Shown here: piece by piece, positions 1-64,000 of the stretch
How the letters are laid out: each line of letters opens with the position of its first letter
Position numbering within the stretch: position 1 is the stretch's first letter
Assembly (NCBI GenBank): GCA_020072845.1
Contig: JAIQGF010000004.1
Location: forward strand, 109,957-173,956
Direction: 5' to 3'
From: Terriglobia bacterium
GTDB lineage: Bacteria; Acidobacteriota; Terriglobia; Terriglobales; Acidobacteriaceae
DNA: 64,000 nt
Translations under genes and position numbers: made by a program
Notes under the pieces: model-generated
Seen by the model: only the letters and a program-made list of their open reading frames with translations
What the model was told of the DNA's origin: nothing
Database searches by the model: none

Positions 1-337
1 GCGGCCCTGCGCGGGGAAGAACCTGTTTGGGGTCACAAGTTTCCTCCGTCATACTGCGGTTGTGCGGGCCCGTGCTGCGCTGTTCATAGAACCGGCCTGA
101 GTATCTGTAGGTTGTCTGGCGACGATTGGGTGCGTCAAAGTGCGCCACCAACCCGGACAGGATAGACAATTTTCCGATATTGGGAAGTGATTTGAATCAC
201 ACATTTAACATTATTTTTGCGGGCACCAAATGACCCGGGCATATGGCACAAAACGGGAGCACGCGAGGCCTTGAGCGGATGCGCTAGGATAACGGTCCGA
301 ATCACTGCCTTTAATTCGCGAACCGGACAGGCGAAGC
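1..337. other. Non-coding left edge
   Basis: I see no convincing gene here. The stretch is moderately GC-rich up to about 180, then has a short AT-richer patch around 185-225 that could hold the promoter of the oxidoreductase gene starting at 338. No good -35/-10 pair or RNA gene was recognised. The left end may be the tail of an intergenic region whose other gene lies outside the window. Confidence 0.5.
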
Positions 338-1495
338 ATGGAGACGGCAGACGTAGTCATCGTCGGAGGCGGAATCGTCGGGTCGAGCATTGCCTACCAC
401 CTGACGGCGGCGGGATGCCGCAATGTGCTGGTGATCGAGCGCGGGACGTCGCTGGGTAAAGGCTCGACCGGCAAAAGCATGGGCGGCGTGCGGGCGCAGT
501 TCGCCACGCCGGTCAACATCCAGATGTCGCTGTACTCGATTCCCTTTTACGCCGCATTCGAAGAGACGCTGGGATATCCCTGCGGCTACCGCGCGCAAGG
601 TTACCTGTTCATGGCCACGCGAGAATCGCATATGAATTACTTGCGCGCCAACCTGGAGCGGCAAGTGGCGCTGGGATTGAAGACGGCGCGGCTGGTCTCG
701 GCCGACGAGATCAGGACGCTGTACCCGCAGTTGCGCGGCGACGATATTGTGGGCGGGAGTTATTGCTCGACCGACGGATTTGTCGATCCCTACAGCGCGA
801 TGAATGGTTTCATGAGTTGGGCCGCGGACCACGGCGCGCGCCTTTGGAAAAATACGGCCGTGACGGAAATCAAAGTCGAGCGGAGGCGCGTCACGGCGGT
901 GGAAACCACGCGCGGTACGGTTCAGACCAACACGGTGGTGAATGCCGCGGGTGCTTGGGCGGCCGAGATCGCGAGCCAGGTGGGAGTCGAACTGCCGGTC
1001 GTGCCGCTGCGGCGGATGCTGGTCCCGACCGAGCCGTTCGATCAATTCCCGCACACCGCCCCGATGATCATTGACATGACCAATGGCTTTCATTTCCGGC
1101 CCGAGTCGCTGGGATTTCTGCTGGCGTGGAACGATCCGGAAGAGACCCCGGGGTTCAAGACGGAATTCGAGCCGTCGTTTATTGAGAAGGTGTTGACGCG
1201 GGCGGCGGACCGCGTGCCCGTATTCGAGAATGTGGCGGTCAATCCCAAGCGCGCCTGGGCCGGACTGTACGAAGTGACCCCGGACCACCACTGTATCCTG
1301 GGCGCCGTGGACGAGGTGCGCGGGTTCTTCCTCGCCAATGGATTCAGCGGGCACGGGGTGATGCACGCGCCGTCGACGGGGAAAATCCTGAGCGACCTGA
1401 TTTTGACCGGGAGCACCAGCGTGGTGAATCCGGAGTTGCTGAGCGTGAACCGGTTCGCGACGGGAAGACTCCTGGAGGAAACAGCGGTTCTGTAA
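338..1495 (+). CDS. FAD-dependent oxidoreductase (DAO / sarcosine oxidase beta-like)
   Basis: The 385-residue protein has an N-terminal dinucleotide-binding loop (GGGIVGSS, residues 10-17) directly after the first beta strand, the mark of the D-amino-acid oxidase superfamily. A C-terminal GFSGHGVMHAP motif typical of sarcosine oxidase beta and glycine oxidase-like enzymes closes the FAD site. It should oxidise a secondary or N-methyl amino acid; sarcosine is a good guess. It has no signal peptide and is probably cytoplasmic. HyuA starts 15 bases after its stop and HyuB follows with a start/stop overlap, so the three genes look like one operon. A hydantoinase next to a sarcosine-type oxidase suggests breakdown of N-methylhydantoin or a related cyclic amide. 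The fold is clear; the substrate is inferred. Confidence 0.85.
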   Translation: METADVVIVGGGIVGSSIAYHLTAAGCRNVLVIERGTSLGKGSTGKSMGGVRAQFATPVNIQMSLYSIPFYAAFEETLGYPCGYRAQGYLFMATRESHMNYLRANLERQVALGLKTARLVSADEIRTLYPQLRGDDIVGGSYCSTDGFVDPYSAMNGFMSWAADHGARLWKNTAVTEIKVERRRVTAVETTRGTVQTNTVVNAAGAWAAEIASQVGVELPVVPLRRMLVPTEPFDQFPHTAPMIIDMTNGFHFRPESLGFLLAWNDPEETPGFKTEFEPSFIEKVLTRAADRVPVFENVAVNPKRAWAGLYEVTPDHHCILGAVDEVRGFFLANGFSGHGVMHAPSTGKILSDLILTGSTSVVNPELLSVNRFATGRLLEETAVL

Positions 1496-1510
1496 GACAG
1501 TGGCCAGTGC

Positions 1511-3559
1511 ATGAGGATTGCAGTTGATACCGGCGGGACGTTCACCGATTGCGTGTACCTGCGCGACGGGAAGGTTCACGTCCTGAAAGTCTTTTCGACA
1601 CCGGCAAACCCGGCGGACGCCATCATTGGCGCGCTGCGCAAGATTGTTAAGGCTGGTGGCCAAACTTCGAGAAAGCAGATTCCTCGCTCCGCTCGGAACG
1701 ACAAGCGTGAAGTTTTGGAGGTCCGTCACGGGACCACAGTAGGAACGAACACCCTGCTGGAGCGCAAGGGAGCGCGGGTGGCGTTCGTCACCACCGCAGG
1801 GTTCGAGGACACGATCGCCATCGGGCGGCAGGCCCGGCCGCGGCTGTACGACTGGTTTGTAGTTCCCGATCCGCCGCTGGCGCCGCCGGAGTTGCGGTTC
1901 GGCGCCCAGGAGCGAACGTCGGCAACCGGCGAGATTCTGAAGGCGCCGAGCGCGGAGGATCTGCAAACTCTGTGCGCTGCGGTGGCGGCGGCGCGGCCGG
2001 AGGCGGTCGCGATTTCGTTGCTGTTCTCCTTTGCCAATCCGAAAAATGAGCAGACGCTGGCCGCCGCGCTGCAAAAGCTGGGCTTGCCGATATCACTCTC
2101 GCACGAGATCCTGCCCGAATTTCGCGAGTACGAACGCGCGTCCACGGTGGTGGTGAATGCCTACCTGGCGCCGAAAATGGGGCGCTACATCAGCGGGCTG
2201 CAGCGGGCACTCGACGACGAGTTCGCGGGCGGGCGGTTGCAGGTGATGCAGTCCTCCGGCGGGATCGTCTCCGCACAGTTGGCCGCGAAAGAACCGGTGC
2301 GCACCGTGCTGTCGGGACCGGCAGGCGGCGTGGTGGGCGCGTACGCGGTGGCGCGCATGGCCGGATTCGAAAAGATCATCAGCTTCGACATGGGCGGAAC
2401 CTCGACCGATGTGGCGCTGGTGGATGGCGGCGACCACCCCAGCGCGCGCCGGGGACCCCGGACCGAAGGCCTGCGCACCACCAACGAGTCGTTCATCTCG
2501 GGGCTGCCGATCAGTGTGCCGACGCTGGACATCCACACCGTCGGCGCAGGTGGAGGATCGCTGGCGCGGTTTGACGCCGGCGGCGCGCTGCGAGTGGGGC
2601 CGCAATCGGCCGGCGCCGATCCCGGACCGGTCTGCTACGGGCGCGGCACCGAGCCAACGGTGACCGACGCGAACCTGGTGCTGGGGAGGTTGGACCCGGA
2701 GTTTTTTCTCGGCGGAGAGATGTCGCTCGACGAAGCTCGCGCGCGCCAGTACCTGGAGCAGGCCAAGGGGCCGCTCGCGTCGGTGGAGGAATTCGCGGCG
2801 GGGATTGTGCGGCTTTCAGAAGCCGCCATGGAAAATGCGATCCGGGTCATTTCAGTGGAGCGCGGGCACGATCCGCGGGAGTTCACGCTGGTGAGCTTCG
2901 GCGGGGCAGGGCCGCTGCACGCCTGCGCGCTGGCGCGGGCGCTGAGGATTCCGCGTGTGCTGGTGCCGCAGATGCCGGGAGCGCTCTCAGCGCTGGGAAT
3001 CTTGATGTCGGACGCGGTGAAAGACTATTCGCGCACCGTCATGCTGGCGCCGGAAGCAGCGCGGCTGGAGCGATATTTCCGCGAATTGCAACAGCGCGGC
3101 GAAAAAGAGATGCGCGCCGAGGGACTGAAGGCTCTGGCCATGCGTTATGCGGATGTGCGCTATGCGGGGCAGGGATTCGAATTGAGCGTGCCCTTCGGGC
3201 GCGATTTCGTGAAGCGCTTTCACCAGGCGCACCGGCGGCGCTACGGATACGCGGACGAGCAGCGGCGCGTGGAAGTGGTCAACGTGCGTGTGCGCATGGT
3301 CGCGTCCAGCGAACCGGTGCCGTTTCCCAGGAAGAAGGTCGCGCCCGGCAACGGCGAACAGGCGGTAGTGAAGCAGGGGCGAGTGGTGTTCGACGGACGC
3401 ACGTCGAAGGCGCCGGTGTACGAGCGCGCGAGTTTGCGGCCCGGCGACACCTTTGCGGGCCCGGCGATCGTGGCGGAGTACAGCGCCACCACGGTGCTGC
3501 CGCCGCGATGCCGGGCGCGGGTGGACGAGCGCGAGAACATTGTGATCGAGGTGCGGTGA
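1511..3559 (+). CDS. hyuA: ATP-dependent hydantoinase/oxoprolinase subunit A
   Basis: The 682-residue protein begins with the ASKHA-type phosphate loop (DTGGTFTD, residues 6-13). It then shows the HGTTVGTN motif and, mid-protein, SFDMGGTSTD followed by the GAGGGS and GPQSAGADPGP motifs of hydantoinase A / 5-oxoprolinase. It couples ATP hydrolysis to opening of a cyclic amide together with HyuB. Between about residues 50 and 70 there is an extra segment (GGQTSRKQIPRSARNDKR) absent from the relatives I know. It coincides with a near-palindromic DNA element that stays in frame (1660-1718). The stop overlaps the HyuB start, implying translational coupling. Confidence 0.92.
   Translation: MRIAVDTGGTFTDCVYLRDGKVHVLKVFSTPANPADAIIGALRKIVKAGGQTSRKQIPRSARNDKREVLEVRHGTTVGTNTLLERKGARVAFVTTAGFEDTIAIGRQARPRLYDWFVVPDPPLAPPELRFGAQERTSATGEILKAPSAEDLQTLCAAVAAARPEAVAISLLFSFANPKNEQTLAAALQKLGLPISLSHEILPEFREYERASTVVVNAYLAPKMGRYISGLQRALDDEFAGGRLQVMQSSGGIVSAQLAAKEPVRTVLSGPAGGVVGAYAVARMAGFEKIISFDMGGTSTDVALVDGGDHPSARRGPRTEGLRTTNESFISGLPISVPTLDIHTVGAGGGSLARFDAGGALRVGPQSAGADPGPVCYGRGTEPTVTDANLVLGRLDPEFFLGGEMSLDEARARQYLEQAKGPLASVEEFAAGIVRLSEAAMENAIRVISVERGHDPREFTLVSFGGAGPLHACALARALRIPRVLVPQMPGALSALGILMSDAVKDYSRTVMLAPEAARLERYFRELQQRGEKEMRAEGLKALAMRYADVRYAGQGFELSVPFGRDFVKRFHQAHRRRYGYADEQRRVEVVNVRVRMVASSEPVPFPRKKVAPGNGEQAVVKQGRVVFDGRTSKAPVYERASLRPGDTFAGPAIVAEYSATTVLPPRCRARVDERENIVIEVR
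1660..1718. repeat. In-frame palindromic element inside hyuA
   Basis: The ends are near-perfect inverted copies (CCAAACTTC at 1660-1668 and GAAGTTTTGG at 1709-1718). The interior, with a CCTCGCTCCGCTCGGAA core, resembles short dispersed intergenic repeats seen in many acidobacterial genomes (from memory, not searched). It sits inside the coding sequence without breaking the frame and adds about 18 residues between the N-terminal ATPase strand region and the HGTTVGTN motif. Confidence 0.55.
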
Positions 3560-5157
3560 TGGCGCGGGCGAAAAAAGTTGATCCCATCGAGCTGGCGATT
3601 TTCCGCAGCGCGTTTCATTCCATCGCGGAAGAAATGGGCGCGACGCTGCGGCGGACCGCGTTTTCGCCCAACATCAAGGAACGCCGCGATTACTCCTGCG
3701 CCGTGTTCGACGGCGCGGGACAGGTGATCGCGATGGGCGACCACATGCCGGTGCATCTGGGATCCATGCCGATGTCGGTCAAGGCCGCGGTGCAGGCGCT
3801 GGAGTTCGATCCGGGGGACATTGCGATCCTCAACGATCCGTACGCGGGGGGAACGCACTTGCCGGACATCACCATGGTGCTGCCGGTGTATGTGCGGAAA
3901 TCGAAATCTCCTGCGTTCTACGTGGCGAGCCGGGCACACCATGCCGATGTCGGGGGGACGTACCCGGGCTCGATGGGACTGTGCCGCGAGATTTACCAGG
4001 AGGGCATCCGGATTCCGCCGGTGAAAATCGCGCACCGGGGCGAGATTGACCGCAATGTCATGGCGCTGCTGCTGTGCAACGTGCGCACGCCGGCGGAGCG
4101 CGAGGGCGACCTGACGTCGCAAATCGGCGCCTGCCGCGTGGGCGCGCAGCGGCTGGAGGAGATGACGTCGAAGTACGGGCTGGCGCGCGTGCACAGCAAC
4201 ATGCGCGAGTTGCTGGATTATTCCGAGCGGCTGGTGCGCGCGGAACTCGCAAAGCTGCCCGCGGGCGAGTTTGCCGCGGAAGATTTCATGGACGATGACG
4301 GGGTGAGCGAACGCCCAATCCGGATTCGCGTCACGCTACGCATCGATCCGCGACGTAAGCATGCGCAGGTGGACTTCACCGGCACCGACCCGCAAGTCGC
4401 CGGGAGCATCAACGCGGTCGAGGCGATTACTTATTCGGCCACGTACTACGTCTTTCGCTGCCTGCTCGGCGACGACGTGCCCGCGACCGCGGGGATCATG
4501 CGGCCGATCGAGCTGATCGCGCCGCCGGGCACGAGTGTGAATGCGCGGCCTCCGGCGGCGGTGGCCGGCGGCAACGTCGAGACCTCGCAACGCACGGTGG
4601 ACGTGCTGCTGCGCGCACTGGCGCAGGCGGCGCCGGAGCGCGTGCCGGCAGCGAGCGCGGGGACGATGACCAACGTGACTGTCGGCGGTATTGATCCGCG
4701 CAGCGGACAGCCGTTCGCGTATTACGAAACCACCGCCGGCGGGATGGGGGCGCGGCCCGGGATGGACGGCGTGGGAGGCGTGCACACCCACATGACCAAC
4801 TCGCTGAACACGCCGGTGGAGGCGCTGGAGTATGCGTATCCATTCCGCGTGCGGAAATATGGATACCGGCGCGGCTCCGGCGGCGGGGGCCGGTACCGCG
4901 GTGGAGATGGCCTGGTGCGCGAGATCGAGTTGCTCACCGATTCGCAGGTCACCATCCTGGCCGACCGCAGGAAATTTGCGCCCTATGGCCTGGCGGGCGG
5001 CGAAGCGGGCGCGACCGGCAAGGCCTCGCTGATCCGCAACCACGGCCAGACGGAAGAACTGCCGGGCAAATGCAACCGCGAGGCGCGTGCCGGCGATGTG
5101 GTGAGGATTGAAACACCGGGTGGGGGAGGTTGGGGAAAACCGGTGGCGGGTGGTTAG
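3559..5157 (+). CDS. hyuB: ATP-dependent hydantoinase/oxoprolinase subunit B
   Basis: The 532-residue protein is a typical HyuB: an N-terminal [21 protein letters not shown]-type segment, [15 protein letters not shown] (residues about 93-107), a [10 protein letters not shown] motif, and the C-terminal glycine-rich [10 protein letters not shown] and TPGGGGWG tail. I chose ATG 3559, which overlaps the hyuA stop as TGATG; an open frame extends upstream to 3508 but lies wholly inside hyuA. It is the metal-containing hydrolase partner of HyuA. Family length is usually 500-600 residues, so this one is complete. Confidence 0.92.
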
Positions 5158-5237
5158 TGGCTGGTAGCTGGTGAAAATATGCCGCTTTCGGCGGTTCCGC
5201 GCATCTTAGTTATCCGTGCCCTGAGTGTGGGGAAGCT

Positions 5238-6539
5238 ATGGCGACACGCGGAATCGAAGCCGGGGAGAGCACGCGAGCGCTGGCGCGCCAGTACTCCGAG
5301 GTGCGTGCGACCACGGTGCGGCTGGCCGCGCCGCTGTCGGCTGAAGACCAGATGCTGCAGTCCATGCCCGAGGCCAGCCCGGCCAAGTGGCACCTCGCGC
5401 ACACCACGTGGTTCTTCGAAACTTTTCTCCTGACACCGCACGCACGGAACTACCGCCCGTTTGACGGCCGCTTCCGCCAGCTCTTCAACTCCTATTACAA
5501 GCAGGTGGGCGGACATCCGTATCGCGGCGCGCGCGGGCTGATGTCGCGTCCGTCATTGGACGAGGTGCACGCCTATCGCCGGGGCGTGGACGAGGCGATG
5601 CTGGCGCTGATCGAGCGCGCCGGCGATCCCGTGCTCGCGCTGGTCGAGTTGGGATTGAATCACGAGCAGCAGCACCAGGAATTGATCCTCACCGACATCA
5701 AGCACGCGCTGTGGTCGAGCCCGATGCGCCCGGCGTATCGCGCGCGGCCGGCACAACTGAGTTCCCCGGCAACACAGGTCCCAGACCCGTGGGACACGAG
5801 GTCGTACATTTGGCAAGAGTTCAAGGGCGGGATTCACCAGATCGGGCATGCCGGCCAGGGATTTGCGTTCGACAACGAAGGGCCGCGGCACGAGGTACTG
5901 TTGCGGCCGTTCCGCATCGCGTCGCGCGCGGTCACCAGCGGCGAGTGGCTGGAATTCATGGCCGACGGCGGATATCGAAATCCCGCGTTGTGGCTCTCGG
6001 ACGGCTGGGACGCAATCTGCGCACAGAACTGGGAGGCGCCGCTGTACTGGGAGCGCCGAGACAAAGAGTGGTGGCAGTGCACCATGAGCGGCACGCGGCG
6101 CGTCGAGGAAAGCGAGCCCGTTTGTCACGTCAGCTACTACGAAGCCGACGCCTACGCGCGCTGGGCGGGAGCGCGTCTGCCCCTGGAAGCAGAATGGGAA
6201 ATCGCGGCCGATAGGAACCCGAGCCGCGGAACCATGCTGGAGGATGAGGTGTTTCATCCGCGGCGAACTCGAGTCGCAGACTCGAGCCACGCACTTCAGC
6301 AGATGTTTGGCGACGTCTGGGAATGGACGGCCAGCCCCTACGTGGCCTATCCCGGATTTCGTCCGGCGCCCGGCGCCCTCGGCGAGTACAACGGCAAGTT
6401 CATGTGCAACCAGTTTGTGCTGAGGGGCGGGTCGTGCGCGACGCCGTCGGGCCACATCCGCGCGACCTATCGAAACTTCTTCCCGCCGCAGGCGCGGTGG
6501 CAATTTTCAGGAGTGCGGCTTGCGAGCGATAGCGACTGA
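5238..6539 (+). CDS. egtB: Ergothioneine sulfoxide synthase EgtB
   Basis: The 433-residue protein has an N-terminal DinB-like helical domain with H52 and an H-x3-H-x-E motif (H142, H146, E148), the non-haem iron ligands of EgtB. A C-terminal FGE-sulfatase domain ends in LRGGSCATPSGHIRATYRNF and SGVRLA. It forms the C-S bond between hercynine and a thiol substrate using oxygen. EgtD overlaps its 3' end by 20 bases. No gamma-glutamylcysteine ligase (egtA) is nearby, which fits the cysteine-using enzyme type characterised from the acidobacterium Chloracidobacterium, but the sequence alone does not settle the substrate. Confidence 0.9.
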   Translation: MATRGIEAGESTRALARQYSEVRATTVRLAAPLSAEDQMLQSMPEASPAKWHLAHTTWFFETFLLTPHARNYRPFDGRFRQLFNSYYKQVGGHPYRGARGLMSRPSLDEVHAYRRGVDEAMLALIERAGDPVLALVELGLNHEQQHQELILTDIKHALWSSPMRPAYRARPAQLSSPATQVPDPWDTRSYIWQEFKGGIHQIGHAGQGFAFDNEGPRHEVLLRPFRIASRAVTSGEWLEFMADGGYRNPALWLSDGWDAICAQNWEAPLYWERRDKEWWQCTMSGTRRVEESEPVCHVSYYEADAYARWAGARLPLEAEWEIAADRNPSRGTMLEDEVFHPRRTRVADSSHALQQMFGDVWEWTASPYVAYPGFRPAPGALGEYNGKFMCNQFVLRGGSCATPSGHIRATYRNFFPPQARWQFSGVRLASDSD

Positions 6540-7482
6540 TCCACAACGATTGTCTGCGATCGCGGCCGACGTGCTGGCCGGCCTGCGTGCGACGCCGAAG
6601 ACGCTGCCGCCCAAGCTGTTCTACGATGCGGCGGGTTCGCAGCTATTCGAAGAAATTACGCGCCTTCCCGAGTATTACCTGACCAGGACCGAAACCTGCA
6701 TTCTGCGGGCGCAGGCGCGATCCATGGTGATGGCGGCGGGTCTGCCGCCCAGCGTCATCGAGCTGGGCGCAGGCACGGCAACCAAGACTCGCCTGATCCT
6801 TGCGGCCCTCGAGGCGCAGCGCGGAGCGGTGCGCTTCTGTCCGGTTGACGTGTCGGAAGCGGCGCTGGCGGAGGCGGAACAAAACCTGCATGCGCTGTGC
6901 GAGGTCACAGTAGAGCCGCTGATCGCGGATTACACCAGCAGCATGGACTTCATCGCCGACGTTCCCGCACCGCGCCTCATCCTCTATTTGGGATCGAGTA
7001 TCGGCAACTTCGAACCGCTGCACGCCTCGCGGCTGATGGCCCGCCTGCGCGCGCGCCTGTCCGCCGGCGACACGCTGCTGCTCGGCACCGACCTGGTGAA
7101 GCCCGCATCGGTGCTGCTTCCCGCCTACGACGACGCCGCGGGCGTGACCGCTGCCTTCAACCGCAACCTGCTGGCGCGGATCAACCGCGAGCTGGGAGCA
7201 GACTTCGATCCGGAGTCATTCGCGCACGTTGCCCGCTGGAACCCGATGGCGTCGCGCATGGAGATGTACCTGGAAAGCCTGCGCGCGCAGGAGGTGGAAA
7301 TACCGGCGCTGCGCATGCGCGTGCATTTTGCGCGCGGCGAAACCATTCACACGGAAAACAGCTACAAGTTCACCGCCACCATGGTGGACTCCATCCTGCA
7401 AAACGGCGGTTTCACGCGCGCCTGCACCTGGCTGGATCCGCGCCGCTGGTTTGCCGTGCACCTGGCAAGAATTAGCGGCTAG
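6520..7482 (+). CDS. egtD: L-histidine N-alpha-methyltransferase EgtD
   Basis: The 320-residue protein has the EgtD hallmarks: KLFYDAAGSQLFEEIT near residues 32-47, EYYLTRTE at 51-58, the SAM-binding ELGAGTATKT loop at 81-90, and a YLGSSIGNF motif. It trimethylates histidine to hercynine, the first step of ergothioneine synthesis. The start is TTG at 6520, supported by AGGAG six bases upstream (6509-6513) and by the family-typical N terminus. It lies inside the last codons of egtB, so the two are translationally coupled. Confidence 0.92.
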   Translation: MRAIATDPQRLSAIAADVLAGLRATPKTLPPKLFYDAAGSQLFEEITRLPEYYLTRTETCILRAQARSMVMAAGLPPSVIELGAGTATKTRLILAALEAQRGAVRFCPVDVSEAALAEAEQNLHALCEVTVEPLIADYTSSMDFIADVPAPRLILYLGSSIGNFEPLHASRLMARLRARLSAGDTLLLGTDLVKPASVLLPAYDDAAGVTAAFNRNLLARINRELGADFDPESFAHVARWNPMASRMEMYLESLRAQEVEIPALRMRVHFARGETIHTENSYKFTATMVDSILQNGGFTRACTWLDPRRWFAVHLARISG

Positions 7483-7509
7483 CCACAGAGGACACAGAGG
7501 AAAAACCTG

Positions 7510-7555
7510 GCCACGGATGTGCACGGATAAGCATGAAACCGTGTCCATCAGTGGC
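7510..7555. repeat. Intergenic word-repeat hairpin
   Basis: Left arm GCCACGGATGTGCACGG (7510-7526) pairs with CCGTGTCCATCAGTGGC (7539-7555) at 14 of 17 positions. The arms contain the CACGGAT word also seen at 14673-14760 and, as CGCGGAT/GACGGAT, at 30306-30389. Confidence 0.55.
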
Positions 7556-7669
7556 TGCCTCTTGGCTCCGCTTCGAGTTCCAAGCTTATTACCTTGGTCG
7601 CTAATAACATTGGTCGCCGAGTGTTGCTAACCCCCTCCCCCTCCCTCCACTAGAGATCAACAACTTACG

Positions 7670-7704
7670 CTCGGTATACCGAGGTTTGTCCCTCGGTTAC
7701 CGAG
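7670..7704. promoter_or_regulatory. Paired dyad symmetry, possible operator
   Basis: CTCGGTATACCGAG (7670-7683, a perfect palindrome) is followed by CTCGGTTACCGAG (7692-7704). The centres are about 21.5 bases apart, close to two helical turns, which would put two regulator dimers on one face of the DNA. No gene with a good start lies immediately downstream, so the target is unknown. Confidence 0.35.
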
Positions 7705-7943
7705 AGGAAGAGGCAGTTACCGCGAAGGCAACTTTTGGCGGTGTTGGACCGCAGCAACTTGTTGGCACAGTTGCAAACAGCTGGCGACGGGCCACGATTG
7801 TCAAAGAGCCGGAAAGGCGCTGGACACACAACAACGCCTCGTGCCCTAGGGCACAAATGCATAGTAAGCGCGGCGTGGGTGAGCGTATGTGAGCCGGGTC
7901 ACGGATGAATGTGACAAGCACTTGCGCGTTCGCCGCCCGATGG

Positions 7944-8594
7944 TCATTGCTGGTTCAGCCGGATGGCGACTTCGACGATCGGTTTTGCCCAATCCGGTGT
8001 ATCGGGAGCACACGAACTGACGATTTTTCCGGCACGGAAATGAAGGACTGCCCTTGGCTGCGGAGCGATCTGCTTGGCGAAATCAGCCTCGAAACTATTG
8101 TCGTAGAGCCGAAGCTCGGTCAATTTTGGCAGTAGTCGGAGGAGATTCTCTCTGCTTCGCCGATATCGCTCTCGGATCTTCTGTTCCGGTATGTCATGCC
8201 CGCCGCGCACGACTCGGGCACGAACTCTCTCGATGTGAAGTTCCGGAGTCGCGAGGCACACAAACCACATTCGAACTTCGAGCCCTTGCTCCAGCGCTCG
8301 CGCCAGCAAGGAAGCGATGGTGCTGCCGCCGAGAGTAGTCTCGAAAGCGAATGTCTTCCGCTCCTGGATGACCCGTTCCAACAGGTCCCGGCCCATGTTC
8401 CAAGCGATGCTGTTGGCTTCCTGCCGGGACAGATGAGGATGTTGTTTCTGGAGCCGGTTGGCTTCGAGATCGGGATTGAAGTAATCGGCGCCCGACTGCA
8501 GCATCATGGCGCCCATGATGCTGCTCTTTCCGCCACCATTGGGGCCGGCGAGCACGTAAATGCAGGGCGTTCGCGGTGCCGGCGTGACATTCAC
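7944..8594 (-). CDS. Zeta-toxin-like P-loop kinase (predicted ABC-type ATPase)
   Basis: The 216-residue protein has a Walker A loop GPNGGGKSS near residues 17-25, NPDLEANRLQ after the second strand, the FETTLGG motif, and an arginine-rich RVRARVVRGGHDIP lid. This is the zeta-toxin/COG4185 pattern. Zeta toxins phosphorylate UDP-activated sugars and block wall synthesis; whether this subgroup does so is unproven. The start is GTG at 8594, overlapping the stop of the upstream Phd-like gene (GTGA), so the pair is co-translated. This matches a toxin gene placed after its antitoxin. It lies in the accessory island. Confidence 0.8.
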   Translation of the reverse strand: MNVTPAPRTPCIYVLAGPNGGGKSSIMGAMMLQSGADYFNPDLEANRLQKQHPHLSRQEANSIAWNMGRDLLERVIQERKTFAFETTLGGSTIASLLARALEQGLEVRMWFVCLATPELHIERVRARVVRGGHDIPEQKIRERYRRSRENLLRLLPKLTELRLYDNSFEADFAKQIAPQPRAVLHFRAGKIVSSCAPDTPDWAKPIVEVAIRLNQQ

Positions 8595-8977
8595 CGGGAG
8601 CGGAATTGCTTCAAGGCCGCGCGACCGAGTTCGCCCGGAGACGCATCAAAGGCCGCTTGGATCGCTCGGCTAACCTTGGGAGTCTGCATGCGAGCAAGGC
8701 GAGCATCGAAATCGGCTGCCAGAGCAGTGAGATCGGGAGACGAAGCCCTGGCCAAAGCGCTGAACCGCTCGACAGACATGACGACAGCCTTGGGCGAGTT
8801 GTGCTTGGTGATGACGACGTCACGTCCCCGCATAACATCATCCAGAATGCTGCCGAAGTTGTTCTTCGCGACCGTGGCAGGAACGCGGGACGCCGTGTCG
8901 GGCGAGGCGTTGAATCCGGCATTCCCCCCGAGTGGATGGTGCTCTCTTCTCTTCTTCTGAAGGTGCTTCTGCGGCAT
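8591..8977 (-). CDS. Phd/YefM-type antitoxin
   Basis: The 128-residue protein contains a Phd-like core (VAKNNFGSILDDV, then a DVVITKHNSPKAVVMSVERF strand pair), the DNA-binding and dimerising fold of Phd/YefM antitoxins. A C-terminal extension of about 60 residues probably contacts the toxin. I prefer ATG 8977, preceded by GAGAGGG at eight bases; the upstream TTG at 9001 lies inside the predicted -10 box. A promoter with an inverted repeat over its -35 region lies just upstream, fitting autoregulation. Zeta-like kinases usually pair with epsilon-type partners, so a Phd partner is a variation. Confidence 0.8.
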   Translation of the reverse strand: MPQKHLQKKRREHHPLGGNAGFNASPDTASRVPATVAKNNFGSILDDVMRGRDVVITKHNSPKAVVMSVERFSALARASSPDLTALAADFDARLARMQTPKVSRAIQAAFDASPGELGRAALKQFRSR

Positions 8978-9000
8978 GTGGCAAACCCTCTCCTGGGCCA

Positions 9001-9034
9001 ATTATAGCTTAATTGTCTATATTAGCCAATATAG
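9001..9034 (-). promoter_or_regulatory. Promoter and operator of the toxin-antitoxin pair
   Basis: On the minus strand a perfect -10 box TATAAT (9006-9001) sits 17 bases after TTGGCT (9029-9024, four of six matches to the -35 consensus). A perfect inverted repeat, CTATATT-n4-AATATAG (9017-9034), covers the -35 element. This is the arrangement expected for an autorepressed toxin-antitoxin operon. Transcription would begin about 15-20 bases before ATG 8977. Confidence 0.65.
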
Positions 9035-9169
9035 TTGAAATTTAACATATTCTGGAATTATTCGGTAGGGTGACGCGGCCCTGGGTTGAGGCGGTTTCTT
9101 TAAGGCGCTCCGCCGCAAGCGGCTGCGCGAGCCTTCGGCAGAGTGGAGTTGATTCGTTTCTGCTCCCTA

Positions 9170-9189
9170 CCCCGGGCTTACGCCCGGGG
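9170..9189. repeat. REP-like hairpin
   Basis: A perfect 8-base stem CCCCGGGC / GCCCGGGG with loop TTAC. It is flanked by CTCCCTA and CTACTATC, similar to the CCGGGCTTACGCCCGG units dispersed in many acidobacterial genomes (from memory). Confidence 0.5.
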
Positions 9190-9242
9190 CTACTATCTGC
9201 CGCCGCTGCGCGGCTGGTTTTCGGTGTAGGCATTCGGTGATT

Positions 9243-9271
9243 CCCACCCTTCGAAAGCCCCGAAGGGTGGG
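9243..9271. repeat. REP-like hairpin, 11-base perfect stem
   Basis: Arms CCCACCCTTCG (9243-9253) and CGAAGGGTGGG (9261-9271) enclose AAAGCCC. There is no T-run on either side, so it is more likely a repeat element than an intrinsic terminator. Confidence 0.5.
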
Positions 9272-9334
9272 CCACCCGCGATTCCTGTTTTGTTGGGAAA
9301 AGAAAGGCGTCGGCCACCCGCCCCGCCTGATTGC

Positions 9335-9970
9335 CTATGAGTCCGATTTCGGCAACTTGTCTGCGTCCGCGAGAAACATAACTGCGCGAATGCCCGCCTC
9401 CTTCGTGATGAGGACGCCAGGGCCGTGTACCGGGTATTCAGTTCCGTCCTCATCGATCCATGACGCAGATTCCAGAAAAATGGTCGAGTCCTCCGCCTCG
9501 TCCGAGTAGCAACGGAGCCATCCTCGGATCATCCTTCCATCAACCAGTTCGACTTGAACTGTGCGACCGAGAGTGTGGAAGACATCACTCCACACCGACT
9601 TCCGGCTCGTTCGTTGTGTGAGGCCAACCCTCCGCAGCCATTCGGTCGCAACATCGCGGTTGACGGCCCATGCCGTAAAAAGCCCGAACGCGACCGCGTA
9701 TCCAATGAGGACGGCTAATCTGGCGCGCTGGATCGTTACTGAATAGCGCATCGTCGCGGCATCTGTCCTGCCGGACCACGCCAGCGGCATTTCTGTCCCG
9801 AAGGTCAGCGCATAGAGGACGAAGATGAAGAAACTGAAGGTCAGGGCTTCGACTAGTTTGTCGAAATCCGTTTGCTTCGGCCGAGTACACAGACCTTGGA
9901 CAATGCGCGCCGTCAGAAAGCCGGGTAACAGTATCAGCAGGACAGCAAATGCCTGCAAACCCTGCGGCAT
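9335..9970 (-). CDS. DUF6338 family membrane protein
   Basis: The 211-residue protein has an N-terminal hydrophobic helix (FAVLLILLPGFLTARIV), a second near residues 42-60, a third near 85-105, and a soluble C-terminal half with a beta-rich SH3-like pattern (TVQVELVDGRMIRGWL, then ITKEAGIRAVMFL). This layout matches the DUF6338 family as I remember it; its function is unknown. Seven bases upstream lies the stop of a small proline-rich reading frame, so the two probably form one transcript. It sits between the toxin-antitoxin pair and the broken TIR gene, in accessory DNA. Confidence 0.65.
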   Translation of the reverse strand: MPQGLQAFAVLLILLPGFLTARIVQGLCTRPKQTDFDKLVEALTFSFFIFVLYALTFGTEMPLAWSGRTDAATMRYSVTIQRARLAVLIGYAVAFGLFTAWAVNRDVATEWLRRVGLTQRTSRKSVWSDVFHTLGRTVQVELVDGRMIRGWLRCYSDEAEDSTIFLESASWIDEDGTEYPVHGPGVLITKEAGIRAVMFLADADKLPKSDS

Positions 9971-9976
9971 ACGTCC

Positions 9977-10075
9977 CTACTTCCGATCCTTCGGTGGCGG
10001 CGGCACCTTTGCCGGTGGCGGTGGCACGTAGTCCGTAGGCACGGAAGGCTTGAAATTTGCGTTTTTGTCCGACAT
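9977..10075 (-). CDS. Proline-rich miniprotein upstream of DUF6338
   Basis: A 32-residue frame starting MSDKNANF and ending in a proline-rich tail (VPPPPAKVPPPPKDRK). It stops six bases before the DUF6338 start, suggesting co-expression. The frame could begin further upstream (to 10210), but that extension is cysteine- and lysine-rich without a clear start. The minus strand around 10155-10190 holds a weak -35/-10 candidate (TTGCAT, 17 bases, CATTAT). The tail resembles SH3-ligand-like or linker sequence. The call is tentative because of its size. Confidence 0.45.
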   Translation of the reverse strand: MSDKNANFKPSVPTDYVPPPPAKVPPPPKDRK

Positions 10076-10252
10076 GTTACGATCTTGCCTATCGTGGGGC
10101 TGCGGCCCTTGTTTTTTCTCCAAGAGTGCTCCTCCATTCTTTTCTTTCGACGACTTAAACCGCATAATGCAGCAAACAAAAAGCGAATGCAAGGTGAATT
10201 TGCAGTACACTTGCCATGATACGTTGCGTCAAGTAACCAAGGGGATTTGCTT

Positions 10253-10399
10253 ATGACCAACAAGCGTATTTTCGTTAGTTTTGCAAAAGAAGACATCCGG
10301 TATCGCGACCTTTTCTCCGCCATCACACAAAGGGTTTGTCAGTCAAACGGCCCCGTGCCGCTCGCTCGATGTTCGAAGCGTGTTGAACTCTCAGTTTAG
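10253..10399 (+). pseudogene. Truncated TIR-domain gene (Thoeris/TIR-like N-terminal fragment)
   Basis: ATG 10253 follows a good ribosome site (AAGGGGA, about 8 bases away) and opens a 48-codon frame starting MTNKRIFVSFAKEDIRYRDL. This is the first beta strand and helix of a TIR-like nucleotide-signalling domain of the kind found in antiphage proteins. After about residue 22 the sequence stops resembling TIR and reads into the antisense of the DUF5131 gene, ending at TAG 10397-10399. I infer the 3' part was lost when the DUF5131/TcmP module joined here (junction about 10313-10440). It is probably a dead gene. Confidence 0.6.
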
Positions 10400-11144
10400 C
10401 GGGTAAGGCAGGATGCTGAACCCTAGGAGGTAGGTCATCGTACGTCCTCCCCTGAAGTAGTCGGCCGCTCGTCTCTTTTCGAACACCGCCCCATTGCTTA
10501 AAGAAGAACGGGATATGTGCTCGTTCGCACTGCTCGCGAATCGAATATACCCACTCCGGTTGCATGGGTCGTGCACCAGGTCCGCTCTCACCGCCGACAA
10601 TTACCCAGGAAATGCCTTCGAGTGGCACAGTTCCAAGGTCCTCAAGAAGTGGTTCGATCGAGAGAAAGCGAACAGCCGCCGGCACGGCTTGCAGGTCGGC
10701 GATTCGCGGAAAGCCGTGCTCGCGATCTTCAACGGAGACACCCCACCAGATGTGCGTCTCTGCGGCCGCTTCTCGTAATGCGCCGGAGAGCAAAAGGCAC
10801 ATGCGCCCCGATCGTTTTGTGAGCACCTGATAAGTATGCCACCGCGCTACGCGCATTACTGAAACCACGCTCAGCAGATATTGCTCCGGTACGCGCTCGT
10901 GAAACAGGTCGCTCATGGAATTGACAAATATCGCCTTCGGAGTAGCCCACCGGAGCGGATCTGCTAATTTCTCCGGCACCAAACGAAGATCGAAGCCTTG
11001 TTCGAATGGATGTCCTCTCACACCCCGAAAGCGCTCCGCAAATCTCTCGGCATAGCAGTGTTTGCAGCCCGGGCTGATTTTCGAGCAGCCCCGGACCGGA
11101 TTCCACGTTGCGTCGGTCCATTCGATTTTTGTAAGCAACGCCAT
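10323..11144 (-). CDS. DUF5131 / phage Gp37-Gp68 family three-cysteine protein
   Basis: The 273-residue protein starts MALLTKIEWTD and carries the family signature NPVRGCSKISPGCKHCYAE, a C-x6-C-x2-C triad (C20, C27, C30) thought to bind an iron-sulfur cluster in a radical-SAM-like fold. It continues with RFRGVRGHPF, NSMSDLFHE, QVLTKRSGRM and WVIVGGESG, all family-typical. I prefer ATG 11144, two bases after the TcmP stop; TTG 11156 would add four residues. The gene directly follows tcmP, the usual partnership. The reaction is unknown. The 3' end overlaps the antisense TIR fragment. Confidence 0.85.
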   Translation of the reverse strand: MALLTKIEWTDATWNPVRGCSKISPGCKHCYAERFAERFRGVRGHPFEQGFDLRLVPEKLADPLRWATPKAIFVNSMSDLFHERVPEQYLLSVVSVMRVARWHTYQVLTKRSGRMCLLLSGALREAAAETHIWWGVSVEDREHGFPRIADLQAVPAAVRFLSIEPLLEDLGTVPLEGISWVIVGGESGPGARPMQPEWVYSIREQCERAHIPFFFKQWGGVRKETSGRLLQGRTYDDLPPRVQHPALPAKLRVQHASNIERAARGRLTDKPFV

Positions 11145-11146
11145 AG

Positions 11147-12004
11147 CTATTCCCAAGGCAAGCTTGGCTGGTCTGTTCCGTACTTCAGCACATCTTTCCA
11201 GAACCTGTACGCTATGTCGTTCCGCGAAAAAAGCGCGAGGTAATAGAGCAGCAGGTTCTTTTCGACCGATCGAACGAGTTTCATTTGGTCCAGCTCCTGG
11301 TGCAGGTAGTGCAGGGATTCCATGCTGCTCGCGAACTCAGCCGCAAGAAATGCTCTGAAGTCTTTCCGCCGTGCCCCGCTCTCCTTCCATCGTTTGCGCC
11401 ACTGCGTATTCCCCAGGGCATCATCAATCTTCGTGGAGTTTCCGTCGACATAATGGTCGTAGTTGCGGTTCGCGTCCATGCCTACAGCAAGTAGGACGAG
11501 AAAGTCTACGTAGAACGAAGAGAGTGTCCGCAAGGTCTCGAACTTGATCCCGAAGTCAAATGGATCTACGAAACAAAGCGAAAGCACGGTGTTGCTTGCA
11601 GACGGTCGCGGAACGAGGGCCAAGATGCGTTCAATCTCCACGTCGCAGTCGCCGTTGACAAAGTTGATGTCAGCACTTGGCGCAATTCGATTAGCACGTG
11701 TCTTTAGCGCTTCGAACAATTCGGGGGCCTGCTCGCAAAAAATATACTTGTCGAACGGGTGCTGCACCGTGAGCGCTAATATCGGCGAGCCTTTTAGTAC
11801 GGTCGACGTGCCTTGAATGCGACTGTAACCTGCGCCCGCGTATAGGTCGATGTAGACTCGCTTTCCCCACTTGTCTTTCATACCTGTCGCGAACAACTCG
11901 TCGTACATGGCGACGAGTCGGTACTTGGTCTCAGCCCACCGCCCGACCTCCTGGCAAATGAGCCCGTCGTCCTCGACCCGAAGCTTTTCGAGTGGCGTGC
12001 TCAT
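11147..12004 (-). CDS. tcmP: Three-Cys-motif partner protein TcmP
   Basis: The 285-residue protein shows the TcmP pattern: DDGLICQEVGRWAETKY near the start, a Rossmann-like YIDLYAGAGYSRI strand-loop, GSPILAL, FCEQAPELFEALK, and FVDPFDFGIKFETL. The glycine-rich loop after an aspartate looks like a nucleotide- or SAM-binding site, and the family may be methyltransferase-like. It is encoded just upstream of the DUF5131 gene with a 2-base gap, so both are one operon. Base composition is lower in GC than the housekeeping neighbours, in line with transfer. Function is unknown; a link to phage or defence biology is an inference from the surroundings. Confidence 0.8.
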   Translation of the reverse strand: MSTPLEKLRVEDDGLICQEVGRWAETKYRLVAMYDELFATGMKDKWGKRVYIDLYAGAGYSRIQGTSTVLKGSPILALTVQHPFDKYIFCEQAPELFEALKTRANRIAPSADINFVNGDCDVEIERILALVPRPSASNTVLSLCFVDPFDFGIKFETLRTLSSFYVDFLVLLAVGMDANRNYDHYVDGNSTKIDDALGNTQWRKRWKESGARRKDFRAFLAAEFASSMESLHYLHQELDQMKLVRSVEKNLLLYYLALFSRNDIAYRFWKDVLKYGTDQPSLPWE

Positions 12005-12166
12005 TCTGCGTGATTGTACTGCGGCTTTGATCGCCGGTATGGCGCGGCAGCCAACTGATCAACAGTGCGCCGCATCGGGGCCGCCGTCCGTATCCTGAAA
12101 TTGCCCCACCACAAAAACCCTGTTGGCTGGTATAGAATTCGGGCCAGTTCGCGAGGGGAGGCAACC

Positions 12167-13636
12167 ATGGCGACCAGCGCAGTTTCAGCCGATCTGAAGA
12201 AGGTTTCCATCATCATCGGCGGCAAGCCGCGGATGTCCAGCGGCAAGACGGCCGTGCAGACCAATCCTGCGACCGGCGAGGCGGTGGCGCTGGTTCCTTA
12301 CTGCACCAACGACGAGATTTCCGCGGCGGTGGAAGCGGCGCAGCAGGCGTTTCCCGCCTGGAGCCAGACGCCGGTGCTGCAACGCGCGCGCGTGATGTTC
12401 AAGTACCGTCAACTGCTGGAACAGCACGCCGACGAATTGATCCGCCTGTGCACGGAAGAAAACGGCAAGACGCTGGAAGAGTCGAAGGGCTCGTACCAGC
12501 GCGGCATCGAGTGCGTGGAATTTGCCGCCGGAGTGCCGTCGCTGACCATGGGCGAGACCGTGGAGCGCGTTGCGGCGGGCATCGACAGCGCGTTGCACCG
12601 GGCGCCGCTGGGCGTGTGCGTCGGCATCACGCCGTTTAATTTCCCGCTGATGGTGCCGCTGTGGATGTTCCCGCTGGCGATTGCGTGCGGCAACACCTTC
12701 GTGCTGAAGCCGTCAGACCGCGTGCCGCGTTCGGCGGTGCGCGCGGCGGAACTGCTGTGCGAAGCCGGACTGCCCGCCGGCGTCTTGAACGTGGTGCACG
12801 GCGCCAAAGACGCAGTGGACGCGCTGTTGGCCGATCCGCGGGTGAAGGCGGTCTCGTTCGTGGGCTCCAGCCCGGTGGCGAAGTACATCTACCAGACGGC
12901 ATCGGCCAACGGAAAACGCGTGCAGTGCCTGGCGGGAGCGAAGAACCATTCCGTGGTGATGCCGGATTGCGACATGAAATCCACGGTGGAGTCCATCATG
13001 GCCTCGTCGTTCGGATGCGCGGGCGAGCGCTGCGTCGCCACCAGCGTTGTGGTCGCAGTAGGAGAGGTTGGCGACCGCCTGGTCAGCGAACTGGTCAAGG
13101 CCGGCGACGCCACGAAAATCGGCCCCGGCGACCGGCCCGGCTGCGGCATGGGCCCGGTGATTACGCCGGAGGCGCGCCAACGGATCGTCGGCTACATCGA
13201 CGAGGGCGTGAAGCAAGGCGCGAAGCTGGCGCGCGACGGCCGCAAGGACTCCAGCGACGCGGAAGGCTATTACCTCGGCACCACCGTCTTCGACAACGTG
13301 AAACCCGAGATGCGGATTGCGCGCGAGGAAATTTTCGGCCCGGTGCTGTCGGTGATCCGCGCCCGCGACCTGGACCACGCCCTGGAGATCGTGAACCACT
13401 CCGAGCACGGCAACGCGTCCTCCATCTATACGAAGTCGGGCGCAGCGGCGCGGCACTTCTCGGCCAACACGCAGACCGGCATGGTGGGCGTGAATCTCGG
13501 CGTACCCGCGCCGGTGGCGATGTTCCCGTTCTCCGGCTGGAAGAACTCGTTCTTCGGCGACCTGCATGCCCTGGGCAAGGACGGCGTGCGGTTCTACACG
13601 GAAACCAAGGTCGTGACGTCGCGCTGGCCGGACTGA
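12167..13636 (+). CDS. mmsA: CoA-acylating methylmalonate-semialdehyde dehydrogenase
   Basis: The 489-residue aldehyde dehydrogenase has the MmsA pattern: GITPFNFPLMVPLWMFPLA, KPSDRVPRSA, and SSFGCAGERC with the catalytic cysteine near residue 289. It converts methylmalonate or malonate semialdehyde plus CoA to propionyl- or acetyl-CoA with NAD+. I chose ATG 12167, which has GAGGGGAGG eight bases upstream; an open frame reaches back to 12065 but has no such site. The next gene is a beta-ureidopropionase-like amidase, which fits reductive pyrimidine breakdown (beta-alanine to malonate semialdehyde to acetyl-CoA). No dihydropyrimidinase is visible here. Confidence 0.9.
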   Translation: MATSAVSADLKKVSIIIGGKPRMSSGKTAVQTNPATGEAVALVPYCTNDEISAAVEAAQQAFPAWSQTPVLQRARVMFKYRQLLEQHADELIRLCTEENGKTLEESKGSYQRGIECVEFAAGVPSLTMGETVERVAAGIDSALHRAPLGVCVGITPFNFPLMVPLWMFPLAIACGNTFVLKPSDRVPRSAVRAAELLCEAGLPAGVLNVVHGAKDAVDALLADPRVKAVSFVGSSPVAKYIYQTASANGKRVQCLAGAKNHSVVMPDCDMKSTVESIMASSFGCAGERCVATSVVVAVGEVGDRLVSELVKAGDATKIGPGDRPGCGMGPVITPEARQRIVGYIDEGVKQGAKLARDGRKDSSDAEGYYLGTTVFDNVKPEMRIAREEIFGPVLSVIRARDLDHALEIVNHSEHGNASSIYTKSGAAARHFSANTQTGMVGVNLGVPAPVAMFPFSGWKNSFFGDLHALGKDGVRFYTETKVVTSRWPD

Positions 13637-13641
13637 ACGAG

Positions 13642-13745
13642 TTTCCAGTTTCTGGTTTCTAGTTTCTAGAGGTTTTCGGTTCTCGGTTTTCGGTTCTCGG
13701 TTAAACGCGGCAGGACCGACTACCGATAACCGAAAACCGACAACG
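13642..13745. repeat. Word-repeat hairpin, TCGGTT type
   Basis: Tandem degenerate copies of TTTCTGG-like words (13642-13669) are followed by four copies of a TTTTCGG/TTCTCGG word (13671-13702), about 20 bases of spacer, then the reverse complement (ACCGATAACCGAAAACCGAC, 13722-13741). The structure ends about 17 bases before the amidase start at 13762, just before its GGAGGG ribosome site. Compare 61874-61976. Confidence 0.65.
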
Positions 13746-13761
13746 CTTTCGCGGAGGGCTT

Positions 13762-14664
13762 ATGCCTCGCAACGTGCGGTGTGGACTGATACAGGCGACG
13801 AACGTGCTCGGGCCGGATCAGCCGCTGGCGAAGATCAAAAAGGCGATGGTGGACAAACACCTGAAGATGATCGCGCACGCGGCCAGGCAGAAAGTTCAGG
13901 TGCTCTGCCTCCAGGAACTGTTCTACGGCCCATATTTCTGCGCCGAGCAGAAGGAGCGCTGGTACGAACTGACCGAGCGCGTGCCCGACGGGCCAACCAC
14001 CAGGCTCATGCAGAAAGTTGCGGCGCAGCATCGCATGGTGCTCGTCGTCCCCGTCTATGAAGAGGAGATGACCGGGCTCTACTACAACACCGCCGCCGTG
14101 ATCGACGCCGACGGCAAGTTTCTCGGCAAATATCGCAAGAACCACATCCCGCACTGCCACCCCGGTTTCTGGGAGAAGTTTTATTTCACGCCCGGCGACC
14201 TCGGTTATCCGGTGTTTCAAACCAAGTACGCCAAGGTCGGCGTGTACATCTGCTATGACCGGCACTTCCCCGAAGGCGCGCGCATCCTGGGGCTGAACGG
14301 GGCGGAGATCGTCTTCAACCCGTCGGCCACCGTCGCCGGCCTTTCCGAATATTTGTGGGAACTGGAGCAGCCGGCGCACGCGGTGGCCAACGGATATTTT
14401 GTGGGCGCGATTAACCGTGTCGGCGTGGAGAAGCCGTGGGCCATCGGCGAGTTCTACGGCAAGAGCTACTTCTGCAATCCGCGCGGCAAGATCGTGGCCC
14501 AGGCGGGCCGCGACAAGGATGAACTGGTGGTGGCCGACCTCGATCTCGACATGATCGAAGAAGTGCGCCGCACCTGGCAATTCTTCCGCGACCGCCGACC
14601 GGAGACGTATCAGCCGCTGACGGCGCAATCGGGACACGGGCGCACGGCCGCAGCGGCAGATTGA
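13762..14664 (+). CDS. Beta-ureidopropionase-like nitrilase-superfamily amidase
   Basis: The 300-residue protein has the carbon-nitrogen hydrolase triad: E52 in CLQELFYGPYFC, K126 in YRKNHIPH and C164 in YICYDRHFPE. The long motif around GFWEKFYFTPGD and ELEQPAHAVANGYFVGAINR is typical of N-carbamoyl-beta-alanine amidohydrolases. It would release ammonia and CO2 from an N-carbamoyl amino acid. The upstream mmsA and the distant hydantoinase genes support a role in pyrimidine or hydantoin catabolism. GGAGGG precedes the ATG by 6 bases. N-carbamoylputrescine amidase is the main alternative. Confidence 0.85.
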   Translation: MPRNVRCGLIQATNVLGPDQPLAKIKKAMVDKHLKMIAHAARQKVQVLCLQELFYGPYFCAEQKERWYELTERVPDGPTTRLMQKVAAQHRMVLVVPVYEEEMTGLYYNTAAVIDADGKFLGKYRKNHIPHCHPGFWEKFYFTPGDLGYPVFQTKYAKVGVYICYDRHFPEGARILGLNGAEIVFNPSATVAGLSEYLWELEQPAHAVANGYFVGAINRVGVEKPWAIGEFYGKSYFCNPRGKIVAQAGRDKDELVVADLDLDMIEEVRRTWQFFRDRRPETYQPLTAQSGHGRTAAAAD

Positions 14665-14672
14665 AAAAAGGC

Positions 14673-14760
14673 AACCGCGGATTTCACGGATGCACGCGGA
14701 TCGCCGCGGATCTGAAATTGCTCAGTTCAGATCCGTGTAAATCAGCGTAAATCAGCGGTT
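14673..14760. repeat. Word-repeat hairpin, CGCGGATTT type
   Basis: Left arm 14673-14716 (AACCGCGGATTTCACGGAT and on) and right arm 14726-14760 (ends AAATCAGCGGTT) are imperfect reverse complements made of CGCGGAT/CGCTGATTT words around a 9-base loop. It lies directly after the amidase gene and may act as a rho-independent-like stop; TCTTTTCC follows the right arm. Confidence 0.6.
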
Positions 14761-14780
14761 AGTCTTTTCCGGGGATTCCT

Positions 14781-14812
14781 ACTCGCGATTCCGTACATCC
14801 TCGCCGCACACG
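14781..14812 (+). repeat. Direct repeat, left copy
   Basis: ACTCGCGATTCCGTACATCC and the following bases recur at 15386-15417 with three differences in about 31 positions. The two copies bracket the small membrane protein gene. Confidence 0.55.
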
Positions 14813-14837
14813 CCCTTCGAGTAAGGATTAGGTCCTC

Positions 14838-15260
14838 ATGCGACGGAAAAGCGAGGCGGTCATTTTCGGGTACTTTGCGGGGGTGCTGGGCGTTGAAGTA
14901 CTCTTGCATTTGCTTCTGGCGAGCCATGCCGTACCCGCCCTTAGTTCGTTCTATCTTTCAGAAAGCAAGCGGGACAGCATTACGACGCTTCTCGACAATT
15001 TTCTTCCAGGAATCGTCTTGGGAATCGTGAACGGATGGTACGCCTGGGAGTGGTCCGCCCGAAAACTCGTCGTGTCAACGATCCTTCTCTGCGGTGGCGT
15101 TGTGGCTTCGGAATGCTTGTATCAGCTCTTCTTCCCGCCTGGGAAGCTGTGGTGGTGGCCGCCGGAAGTGGGGGACGTTATTTTTCGAGTTGCGACAACT
15201 TCTGTGTTCCTCGGGCTGTTCACATACGCGGGTGTCCGAGGAAGAAGAAACAGCAAATAG
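14838..15260 (+). CDS. Small integral membrane protein of unknown function
   Basis: The 140-residue protein is mostly hydrophobic, with four likely membrane helices: about residues 8-32, 50-70, 78-97 and 112-132. It ends in a basic GVRGRRNSK tail, suggesting a cytoplasmic C terminus. I recognise no family. It is flanked by two copies of a 32-base direct repeat and lies next to an IS5-family insertion, so it may be a recently acquired or duplicated segment. The ribosome site is weak (AGG at about 7 bases). Confidence 0.6.
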   Translation: MRRKSEAVIFGYFAGVLGVEVLLHLLLASHAVPALSSFYLSESKRDSITTLLDNFLPGIVLGIVNGWYAWEWSARKLVVSTILLCGGVVASECLYQLFFPPGKLWWWPPEVGDVIFRVATTSVFLGLFTYAGVRGRRNSK

Positions 15261-15385
15261 TCTCCCGCTCGGCATAGCCGAAAGCCACGATTTCAGGCAG
15301 GCCAGGTGTGGCCCCGGCGAGGCGTCGGGACCTACGTTTTGCAACTGGGGTGCAGTTTCTGCCGATTCGATTTGCAATTTGCGCC

Positions 15386-15417
15386 ACTCGCGATTCCGTG
15401 CATCCTCACCGCACGCG
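15386..15417 (+). repeat. Direct repeat, right copy
   Basis: Partner of 14781-14812 in the same orientation, 605 bases apart and 45 bases from the IS5 left end. Confidence 0.55.
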
Positions 15418-15462
15418 ATCCCATCTCTTGATCAGGTGCAAGTTTTGCCAACTGACCACTAG

Positions 15463-16310
15463 AAGCCATCTCATAAATGCCTGAGCAGGACCAAGACGCA
15501 CGCGAGTTGGACCATGCCAAGGAAGTTGGCCGCATGGTATTCCCAACGGGTGACCACGCGGCGGTAGTTGTGCAACCAAGCGAACAGCCGCTCGATGTGC
15601 CAGCGGCGCCGGTAACGGCGCAGCACACGGCCATCCTGGGTTGCGGGCCGGCTGCGCCGCAAGTTGTGGGGCGCAATCAGTTCGACGCCGTACTGCTGGC
15701 GCAGACGCTGATCCAGCGGATCGCTGTCGTAAGCCTTGTCCCCGATCAGTCGCGGCGGTGTGGCCCGGCAGAACCGGGCGCGGATGGTTTGCTCGACCAG
15801 TCGGCTTTCATGTGGCGAAGCACTGCTAATCCAGAGGGCGAGAGGAAGACCATGGCGGTCCGCAATTGCCATGATCTTGGTCCCTTTTCCGCGGCGCGTT
15901 GGACCAACACAATCGCCCCTTTTTTGGCACTGCTGAAGGAAGCATCGATGAAGGCTTCCTCCAGATCGAGGGCTCCGCGGAGCAGCAGATCTTCGGCCAA
16001 GGCGCGCAAAATGCGCTCCAGACGGCCTTCCCGCACCCATTGCTGGAATCGGCGATGGCACGTCTGGTAGGGCGGATACTCGCGCGGCAGGTCTCGCCAG
16101 CGTGCGCCCGTGCGCAGAATCCAGAGCACGCCGTCGAGCACCGCGCGGGCCTCGCGCCAGGGCCGACCGCGTCCGTCGGCTCGTCGCTTTTCGCGCAGCA
16201 GCGGCTTGATCACTTCCCACTGCGCATCGCTGAGGTGCATGCATTGGGTTTGCTCCAAGTCGCTGTTGCATCAAAGTGTTAAACCGGATTCCGTATTTAT
16301 GAGATAGGTT
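15463..16310 (-). mobile_element. IS5-family insertion sequence, complete, with CTAG target duplication
   Basis: The 848-base element is bounded by imperfect inverted ends: AAGCCATCTCATAAAT at the left and its counterpart ATTTATGAGATAGGTT at the right (14 of 16 positions match). Both sides are flanked by CTAG (15459-15462 and 16311-16314), a 4-base target duplication as expected for this family. It carries one transposase split over two frames. It inserted about 30 bases upstream of the aldo/keto reductase gene. The intact ends and duplication suggest a fairly recent insertion. Confidence 0.88.
15471..16240 (-). CDS. IS5-family transposase, expressed by -1 frameshift
   Basis: Frame A runs from ATG 16240 (MHLSDAQWEVIKPLL) with the N-terminal DUF4096-like domain, through DLEEAFIDASF containing the first catalytic aspartate, and would stop at 15746. 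The other frame continues with GKGTKIMAIADRHG, LIGDKAYDSD (second aspartate) and RRRWHIERLFAWL (glutamate), ending at 15471. The switch is at an A6 run (15925-15920 on the minus strand), reading AAA AAA then slipping back one base into AGG. The fused product would be about 256 residues, a normal size. Frame A could also begin at TTG 16258. Confidence 0.85.
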
Positions 16311-16340
16311 CTAGCCACTACTTATGACAAAAGACAATTT

Positions 16341-17360
<1,020 letters not shown>

Positions 17361-17449
17361 TCTAGTGATTTGTGATTTGGAGCCTGCACCAGAACCACTC
17401 CTTGGATCACCTCAACGGTTTGTACTGCTTCGGGGTTCTGCTTAGCGCG

Positions 17450-18850
17450 TCAGGATAATTTCGGACCGTCCTGTTGCTCACTGGCTGGCTGCAACCCGAA
17501 CTTCTCCATGCGGTAGATCAAAGTCTTGCGGCTGATGTTCAGATACTTGGCGGCCTGCGTTCGGTTCCAAGCGTATTTCTCCAAGGCGCGCAGAAGGAGT
17601 TCTCTCTCAACACCTTCAAGGTCGATACCATCGTCGGGCAACTTGAGGCCGATGCTTGCAATACGCGATTCGCTCCGCCGCATCTCGGGCGGCAAGTCTT
17701 CTTCTCGGATTACGTCGGTCTTGCCGAGCACCACCAAGCGCTCGATCACGTTCTCCAACTCACGAACGTTACCCGGCCAGCCATATTGCGAGAACTTCTC
17801 CATGGCTTCATCGGAAGCAGTGACGGCCGGCAAGTCATAACGCGACCGGAACTTCTGAAGGAAGTGTTGCACGAGTAGAGGAATGTCCTCCCGCCTTTCA
17901 CGGAGTGGCGGTATATCAATCGTGACGACACTGAGCCGATAGTACAGGTCGTCTCGAAACTGGCCGTCCTCCACGAGGTTCTTCAGGTTGCGGTTGCTCG
18001 CGGCAACAATGCGGACGTTGACCTTGATGGGGCGCGGATTCCCGATCTTGTCGATTTCGCGTTCCTGGATGACTCGCAACAACTTGACCTGTAAGGTGAG
18101 CGGCAAATCGCCAACTTCATCGAGAAAGACTGTGCCCTCGTTCGCCGTCTCAAATTTGCCGGCTTTATCGGCGGTGGCGCCGGTGAAGGAGCCCTTGCGG
18201 TGGCCGAACAGTTCGGATTCAGCCAGCGTCTCGGGGAGCGCTCCGCAGTTCACAGTGATGAATGGCTTACCGGCACGAAGACTGTTCTGGTGGAGAGCCT
18301 TGGCGAGCAGTTCCTTGCCGGTTCCGGATTCGCCGGAGAGCAATACGGTAGAGTCGCGGCGGGCGACCTGGCCGGCAATCTCAAGCACATTGCGCATCTT
18401 GCGTGACTGCGCAACCATGTTGTCAAAACGAAAGGAGCTGCCGGCCAAGTCGCGCAGATAGCGGTTTTCATCCACCAACTGCTGCCGTTCGAGAGTCCGC
18501 CGGACCGTTACTTTGAGTTCGTCCGCATTCAGCGGCTTGAGTACGTAGTCGGCCGCTCCGAGCTTCATCGCCTCCACGGCGTCCGTGACTGTTCCGAATG
18601 CAGTGATCAGGATTACAGGCGCCTCGGCGCTCACCGCCTTAATCCGGTTGAGCAGGTCAAGACCGCTCATGCCGGGCATGCGAATGTCTGCAATGACCAG
18701 CGACGGGGCGTGCTGTTCAAAGGCCTGGAAACCGGCAACACCGTCGTTCGCTGTGACGGTGGCATACCCTTCTTCCTGCAACCAAAACTCAACCAAGCGC
18801 CGCTGGCCGGCGTCATCGTCCACAACGAGGATCACGGCCCTGGCGCTCAC
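17450..18850 (-). CDS. NtrC-type sigma-54-dependent response regulator
   Basis: The 466-residue protein has a receiver domain with D55 in VIADIRMPGMSG, a central AAA+ domain with Walker A GESGTGKE (173-180), the sigma-54-contact loop GSFTGA (220-225, a common variant of GAFTGA) and GTVFLDEVGD. A C-terminal Fis-type helix-turn-helix (AAKYLNISRKTLIYRMEKFGL) completes it. It starts with GTG 18850, overlapping the stop of the histidine kinase gene (GTGA). It should activate sigma-54 promoters; a good candidate lies divergently at 20114. The adjoining efflux genes suggest metal or envelope stress as the signal, an inference from position. Confidence 0.93.
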   Translation of the reverse strand: MSARAVILVVDDDAGQRRLVEFWLQEEGYATVTANDGVAGFQAFEQHAPSLVIADIRMPGMSGLDLLNRIKAVSAEAPVILITAFGTVTDAVEAMKLGAADYVLKPLNADELKVTVRRTLERQQLVDENRYLRDLAGSSFRFDNMVAQSRKMRNVLEIAGQVARRDSTVLLSGESGTGKELLAKALHQNSLRAGKPFITVNCGALPETLAESELFGHRKGSFTGATADKAGKFETANEGTVFLDEVGDLPLTLQVKLLRVIQEREIDKIGNPRPIKVNVRIVAASNRNLKNLVEDGQFRDDLYYRLSVVTIDIPPLRERREDIPLLVQHFLQKFRSRYDLPAVTASDEAMEKFSQYGWPGNVRELENVIERLVVLGKTDVIREEDLPPEMRRSESRIASIGLKLPDDGIDLEGVERELLLRALEKYAWNRTQAAKYLNISRKTLIYRMEKFGLQPASEQQDGPKLS

Positions 18851-19953
18851 TTTTCTGTCTCCACTGTTTCCAGGAGTGCCGACTTTGTTGTGGGTAAAAT
18901 CACACTAAAAGTCATACCATTTGCCGGATTACGGCGCGGCTCGATGTGGCCACCGTGCTGGGTTACGATCCTTTCGGCAATCGAGAGGCCCAGTCCCGTT
19001 CCTTCCTGCCTGGTGGTGAAGAATGGGTCGAATATTCTCTCCAAGTTTTCCTCGCCAATTCCGACTCCATGATCTTGAACTTCAAGCCGGATCCTGCAGT
19101 CCTCCGAGACAACACGGAGGACAACTTCACCGCCCTTCGGCATGGCCTGCACCGCATTGATGACCAGATTCAGAAGCACCTGCTTGATCTGTTCCGGGTC
19201 TAGGGTGATTGCAGGAAGATGGCCGGAGTCCTCGACGCGGATGGTCACGCCCGCCATTTTGGCGGTCTCTGCCGCAAGCTTGGCAACCGAATCGAGCAGC
19301 AGCATAGGGTCGCTGGTCAGCCGGCGAGGCGGTTGTGGCCGCGCGAAGTCAAGAAACCGGGTAACGATCCCTTTCAGACGATCGAGTTCGCGTTGTGCCA
19401 GTTCTCCGAACTCCTTCTTCGTGTCGGCCGGCAGTTGATCGCGGCGAAGAATCTGCACCGCGCCTTCAACCGAACCCAGCGGATTGCGAATCTCGTGTGC
19501 GAGGCCGGCCGACAACTCACCCATGGCTGACAGCCGGTCGGCGCGCCGGAGTTGGTCGAAGGATGCCTGCAATTCAGCGTTGGCTCCAGCCAGCTCATGC
19601 GCTACTTGTTCCGCCTTGTGGCGCTGCGCACGTTCGTGGTCCGCCAGAATGCCTGTCAAGACGGTGATGACGAAAAACATCCCGACCTCGACTTGTTGGG
19701 TTGCGCTGTATTCTGGATTCGCCCCCCACGACATCCTGATGTGCGGAATGTACAGAACGCCGGCGACAGCCGAGGCCAACACTCCGCCGCGCCAGCCATA
19801 CCAGATCGCCATGAGCAGCAATGGTATGTAGTAAAGGCGCTGCAGGATGGGATGCGCCCAGATGTGAGTGGTTGGCGTTTCGTAGTGCAGCAGGGAAATC
19901 AGGAATATCGCCGCGAGCAACACCGCCACGCGCGCTGATAAATAACGGCGCAT
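18847..19953 (-). CDS. Membrane sensor histidine kinase
   Basis: The 368-residue protein has an N-terminal membrane region with three or four helices (about residues 7-25, 38-70 and 88-103), a short coiled-coil linker, the phosphoacceptor H153 in LAHEIRNPLG, and an HATPase domain with NLVINAVQAM, DHGVGIGEENL, FTTRQEGTGLGL. No periplasmic or PAS sensor domain is visible, so sensing probably occurs in the membrane. It is the cognate kinase of the downstream sigma-54 activator, to which it is coupled by a start/stop overlap. Confidence 0.92.
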   Translation of the reverse strand: MRRYLSARVAVLLAAIFLISLLHYETPTTHIWAHPILQRLYYIPLLLMAIWYGWRGGVLASAVAGVLYIPHIRMSWGANPEYSATQQVEVGMFFVITVLTGILADHERAQRHKAEQVAHELAGANAELQASFDQLRRADRLSAMGELSAGLAHEIRNPLGSVEGAVQILRRDQLPADTKKEFGELAQRELDRLKGIVTRFLDFARPQPPRRLTSDPMLLLDSVAKLAAETAKMAGVTIRVEDSGHLPAITLDPEQIKQVLLNLVINAVQAMPKGGEVVLRVVSEDCRIRLEVQDHGVGIGEENLERIFDPFFTTRQEGTGLGLSIAERIVTQHGGHIEPRRNPANGMTFSVILPTTKSALLETVETEK

Positions 19954-20113
19954 GAATTTGACCTGCCCAGGATTCTAGCACCGGAGATCGCTGCTTCGGT
20001 GCTGCCTCATTTCGTCCAGGCGTGCCCGAAAGGGCTCAATCTTCGGCCATTCGTCTCGCGCGCTTCTACTTCCAACCTGATGAAAATACGTTGTCGTTAT
20101 GCCCGATCCCCGG

Positions 20114-20130
20114 TTGGCATGCAGCGTGCC
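20114..20130 (+). promoter_or_regulatory. Sigma-54-type promoter
   Basis: TTGGCATGCAGCGTGCC has the invariant GG (20116-20117) and GC (20128-20129) exactly ten bases apart, with TGGCA and TGC contexts as in the -24/-12 consensus. The expected transcript start is near 20141, 58 bases before GTG 20199. It lies in the divergent spacer opposite the gene pair for a sigma-54 activator and kinase. Enhancer sites were not identified. Confidence 0.6.
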
Positions 20131-20198
20131 CTTGTGTGAAGCGAGCATCGGACACGATGTCGAACGAATAAGAAATGAGAAGGCAAAGGAGCACTGAC

Positions 20199-20657
20199 GT
20201 GAAAACCAACTATTACTTGGCCGCGCTGGCTACGATCATCCTGGCAATGGCCGGCTTGGCCTATGCGCAACAGGAATATTACGACGATTCTGGCGTCCAC
20301 TATCTGGAGACGGCCCAGGTCACGTCCACGCCGGTAATTCACGAGCATGCCGGCAAAACCGGCAAGTTGAAGATCGCGACTCCAGCGAATTTGGGGGGAG
20401 TCACCTTGAAACCGGGAGAGTATCTCGTCCGCCACATCGACGCCGGCAAGGAGCACTTCGTCGAGTTCTCCCAGATGGTGGACAGCAATTTTGTGCCCGA
20501 GGGCATGTCGCCCTATCAAGAACAGGTCATTGCGCGCGTGAATTGCACGCGCGAACCGCTGAACACTGTGGTTGCTCGCACCGAACTGACGCCGAAGACG
20601 AACGGCACGATGGCAAGTTTGGAAATTCGCGGCGAAAAAGTCGGGCACCGGTTCTGA
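20199..20657 (+). CDS. Secreted protein of unknown function, putative sigma-54 target
   Basis: GTG 20199 follows AAGGAG by seven bases and opens a 152-residue frame with a classical signal peptide (NYYLAALATIILAMAGLAYAQ). The mature part has about 130 residues including GGVTLKPGEYLVRHID, which suggests a beta-sandwich domain. I recognise no named family. It is the first gene after a sigma-54-type promoter and is followed by a strong hairpin, so it may be its own unit, controlled by the adjacent two-component system. Confidence 0.7.
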   Translation: MKTNYYLAALATIILAMAGLAYAQQEYYDDSGVHYLETAQVTSTPVIHEHAGKTGKLKIATPANLGGVTLKPGEYLVRHIDAGKEHFVEFSQMVDSNFVPEGMSPYQEQVIARVNCTREPLNTVVARTELTPKTNGTMASLEIRGEKVGHRF

Positions 20658-20683
20658 GCCGTCTGCAAGGGTTATGACCGGGT

Positions 20684-20717
20684 GCGCCCGCTGTCGAACC
20701 GGAGTCACAGCGGGCGC
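20684..20717 (+). terminator. Hairpin after the secreted-protein gene
   Basis: An 11-base perfect stem GCGCCCGCTGT / ACAGCGGGCGC with a 12-base loop, 27 bases after the stop at 20657. There is no T-run, so termination may be partial or the hairpin may protect the 3' end. Confidence 0.45.
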
Positions 20718-20822
20718 GCCGTCTATAATGGTTGGCTTGGAGTTCATGAGGTCACCGCTGAGCGTGATTTCCGTCACATCCCGAAGTACATCGCACGTTT
20801 ACTATTTGTCCCGAAGGGTTGA

Positions 20823-21221
20823 ATGACCTCGGTCTTCAAATTCGTAGCTCTGGTACTCGCAGTTGCGCTACTCGCCGCGCCGGCAGCAGCGCTGTCCACA
20901 TGCTGGACCAGCTCTGATGAGGCACGGCACGGCTGCGTTCCCGACTGCGCAATGATGGCGACAATGAACGCCCATCATGCTGCCTACACAGTTCAGGCGG
21001 TCACAAGCGGCCCGTCTTGTTGTGACATCTCCTCAAGCAAACCCAATCCAAGCACGCAACTGCAAGTTCCGACTGACAGCTCGCGCACAGCAGTGACTCC
21101 GCCGCAATCGCCGGGTACGTTCGCCGCTGTGATCGTTCCGGCGAGATGCGACTCGCCCGCCTCGACGCCTCCTTTGCCTTCCGGATCGCCTCAGGCCGTA
21201 CTCTGCACCTTCCTCATCTGA
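20823..21221 (+). CDS. Secreted cysteine/histidine-containing protein ahead of the efflux genes
   Basis: The 132-residue protein has a signal peptide (FKFVALVLAVALLAAPAAA) and a mature part with CVPDCAMMATMNAHHAAY and SCC, a C/M/H-rich stretch that could bind copper or another soft metal. The rest is low-complexity, rich in Ser, Pro and Thr. It begins the run leading to the TolC/CusB/CusA genes, so a periplasmic metal-binding role is plausible but unproven. I know no family name for it. Confidence 0.55.
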   Translation: MTSVFKFVALVLAVALLAAPAAALSTCWTSSDEARHGCVPDCAMMATMNAHHAAYTVQAVTSGPSCCDISSSKPNPSTQLQVPTDSSRTAVTPPQSPGTFAAVIVPARCDSPASTPPLPSGSPQAVLCTFLI

Positions 21222-21301
21222 TCCCGTCCCTTTTCTCTCGCGATCCATTCAGGCGCTGAAGCCTGTGTATCCAATCGCTGTTTAGTCAAAGAGAGATTGC
21301 G

Positions 21302-22666
21302 ATGATCAAAAGAGGATTCATCCTCATCCTGATCGCCTTGGTCTCCGCTGCCTCGGTCGCGGCGGATGACGCTAGGGGGGCGAAGGTCACAGCACAGATC
21401 GTCAACGATCAAGCCGCACCAGCAGCCGATCAGGGCGTGCTGATATTAGACGACGCGGTCCGGACTGCACTGGCGAAGAATCCCGCGGTGCAGAGTGCCG
21501 CGCACACGACAGCCGCCCAGCGCGCCAAGGTGTCGCAGGCGAGAGCGCTGCCTGACCCGAGTTTCGGAATAGGCTGGATGGGCAATATCCAGCCGTTCAG
21601 CGTGCAGACGGGAGATCCGTCGAGCTACCGCGGCGTGAGCGCGATGCAGATGCTGCCGTTTCCCGGCAAGCGCAACCTGCGCGGGCAGATCGCCTCGAAA
21701 GAAGCCGATGCCAGCCAGTGGGATGTGGAAGCGGTGCGCCGGCGCGTTGCTGCCGACGTAAAGGCGGCCTATTACGACTACTGGTTTTACGACAAGGCGA
21801 TCCGGACCACCCAGCAAAATCGCGACCTGCTAACGAAGCTGTCGCAGATCTCCGAAGCCCGGTACCGCGTTGGCAAAGGCATGCAGGCAGACGTCCTGCG
21901 CTCCCAGGTCGAGATCTCGATGTTGCTACAGAAGCTGACGGTTCTGGAGCAGCAGCGGGCCACAGCGCAGGCCCGGCTCAACGCACTCATGGCGCGCGGC
22001 CCCGATGCGCCGCTGCCGCCGGCAGCCGACGTTGCGAACCAGTCGCCGCTGAACTATTCCCTCGACGACTTGTACAAACTCGCCCGGCAAAACGATCCCG
22101 AGTATCAGCGGATGCAGAGGATGGTCGAGCGCAATCAGCTGGCCATCAACCTGGCGCAGAAGGATTCCCTGCCCGACTTGAGCGTCGGCTACATGTACCA
22201 GCAACGTCCGATGATGCCGGACATGCACGGGCTGACGTTCACGGTAAATATTCCGGTCTTCTACAAGACCAAGCAGCGCGAGGAAGTCCGGCAGGCAAAG
22301 GAAGAAGAGCTGAGCGCGTCGAGCGCCCGCGATAACCGGCAGAACGAACTCTATTTCGATCTGAAACAGAACTACCTGGCGGCAAAGGCCTCCGACAACC
22401 TTCTGAAGCTTTTCTCGCAAGGCGTGGTACCGCAATCTTCGCTCGCCCTGGAGTCCTCGATGTCCGCCTACCAGGTCGGCAACGTGGACTTTCTGACGGT
22501 CATTGGGAACTTCACGACGGTTCTGAATTACGAGACGGATTACTACCGCGAACTGGCGAATTACCAGACGGCGCTGGCTCGCATGGAAGCGCTGACCGGC
22601 GCTGAGCTGATCGGTGCGCAGTCGCTGCCTGCGACGAGCGCCCCGCAGCGGCGCGACAGCAAATAA
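21302..22666 (+). CDS. TolC-family outer membrane efflux protein (CusC/CzcC-like)
   Basis: The 454-residue protein has a signal peptide and two repeated coiled-coil/beta-barrel halves of the outer membrane efflux family (LDDAVRTALAKNP near the start, LPDLSVGYMYQQRP in the second half). It would form the outer membrane duct for the RND pump encoded downstream. Its stop is ten bases before the adaptor gene start, with AAGGAG between, so they are one operon: duct, adaptor, NosL-like protein, pump. Confidence 0.88.
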   Translation: MIKRGFILILIALVSAASVAADDARGAKVTAQIVNDQAAPAADQGVLILDDAVRTALAKNPAVQSAAHTTAAQRAKVSQARALPDPSFGIGWMGNIQPFSVQTGDPSSYRGVSAMQMLPFPGKRNLRGQIASKEADASQWDVEAVRRRVAADVKAAYYDYWFYDKAIRTTQQNRDLLTKLSQISEARYRVGKGMQADVLRSQVEISMLLQKLTVLEQQRATAQARLNALMARGPDAPLPPAADVANQSPLNYSLDDLYKLARQNDPEYQRMQRMVERNQLAINLAQKDSLPDLSVGYMYQQRPMMPDMHGLTFTVNIPVFYKTKQREEVRQAKEEELSASSARDNRQNELYFDLKQNYLAAKASDNLLKLFSQGVVPQSSLALESSMSAYQVGNVDFLTVIGNFTTVLNYETDYYRELANYQTALARMEALTGAELIGAQSLPATSAPQRRDSK

Positions 22667-22676
22667 GGAGCACGCA

Positions 22677-24104
22677 ATGGTTCAGACAAAGAACACTTTC
22701 GTACGCATCGTTGCACTAGCAGCCGCGATCGCCGTTGTCCTCAGTGTCCTGTACGGCGGCAAGGTGACCGCCGCGTTTCAGCATGACCATGACCGACAGC
22801 AGGCCGCAAGCGGTGAGCGCAAGGTCCTTTACTGGTACGACGCGATGAATCCACAGCACCACTATGACAAGCCTGGAAAGGCCCCGGATGGCATGGACCT
22901 CGTGCCCATGTACACGGATCAAGCGACGCCACCTGCTCCAAGCGCCGCGGCCCCAGCGCCCAAAGACGAACGCAAGATCCTCTACTGGTACGACCCCATG
23001 CACCCACAGTACAAGGCCGACAAGCCGGGCAAAGCGCCGGATTGCGGCATGGACCTGGTGCCGAAATACGCCGAGGAGCAGACCACAACCATGGCCCCTG
23101 GCTCGGTGATGATCTCGTCCGAGAAGCAGCAACTGATTGGCGTTCGTACCGCTGAGGTGAAACGCGAGACCTTGATTCGTGACGTGCGCACGACCGGGCA
23201 AGTCACCGCCGATGAGACGAAGATTGCCCACGTTCACGTCAAGATCAACGGCTTCATCGAGAAGGTATTCGTCGATTACATCGGCCAGTTGGTGAAGAAG
23301 GGCCAGCCGCTATTTACGCTGTACAGCCCCGACCTGGTCTCCACGCAAGAGGAATACCTGATCGCCAAGCGCGGCGAGAAGACGCTCGGCGCTTCCGCAT
23401 TCGCGGAGGTGGCGCAAGGCTCGGAGTCTCTGTTGCGCTCGACCCGCGAGCGCCTCAGGCTGTGGGACATCAGCGATGAGCAGATTAAGAAGCTCGATGA
23501 AACGGGACAGGTCAGTCGCACGCTCACCTTCTATTCGCCGATCGCCGGCTTCGTGACTGACCGCAAAGCCTTCCCGAATACCTCGGTGAACCCGGACACG
23601 GAGCTGTACACGGTTTCGGACTTCTCCACCATCTGGGTGAACGCGGACATTTTCGAGTACGAGGTCCCATTCGTGAAGATCGGCCAGCATGCGGAGATGC
23701 AGCTCAGCTACTATCCCGGCAAGAAATGGAACGGTCGCGTGTCGTTCATCTACCCGACCGTCGATCCGACGACGCGAACGGTAAAGGTACGCCTGGAGTT
23801 TCCGAATCCCGACTTCCAGTTGAAGCCGCAGATGTTTGCCGATGTCGCATTGAAGGTCAGCTACGGCGACCAGATCGTCGTTCCACAAGAGGCGGTGCTT
23901 GATTCCGGCAAGGAACAAACCGTGTTCGTGGCCCATAAGGACGGCTACTTCGAGCCGCGCAAGATCACGACGGGCGCCAAGCTGGACGGCAAAGTATTGG
24001 TGCTGTCGGGGCTCAAGGCTGGTGAGACCGTCGTCACCTCGGGCAACTTCCTGATCGATTCCGAGAGCCGGCTGAAGAGCGCCACGGGCTCGATGCAGCA
24101 CTAA
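22677..24104 (+). CDS. Periplasmic adaptor (CusB-like) with two heavy-metal-binding domains
   Basis: I chose ATG 22677 after AAGGAG, giving 475 residues: a membrane anchor (about 8-28), two tandem heavy-metal-binding modules of the YWYDPMHP...CGMDLVP type (about 49-79 and 100-131), then the HlyD/CusB hairpin and beta-barrel domains. The second module keeps its cysteine (C123, PDCGMDLVP); the first reads PDGMDLVP and has lost it. The adaptor links pump and duct and, as in CusB, may hand metal to the pump. Confidence 0.9.
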   Translation: MVQTKNTFVRIVALAAAIAVVLSVLYGGKVTAAFQHDHDRQQAASGERKVLYWYDAMNPQHHYDKPGKAPDGMDLVPMYTDQATPPAPSAAAPAPKDERKILYWYDPMHPQYKADKPGKAPDCGMDLVPKYAEEQTTTMAPGSVMISSEKQQLIGVRTAEVKRETLIRDVRTTGQVTADETKIAHVHVKINGFIEKVFVDYIGQLVKKGQPLFTLYSPDLVSTQEEYLIAKRGEKTLGASAFAEVAQGSESLLRSTRERLRLWDISDEQIKKLDETGQVSRTLTFYSPIAGFVTDRKAFPNTSVNPDTELYTVSDFSTIWVNADIFEYEVPFVKIGQHAEMQLSYYPGKKWNGRVSFIYPTVDPTTRTVKVRLEFPNPDFQLKPQMFADVALKVSYGDQIVVPQEAVLDSGKEQTVFVAHKDGYFEPRKITTGAKLDGKVLVLSGLKAGETVVTSGNFLIDSESRLKSATGSMQH

Positions 24105-24107
24105 CAG

Positions 24108-24140
24108 CCCCACAACGCGCAAAACCGGCGCGTTGCGGGG
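24108..24140 (+). other. Intercistronic hairpin
   Basis: CCCCACAACGCGC (24108-24120) pairs with GCGCGTTGCGGGG (24128-24140) with a single mismatch and a 7-base loop. It lies between the adaptor and NosL-like genes, with no T-run, so it may adjust their relative expression by partial termination or mRNA processing. Confidence 0.5.
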
Positions 24141-24155
24141 GCCCCGAACGGAGGA

Positions 24156-24665
24156 ATGATGGCACGCAAATTTTCAATCGCTGCGTTGGTGCTGCTGGTG
24201 TTCGTCGCCGGATTGCTGATCGCCGGACAGTGGAGTTTGCATCGGCACTCGGAAGAGTTCTGCAACATCTGCGCGCGCCACATCAACCCCAAAGCGGGGG
24301 TGATTGCCGAGATCGGAACGCGGCGCCAGCGGGTGTGCTGTGCGCACTGCGCGGTGACCGAAGGTCTTCAGGAACACAAGCTGGTTCGGCTGATCGAAGT
24401 GACCGACTACGGCACCGGCCGCAAGCTCGATCCACGCCAAGCCTGGTACGTGGACGGCAGCCGCATCAACGCCTGCGCGCACGACATGACCCACCTCAAT
24501 GAGATGAAGCAGGTGGAGAAAACCGCGTTCGACCGCTGCTCGCCAGGGACATTCGCTTTTGCCTCTCGTGGTGACGCCGACACGTTCGCTGCTAAGAATG
24601 GCGGGACGGTTCTCGCCATGAACGAAATGCTCGCCGGCGTTAATGCCGGGGAGGCAAAGCCATGA
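24156..24665 (+). CDS. NosL-like copper-binding protein
   Basis: The 169-residue protein has an N-terminal membrane anchor (about 7-25) and two cysteine pairs, C36/C39 in FCNICARHI and C61/C62/C65 in CCAHCAVTEG. The later sequence (AWYVDGSRI, FASRGDADTFAAKNGG) follows the NosL pattern. NosL proteins bind Cu(I) and deliver it in the periplasm. Its place between adaptor and pump suggests Cu(I) is the exported metal. The stop overlaps the pump start (ATGA). ATG 24159 is an equally possible start. Confidence 0.8.
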   Translation: MMARKFSIAALVLLVFVAGLLIAGQWSLHRHSEEFCNICARHINPKAGVIAEIGTRRQRVCCAHCAVTEGLQEHKLVRLIEVTDYGTGRKLDPRQAWYVDGSRINACAHDMTHLNEMKQVEKTAFDRCSPGTFAFASRGDADTFAAKNGGTVLAMNEMLAGVNAGEAKP

Positions 24666-27600
24666 TTGACCGCATTATCGAAATCTGCGCCAAGAACAAG
24701 TTCCTGGTCTTTCTCTTTATCGCCGTGGGCGTTCTGTTCGGCTGGCATTCGTTGAAGAACACCAAGATCGATGCCATCCCCGATCTGTCGGACACGCAGG
24801 TCATCGTGTACGCGAAGTGGGACCGCAGCCCGGACATCATGGAAGACCAGGTCAGCTACCCCATCACCTCGGCTCTGCTCGGCATGCCCAAGGTGAAAGA
24901 CATCCGGGCCTTCAGCGACTTCGGGTATTCCTACGTCTACATCATCTTCGAGGAAGGCACTGATATTTACTGGGCTCGTTCCCGCACCCTGGAGTACCTG
25001 AACTCGGTTACGCCGAGGCTCCCCAAGGGCGTCAATGTCGAGTTGGCCAAGGACGCGACCGCGGTCGGCTGGGTCTATCAATACGCGCTCGTCGACGAAA
25101 CCAGTCAGTACTCGCTTGACCAAATGCGCAGCTACCAGGACTGGTACTTGCGTTACGCGCTGCAAGCGGTGCCGGGTGTAGCCGAAGTCGCGCCCATTGG
25201 CGGCTTCGTGCGGCAATACCAAATCAACGTCGATCCCAACAAGCTGCTCGCCTACAAGATCCCCATAAACATGGTTGTGGATGCCGTACAGAGGTCGAAC
25301 AACGATGTAGGCGCACGCCTTGTCGAGCAGACCGGCCGGGAATACATGGTGCGGGGACGCGGCTATATCAAATCGCTCGCTGATATTGCGAGTATCCCGC
25401 TGATGGTCAACCAGCAAACCGGTACCCCGGTGCTGGTGCGCGATGTGGCCACGGTGACCTACGGCCCGGACATGCGGCGAGGCGTTTCAGAGATCGACGG
25501 CAGAGGCGAAGTCGTCGGGGGCGTGGTGATCATGCGCTTCGGCGAGAACGCCCAGAAAGTAATTGAGCGCGTCAAGGCGAAGATCTCCGAGATTGAACCG
25601 ACGTTGCCCAAAGGGCTGAAGATCGTGCCCACCTACGACCGCTCCGATCTGATCGACCGGTCGGTGGACAACCTGAAGCGCACGCTGTTGGAAGAGTTGA
25701 TCATCGTCAGCCTGGTGATCCTGATCTTTCTGTGGCACTTCCCGAGCGCCATCATCCCGATCACCGCCATTCCGCTCACCGTGATCCTGGCGTTCATTCC
25801 CATCCAGATGTCGGGCATGACGGCCAACATCATGTCGCTGGGCGGCATTGCCGTGGCAATTGGGGCGATGGTGGACGCCGCCGTGGTCGTCGTCGAGCAG
25901 ATTCATAAGAAGCTGGAACGCTGGGAGGCGGAAGGCAAGCCGGGGAATCGTTCGGCTGTGCTGCTGTCGGCCATCAAGGAAGTCGGTGGGCCCAGCTTCT
26001 TCGCCTTATTGGTGATTGCCGTTTCGTTTCTGCCGGTGTTCACGCTGGAGGCGCAGGAAGGACGGCTGTTCAAGCCGCTGGCATTCACCAAGAACTTCGC
26101 CATGGCGATTGCCGCCGTGCTGGCCATTACGCTCGTGCCGGCGACCGTTGGTTTGCTATTTGGACGCACACGTCCCTTCAGTTTCCGCCCGAGGTGGCTG
26201 GCCCGCATGGTGAGTGCCGTCGCCATAGGGAAGATACACAAGGAAGAGAACCATCCCATCAGCCGGCCCTTGATGAAGATCTACCATCCCGTGTGTGAGT
26301 TTGCCCTGGAGCACAAGTGGAAGACGATCGCAGTGGCTGTCATTGCGATGGCGCTGACCGTTCCGGTGTTCTTCAAGCTCGGCTCCGAATTCATGCCGCC
26401 GCTCGACGAAGGCACGCTGCTCTACATGCCGACGACGCTGCCCGGAATGTCGGTCACCGAAGCCACCAATCTGCTCCAGGTGCAGGACAAGATCATCAAG
26501 AGGTTCCCCGAAGTTGATCGTGTGTTCGGCAAAGCCGGTCGCGTTGAAAGCGCCACCGACCCGGCGCCGTACTCGATGATGGAAACCGTTGTCGTGCTCA
26601 AGCCGCAAACGCAGTGGCCAAGGCGTGAGCGGTTTTACTCGAAATCGGCGCCCAACTGGGCACAGAACATCCTTCGCCGCTTCTGGCCCGACCACAAAAC
26701 CACGCAGGAATTGATCTACGGTCCGGGCGGGATGAATGAGGCGCTTTCGATTCCGGGTGTCGCCAACGCTTGGACCATGCCGATCAAGGCCCGCATTGAC
26801 ATGCTGACCACAGGGGTGCGCACCCCGCTCGGAATCAAGGTCCTGGGCTCCGACCTGGGCGAGATCGAAAAGATAGGCGAGCAGGTCGAGACCGCGCTGA
26901 AGAGCATCCCCGGCACGACCAGCGTGTTCGCGGAGCGCACCACCGGTGGCTATTTCCTCGATTTCGACCTCAAGCGGGATCAGTTAGCAAGGTACGGACT
27001 GAAGATTGATGATGCCAATGAAGTGCTGATGTCGGCCATCGGCGGCGAACCGGTCACGACGACGGTGGAAGGGCGCGAACGCTACAGCGTGAACGTCCGT
27101 TACCTTCGCGACTACCGTTCCGACCTGGATGCGCTCCAGCGGGTGCTGGTCAACACGCCGTCGGGAGCGCAGGTTCCGCTGGCGCAGCTCGCTGACATCT
27201 CGCTCAAGACCGGCCCCGGCATGATCCGCGACGAGAATGGCCGGCTGAGCGGCTATGTCTACGTCGACGTGAGCGGCCGCGACATCGGCAGCTACGTCAC
27301 CGATGCGAAGAATGCGGTCCGGCAGAAGGTCGGTGTCCCTGCCGGCTATCAGCTGGTTTGGAGCGGGCAATACGAATCGATGCAGCGCGTAAAGGAACGG
27401 CTGAAGATCGTTTTGCCGGTCACGCTCTTCATCGTCTTCCTGCTGCTCTACTTCAACACCGGCTCCGCCGTGAAGACGGGAATCATCCTGCTCGCCGTTC
27501 CGTTCTCCGCCATCGGCGCCATTTGGTTCCTCTACTTGCTGAACTACAACATGAGCATTGCCGTCTGGGTCGGCCTCATCGCCCTGCTTGGCGTGGATGC

Positions 27601-27985
27601 CGAAACGGCGGTCTTCATGTTGCTGTACCTCGACCTCGCGTACCACGACGCGATCAACAAGGGGCAGATGAACAGTTGGGACAATTTAAAAGAAGCGATT
27701 GTGAACGGCGCGGTCAAGCGCTTGCGTCCCAAGGTGATGACCGTTGCCTGCATGCTCTTCGGCCTTCTCCCGATTATGTGGTCGGTGGGCGCCGGTGGCG
27801 ACGTGATGAAACGCATCGCAGCGCCCATGATCGGCGGCATCCTGACCTCATTCCTGATGGAGCTGATGATCTATCCCCCGATCTTCGCCATCTGGAAGTG
27901 GAACTTTGAGGTGAAACCGGGACTAAAGAAGAACCAGCCGACGCAGCTCACACCGGAGCCGCAGCAAGAGGTGGTGCATGTTTAA
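24662..27985 (+). CDS. cusA: Heavy-metal RND efflux pump, CusA-like
   Basis: The 1107-residue protein is a full-length HME-RND transporter with twelve expected membrane helices and two large periplasmic loops. Helix 4 reads AIGAMVDAAVVVVEQIHK, the pattern of the CusA (monovalent Cu/Ag) group rather than of divalent-cation CzcA. FMPPLDEGTLLYMPTT, with its methionines, supports Cu(I)/Ag(I). It is driven by proton import and works with the preceding duct and adaptor. It overlaps the NosL-like gene by 4 bases and the next gene by 8, so expression is tightly coupled. Confidence 0.92.
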   Translation: MIDRIIEICAKNKFLVFLFIAVGVLFGWHSLKNTKIDAIPDLSDTQVIVYAKWDRSPDIMEDQVSYPITSALLGMPKVKDIRAFSDFGYSYVYIIFEEGTDIYWARSRTLEYLNSVTPRLPKGVNVELAKDATAVGWVYQYALVDETSQYSLDQMRSYQDWYLRYALQAVPGVAEVAPIGGFVRQYQINVDPNKLLAYKIPINMVVDAVQRSNNDVGARLVEQTGREYMVRGRGYIKSLADIASIPLMVNQQTGTPVLVRDVATVTYGPDMRRGVSEIDGRGEVVGGVVIMRFGENAQKVIERVKAKISEIEPTLPKGLKIVPTYDRSDLIDRSVDNLKRTLLEELIIVSLVILIFLWHFPSAIIPITAIPLTVILAFIPIQMSGMTANIMSLGGIAVAIGAMVDAAVVVVEQIHKKLERWEAEGKPGNRSAVLLSAIKEVGGPSFFALLVIAVSFLPVFTLEAQEGRLFKPLAFTKNFAMAIAAVLAITLVPATVGLLFGRTRPFSFRPRWLARMVSAVAIGKIHKEENHPISRPLMKIYHPVCEFALEHKWKTIAVAVIAMALTVPVFFKLGSEFMPPLDEGTLLYMPTTLPGMSVTEATNLLQVQDKIIKRFPEVDRVFGKAGRVESATDPAPYSMMETVVVLKPQTQWPRRERFYSKSAPNWAQNILRRFWPDHKTTQELIYGPGGMNEALSIPGVANAWTMPIKARIDMLTTGVRTPLGIKVLGSDLGEIEKIGEQVETALKSIPGTTSVFAERTTGGYFLDFDLKRDQLARYGLKIDDANEVLMSAIGGEPVTTTVEGRERYSVNVRYLRDYRSDLDALQRVLVNTPSGAQVPLAQLADISLKTGPGMIRDENGRLSGYVYVDVSGRDIGSYVTDAKNAVRQKVGVPAGYQLVWSGQYESMQRVKERLKIVLPVTLFIVFLLLYFNTGSAVKTGIILLAVPFSAIGAIWFLYLLNYNMSIAVWVGLIALLGVDAETAVFMLLYLDLAYHDAINKGQMNSWDNLKEAIVNGAVKRLRPKVMTVACMLFGLLPIMWSVGAGGDVMKRIAAPMIGGILTSFLMELMIYPPIFAIWKWNFEVKPGLKKNQPTQLTPEPQQEVVHV

Positions 27986-28790
27986 CGTACTTCATCGCCT
28001 CGTGGGACCCGTGCGCGCATTGATAATTCCAATGCTGTTGTCCGGAACGATCTGGGCGCAGGGGTCGCAGCCGGTGCCGGAATCTGTTCAGGCGCAGGAC
28101 GTGTTCGCAGGGTGGCACGCCAGTCTCAGCGATGCTGCTGACAGGGCACTGGCGGCAGCGGTAGCCGACAAGCCATGGATGAAGACTCCGGAAGTGGCCG
28201 CGGGTGCCGCCGGCCGCTCATCAACCACGACGACGATCGACTCTCTCGTGCGGGTGCGCGCTGCTGTTCAGCGCGTCCAGCAACTCCGGCCGACGATAGA
28301 ACCCATCCTCCGGCAGGAAGGTGTGCCCTCGGAGCTAAGCGCGATTGTTTTGGTCGAGAGCGGCGGCCAACCTACAGCACTCTCCCCCAAAGGCGCGCGC
28401 GGCCTCTGGCAGTTCATGCCGGGCACCGCGCGGCGCTACGGTCTGGCGGTTACCGCCGAGCATGATGAACGGATCGAAGCCGTGAAATCCACGCGTGCGG
28501 CTGCCCGCTATTTGCGCGACCTGCACCAGCAGTTCGGTGATTGGCAATTGGTATTCGCCGCCTACAACGCTGGAGAGCAGGCAGTGGAGCACGCGGCGGC
28601 GCGTACCGGCCAACACAGTTTTTCGAGCATCCAGCGCGCGCTGCCGAAGGAAACCCGCAACTACGTCCCCGCCGTATTGAATGCGATGGCAGTACTCGGC
28701 GGCAACCCGGAGGCAGCCTTGCGTGCCGTCAATTCCAGCAGGCCGCCAAATGCTCGGTTGCTCTACGCCTCGGCGGATGCTACCGAATAG
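27978..28790 (+). CDS. Lytic transglycosylase (SLT domain)
   Basis: The 270-residue protein has a signal peptide (about 1-27) and a C-terminal SLT domain with catalytic E127 in VLVESGG, then SPKGARGLWQFMPGTARRYG and FAAYNAGEQAVE. It cleaves peptidoglycan between MurNAc and GlcNAc. It starts 8 bases inside the 3' end of the pump gene and so belongs to the efflux operon, perhaps to open the wall for assembly of the envelope-spanning complex. That role is inferred from location. Confidence 0.87.
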   Translation: MFNVLHRLVGPVRALIIPMLLSGTIWAQGSQPVPESVQAQDVFAGWHASLSDAADRALAAAVADKPWMKTPEVAAGAAGRSSTTTTIDSLVRVRAAVQRVQQLRPTIEPILRQEGVPSELSAIVLVESGGQPTALSPKGARGLWQFMPGTARRYGLAVTAEHDERIEAVKSTRAAARYLRDLHQQFGDWQLVFAAYNAGEQAVEHAAARTGQHSFSSIQRALPKETRNYVPAVLNAMAVLGGNPEAALRAVNSSRPPNARLLYASADATE

Positions 28791-28932
28791 ACAAGCATTG
28801 CAGGCAATTATTATGGGCCGCTCAAGGGCGCCTTCCTTTTGTGACCTGGAGCACTACAATGGTAGCGGCACGAGCGTATGATTTGCCGCTGCAGCATGGG
28901 AAATCACCAAATCACGAACTGCTGAATCACCA

Positions 28933-30306
28933 ATGATTAAGACCATCATCGAGCCCTTCCGCATCAAGAGCGTCGAGCCCATCCGCTGGACCACCCGCGA
29001 GCAGCGCGAGGAGCTGCTGCGCGCGGCGCACTACAACCTCTTTCTGCTTCCGGCGGAAGACGTGCTCATTGACCTGCTCACCGACTCCGGCACCGGCGCC
29101 ATGTCCACCGACCAGTGGGCGGCCATGATCCAGGGCGACGAAAGCTACGCCGGCAGCAAGAGCTTCGACCACTTCCGCGACTCGGTGCAGGACATCTTCG
29201 GCTACAAGCATGTGATCCCCACCCACCAGGGCCGCGCCGCCGAGCGCATCCTCTTCCACGTCATGTGCAAGAAGGGCGACGTGGTGCCCAACAACACCCA
29301 CTTCGACACCACGCGTGCCAACATCGAGTACGTCGGCGCCGAGGCGGTGGATTTGCCCATCCCTGAAGGGCGTCAGCCCTCGTTGCAACATCCCTTCAAG
29401 GGCAACATGGATGTCGGCGCGTTGGAGGAGTTAATCGCGCGCGTCGGGCGCGAGCGCATTCCGCTGGTCATGCTTACGGTCACCAACAACTCCGGCGGCG
29501 GCCAGCCGGTGTCCATGGAAAACGTGCGCGCCGTCAGCGCGGTCTGCCGGAAGCACGACATTCCGCTGTACTTCGACGCCTGCCGCTTCGCCGAGAACTC
29601 CTACTTCATCAAGCTGCGCGAGCCGGGATACGCCAACCGGGAGCCCAAGCAGATTGCGCAGGAGATGTTTCGCTGCGGCGACGGCTGCACCATGTCGGCC
29701 AAGAAAGACGGTATGGCCAATATCGGCGGCTTCCTGTGCACCAATGACGACCTGCTGGCGCAGCAGGAAAAAGATCTGCTCATCCTGACCGAAGGCTATC
29801 CGACCTACGGCGGTCTGGCGGGGCGCGACCTGGAGGCGGTCGCCGTGGGATTGCAGGAGGCGCTGCACGAGGATTACCTGCGCTACCGCATCACCTCGAC
29901 CGGGTACCTCGGAAACCATATCGCTTCGCAGGGCGTACCCATCGTGCAGCCGCCCGGCGGACACGCCATTTACCTCGATGCGCGCGCGTTCCTCCCGCAC
30001 GTTCCGCCGGAGCAATTCCCGGGCGTGGCGCTGGCGGCCGAGCTTTACCTGGAAGGTGGAATCAGGTCGGTCGAGATCGGCACGCTGATGTTCGGCGCGG
30101 CGGCGAAAATGGATTTGGTGCGGCTGGCAATCCCGCGGCGGGTGTACACCCAGAGCCACATTGACTACGTGGTGGAGATCATCCTGGAAGTGTGGCGCCG
30201 GCGCGAGCAAATTCGCGGCCTGAAACTGAGCTACGAAGCGCCCTTCCTGCGTCACTTCACGGCGAAGCTGGAGCCACTTGCGCTGGCAGTGGCGGTGAAG
30301 GCTTAG
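28933..30306 (+). CDS. Tryptophanase / tyrosine phenol-lyase family beta-eliminating lyase
   Basis: The 457-residue PLP enzyme has the family signature SAKKDG with the PLP lysine at about K258. Other family motifs are LLTDSGTGAMS, THQGRAAERIL, FDTTRANIE, PFKGNMD, TVTNNSGGGQPVSMEN, FDACRFAEN and LTEGYPTYGGLAGRD. It would release pyruvate and ammonia from tryptophan or tyrosine. I cannot separate the two activities with confidence. It stands alone, with no permease nearby. The preceding spacer holds CACCAAATCACGAACTGCTGAATCACCAATG, a run of ATCACC-like words. Confidence 0.9.
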   Translation: MIKTIIEPFRIKSVEPIRWTTREQREELLRAAHYNLFLLPAEDVLIDLLTDSGTGAMSTDQWAAMIQGDESYAGSKSFDHFRDSVQDIFGYKHVIPTHQGRAAERILFHVMCKKGDVVPNNTHFDTTRANIEYVGAEAVDLPIPEGRQPSLQHPFKGNMDVGALEELIARVGRERIPLVMLTVTNNSGGGQPVSMENVRAVSAVCRKHDIPLYFDACRFAENSYFIKLREPGYANREPKQIAQEMFRCGDGCTMSAKKDGMANIGGFLCTNDDLLAQQEKDLLILTEGYPTYGGLAGRDLEAVAVGLQEALHEDYLRYRITSTGYLGNHIASQGVPIVQPPGGHAIYLDARAFLPHVPPEQFPGVALAAELYLEGGIRSVEIGTLMFGAAAKMDLVRLAIPRRVYTQSHIDYVVEIILEVWRRREQIRGLKLSYEAPFLRHFTAKLEPLALAVAVKA

Positions 30307-30389
30307 CCGCGGATTCCCGCGGATCAAGACGGATCGTGAATTGTTCCTTTTCCGATCCGCGTTCATCCGTGGAAATCCGCGGTTGATGC
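30306..30389. repeat. Word-repeat hairpin, CGCGGAT type
   Basis: Left arm 30306-30335 (CCGCGGATTCCCGCGGATC and on) and right arm 30354-30389 (GATCCGCGTTCATCCGTGG and on) are imperfect reverse complements built from CGCGGAT words. It begins at the tryptophanase stop and ends about 55 bases before the next gene. It uses the same word as 14673-14760. Confidence 0.6.
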
Positions 30390-30443
30390 TGTACCATAGC
30401 CAGTTTTCATCCCGAGCCATTCATCTTCGGAGGACTAGCATTC

Positions 30444-31469
30444 ATGGGCAAGATTCGCGTCATCCAGTACGGCGTTGGCCCCATCGGCGCAGGCATGGTG
30501 CGCCTGATGCTCACCAAGCCCGCCATCCAGATCGTCGGCGCCATTGATGTGGACCCGAAAAAAGTCGGCAAGGACCTCGGCACGGTCGCCGGCGCCGACC
30601 GCGAAATCGGCGTCAAGATAAGTTCCGACAGCAAGACCGTGCTGCGCTCCGGCGCCGACGTGGTCGTGCACACTACCTTGTCCCACCTGAAGTCGGTGGC
30701 CGGCCAACTCACCGACTGCCTTAGCGCCGGGCTGCACGTGGTCTCCACCTGCGAGGAGCTGTCGTACCCCTTCCGCAAGCACCCTGAACTCGCCAAGCAT
30801 CTCGACGAAGTGGCGCGCCAGCACAAGGTCGTGCTGCTCGGCACCGGCGTCAATCCCGGCTTCGTGCTCGACAAGCTCATCCTGACGCTCGCCACCGCCT
30901 GCCAGAATGTGACGCACGCCAGCGGGCATCGCATCGTGAACGCCAGCAAGCGGCGCCAGCCGTTGCAGGCGAAAATCGGCTCCGGCATGACGGTGGAACT
31001 GTTCCAGGCGCAGGTGAAGGCCGGCGTCATCAAGCACCACGGCCTGCCGGAGTCGGTGGGCATGGTCGCCGACGGCCTCGGCCTCGAGGTTGTCAAGATC
31101 GAAGAAGTGATTGAGCCGGTGATTGCCAAAGAGCGCGTCAAGACCGACTATTTCGACGTCCCCAAGGGCAGGGTGGTGGGCGTCCGCCAGGTGGCGCACG
31201 GGATTTCGGCGGCGGGCCAGGTGAACGTGGACCTGAAGCTGGAGATGTACCTGGGCGCGCCCGATTCGGTGGACACGGTGAGCATCAAGGGCACGCCCGA
31301 TTTGACCCTCACCGTGCCCGGCGGCACCCACGGCGACCTGGCGACCGCCGCCATCACCGTGAACTGCATTCCCGCGCTGTTCGAGATGCGTCCCGGATTG
31401 CGCACGTCGAAGGACACGCCGATGTGCTTCTTCCCGGGAGTGAGTTCGGCGAGTGGCAAGTGCCTTTAG
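30444..31469 (+). CDS. 2,4-diaminopentanoate dehydrogenase-like / dihydrodipicolinate reductase-like protein
   Basis: The 341-residue protein starts with a Rossmann motif (VIQYGVGPIGAGMVRLML), then VVGAIDVDP-type and VVVHTTLSHL segments and the GTGVNPGFVLDKL motif of the ornithine-degradation Ord / diaminopentanoate dehydrogenase group. It is an NAD(P)-dependent amine dehydrogenase or imine reductase. A good GGAGGA ribosome site precedes the ATG. The other ornithine-fermentation genes are not in the window, so the substrate is open. Confidence 0.78.
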   Translation: MGKIRVIQYGVGPIGAGMVRLMLTKPAIQIVGAIDVDPKKVGKDLGTVAGADREIGVKISSDSKTVLRSGADVVVHTTLSHLKSVAGQLTDCLSAGLHVVSTCEELSYPFRKHPELAKHLDEVARQHKVVLLGTGVNPGFVLDKLILTLATACQNVTHASGHRIVNASKRRQPLQAKIGSGMTVELFQAQVKAGVIKHHGLPESVGMVADGLGLEVVKIEEVIEPVIAKERVKTDYFDVPKGRVVGVRQVAHGISAAGQVNVDLKLEMYLGAPDSVDTVSIKGTPDLTLTVPGGTHGDLATAAITVNCIPALFEMRPGLRTSKDTPMCFFPGVSSASGKCL

Positions 31470-31479
31470 TTGCTGCGGT

Positions 31480-31513
31480 GTAACTTGCGATAAGTGCCGC
31501 TATCGCCAGTTAC
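31480..31513. terminator. Hairpin between convergent genes
   Basis: GTAACTTGCGATA (31480-31492) and TATCGCCAGTTAC (31501-31513) pair with one mismatch around an 8-base loop. It lies between the converging dehydrogenase and zinc-ribbon genes and could stop transcription both ways, though T-runs are missing. Confidence 0.4.
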
Positions 31514-31538
31514 CAGAAGCTTCCAGAACTCCTCCGCT

Positions 31539-32351
31539 TCAGCTGGCAAACGCTCTTTTCCCTTCGTGGGAGGAAAGCGCGACCAAAGCGTAAATACCCA
31601 GAGCCGTACCTATGGGAAATGCGGGCAAAGATACGGCGCCGATAACCAGCGCCAGAGGTCGGCCCCATTTTTTTCTCTTCCCGATACTCCAAGCAGCTAC
31701 GCTGAAGAGAACCATGACCGTCAAGCCAATGCTAAGCAGAACAATGGCGAAGATTTTATTCTCTGGGTGTTTCTCAGTCGAGACTCCGGCATAACCGACT
31801 AACGCAAGAAAACCGTTCACTGTCGCCGCGGTGTAATAGAGCCACTTGAGAGTGGTCAACCGCCTCCGCGCTGTTGCCTGCTGAGCTCGAGCTATCAGGG
31901 GGGCCCGATCGGCCTCAAGACCTTCCCGCTGTAACGACGTCTGTCGCTGCACTTCATCGGGAGTAAAGCCGTGTCCGCAGAACCGGCAGACCACCGCCTC
32001 AAGCTGGATCCACTCAGCGCAACGCGGACACTTTCTCCGCGACTCTATCGGCGCGGGGGGTGACGGACGCTTGCGAGCTTCCCTGACCAGAGCCCACGTA
32101 AGTCCCAGTTCCTTTTGCAAACGGTACGACGGGCGACTGACGAGGGCGGAAACGACCAACAGAAGAAACAACACGCCTAGGCCGATTAGTGGTGCTGGCA
32201 AAAACAGAAAGAAGCTCACGACCATGATAATGAAAATTATTTTGGTTTTTGGCCTCGCGCGGATGACTGCTTCTTTCCACTCCGTGAACTTCTCGGGATC
32301 AACACCCGGAAACTCCGATGCTTGCAGCTCCTCGATGCTCCGCGTCCTCAT
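31539..32351 (-). CDS. Zinc-ribbon membrane protein of unknown function
   Basis: The 270-residue protein has a pair of membrane helices near residues 37-75, a cytoplasmic zinc ribbon (CPRCAEWIQL then CRFCGHGF, a CxxC-CxxC pair), and three more helices toward the C terminus. It is not a named family that I recognise. I chose ATG 32351 because it overlaps the stop of the upstream mini-gene as ATGA and has GAGG close by; a GTG at 32378 would extend it by nine residues. It runs opposite to the neighbouring metabolic genes. Confidence 0.6.
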   Translation of the reverse strand: MRTRSIEELQASEFPGVDPEKFTEWKEAVIRARPKTKIIFIIMVVSFFLFLPAPLIGLGVLFLLLVVSALVSRPSYRLQKELGLTWALVREARKRPSPPAPIESRRKCPRCAEWIQLEAVVCRFCGHGFTPDEVQRQTSLQREGLEADRAPLIARAQQATARRRLTTLKWLYYTAATVNGFLALVGYAGVSTEKHPENKIFAIVLLSIGLTVMVLFSVAAWSIGKRKKWGRPLALVIGAVSLPAFPIGTALGIYALVALSSHEGKRAFAS

Positions 32352-32494
32352 AAAGCCTCGCTTCCTGCGGCCAAACACATCGGCTCGAGAGACGCTCCCT
32401 TTGCAGCGGGAACGGCAGCGGGCACGGAGGCTTGTTGCGAGAATGCCAGAGCGGCGAAGGCAGTGGCGACGAGGAGCAGCGATCGTGCAGGCAT
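32348..32494 (-). CDS. Small secreted peptide coupled to the zinc-ribbon gene
   Basis: A 48-residue frame beginning MPARSLLLVATAFAALAFSQ, a classical signal peptide, followed by an alanine/proline-rich tail ending MCLAAGSEAL. AGAGG lies four to five bases before the ATG. Its TGA overlaps the next gene's start as ATGA, the best evidence that it is translated. It could also be the remnant of a longer secreted protein. Function unknown. Confidence 0.5.
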   Translation of the reverse strand: MPARSLLLVATAFAALAFSQQASVPAAVPAAKGASLEPMCLAAGSEAL

Positions 32495-32866
32495 GTAGCC
32501 TCTTCAGGCCGGAATGCGAAATTGCCTTAGCGAAAGGATACGGCAGCGCGCAGGAAATTCAATCGTCAACAAGAGCCTGTTGAGGGAAGAGTTCCGGAAT
32601 GGGCCTGCGTTTAATGTGCGAGTATGTGTGTGGAAGAGGTGATTGTCGATTATCGGCTAATCGCAAGTAACCCAAAAACTCCGCCGATTCGCCAGCACCC
32701 CCCTCCCCGCGATTTCCCTCCTCTTAGGCCCGCCCACGGCCCCCGCTATCGAAAAAACCGATTGCTCTAATCACAGAAACACGTGATATGCCTCACTGCC
32801 AATTCGCCCGTCGGGGGATGTAATCACCTGTTAAGCGGACGGCGCACGCGCCGCGAGGGACCCCTA
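32495..32866. other. Intergenic region upstream of the NADH/glutamate-synthase operon
   Basis: No gene is seen. It should hold divergent promoters. I note a single arm of GATTGTCGATTATCGG-type words (32641-32656), pyrimidine-rich sequence (32695-32730), and ATCAC-n8-GTGAT (32770-32787), a possible small operator. No convincing -35/-10 pair was found. Confidence 0.4.
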
Positions 32867-33145
32867 ATGAGTGACCAGCCGAAAGGCTCTAAGTACCACC
32901 TGCTCAAGTGCCCGCTGTGTGAAGGTCGCGGGGAACTACCTCAAAAAGAAATGTTGGACCGGCTGAAGGAAACCGACCTTGGCCATAAGCTCGCCAGCTA
33001 CGTTGAGAATTTCATCGTGGCCGACGAACAAGCCGCCGAACCCGCTGAGCCCGAGTCCGTAAAAGCGGGCCAGCCCGATTTCAAGCAGCACGTTGACGTG
33101 TGGAACTGCACCCACTTCCTGTGGCGCCGCAGTCCGAAAGAGTGA
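32867..33145 (+). CDS. Small CxxCxGxG zinc-finger-like protein
   Basis: ATG 32867, preceded by GAGGGA, gives a 92-residue protein with one CPLCEGRGEL motif (a half DnaJ-type zinc site) near residues 15-24 and a helical middle. An acidic AEPAEPES linker follows. It lies 26 bases before the nuoE-like gene and reads in the same direction, so it is probably the first gene of that operon. It could help assemble or anchor the iron-sulfur complex, but nothing in the sequence proves this. I know no family name. Confidence 0.65.
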   Translation: MSDQPKGSKYHLLKCPLCEGRGELPQKEMLDRLKETDLGHKLASYVENFIVADEQAAEPAEPESVKAGQPDFKQHVDVWNCTHFLWRRSPKE

Positions 33146-33171
33146 AGCTGGTGTAACGCAGAGGGAAACCT

Positions 33172-33663
33172 ATGGCGACGGAGACTGAAGTCATCCCGGA
33201 AATATTGGCCCAATTTGACCAGACGCGTTCCAGCCTGATTCCCATCCTCCAGGAAATTCAGAACAAATACCGGTACTTGCCGCAGCCCATGCTGCGCCAG
33301 GTCGCGCTCAAGTTGGACGTGCCGCTGCCCGACGTTTACCACGTCGCCACCTTCTACAACTGCTTCAGCCTGGAGCCGGTGGGCCGCAACCTGGTGCAGG
33401 TATGCCTGGGCACCGCCTGCCACGTGCGCGGCGCGCCCAAGGTACTGGACCGCGTGCTCACCGACCTGAAGCTGCCCGCCCCGGGCACCAGCGCCGACAT
33501 GGAATTTACGGTGCGCACAGTGCGTTGTGTCGGCTGCTGCGGGCTGGCGCCGGTGGTGCGCGTCAACGACAGCACTCATCCGGCCATGACCCAGGCGAAG
33601 GTGAAAGGCATGCTGAAGAAGTATTACAGCAAGCCAGCGGTGAAAGCAGAAGCAGCGCAGTAG
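33172..33663 (+). CDS. NuoE-like [2Fe-2S] thioredoxin-fold subunit
   Basis: The 163-residue protein has the NuoE/HydC fold: a helical N-terminal half (IPILQEIQNKYRYLP) and the four cysteine ligands in CLGTACHVRG and CVGCCGLAP. It passes electrons between the FMN of the NuoF-like partner and an acceptor. It forms an operon with NuoF-like, HoxU-like and glutamate-synthase genes; there are no membrane Nuo subunits, so this is a soluble complex. Confidence 0.9.
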   Translation: MATETEVIPEILAQFDQTRSSLIPILQEIQNKYRYLPQPMLRQVALKLDVPLPDVYHVATFYNCFSLEPVGRNLVQVCLGTACHVRGAPKVLDRVLTDLKLPAPGTSADMEFTVRTVRCVGCCGLAPVVRVNDSTHPAMTQAKVKGMLKKYYSKPAVKAEAAQ

Positions 33664-33677
33664 CGCGAGGACATCCG

Positions 33678-35555
<1,878 letters not shown>

Positions 35556-35565
35556 GAGCGATCTC

Positions 35566-36285
35566 GTGCCGAAGCTGAGGATCAACGGCATTTCGGTGGA
35601 AGTGGAACCCGGCACTACCGTGCTGGAGTCCATCCGCTTCCTCGGTCTTCCCATCCCCACGCTGTGCCACGACGACGGCCTGCGCGACATCGGCGCCTGC
35701 CGCTTGTGCGTGGTGGAAGTCAGCATGGGCGCCAACGGGCGTACCCGCCTGTTGAGTGCCTGTACGCTCCCGGCGCAGGACGGCATGGAGGTCCGCACCA
35801 ACTCCGCCACCGTGCAGCGGGCCCGCAAGCTGCTGCTGGAGCTTTACGTCGCCACCTGCCCGCAGTCCAAGACCATCCAGGACCTGGCCAGCGAGTATGG
35901 CGTGCGCCAGTGCCGCTACGACACGCACAACGAGCACTGCATCCAGTGCGGGCTCTGTGTGCGCATCTGCGAGCAGCAGATGATGGCCGGCGCCATCGGA
36001 TTCTCCGGACGCGGCCACCACCGCCGCGTCTCCCGACCCTTCGACATCACCAGCGACAAGTGCCGCCAGTGCGGCGCTTGCATCTATGCCTGCCCCGTCT
36101 GCGAACTGCGGTGCCAAGCCTCCACGGCCACCACCGCGCTGTGCAGCGGATGCCTGAATTTCGCGCCCGTCTGCTTCCAAAGCTACGACGACGCTATGTG
36201 CTTTCTGGAACCGTGCCATGCCTGCGAGCTGACCGGTCCGATTCGCAGTGAAGTCCCAATCAAGCTTCGCGCAGGAAAAAATTAG
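35566..36285 (+). CDS. HoxU/NuoG-N-terminal-type iron-sulfur subunit
   Basis: GTG 35566 with AGGAG eight bases upstream gives 239 residues. The N terminus is a plant-type [2Fe-2S] domain (CHDDGLRDIGACRLCVVEV, then SACTLP), followed by a NuoG-like region and two [4Fe-4S] sets (CIQCGLCVRICEQ; CRQCGACIYACPVCELRC). The last 35 residues carry further cysteines (CSGCLNFAPVC, CHAC). It lacks the H-cluster or molybdopterin domain of hydrogenase or formate dehydrogenase subunits, so it looks like a wire joining the NADH module to the glutamate-synthase protein encoded next. Confidence 0.88.
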   Translation: MPKLRINGISVEVEPGTTVLESIRFLGLPIPTLCHDDGLRDIGACRLCVVEVSMGANGRTRLLSACTLPAQDGMEVRTNSATVQRARKLLLELYVATCPQSKTIQDLASEYGVRQCRYDTHNEHCIQCGLCVRICEQQMMAGAIGFSGRGHHRRVSRPFDITSDKCRQCGACIYACPVCELRCQASTATTALCSGCLNFAPVCFQSYDDAMCFLEPCHACELTGPIRSEVPIKLRAGKN

Positions 36286-36295
36286 GAGAAAACCG

Positions 36296-37948
36296 ATGAC
36301 TTATACACGCCTCAACGCTTCCGCGGCCACGCTGACCAAGAACCGCACCGCAGACTCGGTTAGCTCGCTCAGCGGAATGTGCACCACCTGCATTGACGGG
36401 TGCATCGGGATGTGCGAGATCGGCAAGTCGGCCTACCGCGGCCCGGAGATGATCTACCCGCAGCCGTTCGGGATCATCACCACCGCCTCGCAGAAGGATT
36501 ACCCGGTCGACCTGTCGCATTTCACCATCCTCGGGCGCTGCGCAGGCGCGTGGGGCTGCGAACCGGACAGCAACAAGGCGCTGTTCCCCAACGTCAACCT
36601 CGAGCAGACCATCGGGGCCGACAAGAAGAACGGCATCAAGTGCCGCCTCCCGTTCATCGGCGCCGCCATGGGTTCCACCAACGTCGCCAAGAACAACTGG
36701 CCGGAATACGCGGCCGGCCTGGCGATCAGCGGCGTGCCCATGGCCATCGGCGAGAACGTCACCGGCATGGACATGAACTCGCAGTTTGCCAATGGCAAGG
36801 TCATCTCCGCGCCCGAGCTGAAGTGGCGCGTGGATTCCTACCGCGACTGGCAGCTCGATGACTTCGGCGAGGTCATCCTCCAGGCCAACGTCGAGGACAC
36901 CATGCTCGGCGTGCAGGAATACGCCATCAAGAATCTCGGCGTCAAATCGGTCGAGCTGAAGTGGGGACAGGGCGCCAAGGACATCGGCGGCGAAGTCAAG
37001 ATCCGCGACCTCGCCAAGGCGCAGGAACTGCAAAAGCGCGGCTACATCGTGCTGCCCAACCCCACCGATCCTCTTGTCGTCGAGGCCTTCAAGCGCGGCG
37101 CCTTCCATGAATTCGAGCGCCACTCCCGCGTCGGCATGGTCACGCAAGATGGCTTCGTGAAGCGCGTCGAGGAGCTGCGCAAGTGCGGCGCCAAGCGCAT
37201 CACGCTGAAGACCGGCGCGTATCGTCCCGAGGACACCGCGCGCGCCGTCAAGTACGCCTCCATCTGCGAGCTCGACCTGCTCACCGTGGACGGCGCCGGC
37301 GGCGGCACCGGCATGAGCCCGTGGCGCATGATGAATGAGTGGGGCATCCCCACCGTCGAGCTGCACTCGCTGGTCTACGAGTACTACTGCAAGCTGGCCA
37401 GCAAGAAGATGTTCCTGCCCGACCTGGCGCTCGCCGGCGGCTTCACCTTCGAGGATCAGATGTTCAAGGGCTTCGCCCTCGGCGCTCCGTTCGTGAAGCT
37501 CATCGCCTACGCCCGCGCTCCGCTGGCCGCGGCCATGGTCGCCAAGAACATCGGCAAGGCAATCGAAGCGCAGAACCTGCCCATCTACATCCAGCGCTTC
37601 GGCCTCGGCGTGGACGAGATCTTCGTCACCGCCCACGAGCTGCGCCACATCCTCGGCGACCGCTTCAAGAAGCTGCCCACCGGCGCCATCGGCGTCTACA
37701 CCTACAACCAGCGGCTGGCACAGGGTCTGCGGCAGTTCATGACCGGCGCGCGCAAGTTCGCGCTGAAGTACATCACCCGCGACGACATCTGCAGCCTCAC
37801 GCCCGAAGGCGCTCGCGTCAGCGGCCTCGACTACATCATGGACGTGGACAAGAAGCAGGCCGACGCCATTCTGTTCTCGAACGGCACCTCCAAGGCCGCC
37901 GGGAAGCATGTGGCACTGGCGGGCAAGAACGGCAAGGCACGGAGATAG
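36296..37948 (+). CDS. Stand-alone FMN glutamate synthase domain (archaeal-type GltB)
   Basis: ATG 36296, after AGGAG, gives 550 residues. An N-terminal cysteine cluster (CTTCIDGCIGMC) and a GRCAGAWGCEP motif precede the FMN-binding barrel with KWGQGAKDIGG and VDGAGGGTGMSP, the GltB synthase signature. There is no glutaminase (GATase II) domain, so ammonia must come from elsewhere, or the enzyme uses free ammonia or another amine. The placement ten bases after the HoxU-like gene, with a terminator behind it, makes a four-subunit complex likely. Related proteins are called FMN-binding glutamate synthase family; the true substrate is uncertain. Confidence 0.85.
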   Translation: MTYTRLNASAATLTKNRTADSVSSLSGMCTTCIDGCIGMCEIGKSAYRGPEMIYPQPFGIITTASQKDYPVDLSHFTILGRCAGAWGCEPDSNKALFPNVNLEQTIGADKKNGIKCRLPFIGAAMGSTNVAKNNWPEYAAGLAISGVPMAIGENVTGMDMNSQFANGKVISAPELKWRVDSYRDWQLDDFGEVILQANVEDTMLGVQEYAIKNLGVKSVELKWGQGAKDIGGEVKIRDLAKAQELQKRGYIVLPNPTDPLVVEAFKRGAFHEFERHSRVGMVTQDGFVKRVEELRKCGAKRITLKTGAYRPEDTARAVKYASICELDLLTVDGAGGGTGMSPWRMMNEWGIPTVELHSLVYEYYCKLASKKMFLPDLALAGGFTFEDQMFKGFALGAPFVKLIAYARAPLAAAMVAKNIGKAIEAQNLPIYIQRFGLGVDEIFVTAHELRHILGDRFKKLPTGAIGVYTYNQRLAQGLRQFMTGARKFALKYITRDDICSLTPEGARVSGLDYIMDVDKKQADAILFSNGTSKAAGKHVALAGKNGKARR

Positions 37949-37993
37949 GGACCGCTCGCGACGCGCTCAAAACAGGGACGCGCGAGCAAAGTG

Positions 37994-38026
37994 AACCCGG
38001 GGCGGCGCAGCCCCGGGTTTCTTTTT
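37994..38026 (+). terminator. Intrinsic terminator of the NADH/glutamate-synthase operon
   Basis: AACCCGGGGC (37994-38003), loop GGCGCA, GCCCCGGGTT (38010-38019), then TTTCTTTTT. A perfect 10-base stem and T-run 46 bases after the glutamate-synthase stop. Confidence 0.85.
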
Positions 38027-38123
38027 GACTGCGATCCTCAAGCCGCACGACGATCCACAGATGTTCCACGTAGAACATTTGTGGATAAGGTATCCTTAGC
38101 GGTTTGGCCTGGAGGCGCTGACC

Positions 38124-38687
38124 ATGCCTGACGCGGCTGCCAGCACGCTGCACGACGCCGTCCGCCGGCTCTGGCCGGAGCTGGAGTGGATTCAGAATGT
38201 TGGCCTACGCGAGCGGGTCGCGCGTACTTGGGAGCGCGCCTTTGAGCTGTCGCCGCTTGCGCCCGACGACCTCAGCCGCATCCCCTTCACGCTGCTGGTG
38301 CCCAACTGCCCGGCGACTTTCATGGAGCACAAGCGCTGCGTGGTGCATATCGCGCGGCGGGCGGCGGAAGCCATGCGGGAACACATGGGGCGCGCGCTGG
38401 CCATCGACATGGACGTGGTGATCGCGGGCGCGATCCTGGCTGACGTCGGCAAGCTGCTCGAATACGAAAACGTGAACGGCAAGACGCGCCAGTCGAAGCG
38501 CGGCGAGATGCTAAGGCATCCGTTCACCGGCGTGGCGCTGGCGATGGAATGCGGCGTGCCCGACGCGGTCTGCCACGTCATCGCCGCCCATGCCGCCGAG
38601 GGTGACCTGGTGAAACGCTCCACCGAAGCCACCATCGTGCACCACGCGGACTTCATGGCGTATGAGCCGTTCAAGAATTTGAAGTAG
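38124..38687 (+). CDS. HD-domain-like protein
   Basis: The 187-residue protein has the helical arrangement of HD phosphohydrolases: H69 in FMEHKRCVVHIARR, then AGAILADVGKLLEYE, RHPFTGVALAMECG, VIAAHAAEGD and VHHADFM. The central motif reads AD (A106-D107) where most HD enzymes have HD, so metal binding may differ or be lost. It stands alone after a terminator and before the MmgE/PrpD gene, from which it is separated by a word-repeat hairpin. Its role, perhaps nucleotide or signal turnover linked to the pathway, is unknown. Confidence 0.7.
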   Translation: MPDAAASTLHDAVRRLWPELEWIQNVGLRERVARTWERAFELSPLAPDDLSRIPFTLLVPNCPATFMEHKRCVVHIARRAAEAMREHMGRALAIDMDVVIAGAILADVGKLLEYENVNGKTRQSKRGEMLRHPFTGVALAMECGVPDAVCHVIAAHAAEGDLVKRSTEATIVHHADFMAYEPFKNLK

Positions 38688-38759
38688 TCGACGGTCGACG
38701 GCTGACGGTCGACACTTTGGACCTTTGCCGCCGTCGACCGTAGACCGTCGACCGTAGAC
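38687..38759. repeat. Word-repeat hairpin, GTCGACG type
   Basis: Arm 38687-38713 (GTCGACGGTCGACGGCTGAC and on) and arm 38733-38759 (GTCGACCGTAGACCGTCGAC and on) are tandem 7-base words facing their reverse complement, with a 19-base loop. It fills the whole spacer between the HD-like gene and the MmgE/PrpD start (38766). Confidence 0.65.
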
Positions 38760-38765
38760 GAGCCT

Positions 38766-40178
38766 ATGACGATCACCGGACCCATCTCAAAATTCGCGGC
38801 CTCGCTGAAATTCGAAGACCTGTCGCCTGACGCGATCTACCAGGCGAAGCGTTTCCTCCTGGATTCGCTGGGGTGCGCGCTGGGCGGATACCGGCAGCAT
38901 GACGTGATCATCGCGTTGCAGGTGCTGGACGAAATCGCCGGGCGCGGGCCGTGCACGGTGATCGGCAGCGGCAAGCGCGTGGACGCGGTGTCGGCGGCGC
39001 TGGCCAACGCGCTGATGATTCGCTGCATGGATTACAACGACATCTACTGGAAGCAGGACCCGTCGCATCCCTCCGACATTTTTCCCGCGGCGCTGGCTTG
39101 CTGCGAGCGCGCCGGGAGCGACGGGCGCGAGTTGATCGTCGGGCTGGTGCTGGGGCACGAGTTCGAGTGCCGCTTCTGCGAGGCGGCGTTTCCCGGCATT
39201 CGCGAGCGCGGCTGGCATCACGCCACGCTGACCGCGTTCGTTTCGCCCATCGTCGCCGGGCGCGCGCTACATCTTTCGGCCGAGCAAATTCAGCACGCCA
39301 TCGGCATCTCGGCCTCGCGCCATGCCACGCTGGGCGCGGTCACGGCCGGCAAGCTGACGATGATGAAGAACACGGTGGACCCGATGGCAACGCAGTCAGG
39401 CGTGCTGGCGGCGCTGATGGCGGAGAAGGGCTACACCGGGCCCGAGCACGTGGTGGACGGCAAGGAAGGGCTCACGCATTGCTTCGGGCCGGAGTGGAAG
39501 CTGAACGTGCTCACGGATGGACTCGGCGAATCGTGGCGCATCACGCAGTGCGGGATGAAGTTCTTCCCCACCGAGGCGTTGACGCACGCGCCGATCTCGG
39601 CGGTGCTCGACCTGGTGCGCGAGCACGATCTCAAGCCGGAGCAGGTGGAGAAGGTGCACATCCGCTCGCTGGCGCGCGCCGCCGACATCCTGAGCGATCC
39701 CAGCAAGTACGATCCGCACACGAAAGAAACCGCCGATCATTCGCTGCCCTACGTGATCGCCGCCGCGCTGGTGGACCGGCAGGTGACGCCGGCGCAGTTC
39801 ACGCCGGAGAAGATCATGGACCCGCAGATCCGCGCGCAGTTGCGCAAGGTGGAAGTGGTCGGCGATCCGGAGATCGAGAAAGTTTTCCCGGCGCTTCAGC
39901 GCGTGATCGTGACCATCCGCACGACCTCGGGACAGGAGTTCACCAGGCAGCTCGATTATCCCAAGGGCGATCCGCGGAATCCCTTGTCGGACGCGGAGAT
40001 TGAAGAGAAGTTCGCGGCGCTGGCCGGCCCGGTACTGTCGCGCGCGGCGCAGAAGAAGGTGCGCGAGGCAGTGTGGAACTTAGAGAAGCTGGAGTCGGTC
40101 ACAGCGCTAATGAAATTGCTGAAAGCGCGGCGAACGGCGAAGGAGAAGAGAACGGTCGAGCAGGCGAGCACGGCATAG
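38766..40178 (+). CDS. MmgE/PrpD family dehydratase
   Basis: The 470-residue protein has family motifs LDSLGCALGGY, MDYNDIYWKQDPSHPSD, GWHHATLTAFVSP and AIGISASRHATLGAV. MmgE/PrpD enzymes dehydrate 2-methylcitrate or citrate and, in other members, decarboxylate cis-aconitate. In this locus it is followed by an aconitase-family enzyme, an isocitrate-type dehydrogenase and citrate-lyase subunits, so a tricarboxylate such as citrate or a methyl/homo analogue is the likely substrate. The ribosome site is weak. Confidence 0.85.
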   Translation: MTITGPISKFAASLKFEDLSPDAIYQAKRFLLDSLGCALGGYRQHDVIIALQVLDEIAGRGPCTVIGSGKRVDAVSAALANALMIRCMDYNDIYWKQDPSHPSDIFPAALACCERAGSDGRELIVGLVLGHEFECRFCEAAFPGIRERGWHHATLTAFVSPIVAGRALHLSAEQIQHAIGISASRHATLGAVTAGKLTMMKNTVDPMATQSGVLAALMAEKGYTGPEHVVDGKEGLTHCFGPEWKLNVLTDGLGESWRITQCGMKFFPTEALTHAPISAVLDLVREHDLKPEQVEKVHIRSLARAADILSDPSKYDPHTKETADHSLPYVIAAALVDRQVTPAQFTPEKIMDPQIRAQLRKVEVVGDPEIEKVFPALQRVIVTIRTTSGQEFTRQLDYPKGDPRNPLSDAEIEEKFAALAGPVLSRAAQKKVREAVWNLEKLESVTALMKLLKARRTAKEKRTVEQASTA

Positions 40179-40190
40179 AGAATGCATAGA

Positions 40191-40225
40191 TCCTGAGCTC
40201 GCGCAAACCGGGCGCGAGCTCAGGA
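40191..40225 (+). terminator. 14-base perfect hairpin after the MmgE/PrpD gene
   Basis: TCCTGAGCTCGCGC (40191-40204) and GCGCGAGCTCAGGA (40212-40225) pair perfectly around AAACCGG, 13 bases after the stop at 40178. TGACGCC follows instead of a T-run. Its GCTC..GAGC..CAGGATGAC context resembles dispersed repeats, so it may be a repeat element acting as a partial terminator. Confidence 0.5.
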
Positions 40226-40263
40226 TGACGCCGATCTAACATTCGAGCTGTTGAAAGAACGTA

Positions 40264-42273
40264 ATGGGCCAGACAATCACTGAAAAGATCGCGCAGGCGC
40301 ACCTGGCGGAGGGACCGAAGCGGCCGCTACGGACGGGCGACTTCGTCTCCATCCGGCCGAAGCACGTCATGACCCACGACAACACTTCGGCGGTGATGAA
40401 GAAGTTCAAATCCATCGGCGCGCGGAAAATCCACGACACGCGCCAGCCGGTGTTCGCGCTCGACCACGACATACAGAACCAGAACGAGGACAACCAGAAG
40501 AAATACCGCGCCATCGAGGCGTTCGCCGGCGAGCACGGGATCGATTTCTACCCGGCGGGCACGGGTATCGGGCACCAGATCATGTGCGAGCGCGGCTACG
40601 TGACGCCGGGCTCGTTCGTTGTCGCCTCGGATTCGCATTCCAATATGTATGGCGCGCTGGGCGCGGTGGGAACGCCGGTGGTGCGCACCGACGCGGCCGC
40701 CATCTGGGCAACGGGCGAGTTCTGGTGGCAGATTCCGCGCACCGTGCAGGTAGTGCTGGAAGGCGCGCTGCGTGAGGGCGTCACCGGCAAGGACGTGATT
40801 ATCGCGCTGTGTGGCGCGTTCAATGTCCACGTGCTGAACGCGGCGGTGGAATTCAGCGGGCCAGGCGTAGCTTCGCTGTCGATGGACGCGCGTATGACCA
40901 TCGCCAACATGACGACCGAGTGGGGAGCGCTGGTGGGATGGTTCCCGGCGGATGAGATCACCATCAAGTGGCTGCGCGAACGCAGAGAAGAACGGATCAG
41001 AAGAGGCGAGCCAGAGCGTTACACGGAAGAAGATTTGCGGCGGTGGGCGGAAGAATGCACACGCGAGGGCGCGTGTGCCACAAAACCAGATGCGGATGCC
41101 GACTATGCCGCGCGCATCACGCTCGACCTCTCGCACCTGACGGCGCATGTATCGGGACCCGATACAGTGCAGGAGATGACCTCGCTGGCGGAGCTCGAAA
41201 AGAAGAAAGTCGCGATCCAGAAGGCGTACCTGCTCTCGTGCGTGAACTCGCGCGTCGAGGACCTGGAAGAAGCGGCGCTGGTGCTGCTGGGCAAGAAGGT
41301 AGCGCCGTCGGTGAAGTTCTACCTGGGAGCGGCCAGCAAGCTGGTGAAGGAAGAGGCGGAGCGGCGCGGTATCTGGCGGACACTGGTGGAATCCGGCGCG
41401 CAGACGTTGCCGGCCGGATGCGGGCCGTGCATCGGGCTGGGCGTGGGATTGCTGGAGCCGGGCGAAGTCGGCATCTCGGCCACCAATCGCAATTTCAAGG
41501 GACGCATGGGATCGCGCGACGCGCAGTGCTATCTCGCGTCACCGGCGGTAGTAGCGGCGAGTGCGGTCGCAGGCTACATCTGCGGGCCGGAGGCGCTGAA
41601 ACGGCCGCTGAATGAGCATGAAGACCGCAAGAAGCAAGGCGGCATGCTGGCGAGATACAAGAATCTGCAAGCTGGGCGCAAAACGGAACAGGCAAGCGAA
41701 ACCGTGGAGATTGTTCCCGGATTTCCCGAGCGCGTTCGCGGGCGGCTGGTGCTGGTGCCCAAGGGCAATCTGAACACCGACGCGATTTATCCCGGCAGCT
41801 ACACCTATCGCGACGATGTGACGCCCGAGATGATGGCCGAGGTGGTGTTCTCCAATTACGATCCGCAGTTTCCGCAGATCACGCGCGCTGGTGACGTGGT
41901 GGTCGGCGGCGCGAACTTCGGCACCGGATCCAGCCGCGAGCAGGCAGCAACCTCGCTGAAGGCGAAAGGATTTCCGCTGGTGATCGCCGCGTCGTTTTCG
42001 CAGACGTACCTGCGCAATGCGTTCAACAACGGGTTCCTGTGCATCGAAATTCCGGAACTGGTGAAGCGGCTGAAGGCGGATTTTGCGGCGCAGATCGCGG
42101 CCGGCGAGAAGACGATCATTCCGGGCGACGAGATCGAAGTGGACTTCACCATCGGGGCGGTCACATGGCGGGGTGACCAGTTCCATTTCCCGCCGCTGGG
42201 CAGCGTGCCACAATCGCTGGTTGTCGCGGGCGGGGTGGAGAATCTAGTGGCGAAACGCCTGGGCTTAGCGTGA
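40264..42273 (+). CDS. Aconitase-family hydratase, large and swivel domains fused
   Basis: The 669-residue enzyme begins with a LeuC-like catalytic part (GDFVSIRPKHVMTHDNTSAV, VVASDSHSNMYGALG) and the [4Fe-4S] ligands in LLSCVNSRVEDL and GCGPCIGLG. It ends with a LeuD-like swivel domain (GNLNTDAIYPG, GGANFGTGSSREQA). Most bacterial homologues of this group are two-chain; here both parts are one polypeptide, as in homoaconitase of fungi. It should interconvert a 2-hydroxy and 3-hydroxy tricarboxylate via the aconitate form. Substrate (citrate, homocitrate, methylcitrate) is not decided. Confidence 0.85.
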   Translation: MGQTITEKIAQAHLAEGPKRPLRTGDFVSIRPKHVMTHDNTSAVMKKFKSIGARKIHDTRQPVFALDHDIQNQNEDNQKKYRAIEAFAGEHGIDFYPAGTGIGHQIMCERGYVTPGSFVVASDSHSNMYGALGAVGTPVVRTDAAAIWATGEFWWQIPRTVQVVLEGALREGVTGKDVIIALCGAFNVHVLNAAVEFSGPGVASLSMDARMTIANMTTEWGALVGWFPADEITIKWLRERREERIRRGEPERYTEEDLRRWAEECTREGACATKPDADADYAARITLDLSHLTAHVSGPDTVQEMTSLAELEKKKVAIQKAYLLSCVNSRVEDLEEAALVLLGKKVAPSVKFYLGAASKLVKEEAERRGIWRTLVESGAQTLPAGCGPCIGLGVGLLEPGEVGISATNRNFKGRMGSRDAQCYLASPAVVAASAVAGYICGPEALKRPLNEHEDRKKQGGMLARYKNLQAGRKTEQASETVEIVPGFPERVRGRLVLVPKGNLNTDAIYPGSYTYRDDVTPEMMAEVVFSNYDPQFPQITRAGDVVVGGANFGTGSSREQAATSLKAKGFPLVIAASFSQTYLRNAFNNGFLCIEIPELVKRLKADFAAQIAAGEKTIIPGDEIEVDFTIGAVTWRGDQFHFPPLGSVPQSLVVAGGVENLVAKRLGLA

Positions 42274-42287
42274 CGACAAAATCATTT

Positions 42288-42366
42288 CCGATTGTCGATT
42301 GTCGATTGTCGATTTCCAGCGCTCGCGGGTTTGCAATCGACAATCATCAATCGACAATCGGCAATT
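42288..42366. repeat. Word-repeat hairpin, GATTGTC type
   Basis: Four degenerate copies of ATTGTCG (42288-42315), an 18-base spacer, then the reverse complement words (CAATCGACAATCATCAATCG and on, 42334-42366). It starts 15 bases after the aconitase-family stop and ends 15 bases before the dehydrogenase start, next to AGGTGA. Confidence 0.65.
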
Positions 42367-42380
42367 CTTTTAGGTGATCC

Positions 42381-43595
42381 ATGGCGAAATACACGGTCGT
42401 ATCCATGCCCGGCGATGGGATCGGGAACCAGGTTTTGCCTGAGGCGATTCGCGTGCTCGATGCGGTCGGCTTCGACGCGACCTACGTGCACGGCGACATC
42501 GGCTGGGAGTTCTGGAAGACACAAGGCAATGCCCTGCCCGACCGCACCATCGCACTGCTGGAAAAACATAAGCTCGGGTTGTTCGGCGCGATCACGTCGA
42601 AGCCGAAGAAGGAAGCGGACGCCGAGCTTTCGCCCGCGCTGAAAGGCAAGGGCTACACGTATTATTCGCCGATCGTGACCATGCGGCAGCGGTTCAACCT
42701 CGATATCTGCGTGCGACCGTGCATCGGGTTTCCCGGCAATCCTCTGAATTTCGTTCGCAAGAAAGTCGCCGGCGGATTTGAAGAGCCGCGGGTCAACGTG
42801 GTCGTGTTCCGCCAGAACACCGAGGGGCTGTACTGCGGCGTCGAGTGGACCAACCCGCCGGCGCTGGTGCGGCAGGCGCTGGAGTCGCACCCGAAGTTCA
42901 AGCCGTTCGCGGGGACGAAGGGCGAGGACCTGGCGATCTCGGTGCGAATCATCACGCGGCGCGGGGCGGAGGGCATTTGCCGCGCGGCGTTTGAGCACGC
43001 CAGGAAATACGGCTACAAGAACGTGACCATCTGCGAGAAGCCCAACGTGCTGCGCGAAACCAGCGGCATGATGGAAGAGGCGGCAAAGCAGGTGGCGAAG
43101 GATTATGCCGGCATTCCGCTGTGGTCCACTAACATTGACGCGCAGACGATGTGGCTGACCAAGAACCCGGAAGACTACGGCGTGATCGTCGCGTCGAACC
43201 TGTTCGGCGACGTGATTTCCGACGCGTTTGCCGGACTCGTAGGCGGGCTCGGCTTTGCGGCGAGCGGAAACATCGGCGACGAGGTCGCGGTTTTCGAGCC
43301 GACGCACGGATCGGCGCCGAAGTATGCCGAGCTGAATCCGCCGATCGTCAACCCGATTGCGATGATTCTCTCGGCGGCGATGATGCTGGACCATGTCGGG
43401 GAGCACGACAAGGCGGAGCGCGTGCGAGGCGCGATTGCTGCCGTCGTGAGTGAGGGAAAAGTCCGCACTTATGACATGATGCGCATACCCGGGGGCGCAA
43501 AGTCCATTGCGCAGGGCGCGGCAACAACGCCGCAGATGACGGATGCAATTTTGAAGAAGCTGAAGTCAGCGAAGGTTGGAACTGCGGCGGATTAG
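42381..43595 (+). CDS. Isocitrate/isopropylmalate-type dehydrogenase
   Basis: The 404-residue protein has the family start MPGDGIGNQVLPEAIRVLD, a substrate segment with MRQRFNLDICVRP, NIDAQTMWLTKNP and the SNLFGDVISD metal/NAD motif followed by SGNIGDEVAVFEPTHGSAPK. The sequence after the NAD strand looks like NAD-dependent members. In this place it would oxidise the product of the aconitase-family enzyme to a 2-oxo acid, 2-oxoglutarate if the substrate is isocitrate. 3-isopropylmalate, homoisocitrate and tartrate are alternatives. Confidence 0.87.
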   Translation: MAKYTVVSMPGDGIGNQVLPEAIRVLDAVGFDATYVHGDIGWEFWKTQGNALPDRTIALLEKHKLGLFGAITSKPKKEADAELSPALKGKGYTYYSPIVTMRQRFNLDICVRPCIGFPGNPLNFVRKKVAGGFEEPRVNVVVFRQNTEGLYCGVEWTNPPALVRQALESHPKFKPFAGTKGEDLAISVRIITRRGAEGICRAAFEHARKYGYKNVTICEKPNVLRETSGMMEEAAKQVAKDYAGIPLWSTNIDAQTMWLTKNPEDYGVIVASNLFGDVISDAFAGLVGGLGFAASGNIGDEVAVFEPTHGSAPKYAELNPPIVNPIAMILSAAMMLDHVGEHDKAERVRGAIAAVVSEGKVRTYDMMRIPGGAKSIAQGAATTPQMTDAILKKLKSAKVGTAAD

Positions 43596-43598
43596 CTT

Positions 43599-44879
43599 AT
43601 GGCTACAACAGCGAATGTGAACACGACGGCATTCGAGGCGGGCAGGAGCGGTCCGGACGTGCGCTCGGATTGCCGAGTCGTGTTCGTGCCTCGCTCCGCC
43701 GGCGGCATTGATATCGAGTTGCAATCAAAGGTCGCGGCGTACTACGGCGATTCGATTTTGACGCAGGCGCGGCAGGTGCTAGGCGATCTCGGAGTTGAGC
43801 ACGCGCGGCTGCTGATTGAAGACCAGGGCGCGCTGCCCTTCGTGATCGCGGCGCGCATCGAGGCTGCGGTGCGGCGGGCCGGTTTGGGCGAGGGGCGGCG
43901 GTCACTGCCCGAACCAGTCACGCTGCCGGCGCCGTCGGCGCGCGATCGCCTGCGCCGGTCGAGGCTGTATCTGCCGGGCAGCGAGCCGAAGTATTTCATC
44001 AACGCCGCGCTGCATGCGCCCGACACGATCATTCTCGATTTGGAAGATGCGGTCCACGCCCATGAAAAAGATGCGGCGCGCGTGCTGGTGCGCAATGCGC
44101 TGCGCGCGGTGGATTTCGGCGCGTGCGAGCGCATGGTGCGCATCAACCAGCTCCCGCTCGGGCTGGCGGATTTGGACGAGGTGGTGCCGGAATCGCCCGA
44201 CCTCATCCTGCTTCCGAAAGCCGAGCACGCCGCGCAGGTCACGGAGGTCGAACAGAGGATTGCGCGCGTGCAGTCGCGCTGCGGCGTACATCGCGACATC
44301 TGGCTGCTGCCGATCCTGGAGACCGCGCTGGGAATTGAGAATGCGTGGGCGATCGCAACTGCATCGCCGCGCAATGTGGCGCTGACCATCGGGCTGGAGG
44401 ATTACACTGCCGACCTGGGCGTGGCGAAGACGGCGTTGGGGGCGGAGTCGCTGTACGCGCGCACGCGCCTGGTGAATGCCGCGCGGGCCGCCGGTTTGCA
44501 GGCGAACGATTCGGTGTACGGCGATGTTGGCGACCTGGAAGGACTGGCAACCTGGGCCCGCAACGCACGCGCGCTCGGGTTTGAGGGCATGGGGTGCGTG
44601 CATCCGCTGCAGGTCGCGGTGATTCACGAAGCGTTCGCGCCGACGCCGCAGGAAATCGAGCGGGCGCTGCGCATCGTGACGGCGTATGAAGACGCACAGG
44701 CGCGCGGGCTCGGCGTGGTGAGTTTGGGGTCGAAGATGATCGACGCTCCCGTGGTGCAGCGCGCGCTCAAACTGGTACAGAGGGCCGAGCGCATGGGGGT
44801 GGTCACGCAGGAGATGCGCGCTGCGGCGGCGGTGCGCGCGGCGGCGCCGCAAGCGGCATCGGAGGGCGGAGAGGGATGA
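43599..44879 (+). CDS. Citrate-lyase-type CitD-CitE fusion (acyl carrier plus beta subunit)
   Basis: The 426-residue protein opens with a CitD-like acyl-carrier domain (about residues 12-98), in which S23 in VRSDCRVVF aligns with the prosthetic-group serine of CitD. A CitE/HpcH aldolase barrel follows (RSRLYLPGSEPK, IILDLEDAVH, EAHEK-like motif, LLPKAEH, GLEDYTADLG). The fusion is unusual; these are normally two genes. It cleaves the citryl or citramalyl thioester. CitF follows with an ATGA overlap. The CitC/CitG/CitX activation genes are not in the window. Confidence 0.82.
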   Translation: MATTANVNTTAFEAGRSGPDVRSDCRVVFVPRSAGGIDIELQSKVAAYYGDSILTQARQVLGDLGVEHARLLIEDQGALPFVIAARIEAAVRRAGLGEGRRSLPEPVTLPAPSARDRLRRSRLYLPGSEPKYFINAALHAPDTIILDLEDAVHAHEKDAARVLVRNALRAVDFGACERMVRINQLPLGLADLDEVVPESPDLILLPKAEHAAQVTEVEQRIARVQSRCGVHRDIWLLPILETALGIENAWAIATASPRNVALTIGLEDYTADLGVAKTALGAESLYARTRLVNAARAAGLQANDSVYGDVGDLEGLATWARNARALGFEGMGCVHPLQVAVIHEAFAPTPQEIERALRIVTAYEDAQARGLGVVSLGSKMIDAPVVQRALKLVQRAERMGVVTQEMRAAAAVRAAAPQAASEGGEG

Positions 44880-46450
44880 GCACCACCGCGAGTTCGATTG
44901 AACTGGTCACCAACGCCGCCGGACGTGTGGTGCCGACGAACGTGAATGGCGCGCCGCAGCGGCCGTACGCGGGCGTCAACAACGATCATCCGCAGGGACG
45001 CAAGGCCGCGCAGCCGATCCGCACTGCCGCCGATTACCCGAGGAACGGCGACAAGCGCGTCGCGGATCTCGAAACCGCGTTGCGCCAATGCGGGCTGAGC
45101 GACGGGATGACCATCTCGACGCACCATCACCTGCGCGACGGTGACCAGGTTGCGCTGTGGGCGCTGCAGACGGCGGCGAAGATGGGCAGGCGCGAGCTGA
45201 TGTGGTTTCCGAGCGCGTCATTTCCCGCGCACGCGCCGGTCATCGAGCTGATGGAAGCCGGCAACGTGCATCACATCGAGGGCTCGATGAACGGGCCGCT
45301 GGGCGACTACTGCACGCAGGGGCGGATGCGCGGCATGGGCGTGCTGCGCTCGCACGGCGGGCGCTGGCAGGCGATCCAGGACGGCGAGGTGCACATTGAT
45401 ATCGCGGTGATTGCCGCGCCCACCGCCGACGCGTTCGGCAACGCCAACGGATCGCACGGGCCGTCCGCCTGCGGGTCGCTGGGGTTCGCGCTGGCGGATT
45501 CGATGTACGCCGACCGTGTGATCGTGGTCACCGATAACCTGGTCGAGTTCCCCTGCGTGCCGTGGCAGATCCAGGGCAACAACGTGGATTGCGTGGTGCC
45601 GGTGGATTCGATCGGCGACCCGGCGAAGATCGTGTCGGGCACAACGCAGATTACGCGCTCGCCCGACCGGCTGCTGATCGCGCAGTACGTGGCGCAGTTC
45701 GTGCGCGACGCGGGCATCATGCGCCCGGGCTTCTCGTTCCAGGCAGGAGCGGGCGGCATCGCGCTGGCGTTCGCGGATTATCTGCGGCGGTACATGAAGC
45801 AGAGCGGCGTGCGGGCGCGGTTCGTGCGCGGCGGCTCCACCCGCTACCTGGTCGAACTGCTCAAGGAAGGGCTTACCGATTACATCCTAGACGGGCAGAC
45901 CTTCGACCTGGACGCGGTGCGCTCCATCGCCAGCGATCCGCGGCATGTGCCCACCTCGCCGTTCACCTCGTACAACTACCACGGCAAGGGATTTTTCAAT
46001 TCCCTGGTGGACGTGGTGGTGCTGGGCGCGACCGAGGTGGACGTGAACTTCAACGCCAACGTGGTGACCCACTCCGACGGCCGCCTGCTGCACGGCATCG
46101 GCGGCTGGCAGAACTGCCTGTTCGCGGGGTGCACCATCCTGGCAGTGCCCTCGTTCCGCGATCGCATTCCGGTGATTGTGGACCAGGTGACAACGCTCAC
46201 CGGGCCGGGCGAGCTGATCGATGTTGTCGTCACCGAGCGCGGGATCGCAATCAACCCGCGGCGCAAAGACCTGCTGGATGCGATGAAAGGCTCCTCCCTT
46301 CCCATTCGTCCAATCCAGGAAATGCAGCGCGAGATTGAGAAGATCTGCGGCGGCAAACCGCAGAAGCCGCGCCTGACCGAGAAGCCCGTCGCGGTGGTGA
46401 AGTGGGTGGACGGCACGGTGCTGGACACGGTGTGGCAAGTCCGCACCTGA
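44876..46450 (+). CDS. citF: Citrate lyase alpha subunit (CitF-like CoA/ACP transferase)
   Basis: The 524-residue protein follows CitF throughout: TISTHHHLRDGDQV, HIEGSMNGPLGDYCTQGRMRG, RSHGGRWQAIQDGEVHIDIA, PTADAFGNANGSHGPSACGSLG and RGIAINPRRKDL. It transfers the acyl group from acetyl-carrier to citrate or a similar acid. Operon partner of the CitD-CitE fusion, overlapping it by four bases. Citramalate lyase alpha is a close alternative. Confidence 0.87.
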   Translation: MSTTASSIELVTNAAGRVVPTNVNGAPQRPYAGVNNDHPQGRKAAQPIRTAADYPRNGDKRVADLETALRQCGLSDGMTISTHHHLRDGDQVALWALQTAAKMGRRELMWFPSASFPAHAPVIELMEAGNVHHIEGSMNGPLGDYCTQGRMRGMGVLRSHGGRWQAIQDGEVHIDIAVIAAPTADAFGNANGSHGPSACGSLGFALADSMYADRVIVVTDNLVEFPCVPWQIQGNNVDCVVPVDSIGDPAKIVSGTTQITRSPDRLLIAQYVAQFVRDAGIMRPGFSFQAGAGGIALAFADYLRRYMKQSGVRARFVRGGSTRYLVELLKEGLTDYILDGQTFDLDAVRSIASDPRHVPTSPFTSYNYHGKGFFNSLVDVVVLGATEVDVNFNANVVTHSDGRLLHGIGGWQNCLFAGCTILAVPSFRDRIPVIVDQVTTLTGPGELIDVVVTERGIAINPRRKDLLDAMKGSSLPIRPIQEMQREIEKICGGKPQKPRLTEKPVAVVKWVDGTVLDTVWQVRT

Positions 46451-46506
46451 ATTTTCCGCGCAGCAGGTTGCCCCCGCTCAAGGCGCTGGCGTAGTCTCCA
46501 CTGCTT

Positions 46507-48651
46507 ATGACAACTTCACCGCGATATCGCCACCGTGCTTTCGCGACCGCCGTCCTCTCTGCTTCACTGCTGCTCACCCCGGCGCTGCACGCGCGCTTCA
46601 CGCTCGAACAGGTGATGGGTTCCCCGTTCCCCAGCAACTTGACCGCCGCCGAACGCAGTCCCCGCGTGGCTTGGGTATTCGACGAGAAGGGGGTGCGCAA
46701 CATCTGGGTGGCGGAAGCGCCCAATTTCGCTGCACGCCAGATGACGCATTATTCGGCGGACGATGGCATGGCGTTGTCGAGCGTGCGATTGACGCCGGAT
46801 GGCCGCACCGTGGTTTACGTGCGCGGCAGCGAGACCAACAAGAAGGGTGAAGTCGCCGACCCGACCAGCAATGTCCAGCAGCCCCACCAGGAAGTGTGGG
46901 CGGTGGATGCCGACAAAGGCGAACCGCGCCTGCTGGGCACGATGGAGTGCAACGAGGAAGACTGCGAAGACGCGCAGATTTCCCCGGACGGCGAACGGGC
47001 GGTGTGGTCCGGCGCTAAAGGGCAGTTGTGGTTCGCGCCGGTCTCGGGAGCGGAGAAGGCAAAGCAGCTTACCTACGTGCGCGGCGAGAACAGCAGCCCG
47101 CGCTGGTCGCCCGACGGCAAGCGCATCGCGTTCACCAGCAACCGCGGCGATCACAGCTTCATTGCGGTGTATGAATTTGGCGGCGACACACTGCGCTACG
47201 TGGCGGCCTCGGCCGATCGGGACATCATGCCGCGCTGGTCGCCCGACGGAACCCGGATCGCGTTTGTTCGCCTGCACGGCGCCGAACGCGGCCTGCCGAT
47301 CATCCCCGTGCGTCCTGTGCCGTGGGCCATCTGGGTCGCCGATGCCGCGACGCTGGATGCTCGCGAAGTTTGGCATAGCACGAATGATGCCGCTGGATCC
47401 TTCCCCGAACTGGTAGCCGAGCAGGCGTTCATCTTCGCCGCCGGCAACCGCGTGGTGTTCGCCAGCGAGCAGGACGGCTGGGCCCACCTGTATTCCGTTT
47501 CCGACGGCGGTGGCAAGGAAACGCTGCTCACGCCGGGGCAGTTTGAATTCGAGGATGTGGCCCTCAGCACGGACAAAAAGTCGGTGATCTACACCTCGAA
47601 CCAGGGAGACATTGACCGGCGTCACGTGTGGCGCGTGCCGGTGGAGGGCGGCACGCCGCAAGCGCTTTCGCGCGGCGAGACCATCGAATGGGCCCCAGTG
47701 GAAACCAGCGGCGGCAAGTTCGTGCTCTGCCTGGGCTCGACTGCAACCTCGCCGGCAATGCCGTACTTGCTTACGCCACAGGGCAGGCAGATGATCGCCA
47801 AACAAGCGCTGCCCGCCGATTTTCCCAGCGCAGAACTGGTCACGCCGAAGCAAGTGATCTTCAAATCAGACGACGGACTGGAAATTCACGGCCAACTGTT
47901 TGTCCCGCCGGGAAGGACGGCTCCCGGTCCGGCGCTCATCTTCACCCACGGCGGCTCGATGCGCCAGATGATGCTCGGCTTCCACTACATGTACTACTAC
48001 CACAATGCGTACGCCGAGAATCAGTACCTGGCGTCGCTGGGCTACGTGGTGTTGTCTGTGAACTACCGCACCGGGATCATGTATGGGCGCGCGTTCCGTA
48101 TGGCGCCGAAAACGGGCTGGCGCGGCGGAACCGAGTACAAGGACGTGGTCGCCGGGGCGCAGTATCTGCGATCGCTGCCGTACGTGGACGTGAACAAGAT
48201 CGGCCTTTGGGGCGGCTCCTATGGCGGATATTTGACGGCGATGGGGCTGGCGCGGAACTCCGACCTGTTCGCCGCCGGTGTGGACATGCACGGAGTACAC
48301 GACTGGTTTTCGGAGGCGCGGCACTGGCACCCCACGCTGGGCGAAGATGCGCCCGACTTGGCGGAGGCGAAGAAGCTGGCGTTGGAGTCGTCGCCGATCT
48401 CGACGATTGCGCAGTGGCGCTCGCCGGTGCTGCTGATCCAGGGCGACGACGATCGCAACGTTCCCTTCAACCAGACCGTGGACCTGGTGCAGCGCCTGCG
48501 CGCGCAGAAGACTCCGTTCGAAACGATCGTCTTCCCCGACGAGATCCACGATTTCCTGCTGTGGCGGAGCTGGGTGCGCGCCTACGCGGCGACCGCAGAA
48601 TTCTTCGATCGCGTGTTGAAGCGCGGCGAGAAAATCGGCGTGCCGCACTAG
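46507..48651 (+). CDS. S9-family prolyl oligopeptidase-like peptidase
   Basis: The 714-residue protein has a signal peptide-like N terminus (about 11-30), a beta-propeller with WD40-like PD40 repeats (SPRWSPDGKRIAFTSNRGD, MPRWSPDGTRIAFVR), and a C-terminal alpha/beta hydrolase with the nucleophile in GGSYGGYLT, the aspartate in GDDDRNVPF and the histidine in DEIHDFLL. It is a periplasmic or secreted dipeptidyl/acylaminoacyl peptidase. It stands alone and runs convergent to the decayed CRTAC1-like gene. Confidence 0.9.
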   Translation: MTTSPRYRHRAFATAVLSASLLLTPALHARFTLEQVMGSPFPSNLTAAERSPRVAWVFDEKGVRNIWVAEAPNFAARQMTHYSADDGMALSSVRLTPDGRTVVYVRGSETNKKGEVADPTSNVQQPHQEVWAVDADKGEPRLLGTMECNEEDCEDAQISPDGERAVWSGAKGQLWFAPVSGAEKAKQLTYVRGENSSPRWSPDGKRIAFTSNRGDHSFIAVYEFGGDTLRYVAASADRDIMPRWSPDGTRIAFVRLHGAERGLPIIPVRPVPWAIWVADAATLDAREVWHSTNDAAGSFPELVAEQAFIFAAGNRVVFASEQDGWAHLYSVSDGGGKETLLTPGQFEFEDVALSTDKKSVIYTSNQGDIDRRHVWRVPVEGGTPQALSRGETIEWAPVETSGGKFVLCLGSTATSPAMPYLLTPQGRQMIAKQALPADFPSAELVTPKQVIFKSDDGLEIHGQLFVPPGRTAPGPALIFTHGGSMRQMMLGFHYMYYYHNAYAENQYLASLGYVVLSVNYRTGIMYGRAFRMAPKTGWRGGTEYKDVVAGAQYLRSLPYVDVNKIGLWGGSYGGYLTAMGLARNSDLFAAGVDMHGVHDWFSEARHWHPTLGEDAPDLAEAKKLALESSPISTIAQWRSPVLLIQGDDDRNVPFNQTVDLVQRLRAQKTPFETIVFPDEIHDFLLWRSWVRAYAATAEFFDRVLKRGEKIGVPH

Positions 48652-50053
48652 CGGCGGGGGTTCAGCGGATCGTGCGGCGCGGTCGTGTAGCGGAAGCGGT
48701 ATTCCGACTCCGCCTCGCCGGAATAAAACCGCGTGTTGAACTCCAGCAGCGGCACGTCGGTTGTGTGCACGCGAATTCCGGGCGCAGTCCGGTCCACCAG
48801 AACCTGGTCCCAGTAAATCTGGAGATTGGTCGCGATGCGGATGCGCCGCGTGCCCGGCGGCAATCTGCCGGTGAGGTCGGCAATGGTGGTGCGCGCCAGG
48901 CCCGCCGGGAAGCCCATATCCTCGACCACGCGCACCCAATCGCGCTCTTGTTGTCGTTCAATCCCTGGAGGGAGACGCGTACCGAGGAATTCTTATTGCC
49001 GCCGTCATTGCGCAATAGCACCGGCGGGCCACCTGCTTGCGTGATCAGGATGTCGTCATCGCCGTCGCCGTCGTAATCGGCGATGGCGAGCGCGCGGGGA
49101 TTGGTGAGCAGAATCTTGTCGAGCCCGACTTGCGCGGTGACGTCCACGAACGCGGCGCCGGTGTTGCGCAGCAATCGGATTTCGGCGCGACCCGGCGCGG
49201 TTTCTCCGACCGCGACCAGGTCCATCCAGCCGTCGTTGTCGTAATCGAAGGCGGCGACGCCCCAGGCACGGACCCAGCGCAAATCGGCCAGCGACACCGG
49301 CTCAAAGCGCTTGCCATCCACGTTCCGCCAGAGGCTCAACCCGGGCGCGGCGCTGTGCGTGAAGGCCAGGTCCATCCATCCATCTTTGTTGTAATCGAGT
49401 ACAGCGACACCTTTGGTCGCAGGCATGGGAGCTGCCCAGGGCTCAGACCCGGACCACCTGCCTTCACGTGGATTATTGAAAATGCGAGTCGGTGAACCGG
49501 TGACGAGCAAATCGATTGCGCGATCGTCGTTGTAATCGGTGGCTACGGCGGCGAAGCCGCCACCACCTAAACCGATTTCTGCGGTGACATCGGTGAATGT
49601 GCCATTGCCGTTGTTACGCCACAGCATGCTAGCGGTGCGGCCCGAGACGTAGAGACTGCCGGTAACGTATAGATCGAGGTCGCCATCATGGTCATAGTCC
49701 ACCCACATCAAGCTGGCGACCCGGCCGGAGGCGGTGATGTGCAGTTCGCCGGTAACGTCCTTGAAAGTGCCATTGCGCTCGTTGTGGTACACGAGGACGC
49801 GACCATCCGCCACCTCACCTGAGATGGCGAGGTCCGGGAAGCCATCGTTGTCGTAATCACCGGCAGCACAACTGAGCGCGTGAAACGCGGGATCGAACCC
49901 CGCTTGCTGCGTGACGTCGGAGAAACGGCCGTTACCGAGATTGCGGTACAGCGTCAGCCCGCCCTGCCCACCACCGTCGGCGAGCAGTAGATCAGGACGC
50001 CCCTCGCCGTCGAAGTCGAAAAAACAAGCGCCCGAGCCGATTGTGTCCGGCAA
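48648..50053 (-). pseudogene. CRTAC1-like FG-GAP/VCBS repeat protein, truncated and frameshifted
   Basis: From about 50092 the minus strand encodes seven FG-GAP/VCBS-type repeats (FFDFDGEGRPDLLLADGGG, DYDNDGFPDLAISG, WVDYDHDGDLDLYVTGS and others). They should lead into an ASPIC/UnbV domain, but near 48945 the frame breaks at LNDNKSAIG. The remaining family C terminus (MGFPAGLARTT, RIATNLQIYWDQV) continues in another frame to 48648. About a whole ASPIC domain is missing there. The N terminus is also lost, since the start meets the truncated sulfatase gene. I regard it as a decayed gene; an assembly error is the alternative. Confidence 0.7.
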
Positions 50054-50954
50054 GCTGGATTGCGGCGATTGCGTCCCAGCCGCAATTCCGGCTTACCGCT
50101 TGCGTCACCTGGCGATGAGCGCGCCCGGCGGGCAGCTTGAAGATGAGCGGCACGTGCAGGGTGGAGTTGTAGATGAAGAAGCCGTGAGTCTTCTCGCCGT
50201 GTTCACCCAGGCCTTCGCCGTGATCGCCCAGCAGTACGATCAAGGTGCGCCCGTACACGGCCTTGCTTTTGAGAAACGCGAGAATGCGTCCCAGTTGCGC
50301 GTCGGCAAAGGCGATCTCACCGTCGTAAGGATGCGCCTTGTAGGTCTCGCTGTAGGGCGCAGGCGGATGGTAAGGATGATGGGGATCGTAGAGGTGAACC
50401 CAGAGCAGAAAACGCTTCTGGTAATTCTGCACGAGCCAGCGCAACGCTTCGTCGACCACCTGGTCTGCCGGACGCTCCATGCTGTCGAGATTGGTTTCGA
50501 GCAGGCGATTGAAGTCGAAATGATCGTAGTAAAAATCGAAGCCGCGATTCAGCCCGAAGCGCGAATCGAGCACGGCGGAGGCAATCACCGCGCCGGTGGA
50601 GTATCCATTCTGGTGCAGGATGGAGGCGAGCGTCGGCTGCTCCGCGCCCAGGCGGTTGCCGCTGAAGTCGTGCATGCCGCTCAGCATCGGGTAGGTGCCG
50701 GTGAAAATCACGGTGTGCGACGGAAGCGTGATCGGAACCGGGGTGTAGGCCTGGCGGAAGAGCACGCCATCGCTGGCGAGGCTGTCAATGTTCGGCGTCC
50801 GCACCTGCTGATAGCCGTAGCATCCGACATGGTCGGCGCGCAGGGTATCAATGGTAACGATCAGGACATTGGGCTTCGCCTCCGCGCCCGCCCAGGCGGC
50901 GGTTGCGGCAAAACAGCACAGACAAGAGATCAGCGTGAACTGGCGGAAACGCAT
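49992..50954 (-). pseudogene. Sulfatase-like / alkaline phosphatase superfamily protein, 3'-truncated
   Basis: ATG 50954 gives a 320-residue frame with a signal peptide (FTLISCLCCFAATAAWA), VLIVTIDTLRADHVGCYGY, the PITLPSHTVIFTG nucleophile region (Thr where classical sulfatases have Cys), and GDHGEGLGEHGEKTHG. After HVPLIFKLPAGRAHRQVTQAVS (about position 50090) the family sequence stops and the last 28 residues are the CRTAC1-like gene read in another frame. So the C-terminal third is deleted. Homologues are usually well above 400 residues. Confidence 0.65.
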
Positions 50955-50992
50955 GCTGGGGAACACGGCAAGTGGCCCAATTATATATGCTC

Positions 50993-51832
50993 TCACTTGC
51001 CGGCAATCAGAACCACGGCGACCAGCGCTGCCATCAGGCCAACGATTTGCAGCCGCGAAAGACGCTCCTTCAGCACCATGCGCGCGAGCACGACCGTACT
51101 GGCCGGATAGAGAGAGGACAGCACGGCGGCCACATCGAGGCGGCCCCGTTGCGCGGCGGCGACGTACAGTGCATTGGCGCCGGAATCCAGAATTCCAGCC
51201 AGCAACATCCAACCCAGCGCGCCCCGCCCTGCCTTCCATGAGCGGCCGGCCAACAGGACGATTCCCAGCATGAGCAGACATGACGCCGTGCGGGCCGAAA
51301 CCAGCGGCCAGAAGATGGAGCGTGATCCGGCCAGTTTCATGCACAGAAGAAAGCCGCCGAACCCAACTCCGGCGAGCACGGCCAGAGGCAGGCCTTTCGA
51401 TTGCGTGGACATGCCATGGGGCGTGGCGATCAGCCAGATGCTGACCATGGCGAGCGCGATGCCGGCGATCTGGATGGCATGCGGCCGGCCTTCGGTACGG
51501 AAGCTGAACAGCAGCGGTACGAGCGCGGTGATCACTGCCGAAAGCGGCGCATTGAGACCCATGGTGCCGACCGCCAGCGATTGATAGAACGCCGCCAGCC
51601 CGATGCCGCCGACGAGACCTGCGACCGCTCCCCAGAGCAGCGCGCTCCAACCGGGAACCGGTTCGCCCGACAGCAGGGCCAGAGAGACCATGAACGCCAG
51701 TCCGGTGGCATGCGCGACGACCACGACGTGAAAGGCGTTGGCGGTTTTGGTGGCCATGCCACCACTGAAATCGCCGGCGCCCCAGGTGACGGCAGCGGAA
51801 AGGCTCAGAGTGGGAAAAATGAGGTTGGGCAC
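50993..51832 (-). CDS. EamA/DMT-family transporter
   Basis: The 279-residue protein has about ten hydrophobic helices arranged as two EamA halves (AAVTWGAGDFSGG start, LAAFYQSLAVGTMGLNAPLSAVITALVPL; second half LLAGILDSGANALYVAAAQRG and LSSLYPASTVVLARMVLKE). It is an inner-membrane exporter of small metabolites; the substrate cannot be read from sequence. It lies 38 bases upstream of the sulfatase-like gene. Confidence 0.85.
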   Translation of the reverse strand: MPNLIFPTLSLSAAVTWGAGDFSGGMATKTANAFHVVVVAHATGLAFMVSLALLSGEPVPGWSALLWGAVAGLVGGIGLAAFYQSLAVGTMGLNAPLSAVITALVPLLFSFRTEGRPHAIQIAGIALAMVSIWLIATPHGMSTQSKGLPLAVLAGVGFGGFLLCMKLAGSRSIFWPLVSARTASCLLMLGIVLLAGRSWKAGRGALGWMLLAGILDSGANALYVAAAQRGRLDVAAVLSSLYPASTVVLARMVLKERLSRLQIVGLMAALVAVVLIAGK

Positions 51833-52275
51833 GCGTCAGATCGTTCCGTGATTGAGGTACGGCAGTATAGCGCGCTGGGACGTGAACGGACGCGTTTGAG
51901 GCGACTGCCGCGGTTCAGGCAAGACCCCACTCATGCGTGCGGCCATGCTTTCAACGAGGGCCTCAAACCTACGCGCCGGGAGCGGGCAAGCTCCACAATT
52001 TCATATAAACATGTTCCGCCATATGACATTTGGAACAGAACCTGTAGAGCGCCTTCCTGCAGCTTGCAATTCATTGACTTATTTATCATTTACTGCTATC
52101 CGTTCCACCGTGGATTGGCAAACCGCGTGCTTCTCCACAAGTGAAAGTGTTAATGCATGTTCCTCAGCAGCGCTCCCAGTACAGGGTTCCTCAGTTTTTC
52201 CACGCTCATAAGAGTACTTAGGACTTGCGGGTTCGGGCCGTTTCACCGACAACCGGGTGAGGGAGGACAGTCAAG
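51833..52275. other. Intergenic region before the TonB receptor
   Basis: No gene is seen. An AT-rich part (52060-52110) holds the receptor promoter candidate. A strong ribosome site GGGAGGAC lies just before ATG 52276. The stretch beginning about 51930 includes short open frames without homology. Confidence 0.45.
52074..52102 (+). promoter_or_regulatory. Candidate promoter of the Oar-like receptor
   Basis: TTGACT (five of six matches to -35) and TATCCG at 17 bases (weak -10), giving a leader of about 165 bases. Confidence 0.35.
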
Positions 52276-55200
52276 ATGAGCACGAACTGGAATCGTTTCG
52301 CGTGCGTTTTTGCAATCATCGTGTCGCTCCTGCTGTGCGCATCGCCAGTCGCGGCGCAGCAGACGACAGGAAAGATCGTCGGCACCATCAGTGACCCCCA
52401 GGGGGCGGTCTTACCCGGGGTCACAGTAACCGTCGCCAATTTGGCGACCGATTCGAAAACCGTCACGCAAACCGACAAGGACGGTTACTTCCAGGCATTA
52501 AACCTGCCCATCGGTACCTACAAAATTACCGCCGTCCACAGCGGCTTCCGCGAGTTGGTCACGACCACAGCCCCATTGCAGATCAACCAGGCGATGCGGT
52601 ACGACCTCCGCATGCAGATCGGGGCGCGCGAAGAAGTGGTGGAAGTTGGAAGCACGCCAGCCGCGGTGGAGACGGTGAATGCGACCATCGGGCAGTCGGT
52701 TACGTCGCGTCCCATCGTGGACATGCCGTTGAACGGCCGCAACGTCCTGGACCTTGCACTCTTGCAGCCGGGCGTGACGGAAGCCAACCCGGGCGCGGCT
52801 GACAATGCCCAGCAGGGAACTTTCGGGATCTCGGGCGGCAAGTCAGATTCGGTGACATTCCTGCTCGATGGCGGCCTCAACAATGACCTGCTCGGCAACG
52901 AGGTGGTCTACAACCCGAGTCCCGACACCGTCGCCGAGTTCCGCATTCTCAGCAGCAATTATTCGGCGGAATACGGGCGCAATGCCGGCGGCATTGTCAG
53001 CGTGGTCACCAAGTCGGGAACCAACACCCTGCATGGCAGCGCTTACGACTTCGTGCGCAACGACGCCTTCAATGCCAATAGCTTCTTCAATAAGCGCGAT
53101 GGCCTGCCAAAGGAAATCCTGAAACGGAACCAGTTCGGCGGGACCCTGGGCGGCCCGGCCATCAAGGACAAACTGTTCTGGTTCGTCAGCTACGGCGGGC
53201 AGCGGCAGAGCAAGACGCAGACCACGACCGAGCTTCCAGTCTTCACGCCGGCAGAACTTACGGGCGACTTCTCCAAGTCCGGACCGGGCGGTACGCCGGA
53301 CTTGACTGTGGCATGCTTTCTCGCTGGTTCGGCTCCCCTTCCAGTCGGTGCGTGCGGGTATGACGACGATGCCCATACCATTCCGCACGTGGCCGCTGCT
53401 CACCCCTTCTACCAGTCCAACGCGCTCTTGGCAGCGCAAGGGATCATCGATCCCACCAACATCAATCCGACGGCGAAAAAGTACATCGCGGCCGGCCTGG
53501 TTCCGACCTCCCCAAGCGGCGGCAAGATCGCGCAGGCCAGCAGCACCGACATCAACGATCAAGTCACGGCGAAGGTCGATTACGTGATCGGCGCCAAGGA
53601 CAAACTGATGGCCACGCTCGGCTGGGGCCGGGCGCCCGTACTGAATCCGTTCAGTTTCGCGTTCGGATCTACGCCGGCGGATGCGTTCGGCTACGGCAGC
53701 ACGGGGGACCATCGCCGCCGATTCGCCAACATCGCATGGGACCACACCTTCTCGCCCACCTTGTTGAACGAGGCCCGTTTCACGGCGCAGCGGGTGGCCA
53801 TTGCCCAGGCCATTCCTGCCAGCAAGCTTCCGACCGCTGCCGATCTCGGCATCGGAACCACTCCGGATGAGTCCACCGGGCCGCCGATCATCGGCTTTTA
53901 CCGCGGCTTGACGCTGGGATTCAGCCCGCAGGGTCCGACCAGCGAAGTCAACAACACCTATGCCCTGTCCGACACGTTGACCTGGGTGAAGGGCAAGCAC
54001 ACGCTGAAATTCGGGTTCCTGTTCTCGCCCTACCAGAACAATACCCATTACGATTTCTACGTGAACGGCGAGTTTGACTTCTACGGATCAACGGGCTGCA
54101 TCGCGGGCTCGTGCAACGACTTCGCCGACTTCCTGTTCGGCTTGCCCGACGAGTACTACCAGTTCGGGGCGGCGCCTTCCAACATCCGCAGCCGCTCCTA
54201 CCACGCTTTCGGACAGGATGAGTGGCACATTGCCAAGAACCTCGTGCTCTCGCTCGGCTTGCGCTACGAGTACAACGAGCCGAAGTACGACACGCAGGGC
54301 CGGTCTTTCTCGATTTGGCCCGGACATCAGTCAACACGCTTTGCGAATGCGCCCCTTGGGCTGACGTTCCCCGGCGACGCGGGCGCTCCGAGAGGCGCAA
54401 ACTTACCCGATCGCAACAATTTTGCCCCGCGTTTCGGCTTTGCCTGGGATCCTTGGAACAATGGCAAGACCTCGGTGCGTGGCGGCATTGGCGTGTTCTA
54501 TGACATCCTGAAAGGGGAAGATAACCTGCAGTTCAACGGCCAGGCCCCGTTCTTCGGGTACACCGACTTCAACTTCCCCGCCCTGGCGGGAAATCCCACC
54601 TCAGACCCGGGGTACTTTTCCCAGCCTTTCGCGGTGGCCGGTGTTGTCAACCCATTCCCCTCGAAGCCTCCCGCCGCCAACATCGACTTTGGCGCCGCCG
54701 GGTTCCTGCCGGCCGGCGGCGGCGGCGTGTACTTCGTCGATCGCAATCTGCGCACCCCGTACACCTACCAGTACAACCTCAGCATCCAGCATGAACTCGC
54801 GCCGAGGCTCGCCCTCGAACTCAGCTACGTGGGCAGTATTACCCGTAAGCAAACCGCGCTGGCCGATGCCAACCCGTTCATTCTCGGCACCAACAACCGC
54901 ATCGTCAACACCCTGCCGGGAGTCGCGCCGGACTCGTTCAGCTACCTCTTAACGTTTGGCAACGTTGTCAACGCGAACTACAACAGCTTGCAGGCCAGTT
55001 TGACCAAGCAGCTCTCGACTAACCGCACCATCGGCACCAGCTACTTCACGCTGGCGTATACCTGGTCGAAATCCATCGACAATGCTTCCGGTTTCCGCAA
55101 CGTGAACTCCGAGGTGCCGGCCTACAATCACGGGCAGTTCCGCTCCGTTTCCGATTACGACATCCCGCACCGCCTGGTGTTCAGCGGTGGCTGGGATCTT

Positions 55201-55755
55201 CCCCTCGATCACTGGGGAGGGCCGAAGCGGCTGGTTCAAGGCTGGAGCCTGTACCCGATCTTTTCCTGGCGCAGCGGGTTCCCGATTGACATCTTCTCCG
55301 GGTTCCCGACGCGGCGCACCGATCCGTCTCCTTCCGGCGCCGGCGACGGGGTGATAGTCAGGCCCGACCTGTCCGGTACCGGCGTGCCGACGTTCGATGC
55401 GCATAACGTGCAAACCTTCACCCCAGGAGGTACCGGCGTCGCGGCCAGGGGAAATTTCTGGTTCAACCCGGAGGTCTTGAATACCAACTATCCGGCCGGC
55501 GCGTTCACTTACGGCACTCTCCCACGGAACTTCTTCCGTGGCCCGACTCGTGGCAACCTCGACCTGTCGCTGGCGAAGAAGACCGCGATTGTGGGCGAGC
55601 GGCTGAACATCGAACTGCGGGCGGATTTCTTCAACATCTTGAATCACACGGAGTTCCAGATGCCGACGTTGACCTATGCCGACCCTGCCTTTGGCCAGGT
55701 CACGTCAACCTATGATCCGCGCATCATCCAGTTGGCGGTCAAGTTGACCTTCTAG
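52276..55755 (+). CDS. Oar-like TonB-dependent receptor with carboxypeptidase-regulatory domain
   Basis: The 1159-residue outer membrane protein has a signal peptide (about 1-26), a CarboxypepD_reg-like domain (GKIVGTISDPQGAVLPGVTV, about 32-110), a plug domain (DMPLNGRNVLDLALLQPGV) and a long beta barrel ending in FNILNHTEFQMP and the C-terminal aromatic (LAVKLTF). It is the acidobacterial Oar type, thought to import polymers or serve adhesion/secretion. No SusD partner or TonB gene is adjacent. A strong terminator follows. Confidence 0.9.
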   Translation: MSTNWNRFACVFAIIVSLLLCASPVAAQQTTGKIVGTISDPQGAVLPGVTVTVANLATDSKTVTQTDKDGYFQALNLPIGTYKITAVHSGFRELVTTTAPLQINQAMRYDLRMQIGAREEVVEVGSTPAAVETVNATIGQSVTSRPIVDMPLNGRNVLDLALLQPGVTEANPGAADNAQQGTFGISGGKSDSVTFLLDGGLNNDLLGNEVVYNPSPDTVAEFRILSSNYSAEYGRNAGGIVSVVTKSGTNTLHGSAYDFVRNDAFNANSFFNKRDGLPKEILKRNQFGGTLGGPAIKDKLFWFVSYGGQRQSKTQTTTELPVFTPAELTGDFSKSGPGGTPDLTVACFLAGSAPLPVGACGYDDDAHTIPHVAAAHPFYQSNALLAAQGIIDPTNINPTAKKYIAAGLVPTSPSGGKIAQASSTDINDQVTAKVDYVIGAKDKLMATLGWGRAPVLNPFSFAFGSTPADAFGYGSTGDHRRRFANIAWDHTFSPTLLNEARFTAQRVAIAQAIPASKLPTAADLGIGTTPDESTGPPIIGFYRGLTLGFSPQGPTSEVNNTYALSDTLTWVKGKHTLKFGFLFSPYQNNTHYDFYVNGEFDFYGSTGCIAGSCNDFADFLFGLPDEYYQFGAAPSNIRSRSYHAFGQDEWHIAKNLVLSLGLRYEYNEPKYDTQGRSFSIWPGHQSTRFANAPLGLTFPGDAGAPRGANLPDRNNFAPRFGFAWDPWNNGKTSVRGGIGVFYDILKGEDNLQFNGQAPFFGYTDFNFPALAGNPTSDPGYFSQPFAVAGVVNPFPSKPPAANIDFGAAGFLPAGGGGVYFVDRNLRTPYTYQYNLSIQHELAPRLALELSYVGSITRKQTALADANPFILGTNNRIVNTLPGVAPDSFSYLLTFGNVVNANYNSLQASLTKQLSTNRTIGTSYFTLAYTWSKSIDNASGFRNVNSEVPAYNHGQFRSVSDYDIPHRLVFSGGWDLPLDHWGGPKRLVQGWSLYPIFSWRSGFPIDIFSGFPTRRTDPSPSGAGDGVIVRPDLSGTGVPTFDAHNVQTFTPGGTGVAARGNFWFNPEVLNTNYPAGAFTYGTLPRNFFRGPTRGNLDLSLAKKTAIVGERLNIELRADFFNILNHTEFQMPTLTYADPAFGQVTSTYDPRIIQLAVKLTF

Positions 55756-55775
55756 TGAATCGGAGCGCATCACAA

Positions 55776-55806
55776 GGGCTGGGGTTTATCACCCCAGCCC
55801 TTTTTT
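55776..55806 (+). terminator. Intrinsic terminator of the TonB receptor
   Basis: GGGCTGGGGT (55776-55785), loop TTATC, ACCCCAGCCC (55791-55800), TTTTTT (55801-55806). Perfect stem and T-run, 20 bases after the stop. In the other direction there is no comparable T-run, so it serves the receptor only. Confidence 0.92.
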
Positions 55807-55817
55807 CATGTACGGAT

Positions 55818-56540
55818 TCACTTGCCGGAGGACTGGCGGCGCATCCAGTCGAGGAACATTTCCTCAAACGGCTTGTCGGCGGCGCGGATCAGGTGACGGA
55901 CGCTGCGCCCGGTCACCAGGTGGCAAACTTCCTCGGCCAGGTTCTTGGCATGATCGCCGGCGCGCTCCAGCGTCTGCGTCATGAAAACCAGGTGAAAGCT
56001 CTGATGGCGAGGCTCTTTCTCGGGATTATCAATGTGGCGGACGAACAACAGGTTGCGGAGGCGGTCCATCTCGGCGTCGGCACGAAGGATGGCAAGCGCT
56101 CGCTGCAGGTCGCGATTGCGAAAAGCGGCCAGCGCGTCAGTCAGCATCTGCTCGAGCAGTTCGGCCATGCGCTTGAGATCGCCGCCGTCCTGCCCGCCAA
56201 TCTTACCCGCGACCATGGGAGCGCGGTTGGCCACGTTGAGCAGCAGGTCGCCCACGCGCTCGAGTTCGAGAATGTATTTCAGGCAGGAGAGCAACTCCCG
56301 GGCGTCGGACTCGGAGGCGCCCGCAATTGCCGCGGTGACGCCCTCGTTAATCTGGCGATCGAGCTCGTCCAGCTCTTCCTCGCAGCCGCGAATGAAATCC
56401 AGCGCATCGGCGGAGCCGGTGGAGACGCCCGCCGCCGTCGCTGCGGCGGCCATGCGCGCCACCTCGCAGCCGCGCAGGGTCAACTCGCGCATCTGGGAGG
56501 CAGAAGGTCGGAGTTGCTCGGGGGATGTCGCCGCGTTCAT
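55818..56540 (-). CDS. phoU: PhoU-like phosphate-signalling protein
   Basis: The 240-residue all-helical protein shows two PhoU repeats with E/D-x3-D-type metal-binding motifs (ILELERVGDLLLN and QTLERAGDHAKN). PhoU links the Pst transporter to PhoR. Neither Pst nor PhoRB genes are adjacent, so this may be an orphan copy acting with another transporter. Confidence 0.85.
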   Translation of the reverse strand: MNAATSPEQLRPSASQMRELTLRGCEVARMAAAATAAGVSTGSADALDFIRGCEEELDELDRQINEGVTAAIAGASESDARELLSCLKYILELERVGDLLLNVANRAPMVAGKIGGQDGGDLKRMAELLEQMLTDALAAFRNRDLQRALAILRADAEMDRLRNLLFVRHIDNPEKEPRHQSFHLVFMTQTLERAGDHAKNLAEEVCHLVTGRSVRHLIRAADKPFEEMFLDWMRRQSSGK

Positions 56541-56684
56541 CAGGTTCTCCAGGAAGTGCTTTCAGGGTTCACAGTATGCGATGCAATTGCCCGGGATAGG
56601 TCGCGGGAGGGAAATTCTCCCGCAGGTGCAGAGCCCAAATTGGAACGGGTCGGGTGACGAAGCGACGCCAGCTTGGGGTGATTG

Positions 56685-57320
56685 CTAGTTGGGCTTAGCG
56701 CCGTCGTCCATACCCGTACCATTCCCGCCCACGCGGGCGATCTCGATCAGGCTGCCGTCGCCGCGGGAGCGGACCTTGATGGTGATCATCCCCTGGTCCG
56801 TGCTGAAAACCATGCTGCTGTCGGCGCCGATCACGCGGATCGCCGCCTTGGGATACCGGCGCTGGTAAAACTCGAGGATCTTCTCCGGCGAAGCATCGCT
56901 TTCAAATTTCCCCGCCGCCACCTGCATGCCGCCGAAGCCGACCGCCGCACTGCCCTTGATGGCGCGCGCCCCGGGATAGAGGTCTACGCCGAGCTGCTTG
57001 GCCACCGCCGCCGGATCGTCGGCGGTGACGCTGCCGAACGGGGTGGTGACCACCGCCGAATTCGGGCCGGCCTCGACGCGCACTTTGCGCGCCATTTTCT
57101 TCAGCGCGAACACGGTTCCGATGGTTGCCAGCACTCCCAGCGCGATCACCACCACAAGAACAATGAGAACAATGCTCACCGCATTCCGGCCGGTGTTTTG
57201 CCGCGCTATGGACGCCGCCGGAGCCGGAGCCGGTGCCGCCGCGCTGACGCCGGCGCCACACTTCGGGCACACATGCGAAGCGGCCTCCATCCTCGCGCCA
57301 CAAGCAGTACAGAAGGCCAT
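56685..57320 (-). CDS. Zinc-ribbon membrane-anchored protein of unknown function
   Basis: The 211-residue protein has an N-terminal zinc ribbon (CTACGARMEAASHVCPKCG), an Ala/Pro linker, one membrane helix (about 47-72) and a C-terminal domain of about 130 residues with LYPGARAI and IIEFYQRRYP-like pattern (KILEFYQRRYP). Proteins of this layout are common in acidobacteria but unassigned. It lies between phoU and the terminal-oxidase operon and reads in the same direction. Confidence 0.65.
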   Translation of the reverse strand: MAFCTACGARMEAASHVCPKCGAGVSAAAPAPAPAASIARQNTGRNAVSIVLIVLVVVIALGVLATIGTVFALKKMARKVRVEAGPNSAVVTTPFGSVTADDPAAVAKQLGVDLYPGARAIKGSAAVGFGGMQVAAGKFESDASPEKILEFYQRRYPKAAIRVIGADSSMVFSTDQGMITIKVRSRGDGSLIEIARVGGNGTGMDDGAKPN

Positions 57321-57376
57321 GAATTCACCTCGGGATCAGTCCATGATAACTGAAGATTCCAACTGCCGGAGGGGCG

Positions 57377-57679
57377 CTAATGCCCAACCACGCCCAGGGA
57401 GCCACGGCTCACGTAATCGGTCATGGTCAGGGTCAGCAGGATTGCCAGCCAAAAGAACCCGGCCACGACGAAAACCCATGCCATCTTCTGGCTTTCGTAG
57501 CGAACGTGCATGAAGAACAGGACGACCAGCAGGGCCTTGATGGCCGCGATCGCCAGCGCGACGACGGTGCTCCACTCGCCCAGGTTGATGCGCGATAACC
57601 CTGCGGTCAGAATCATCAGCACCATCAGGGCGCCCCAAACCACAATGTAGATCTTGCGCGATACAACGTGCTCAGCCAT
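57377..57679 (-). CDS. Cytochrome c oxidase subunit IV (CoxD/CtaF-like)
   Basis: The 100-residue protein has three membrane helices (about 8-27, 35-55, 68-90) and the small-subunit IV pattern (SRKIYIVVWGALMVLMILTA, IKALLVVLFFMHVRYESQ). It is the accessory fourth subunit of the caa3-type oxidase, last gene of the operon and 7 bases after subunit III. Confidence 0.82.
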   Translation of the reverse strand: MAEHVVSRKIYIVVWGALMVLMILTAGLSRINLGEWSTVVALAIAAIKALLVVLFFMHVRYESQKMAWVFVVAGFFWLAILLTLTMTDYVSRGSLGVVGH

Positions 57680-57686
57680 GCGTTCT

Positions 57687-58349
57687 CTATGCCTTCTTGT
57701 GCGCGATCAGGTAGAGGAGCGGATAGAGGAAAATCCACACCACGTCCACGAAGTGCCAGTACAAACCGCTGACGTGCACCGGGTTGTGATACGCCGGCGA
57801 GTAGGCCCCTTTGGCCGCGTACCATCCGATGACGGCCAGCAGGACGATTCCGATGGTCACGTGCAGGGCATGCAAGCCGGTCATGACGAAATAGATGTAA
57901 AAGAACATCTGCACTGCCTGCGGGTCCGGTACCGCCAGCTTCCATAGTGCGCCGGGAACCGCGCCCTCCACGAAGTGCGCGTGGTACTCGAAACCCTTCA
58001 GCACCAGGAATGCCACGCCCATGGCGGAGGCGATCCACAGGTAGAGCCCGCATGTTTTGTTGTGCCCGGTCTGTACCGCATGCACTGCCAGCGCCACCAG
58101 CAAGCTGCTGCACAGCAGGATCACGGTGTTGATGGTGCCAATCCAGAAATCCATGTGTTCGCTGCCGATCACCCAGGCGTCGTAATGCGCGGTGCGATAC
58201 ACCAGGTAGGCGGCGAACAGCCCGCCGAAGAACATGATCTCGGTGACCAGGAACACCCACATGCCCAGCGTGGCGCTTTCGCGCTGCTGGTCCAGGTCGG
58301 CGAAATGGTGCCGCAGGCCGTGCGTGGCGGCTATGGCTCTATCGTGCAA
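57687..58349 (-). CDS. coxC: Cytochrome c oxidase subunit III
   Basis: The 220-residue protein has seven expected helices and subunit III motifs ([51 protein letters not shown]). The start is TTG 58349, supported by GGAGG six bases before; it overlaps the end of the subunit I gene by 11 bases. No ATG lies near that would fit the family N terminus. Confidence 0.9.
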
Positions 58350-59967
58350 CAGGGACCTCCGACACGGTGGAGTAGTCGTACGCTTCCCAGGTCACCACCG
58401 GCGTTTCGAGGAAATTTTCGGTGGGAGGCGGCGAGGGCGTACGCCACTCCAGACCGGTTGCGCCCCATGGGTTATCGGAAGCCACTTCGCCGTAGCGCAG
58501 GGACCACAGCAGGTAAATCAGCGGCAGGACGTAGCCCACCGCCAGGATCGACGCGCCGGCGCTCGACATGACGTTCAGCACCTGGTACTCCGGCGGATAC
58601 GAGTGATACCGCCGCGGCATGCCCAGGTATCCGAGCACAAACTGCGGGAAGAACGTCAGGTTGAATCCGATGAAGATGGTGGCGGCGGCGATTTTTCCCC
58701 ACGCCTCCGGGTACATGCGCCCGCTGATTTTCGGCCACCAGAAGTGGATGCCGGCCAGATAGCCCATCACCGCCCCGCCGACCATGATGTAGTGGAAGTG
58801 CGCGATCACGAAATAGGTGTCGTGCACATGGACATCAATGCCCAGCGCCGCCAGGTAGAGGCCCGTCATGCCGCCCATGGTGAACAGCCCGATGAATCCC
58901 ATGGCGTAGAGCATGGGCGTGGTCAGCGACACCGAGCCCTTGTACATGGTCGCCGTCCAGTTGAACACCTTGATGGCCGAGGGCACCGCCACGAAGTAGC
59001 TCAGCAGCGAGAAGACGAGCGCCGCGTAGGCCGAGATTCCGGCGACAAACATGTGGTGCGCCCACACCAGGAATCCCAGCACGGCAATCGCGATCGAAGC
59101 CAGCGCTACCGCCATGTATCCGAAGACGCGCTTGCGGGAAAACGTCGAGACCACTTCCGAGACCACCGCCATCGAAGGCAGGATCATGATGTACACCGCG
59201 GGGTGCGAGTAGAACCAGAACAGGTGCTGGAACAGCACTGGGTCGCCGCCCATCCTGGGATCGAAGATGCCGAGGTGGAAGGCCCGCTCCAGCGCCACCA
59301 GGGTGAGCGCGATCGCCACCACCGGCGTCCCCAGCACCTGAATGACCGAGGTCGCGTAGTGGCCCCAGATGTACAGCGGCAGGCGTCCCCAGGTCATCCC
59401 CGGCGCGCGCATGCGGTGGATGGTCACGATGAAATTAAAGCCGGTGAAGATGGACGAGAATCCCGCCAGGAAGATCGCCACAATCGCCGTGATCACTTGC
59501 GTGTTCGAGTAGGTGCTGCTGTACGGCACATAGAAGGTCCACCCGGTGTCAATGCCGCCGGTCAAAACCACGTACATCATCAGCCCGGCGCCGACGATGT
59601 ACAGGTACCAGCTCGCCAGGTTGATCCGGGGAAACGCCAGGTCCCTGGCTCCGACCATCATCGGCACCAGGAAATTGCCCAGGGTGGCGGGAATCGACGG
59701 GATCAGGAAGAAGAACACCATGACGACCCCGTGAATGGTGAACATCTTGTTATAGGTATCCGACGACATCAGGTCGCCCGCTGGGGTCAGCAGTTCCAGG
59801 CGGATCATGGTGGCCGCGAAGCCGCCAACAAAGAACATGGCGGTAATGGAAAGCAAGTACAGGATGGCAATGCGCTTGTGGTCGGTGGTCAGCAACCACG
59901 ACTTCACGCTGAAATCGGTGTTCAGGTAATTCTCGCGTTCGACCGCCGGTGCGGCAATGGTGGCCAT
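58339..59967 (-). CDS. coxA: Cytochrome c oxidase subunit I, A2-type haem-copper oxidase
   Basis: The 542-residue protein has the twelve-helix core with haem and CuB ligands ([43 protein letters not shown]). The helix VI motif YSHP marks type A2. The K-channel motif reads [10 protein letters not shown], with Ser in place of the usual Thr. It reduces oxygen and pumps protons in the inner membrane, taking electrons from the cytochrome-c domain of subunit II, which in turn is supplied by Alternative Complex III. Confidence 0.95.
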
Positions 59968-59978
59968 GATGATTCGCC

Positions 59979-60980
59979 TTAACGACTCCTTGTTGCAGGG
60001 GCGGCCGCCCTCGGCGGCGCGGCCGGACGATGGCTCGCCGGCTCACGCTGCTCGGGTTGAGATAACGACCGGATGTATGCGACCAGGGACAACAACTGCT
60101 CCTCGTTGACGATCCCCTGGAACGTGGGCATGATCGGCTTGAATCCCGCCACTACCTTCGCTCCCGGATTGAGGATGGATTCGCGGATGTAATTGTCGTC
60201 AACCGTAACCGTGCGCCCGTCATCCAACAGCACCGGCTTGCCGTACGCGCCCACCAGGTTGGGTCCACGACCCTGGGTGTCGAAGCGGTGGCAGGTGGTG
60301 CAGCCGAGCTGTTGGAACAGCTTCTGTCCGGTCGAAGCCAGCGACCCTTCCGCGTTCCCGCCCGACAGCCACGCCTGGTAACTGGCTGGTTCCATGACCA
60401 CCACCTCGCCGATCATGCCCGCGTGCATGGTGCCGCAGTATTGCGTGCAGAACAGGTGATAGCGGCCCGGCTGCGTCGTCTGAAACCACAAGGTTGTGTA
60501 GCGACCGGGCAGCACGTCCTGTTTCACCCGGAACTCGGGCAGAAACAGGCTGTGAATCACGTCCTGGGAAATCATCGTCAGCCGGATGGCGCGACCCAGG
60601 GGCACGTGCAGTTGGTCAATCTCGCGCTGGCCCTCGGGGTGCTGAAACTTCCACATCCACTGCTTGCCGACGACAAAAACCTCCTCCGCGTCCGGCGGCG
60701 GTTGCGCCCAGGTCATGTAAATCGACGCACTCCAAACGAACATGACCATGAAGATGCCGAAAGGGATCAGCGTCCAAATGGCTTCCAGAGTGTTCGATCC
60801 TTCGATCTGGGTGGCGATGGGGTTTCTGGCGCGCCGGAATTTCATCGCGAAGATGAAAATCAGCACGAAGATCATCACCGTGAAGAAGCCGGTCACGGCG
60901 ATCATGAAGATCATGAGCGCGTCGGTTCGGTTCGCCAGGGTGGAGGCGCGCACCGGCCAGAACGGCAGGGTTTGCCACAT
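59979..60980 (-). CDS. coxB: Cytochrome c oxidase subunit II with fused cytochrome c (caa3 type)
   Basis: The 333-residue protein has two N-terminal membrane helices, the CuA cupredoxin domain ([24 protein letters not shown]) and a C-terminal class I haem site (CTTCH with M in PIMPTF). It starts four bases after the Sco gene stop. The C-terminal tail is rich in Ala and Pro. Confidence 0.93.
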
Positions 60981-60983
60981 AGG

Positions 60984-61859
60984 CTAACGCCCTCCCGTCC
61001 GCGCGGCGCGGTCGCGGGTGATCCGGTTGTCCCTGGGCTCGAGCTTGAACATCGCGATCAGGAATCCGCCCAGCAGCAATACCGTGATCGCGCCCCCGAT
61101 CTGCATCACCCGCGAGATGATGGCGCCATACTTCCCGGTGCGCGGGTCGTAGTGGTAGCAGTACAACAAGACCTGGTCCACCACGGTTCCGATGTGTCCC
61201 TGCGAGGCTTCCACCATGCCGAGCCGCAGGTCCTTCGGCGAATACTCCACGCCGTAGTAGTACTGCGCGATCTTGCCCTGCGGCGTGAGCACCATGAGCG
61301 CCGTGGCGTGCGCAAACTGCTGCGTCTCTGTGTCCCACTGGTAATGGAATCCCACCGCCCTGGTCAGCGCCGCGATCGCCGGTTGCTCGCCGGTCAGAAA
61401 ATGCCAACCCTGCTCCGCCCCCGGACGACCGTAGCGCCGCAGGTAGGTCGTCTTCTTGGCGCGCGCAAGTTCAGGCTGCTCGCGTGGATCGAAGCTGACC
61501 GTCACCACCTCGAATTCTTTGCCGATGTCGAATTTCAGCACGGAAAATGCGCTCACCATGCCGTTCAGCACTTCCGTGCACAGCATGGGACAGTCGTAGT
61601 ACACCAGCGCCAGCACCACCGGCTTTTTGCCGAAGTAGTCACCCAGCTTCACCGCTTGCCCGCTCTCATCCCTGAAGGCGAGGTCCAGCGGAACCGGGGC
61701 ATTCAGCTTCTGCTCGATCTCGATGTTGTTCAGGATCTGCGGCGGGGGCGTGGCCGGCGTCACCGCCGGCGGTCCCATCCCTTGCCCGGCCGCGATCACG
61801 CTTCCCAGCAGCATGCAAGGCGCAAGCGCTCTGCGAATTATTCCGACTGCACAAATCAC
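60984..61859 (-). CDS. Sco1/SenC-type copper chaperone
   Basis: The 291-residue protein has a signal peptide or anchor, the Cu-binding CPMLC motif in YYDCPMLCTEVL and the YYFGV-like YYYGVEYSPKDLR segment of the thioredoxin-fold Sco family, and a C-terminal membrane helix. It helps load the CuA site of subunit II. The start is GTG 61859 with GGGAG upstream. Confidence 0.85.
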   Translation of the reverse strand: MICAVGIIRRALAPCMLLGSVIAAGQGMGPPAVTPATPPPQILNNIEIEQKLNAPVPLDLAFRDESGQAVKLGDYFGKKPVVLALVYYDCPMLCTEVLNGMVSAFSVLKFDIGKEFEVVTVSFDPREQPELARAKKTTYLRRYGRPGAEQGWHFLTGEQPAIAALTRAVGFHYQWDTETQQFAHATALMVLTPQGKIAQYYYGVEYSPKDLRLGMVEASQGHIGTVVDQVLLYCYHYDPRTGKYGAIISRVMQIGGAITVLLLGGFLIAMFKLEPRDNRITRDRAARTGGR

Positions 61860-61873
61860 GATCGCTCCCAGTC

Positions 61874-61976
61874 GTTCTCGGTTATCGGTTGTCGGTTTTC
61901 GGTAGGCGGCGACATAACCGAGAACCGAATACCGAGAACCGACGACGCTAACTCCTAACTGCCAACTCCTAACTAC
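61874..61976. repeat. Word-repeat hairpin, TCGGTT type, plus TAACTCC words
   Basis: GTTCTCGGTTATCGGTTGTC and on (61874-61903) faces its reverse complement (61914-61943) over a 10-base loop, followed by three TAACT-type words (61949-61976). It lies between the orphan gene (61973) and the Sco gene, and has the same word as 13642-13745. Confidence 0.65.
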
Positions 61977-62446
61977 AGGTTCCCCTTTGGTTCCGTTCCT
62001 CCGCCGCCGCCGGCGAGCGTGCCATCGCCGCTCCCGAAGCGCGCACGGGGCGGCAGCACCGGTTGTGGTCGAACCGGGATGCCATTCTTCGCCACCGCCT
62101 CCATCGCCTGCTCGATCGGGATATGCCCTGTGCCCGCGGTATCCAGTTGCTTCTCGGTGGCGGCGCGGAACTTGTTCAGATCCCCGACCTCATCCGGCTG
62201 TAGTTGCGGCGCCGGAAAGATCAGCGCCGGGGTGCCTTTCGCGCTGGCCTGCGCGGAGGGCATGATGACGGCGGCGTTGCGCGGCGCCGGGGCCACCCGG
62301 CTACCGGCGAAGTACCGCTCCATCCCCCACGAAATCAGGTGAATCAAGACCACGGTAATGGCCAGCGCGATCATGAAATACACGATGCCGCGCGCGCTCA
62401 GGTCGCTGCGGTCGTACCTCGTCGACTTGTCTTCTGCTTCACTCAT
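61973..62446 (-). CDS. Single-pass membrane protein of unknown function in the ACIII/caa3 operon
   Basis: The 157-residue protein has an acidic N-terminal tail, one helix (about 20-43, IVYFMIALAITVVLIHLI) and a periplasmic Pro/Ala-rich part ending in a glycine-rich stretch. It overlaps the ActF gene by 8 bases, so it is made with the complex. It is not one of the named Act or Cox subunits that I know. The middle (FRAATEKQLDTAG, IEQAMEAVAKNG) resembles a segment seen in acidobacterial genes at this place. Confidence 0.6.
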   Translation of the reverse strand: MSEAEDKSTRYDRSDLSARGIVYFMIALAITVVLIHLISWGMERYFAGSRVAPAPRNAAVIMPSAQASAKGTPALIFPAPQLQPDEVGDLNKFRAATEKQLDTAGTGHIPIEQAMEAVAKNGIPVRPQPVLPPRARFGSGDGTLAGGGGGTEPKGNL

Positions 62447-63647
62447 GCTGTTTGGCCAGCAACGCGGTCAGGTGCGGATCGTGCAGCGCCACCAGGGGCC
62501 GCCGTTTCAGGTTGTGAAAGAAGTACGCCAGCCAGAACGCAGACATCGCGATCGGGATAACCGCATCCAGCCAGCTCGCGTGCAATTTTGCCCGGCTGAA
62601 GTTGGGCTCGATGTTCCAGTACAGGTCGAGGTAGCGCATCGCGATCAGCCACACCGCAATCCACATCAGCTTGCGCGATTTCTGCTTCAATCCGCGCGAC
62701 AGCAGCAGCGCGAACGGAATTGCGAAGTGCCCCACGATCAGCACCAGCCCCAGCGCGCGCCAGTCGCCCCGGATGCGGTCCGCGAACCAGTGGATCTCCT
62801 CCGGCAGGTTCCCCGACCACACGATCAGCCACTGCGAAAAACTGAAGTAGGCCCACAGCATCACGAAGGTGAGCGTCAGCTTTCCGTAATCGTGAAAATT
62901 GGAGGCCGTCAGCACCCGCGCCATCGGTTCGTGCGCCTTCAGCATGTGCCCGACAATCACCGCCAGGCACAGCGCGAGCAGCGCCTGTCCCACCATGAAG
63001 ATCAGCCCGTAAATGGTGGAGGTGAATTCCGGCGCCAGCGACATCACCCAGTCCACCACCGCAAACGTCAGCGTCCAGCCGTAGACGATGATCCCCACCG
63101 CGCTCAGCGCCTGGAAACGCTTGTCCGGCGCGTGTTCCGGCGGATGGTCCTGCGCCTCCGACCACGCCAGCAGGAGATACGCCATCACGCCCCACGCCAC
63201 GAAGAACAGGATTCCGCGCACCAGGAATAGATTCGGGTTCAGGTATCGCGACGCCTGGTGCGCCATGTGCTCGTTGCGCTTCAGTTCCTCCGGATTCGCC
63301 CACGGATAATTCATGTGCCGGTAGGCGCCGAGGACGATGGGGACGAACGCCGCCGCCAGCATCGGCAAGGTGCCCACCGCTGCTTCCCAGATGCGCCGCA
63401 CCCCCACGCCCCAATCGCCGCCCGTCAAGTGCCATACCATCAGCAACGCCATCGCCCCCAGCGTCGGCCCGAGGCAGAACATGAACGCCAGCAGGTACGA
63501 GTGCATGGCCTGTTGCGGCTCGACGATGAACCCAATCACGGCCGCGATGGCGAACACGACCCCGACCAGGAGCGCGCGCCGCTGCAATGCCGGCACGATC
63601 GCAGGCGCCGTGAAGTCCCGATTCTCGATGGGCGCGTTGCTGCTCAC
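62439..63647 (-). CDS. Alternative Complex III subunit ActF (quinol-binding-like membrane subunit)
   Basis: The 402-residue protein has about ten membrane helices with ActF/NrfD-like motifs (MALLMVWHLTGGDWGVGVRRIWEA, FRNRDLY-like YLDLYWNIEP, WLIVWSGNLPEEIHW). Alternative Complex III takes electrons from menaquinol and passes them to cytochrome c or the oxidase. It overlaps the ActE gene by four bases. It lies upstream of the caa3 oxidase genes in one operon. Confidence 0.82.
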   Translation of the reverse strand: MSSNAPIENRDFTAPAIVPALQRRALLVGVVFAIAAVIGFIVEPQQAMHSYLLAFMFCLGPTLGAMALLMVWHLTGGDWGVGVRRIWEAAVGTLPMLAAAFVPIVLGAYRHMNYPWANPEELKRNEHMAHQASRYLNPNLFLVRGILFFVAWGVMAYLLLAWSEAQDHPPEHAPDKRFQALSAVGIIVYGWTLTFAVVDWVMSLAPEFTSTIYGLIFMVGQALLALCLAVIVGHMLKAHEPMARVLTASNFHDYGKLTLTFVMLWAYFSFSQWLIVWSGNLPEEIHWFADRIRGDWRALGLVLIVGHFAIPFALLLSRGLKQKSRKLMWIAVWLIAMRYLDLYWNIEPNFSRAKLHASWLDAVIPIAMSAFWLAYFFHNLKRRPLVALHDPHLTALLAKQHE

Positions 63648-64000
63648 TTCTTCCTCTCCGCTGCGCCGGGCGCTGCGTTCGCCGGCGCGTTCTGGCTGAG
63701 CTGCAGCGCCCGTATGTAGGCCGCAATCGCCCAGCGGTCCTGGGCGTTGACCTGCGCGGCATAATCCGGCATGGCGCCGAACCCGTTGCTCATGACGTCA
63801 TAAAAATGTCCCAGCGGCGCCTGCCGCAGCCGCGGCTCGTGGAACGACGGCGGACGCCGGAAGCCGCGCTGCACGATCATTCCATTGCCGTCGCCCAGCC
63901 GCGAATGGCAGGGCGCGCAGTAGATGTCGAAACGCTCCCGCCCGCGTTCCAGCACTTCCCGCGTCGCAGCAAACGGCATCGCGTCGCCCGGCTTCCCGTT
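63644..64000 (-). CDS. Alternative Complex III subunit ActE (mono-haem cytochrome c), partial
   Basis: The visible part encodes a class I cytochrome c with CAPCH and the methionine ligand in GFGAMPDYA, then a C-terminal Ala/Pro tail. The frame is open to the right edge, including seven codons before the first visible ATG (63979), so the real start and signal peptide are outside the window. Stop overlaps the start of ActF (ATGA). Confidence 0.85.
   Translation of the reverse strand, partial: NGKPGDAMPFAATREVLERGRERFDIYCAPCHSRLGDGNGMIVQRGFRRPPSFHEPRLRQAPLGHFYDVMSNGFGAMPDYAAQVNAQDRWAIAAYIRALQLSQNAPANAAPGAAERKK

Follow-up and report, generated by a model that had tools for sequence, protein, structure and literature searches.

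The six-gene unit, its distribution and its surroundings

Within the window, a stretch of 64,000 nucleotides from a Terriglobia bacterium, six genes on the + strand form one unit in the order HD-PrpD-aconitase-dehydrogenase-CitDE-CitF (38124-46450). The first encodes an HD-domain protein of 187 aa (38124..38687), which was recognised by its recurrence with the module and by a fold search. It is followed by an MmgE/PrpD-family dehydratase of 470 aa (38766..40178; Pfam PF03972 and PF19305), a fused-domain homoaconitase-type hydratase of 669 aa (40264..42273; TIGR00139), an isocitrate/homoisocitrate-type beta-decarboxylating dehydrogenase of 404 aa, predicted to be NADP-dependent (42381..43595; PF00180, 252.5 bits), a CitD-CitE fusion of 426 aa (43599..44879; PF06857 and PF03328) and a CitF-like acyl transferase of 524 aa (44876..46450; PF04223, 435 bits), whose start overlaps the end of CitDE (44876 vs 44879). 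An earlier note on this DNA had listed five co-directional genes at 38766-46450, all of which are intact on the + strand, but it missed the HD gene with which the unit starts, one gene earlier than 38766. The HD gene also separates PrpD from the glutamate-synthase-like gene, which the note had placed directly before the module. Judged by curated NCBIfam equivalog cut-offs, only the aconitase passes; PrpD, the dehydrogenase and the lyase subunits are all below.

The gene arrangement is conserved far beyond chance. The unit was found in Acidobacteriota and in MAGs of Gemmatimonadota, 'Deltaproteobacteria', Rhodothermales and Ignavibacteria/Bacteroidetes, and this conservation in relatives across phyla refutes the random co-location that the earlier note had named as a possible refutation of its reading. 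A search with CitDE alone returned 66 loci, 36 of which keep the complete set of six with order and strand unchanged, and another three hold all six in a different order. By our reading of the tables, the remaining 27 comprise 19 loci cut by a contig end and eight that are not (L087, L092, L102, L105, L113, L119, L134 and L139, the last containing 700 masked bases); CitDE is present in L066 and L111. Full-type CitF is carried by 25 of 120 genomes (own included). CitF matches occurred in 30 genomes and those with >260 bits were taken as carriers; G045, whose match is partial and lies against a contig end, was counted as a carrier, and the non-carriers were G009 and G049 (27.4 and 27.7 bits, partial domain, barely above the Pfam cut-off of 27) and G098, G102 and G111 (below it). 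The homoaconitase-type aconitase above cut-off (23/120 genomes) and close HD homologues (24/120) all fall within these 25 carriers, with Fisher p of about 1e-22 and 2e-24, respectively, against CitF when kinship between genomes is ignored. Carriers without the aconitase or HD gene have these gaps next to contig ends, and in G051 and G052 the module genes co-occur though located apart. Matches to TIGR00139 below its cut-off, present in 119/120 genomes, come from ordinary members of the wider aconitase family and were left uncounted, as was an extra weak HD match in G116 (E 2.6e-4).

The glutamate-synthase neighbour was seen in the same genus only (L048 and L056) and at none of the 66 CitDE-search loci, and a link of the module to the upstream glutamate-synthase/NuoEF-like genes, as in the carbon-to-glutamate pathway of the earlier note, is not supported. 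Other neighbours encode AMP-binding/acyltransferase, ferric-reductase-like, Ig-domain, molybdopterin, PAS kinase and M20 peptidase proteins, and no lysine or 2-oxoadipate genes were recognised among the neighbours examined. These neighbours are not informative as a clue to the substrate. Elsewhere in the genome we found AcnA, an NADP-IDH, an NAD-IDH-type protein and three citrate synthases. This second canonical TCA set, for which the earlier note had suggested a search, makes the module a side route and rules it out as a substitute for TCA genes. The genome also encodes four HMGL-type proteins, of which one passes a LeuA model, two pass no cut-off and the fourth comes closest to HMG-CoA lyase (218 of 246 bits); none of the four reaches a homocitrate-synthase equivalog.

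The hydratases and the dehydrogenase

Alignments were made with proteins longer than 90% of the window protein and free of stops, which left, window included, 56 of 69 CitDE, 52 of 60 dehydrogenases, 50 of 56 aconitases, 45 of 46 HD proteins and 44 of 50 PrpD; L128 was excluded from the dehydrogenase alignment by a stop codon in the extracted stretch. The aconitase passes the TIGR00139 homoaconitase model (725.7 bits vs a cut-off of 529.9), which no protein of 14 control genomes does, and its [4Fe-4S] cysteines C326, C386 and C389 are kept in all 50 aligned proteins. It passes none of the aconitate-hydratase models, misses NF040615 and NF040604, stays below the cut-offs of the isopropylmalate and archaeal citramalate/homocitrate isomerase models, and nearly reaches the general aconitase/isopropylmalate-dehydratase model PRK00402 (380.7 vs 385). 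The earlier note had allowed for a homo analogue of citrate, and the aconitase does lean that way.

The nearest solved relatives of PrpD are IDS-epimerase, B. subtilis IRG1 and cis-aconitate decarboxylase, and it is below the 2-methylcitrate dehydratase (prpD) equivalogs (93.9/950, 79.8/575 and 55.7/458 bits). The alcohol carbon of 2-methylisocitrate is tertiary, and for this reason the compound is excluded as a substrate of the dehydrogenase, which could not oxidise a tertiary alcohol; together with the PrpD scores, this rules out the methylcitrate cycle.

The dehydrogenase carries a SPIV substrate-loop motif (residues 96-99; 42666..42677, + strand, located by alignment), and SPIV and HGSAPKY are present in 52/52 aligned dehydrogenases. 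SPIV stands where isocitrate dehydrogenases have S-x-N-V, with the loop Asn changed to Ile and the loop Ser kept. The Ile is shared with the solved homoisocitrate dehydrogenases 3asj and 1x0l, which we take to be Thermus enzymes and which in the alignment have Arg at the position of Val in SPIV. The KY pair is of the NADP type, and NADP dependence is predicted. R102, R112, R144, Y151, K220, D253, D277 and D281 are invariant in 12 module dehydrogenases and five paralogues; we assume the catalytic role of these residues from E. coli Icd. The conserved loop GAITSKPK...KG.Y.SPIV exceeds in length that of all five same-genome paralogues, and a search of a 34-residue loop against the PDB returned a single weak IDH match and no homoisocitrate dehydrogenase. 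The homoisocitrate dehydrogenase models were not reached (AksF2 275.8 vs 540, AksF 259 vs 500, iso_homocit_dh 147.8 vs 680), and no model named for fungal Lys12 was among the models matched.

These enzymes recall the fungal alpha-aminoadipate pathway (homoaconitase Lys4/LysF and homoisocitrate dehydrogenase Lys12), as the TIGR00139 match indicates; the SPIV loop is presumably akin to that of Lys12, and the loop NTDGIYPGKYTYQDD of L133 to that of Lys4. Unlike in the fungal pathway, the module PrpD would take the place of the aconitase in the first half-step, and the module lyase would open homocitrate, whereas fungal homocitrate synthase makes it. Fungal homoaconitases, in the portion of PMC3556520 available, hydrate homoaconitate, cannot dehydrate homocitrate and require a second enzyme, which gives PrpD a role, and we propose it as the homocitrate (or citrate) dehydratase. 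The same portion describes Lys12p assayed with NAD, in contrast to the NADP predicted here. The homoaconitase HacAB and homoisocitrate dehydrogenase of Thermus and methanogens share superfamilies and chemistry with the module, but their large and small hydratase subunits are split and here they are fused, and their models (NF040615, NF040604 and AksF) are those failed above.

The lyase and its missing maturation genes

CitDE comprises a CitD-like domain (residues 23-94) and a CitE-like lyase domain (117-397). All three subunit families of the ATP-independent citrate lyase CitD/CitE/CitF (Klebsiella, Enterococcus, Gluconobacter) are present above the Pfam cut-offs (PF06857, PF03328 and PF04223), and identity to three canonical sets is 40-41% for CitF and 39-41% for the CitE domain; the citrate-lyase equivalogs are nevertheless missed by citF (TIGR01584, 482.6/501.45 bits), citE (TIGR01588, 267.6/443.4) and citD (TIGR01608, 60.0/63.5). 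In contrast to citrate lyase, CitD is fused to CitE, the operon also holds a hydratase and a dehydrogenase, and the position of Ser14 is Arg. We take Ser14 of CitD, the first Ser of S-S-D, to be the modified one that bears the prosthetic group. At this site S-S-D is present in all three canonical CitD of the alignment, whereas the module has R22-S23-D24 (43662..43670, + strand; aligned to S14-[S/G]15-D16), with Arg, Ser and Asp in 56/56 proteins.

The maturation genes are missing as well. The earlier note had seen no CitC, CitG or CitX in the window, and this holds for the whole genome, where CitG and CitX were not found and CitC has no match. CitX was found in none of the 120 genomes and CitG in one (G095, which lacks CitF), and neither was found in 13 more distant carriers, whose completeness is not given; both were thus found in none of the 38 module-carrying genomes searched. 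CitC above its cut-off of 262.1 occurs in 0/120 genomes and so in 0/25 CitF carriers, and its 17 weak partial matches (20-31 bits) include a single carrier (G033, 26.6 bits). The plain citrate lyase merely lacking its activators, as the earlier note read it, does not agree with the Arg, and ordinary citrate fermentation was ruled out by the lack of citG/citX, of citC above cut-off and of Ser14 and by canonical operons that look unlike the module.

The HD protein retains H69, D107, H132, H156 and D176, but Ala or Ile takes the place of His in the HD doublet. A fold search returned YhaM as the top match, followed by weak matches to other HD-fold proteins such as Ddi2, which identifies an HD domain; no function follows from the fold. 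The protein is perhaps a replacement activator or a regulator. The invariant Ser (S23) lies one residue from the canonical attachment site, and a non-canonical attachment is conceivable.

A possible homocitrate route

The operon seems to encode a side route, not described before, in which a molecule resembling citric acid, probably homocitrate, is rearranged and split. The tricarboxylate unit with one hydratase/dehydrogenase arm and one lyase arm, as drawn in the earlier note, is supported, and the note's glutamate link and plain citrate lyase are not. From the sequences we tentatively favour, at somewhat less than even chance, a homocitrate-type route whose lyase would most likely use a free acetyl-CoA thioester. 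PrpD would dehydrate homocitrate to homoaconitate, the fused hydratase would convert this to homoisocitrate and the NADP-linked dehydrogenase would interconvert homoisocitrate with 2-oxoadipate and CO2, while CitF and CitDE would turn homocitrate into acetate and 2-oxoglutarate (overall, 2-oxoadipate + CO2 + NADPH <-> homoisocitrate <-> homoaconitate <-> homocitrate -> 2-oxoglutarate + acetate). The lyase may work as citrate lyase does, by acyl exchange at CitF (homocitrate + acetyl-CoA -> homocitryl-CoA + acetate) followed by cleavage at the CitE domain (homocitryl-CoA -> 2-oxoglutarate + acetyl-CoA). The thioester is probably free acetyl-CoA in place of the bound prosthetic group, which would make CitG, CitX and CitC unnecessary. 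Free CoA thioesters are used by characterised CitE-like enzymes outside citrate lyase, such as citramalyl-CoA and malyl-CoA lyases, as far as the accessible part of PMC3832036 goes; these stand-alone enzymes lack a CitF partner or CitD domain (general knowledge and the same source), and the module CitE domain is far below the RipC model (161.9 vs 375). The net flow would probably convert 2-oxoadipate, supplied for instance by the degradation of lysine, into 2-oxoglutarate and acetate.

The homocitrate reading is favoured by the TIGR00139 match with its absence from the controls, the loop Ile as in 3asj/1x0l and the separate TCA enzymes, and is weakened because the Arg of 3asj/1x0l is unshared, no homocitrate-synthase equivalog is reached by the four HMGL-type proteins, no lysine or 2-oxoadipate gene was recognised among the neighbours examined and reductive carboxylation consumes NADPH. 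An unlikely but serious alternative is that the module isomerises and splits a different branched tricarboxylate or malate analogue, such as citramalate, a longer homologue or an acid resembling isopropylmalate: the long dehydrogenase loop may form a pocket for an unusual substrate, the enzyme's top equivalog score is far under its cut-off and the aconitase is only just under PRK00402. Against this, the aconitase clears the cut-off for homoaconitase but stays below those for isopropylmalate and the archaeal isomerases, and 2-methylisocitrate is excluded on general knowledge.

Citrate itself is a rather unlikely substrate. The module would then run as an NADP-linked reductive branch in parallel with the TCA cycle, reversing a segment of it when needed (2-oxoglutarate + CO2 -> isocitrate -> aconitate -> citrate -> oxaloacetate + acetate). 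Members acting on the citrate series exist in all its enzyme families (general knowledge), the dehydrogenase retains both the Ser of the loop and an NADP-type KY pair, and in the Bacteroidetes MAGs L132 and L135 the module is closely followed, on the opposite strand, by an acetyl-CoA synthetase and a PEP carboxykinase (families tested in L132, and in L135 by similarity of protein starts), which would fit acetate and oxaloacetate as products. The aconitase does not behave as an aconitate hydratase in the models, however, the isocitrate-type loop Asn is replaced, and beside AcnA, the two IDH-type enzymes and the three citrate synthases such a branch would invite a futile cycle.

We regard as improbable an ordinary prosthetic-group citrate lyase in which the roles of CitG, CitX and CitC are filled by unrecognised proteins, for which the HD protein would be a candidate. 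The invariant RSD in 56/56 near-full-length proteins suggests a retained function of the CitD-like domain and the HD gene closely tracks the module, but the modified Ser is replaced throughout, CitX and CitG are in no carrier searched and 0/3 lyase subunits reach their equivalog cut-offs. Chance co-location or decaying remnant genes can be dismissed as extremely improbable, since order is conserved across phyla, the genes co-occur even when apart and active-site residues are intact, and no evidence in favour was found.

Within the homocitrate reading, a bolder version seems doubtful but worth stating: a 'homocitrate lyase' pathway from 2-oxoadipate to 2-oxoglutarate and acetate, in which the complex dispensed with a covalent cofactor, came to use free acetyl-CoA instead and acquired an HD partner, and in which the homoaconitase and dehydrogenase may be bacterial kin that gave rise to fungal Lys4 and Lys12. 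The term 'homocitrate lyase' was not found in the literature searched, most subscription papers lying outside its reach, nor, with few subscription papers covered, were homoaconitase, homoisocitrate dehydrogenase, citrate lyase and bacteria found together. Citrate lyase, Acidobacteria and homoaconitase are co-mentioned in unrelated places of the available text of PMC11237513, and for the Melioribacter genome a TCA cycle is reported and ATP-citrate lyase is reported absent in the available text of PMC3534657. If the homocitrate route is true, several phyla of bacteria, most of them uncultivated, would possess a branch of central carbon metabolism that has not been described, with a citrate-lyase complex able to function without a covalent prosthetic group, a new role for PrpD/MmgE proteins and a testable bacterial origin for fungal homoaconitase. 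Labelling genes at this locus by homology as citrate lyase, isocitrate dehydrogenase or homoaconitase may distort models of lysine synthesis or of the TCA and rTCA cycles.

Gene content and conservation of the module

The HD-domain, PrpD, aconitase, dehydrogenase, CitDE and CitF genes form a unit. The HD-domain gene (38124-38687) lies 78 bases ahead of PrpD (38766-40178), which is followed by aconitase (40264-42273), an Iso_dh-type dehydrogenase (42381-43595), a CitD-CitE fusion (43599-44879) and CitF (44876-46450). The five tricarboxylate genes of the earlier note were all found intact on the + strand, and the gaps from PrpD to CitF (85, 107, 3 and -4 bases) are spaced as in an operon. That observation was enlarged by the HD gene, and the interpretation was only partly supported: a conserved tricarboxylate unit stood, a glutamate-synthase link did not. 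The window (G000:C4:109957-173956) belongs to a 4.23 Mb genome with a completeness score of 100%, and the nearest named relatives in the protein search were Acidobacteriota MAGs (Terriglobales, 'Candidatus Sulfotelmatobacter' and Acidobacteriaceae).

The CitDE search of genome contigs, whose reach is limited to close relatives, yielded 66 loci. Their carriers bear the labels Acidobacteria, Gemmatimonadota, Deltaproteobacteria, Rhodothermales, Bacteroidetes/Bacteroidales and Ignavibacteria. The order HD-PrpD-Acn-IDH-CitDE-CitF was kept on one strand in 36 of them, which refutes a random co-location, and three from Ignavibacteria/Bacteroidetes MAGs had IDH-HD-Acn-PrpD-CitDE-CitF; by our reading of the tables, a contig end truncates 19 of the remaining 27 but not the other eight. 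Full-type CitF was present in 25/120 genomes, our own included. The TIGR00139 aconitase over its cut-off (23 genomes) and close HD homologues (24 genomes) were all within these carriers, with one more weak HD match outside. Two carriers have no scored aconitase: in G001 the contig stops just beyond CitF, and in G029, the sole carrier without an HD match, it stops within the aconitase gene. In G051 and G052 the parts are split over different contigs, yet all are present. The module is a new variant built of known families, and no published description was found in the part of the literature covered by our search.

One Acidobacteriaceae MAG (palsa_252, PLBY01 contigs; L102 and L085) has, besides a complete module, another CitDE-CitF pair at a different site, and G052 has two PrpD-aconitase-dehydrogenase sets (L189, G052:C1; L190, G052:C5) with CitDE-CitF on a third contig. 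In a class-level relative (L194, G094:C354, 178-4181), an aconitase resembling that of the module (31-35% identity) is paired with a dehydrogenase of 50-52% identity in which SPIV and the Lys of Lys-Tyr are retained. The 7.7-kb contig has no PrpD, HD or lyase gene, and the two enzymes may be used here in an ancestral way or for something else.

The lyase and its probable thioester

Judged by sequence, the module lyase is an unusual relative of citrate lyase. CitF, CitE and CitD each scored under the NCBIfam equivalog cut-off and over the Pfam cut-off. The Klebsiella, Gluconobacter and Enterococcus CitD used in the alignment have Ser at position 14, the prosthetic-group site, whereas all 56 module proteins have Arg there, followed by Ser (56/56) and Asp (56/56). 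The earlier note had remarked that CitC, CitG and CitX were not seen. CitX was absent from the 120 genomes and the 13 more distant carriers, CitG from those 13 and from all but one of the 120 (G095, which lacks CitF), and CitC never passed its cut-off in the 120 (17 weak partial matches, one in a carrier). In known citrate lyase the group is made and attached by CitG/CitX and acetylated by CitC, according to PMC10798043, and characterised CitE-like enzymes outside citrate lyase use free CoA thioesters, according to PMC3832036. The module lyase would use free acetyl-CoA in place of the bound group, making CitG, CitX and CitC all dispensable. Alternatively, the group may be attached in an unusual way at the RSD serine of the CitD-like domain.

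Substrate of the module

We infer that the module splits homocitrate, and homocitrate is favoured with modest confidence because the homoaconitase model was passed, PrpD fits the dehydration gap and the dehydrogenase has no isocitrate-type Asn in the alignment. The aconitase scored 725.7 bits vs a cut-off of 529.9, which no protein of 14 control genomes exceeded, and its cluster cysteines are kept in 50/50. Fungal homoaconitases interconvert only homoaconitate and homoisocitrate and require a separate enzyme for homocitrate dehydration, as described in PMC3556520. The adjoining PrpD would fill this gap as homocitrate dehydratase, although the genome's AcnA could do so instead. The dehydrogenase keeps its catalytic residues in the alignment and the motifs SPIV and HGSAPKY in 52/52; its Lys-Tyr is shared with the genome's NADP-IDH, and the NAD-IDH-type protein has Asp-Ile there. 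Fungal Lys12 probably has SPIV as well, and Lys4 probably a loop similar to NTDGIYPGKYTYQDD.

Citrate is a competing substrate. It would suit two Bacteroidetes MAGs in which genes for acetyl-CoA synthetase and an ATP-type PEP carboxykinase point towards the module from downstream of CitF (L132, where the neighbour families were tested, and apparently L135, assigned from similar protein starts). Against homocitrate, the module dehydrogenase lacks the Arg carried by the aligned homoisocitrate dehydrogenases, none of the genome's four HMGL-type proteins reached a homocitrate-synthase equivalog cut-off, and no lysine genes were recognised near the module.

A role as the TCA cycle genes is ruled out, since the second canonical set that the earlier note proposed to look for is encoded elsewhere: AcnA, NADP-IDH, an NAD-IDH-type protein slightly below its cut-offs and three citrate synthases (L001-L003; G000:C5, C9), of which two were classified, one as type I and one as the PRK09569/eukaryote-like Si type. 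LeuB/LeuC and two further tartrate/isopropylmalate-dehydrogenase-type proteins also lie outside the module. A fourth aconitase-family gene (L071:545-2746, G000:C16) is below all NCBIfam cut-offs listed (best 316.9/385), and matches as strong (about 150 bits to TIGR00139) are common in relatives.

The HD protein and flanking genes

The predicted HD structure (pLDDT 86.5) matched HD-domain folds, best YhaM (E 1.3e-5), with weaker matches (E 0.027 and up) to Ddi2 cyanamide hydratase and others. All 45 sequences keep H69, D107, H132, H156 and D176, but in the HD doublet His has given way to Ala (41/45) or Ile (4/45). Because of its close linkage to the module, the protein may be an activator, a regulator or an additional enzyme.

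Upstream (33402-37948) lie genes for a NuoF/NuoE-like flavoprotein and a HoxU/hydrogenase-diaphorase-like protein, together with one for a 550-aa protein whose glutamate-synthase domain scores weakly (PF01645, 45 bits) and which has no NCBIfam match. The suggested link to glutamate synthase was not upheld, since the glutamate-synthase-like gene was seen upstream of the module only within the genus (L048, L056) and was absent near all 66 CitDE loci; the three genes possibly encode a separate electron-transfer complex. On the other side, a peptidase-like gene (46507-48651, labelled S9 peptidase by eye) starts 56 bases past CitF and was seen adjoining it only within the genus (L049, L056).
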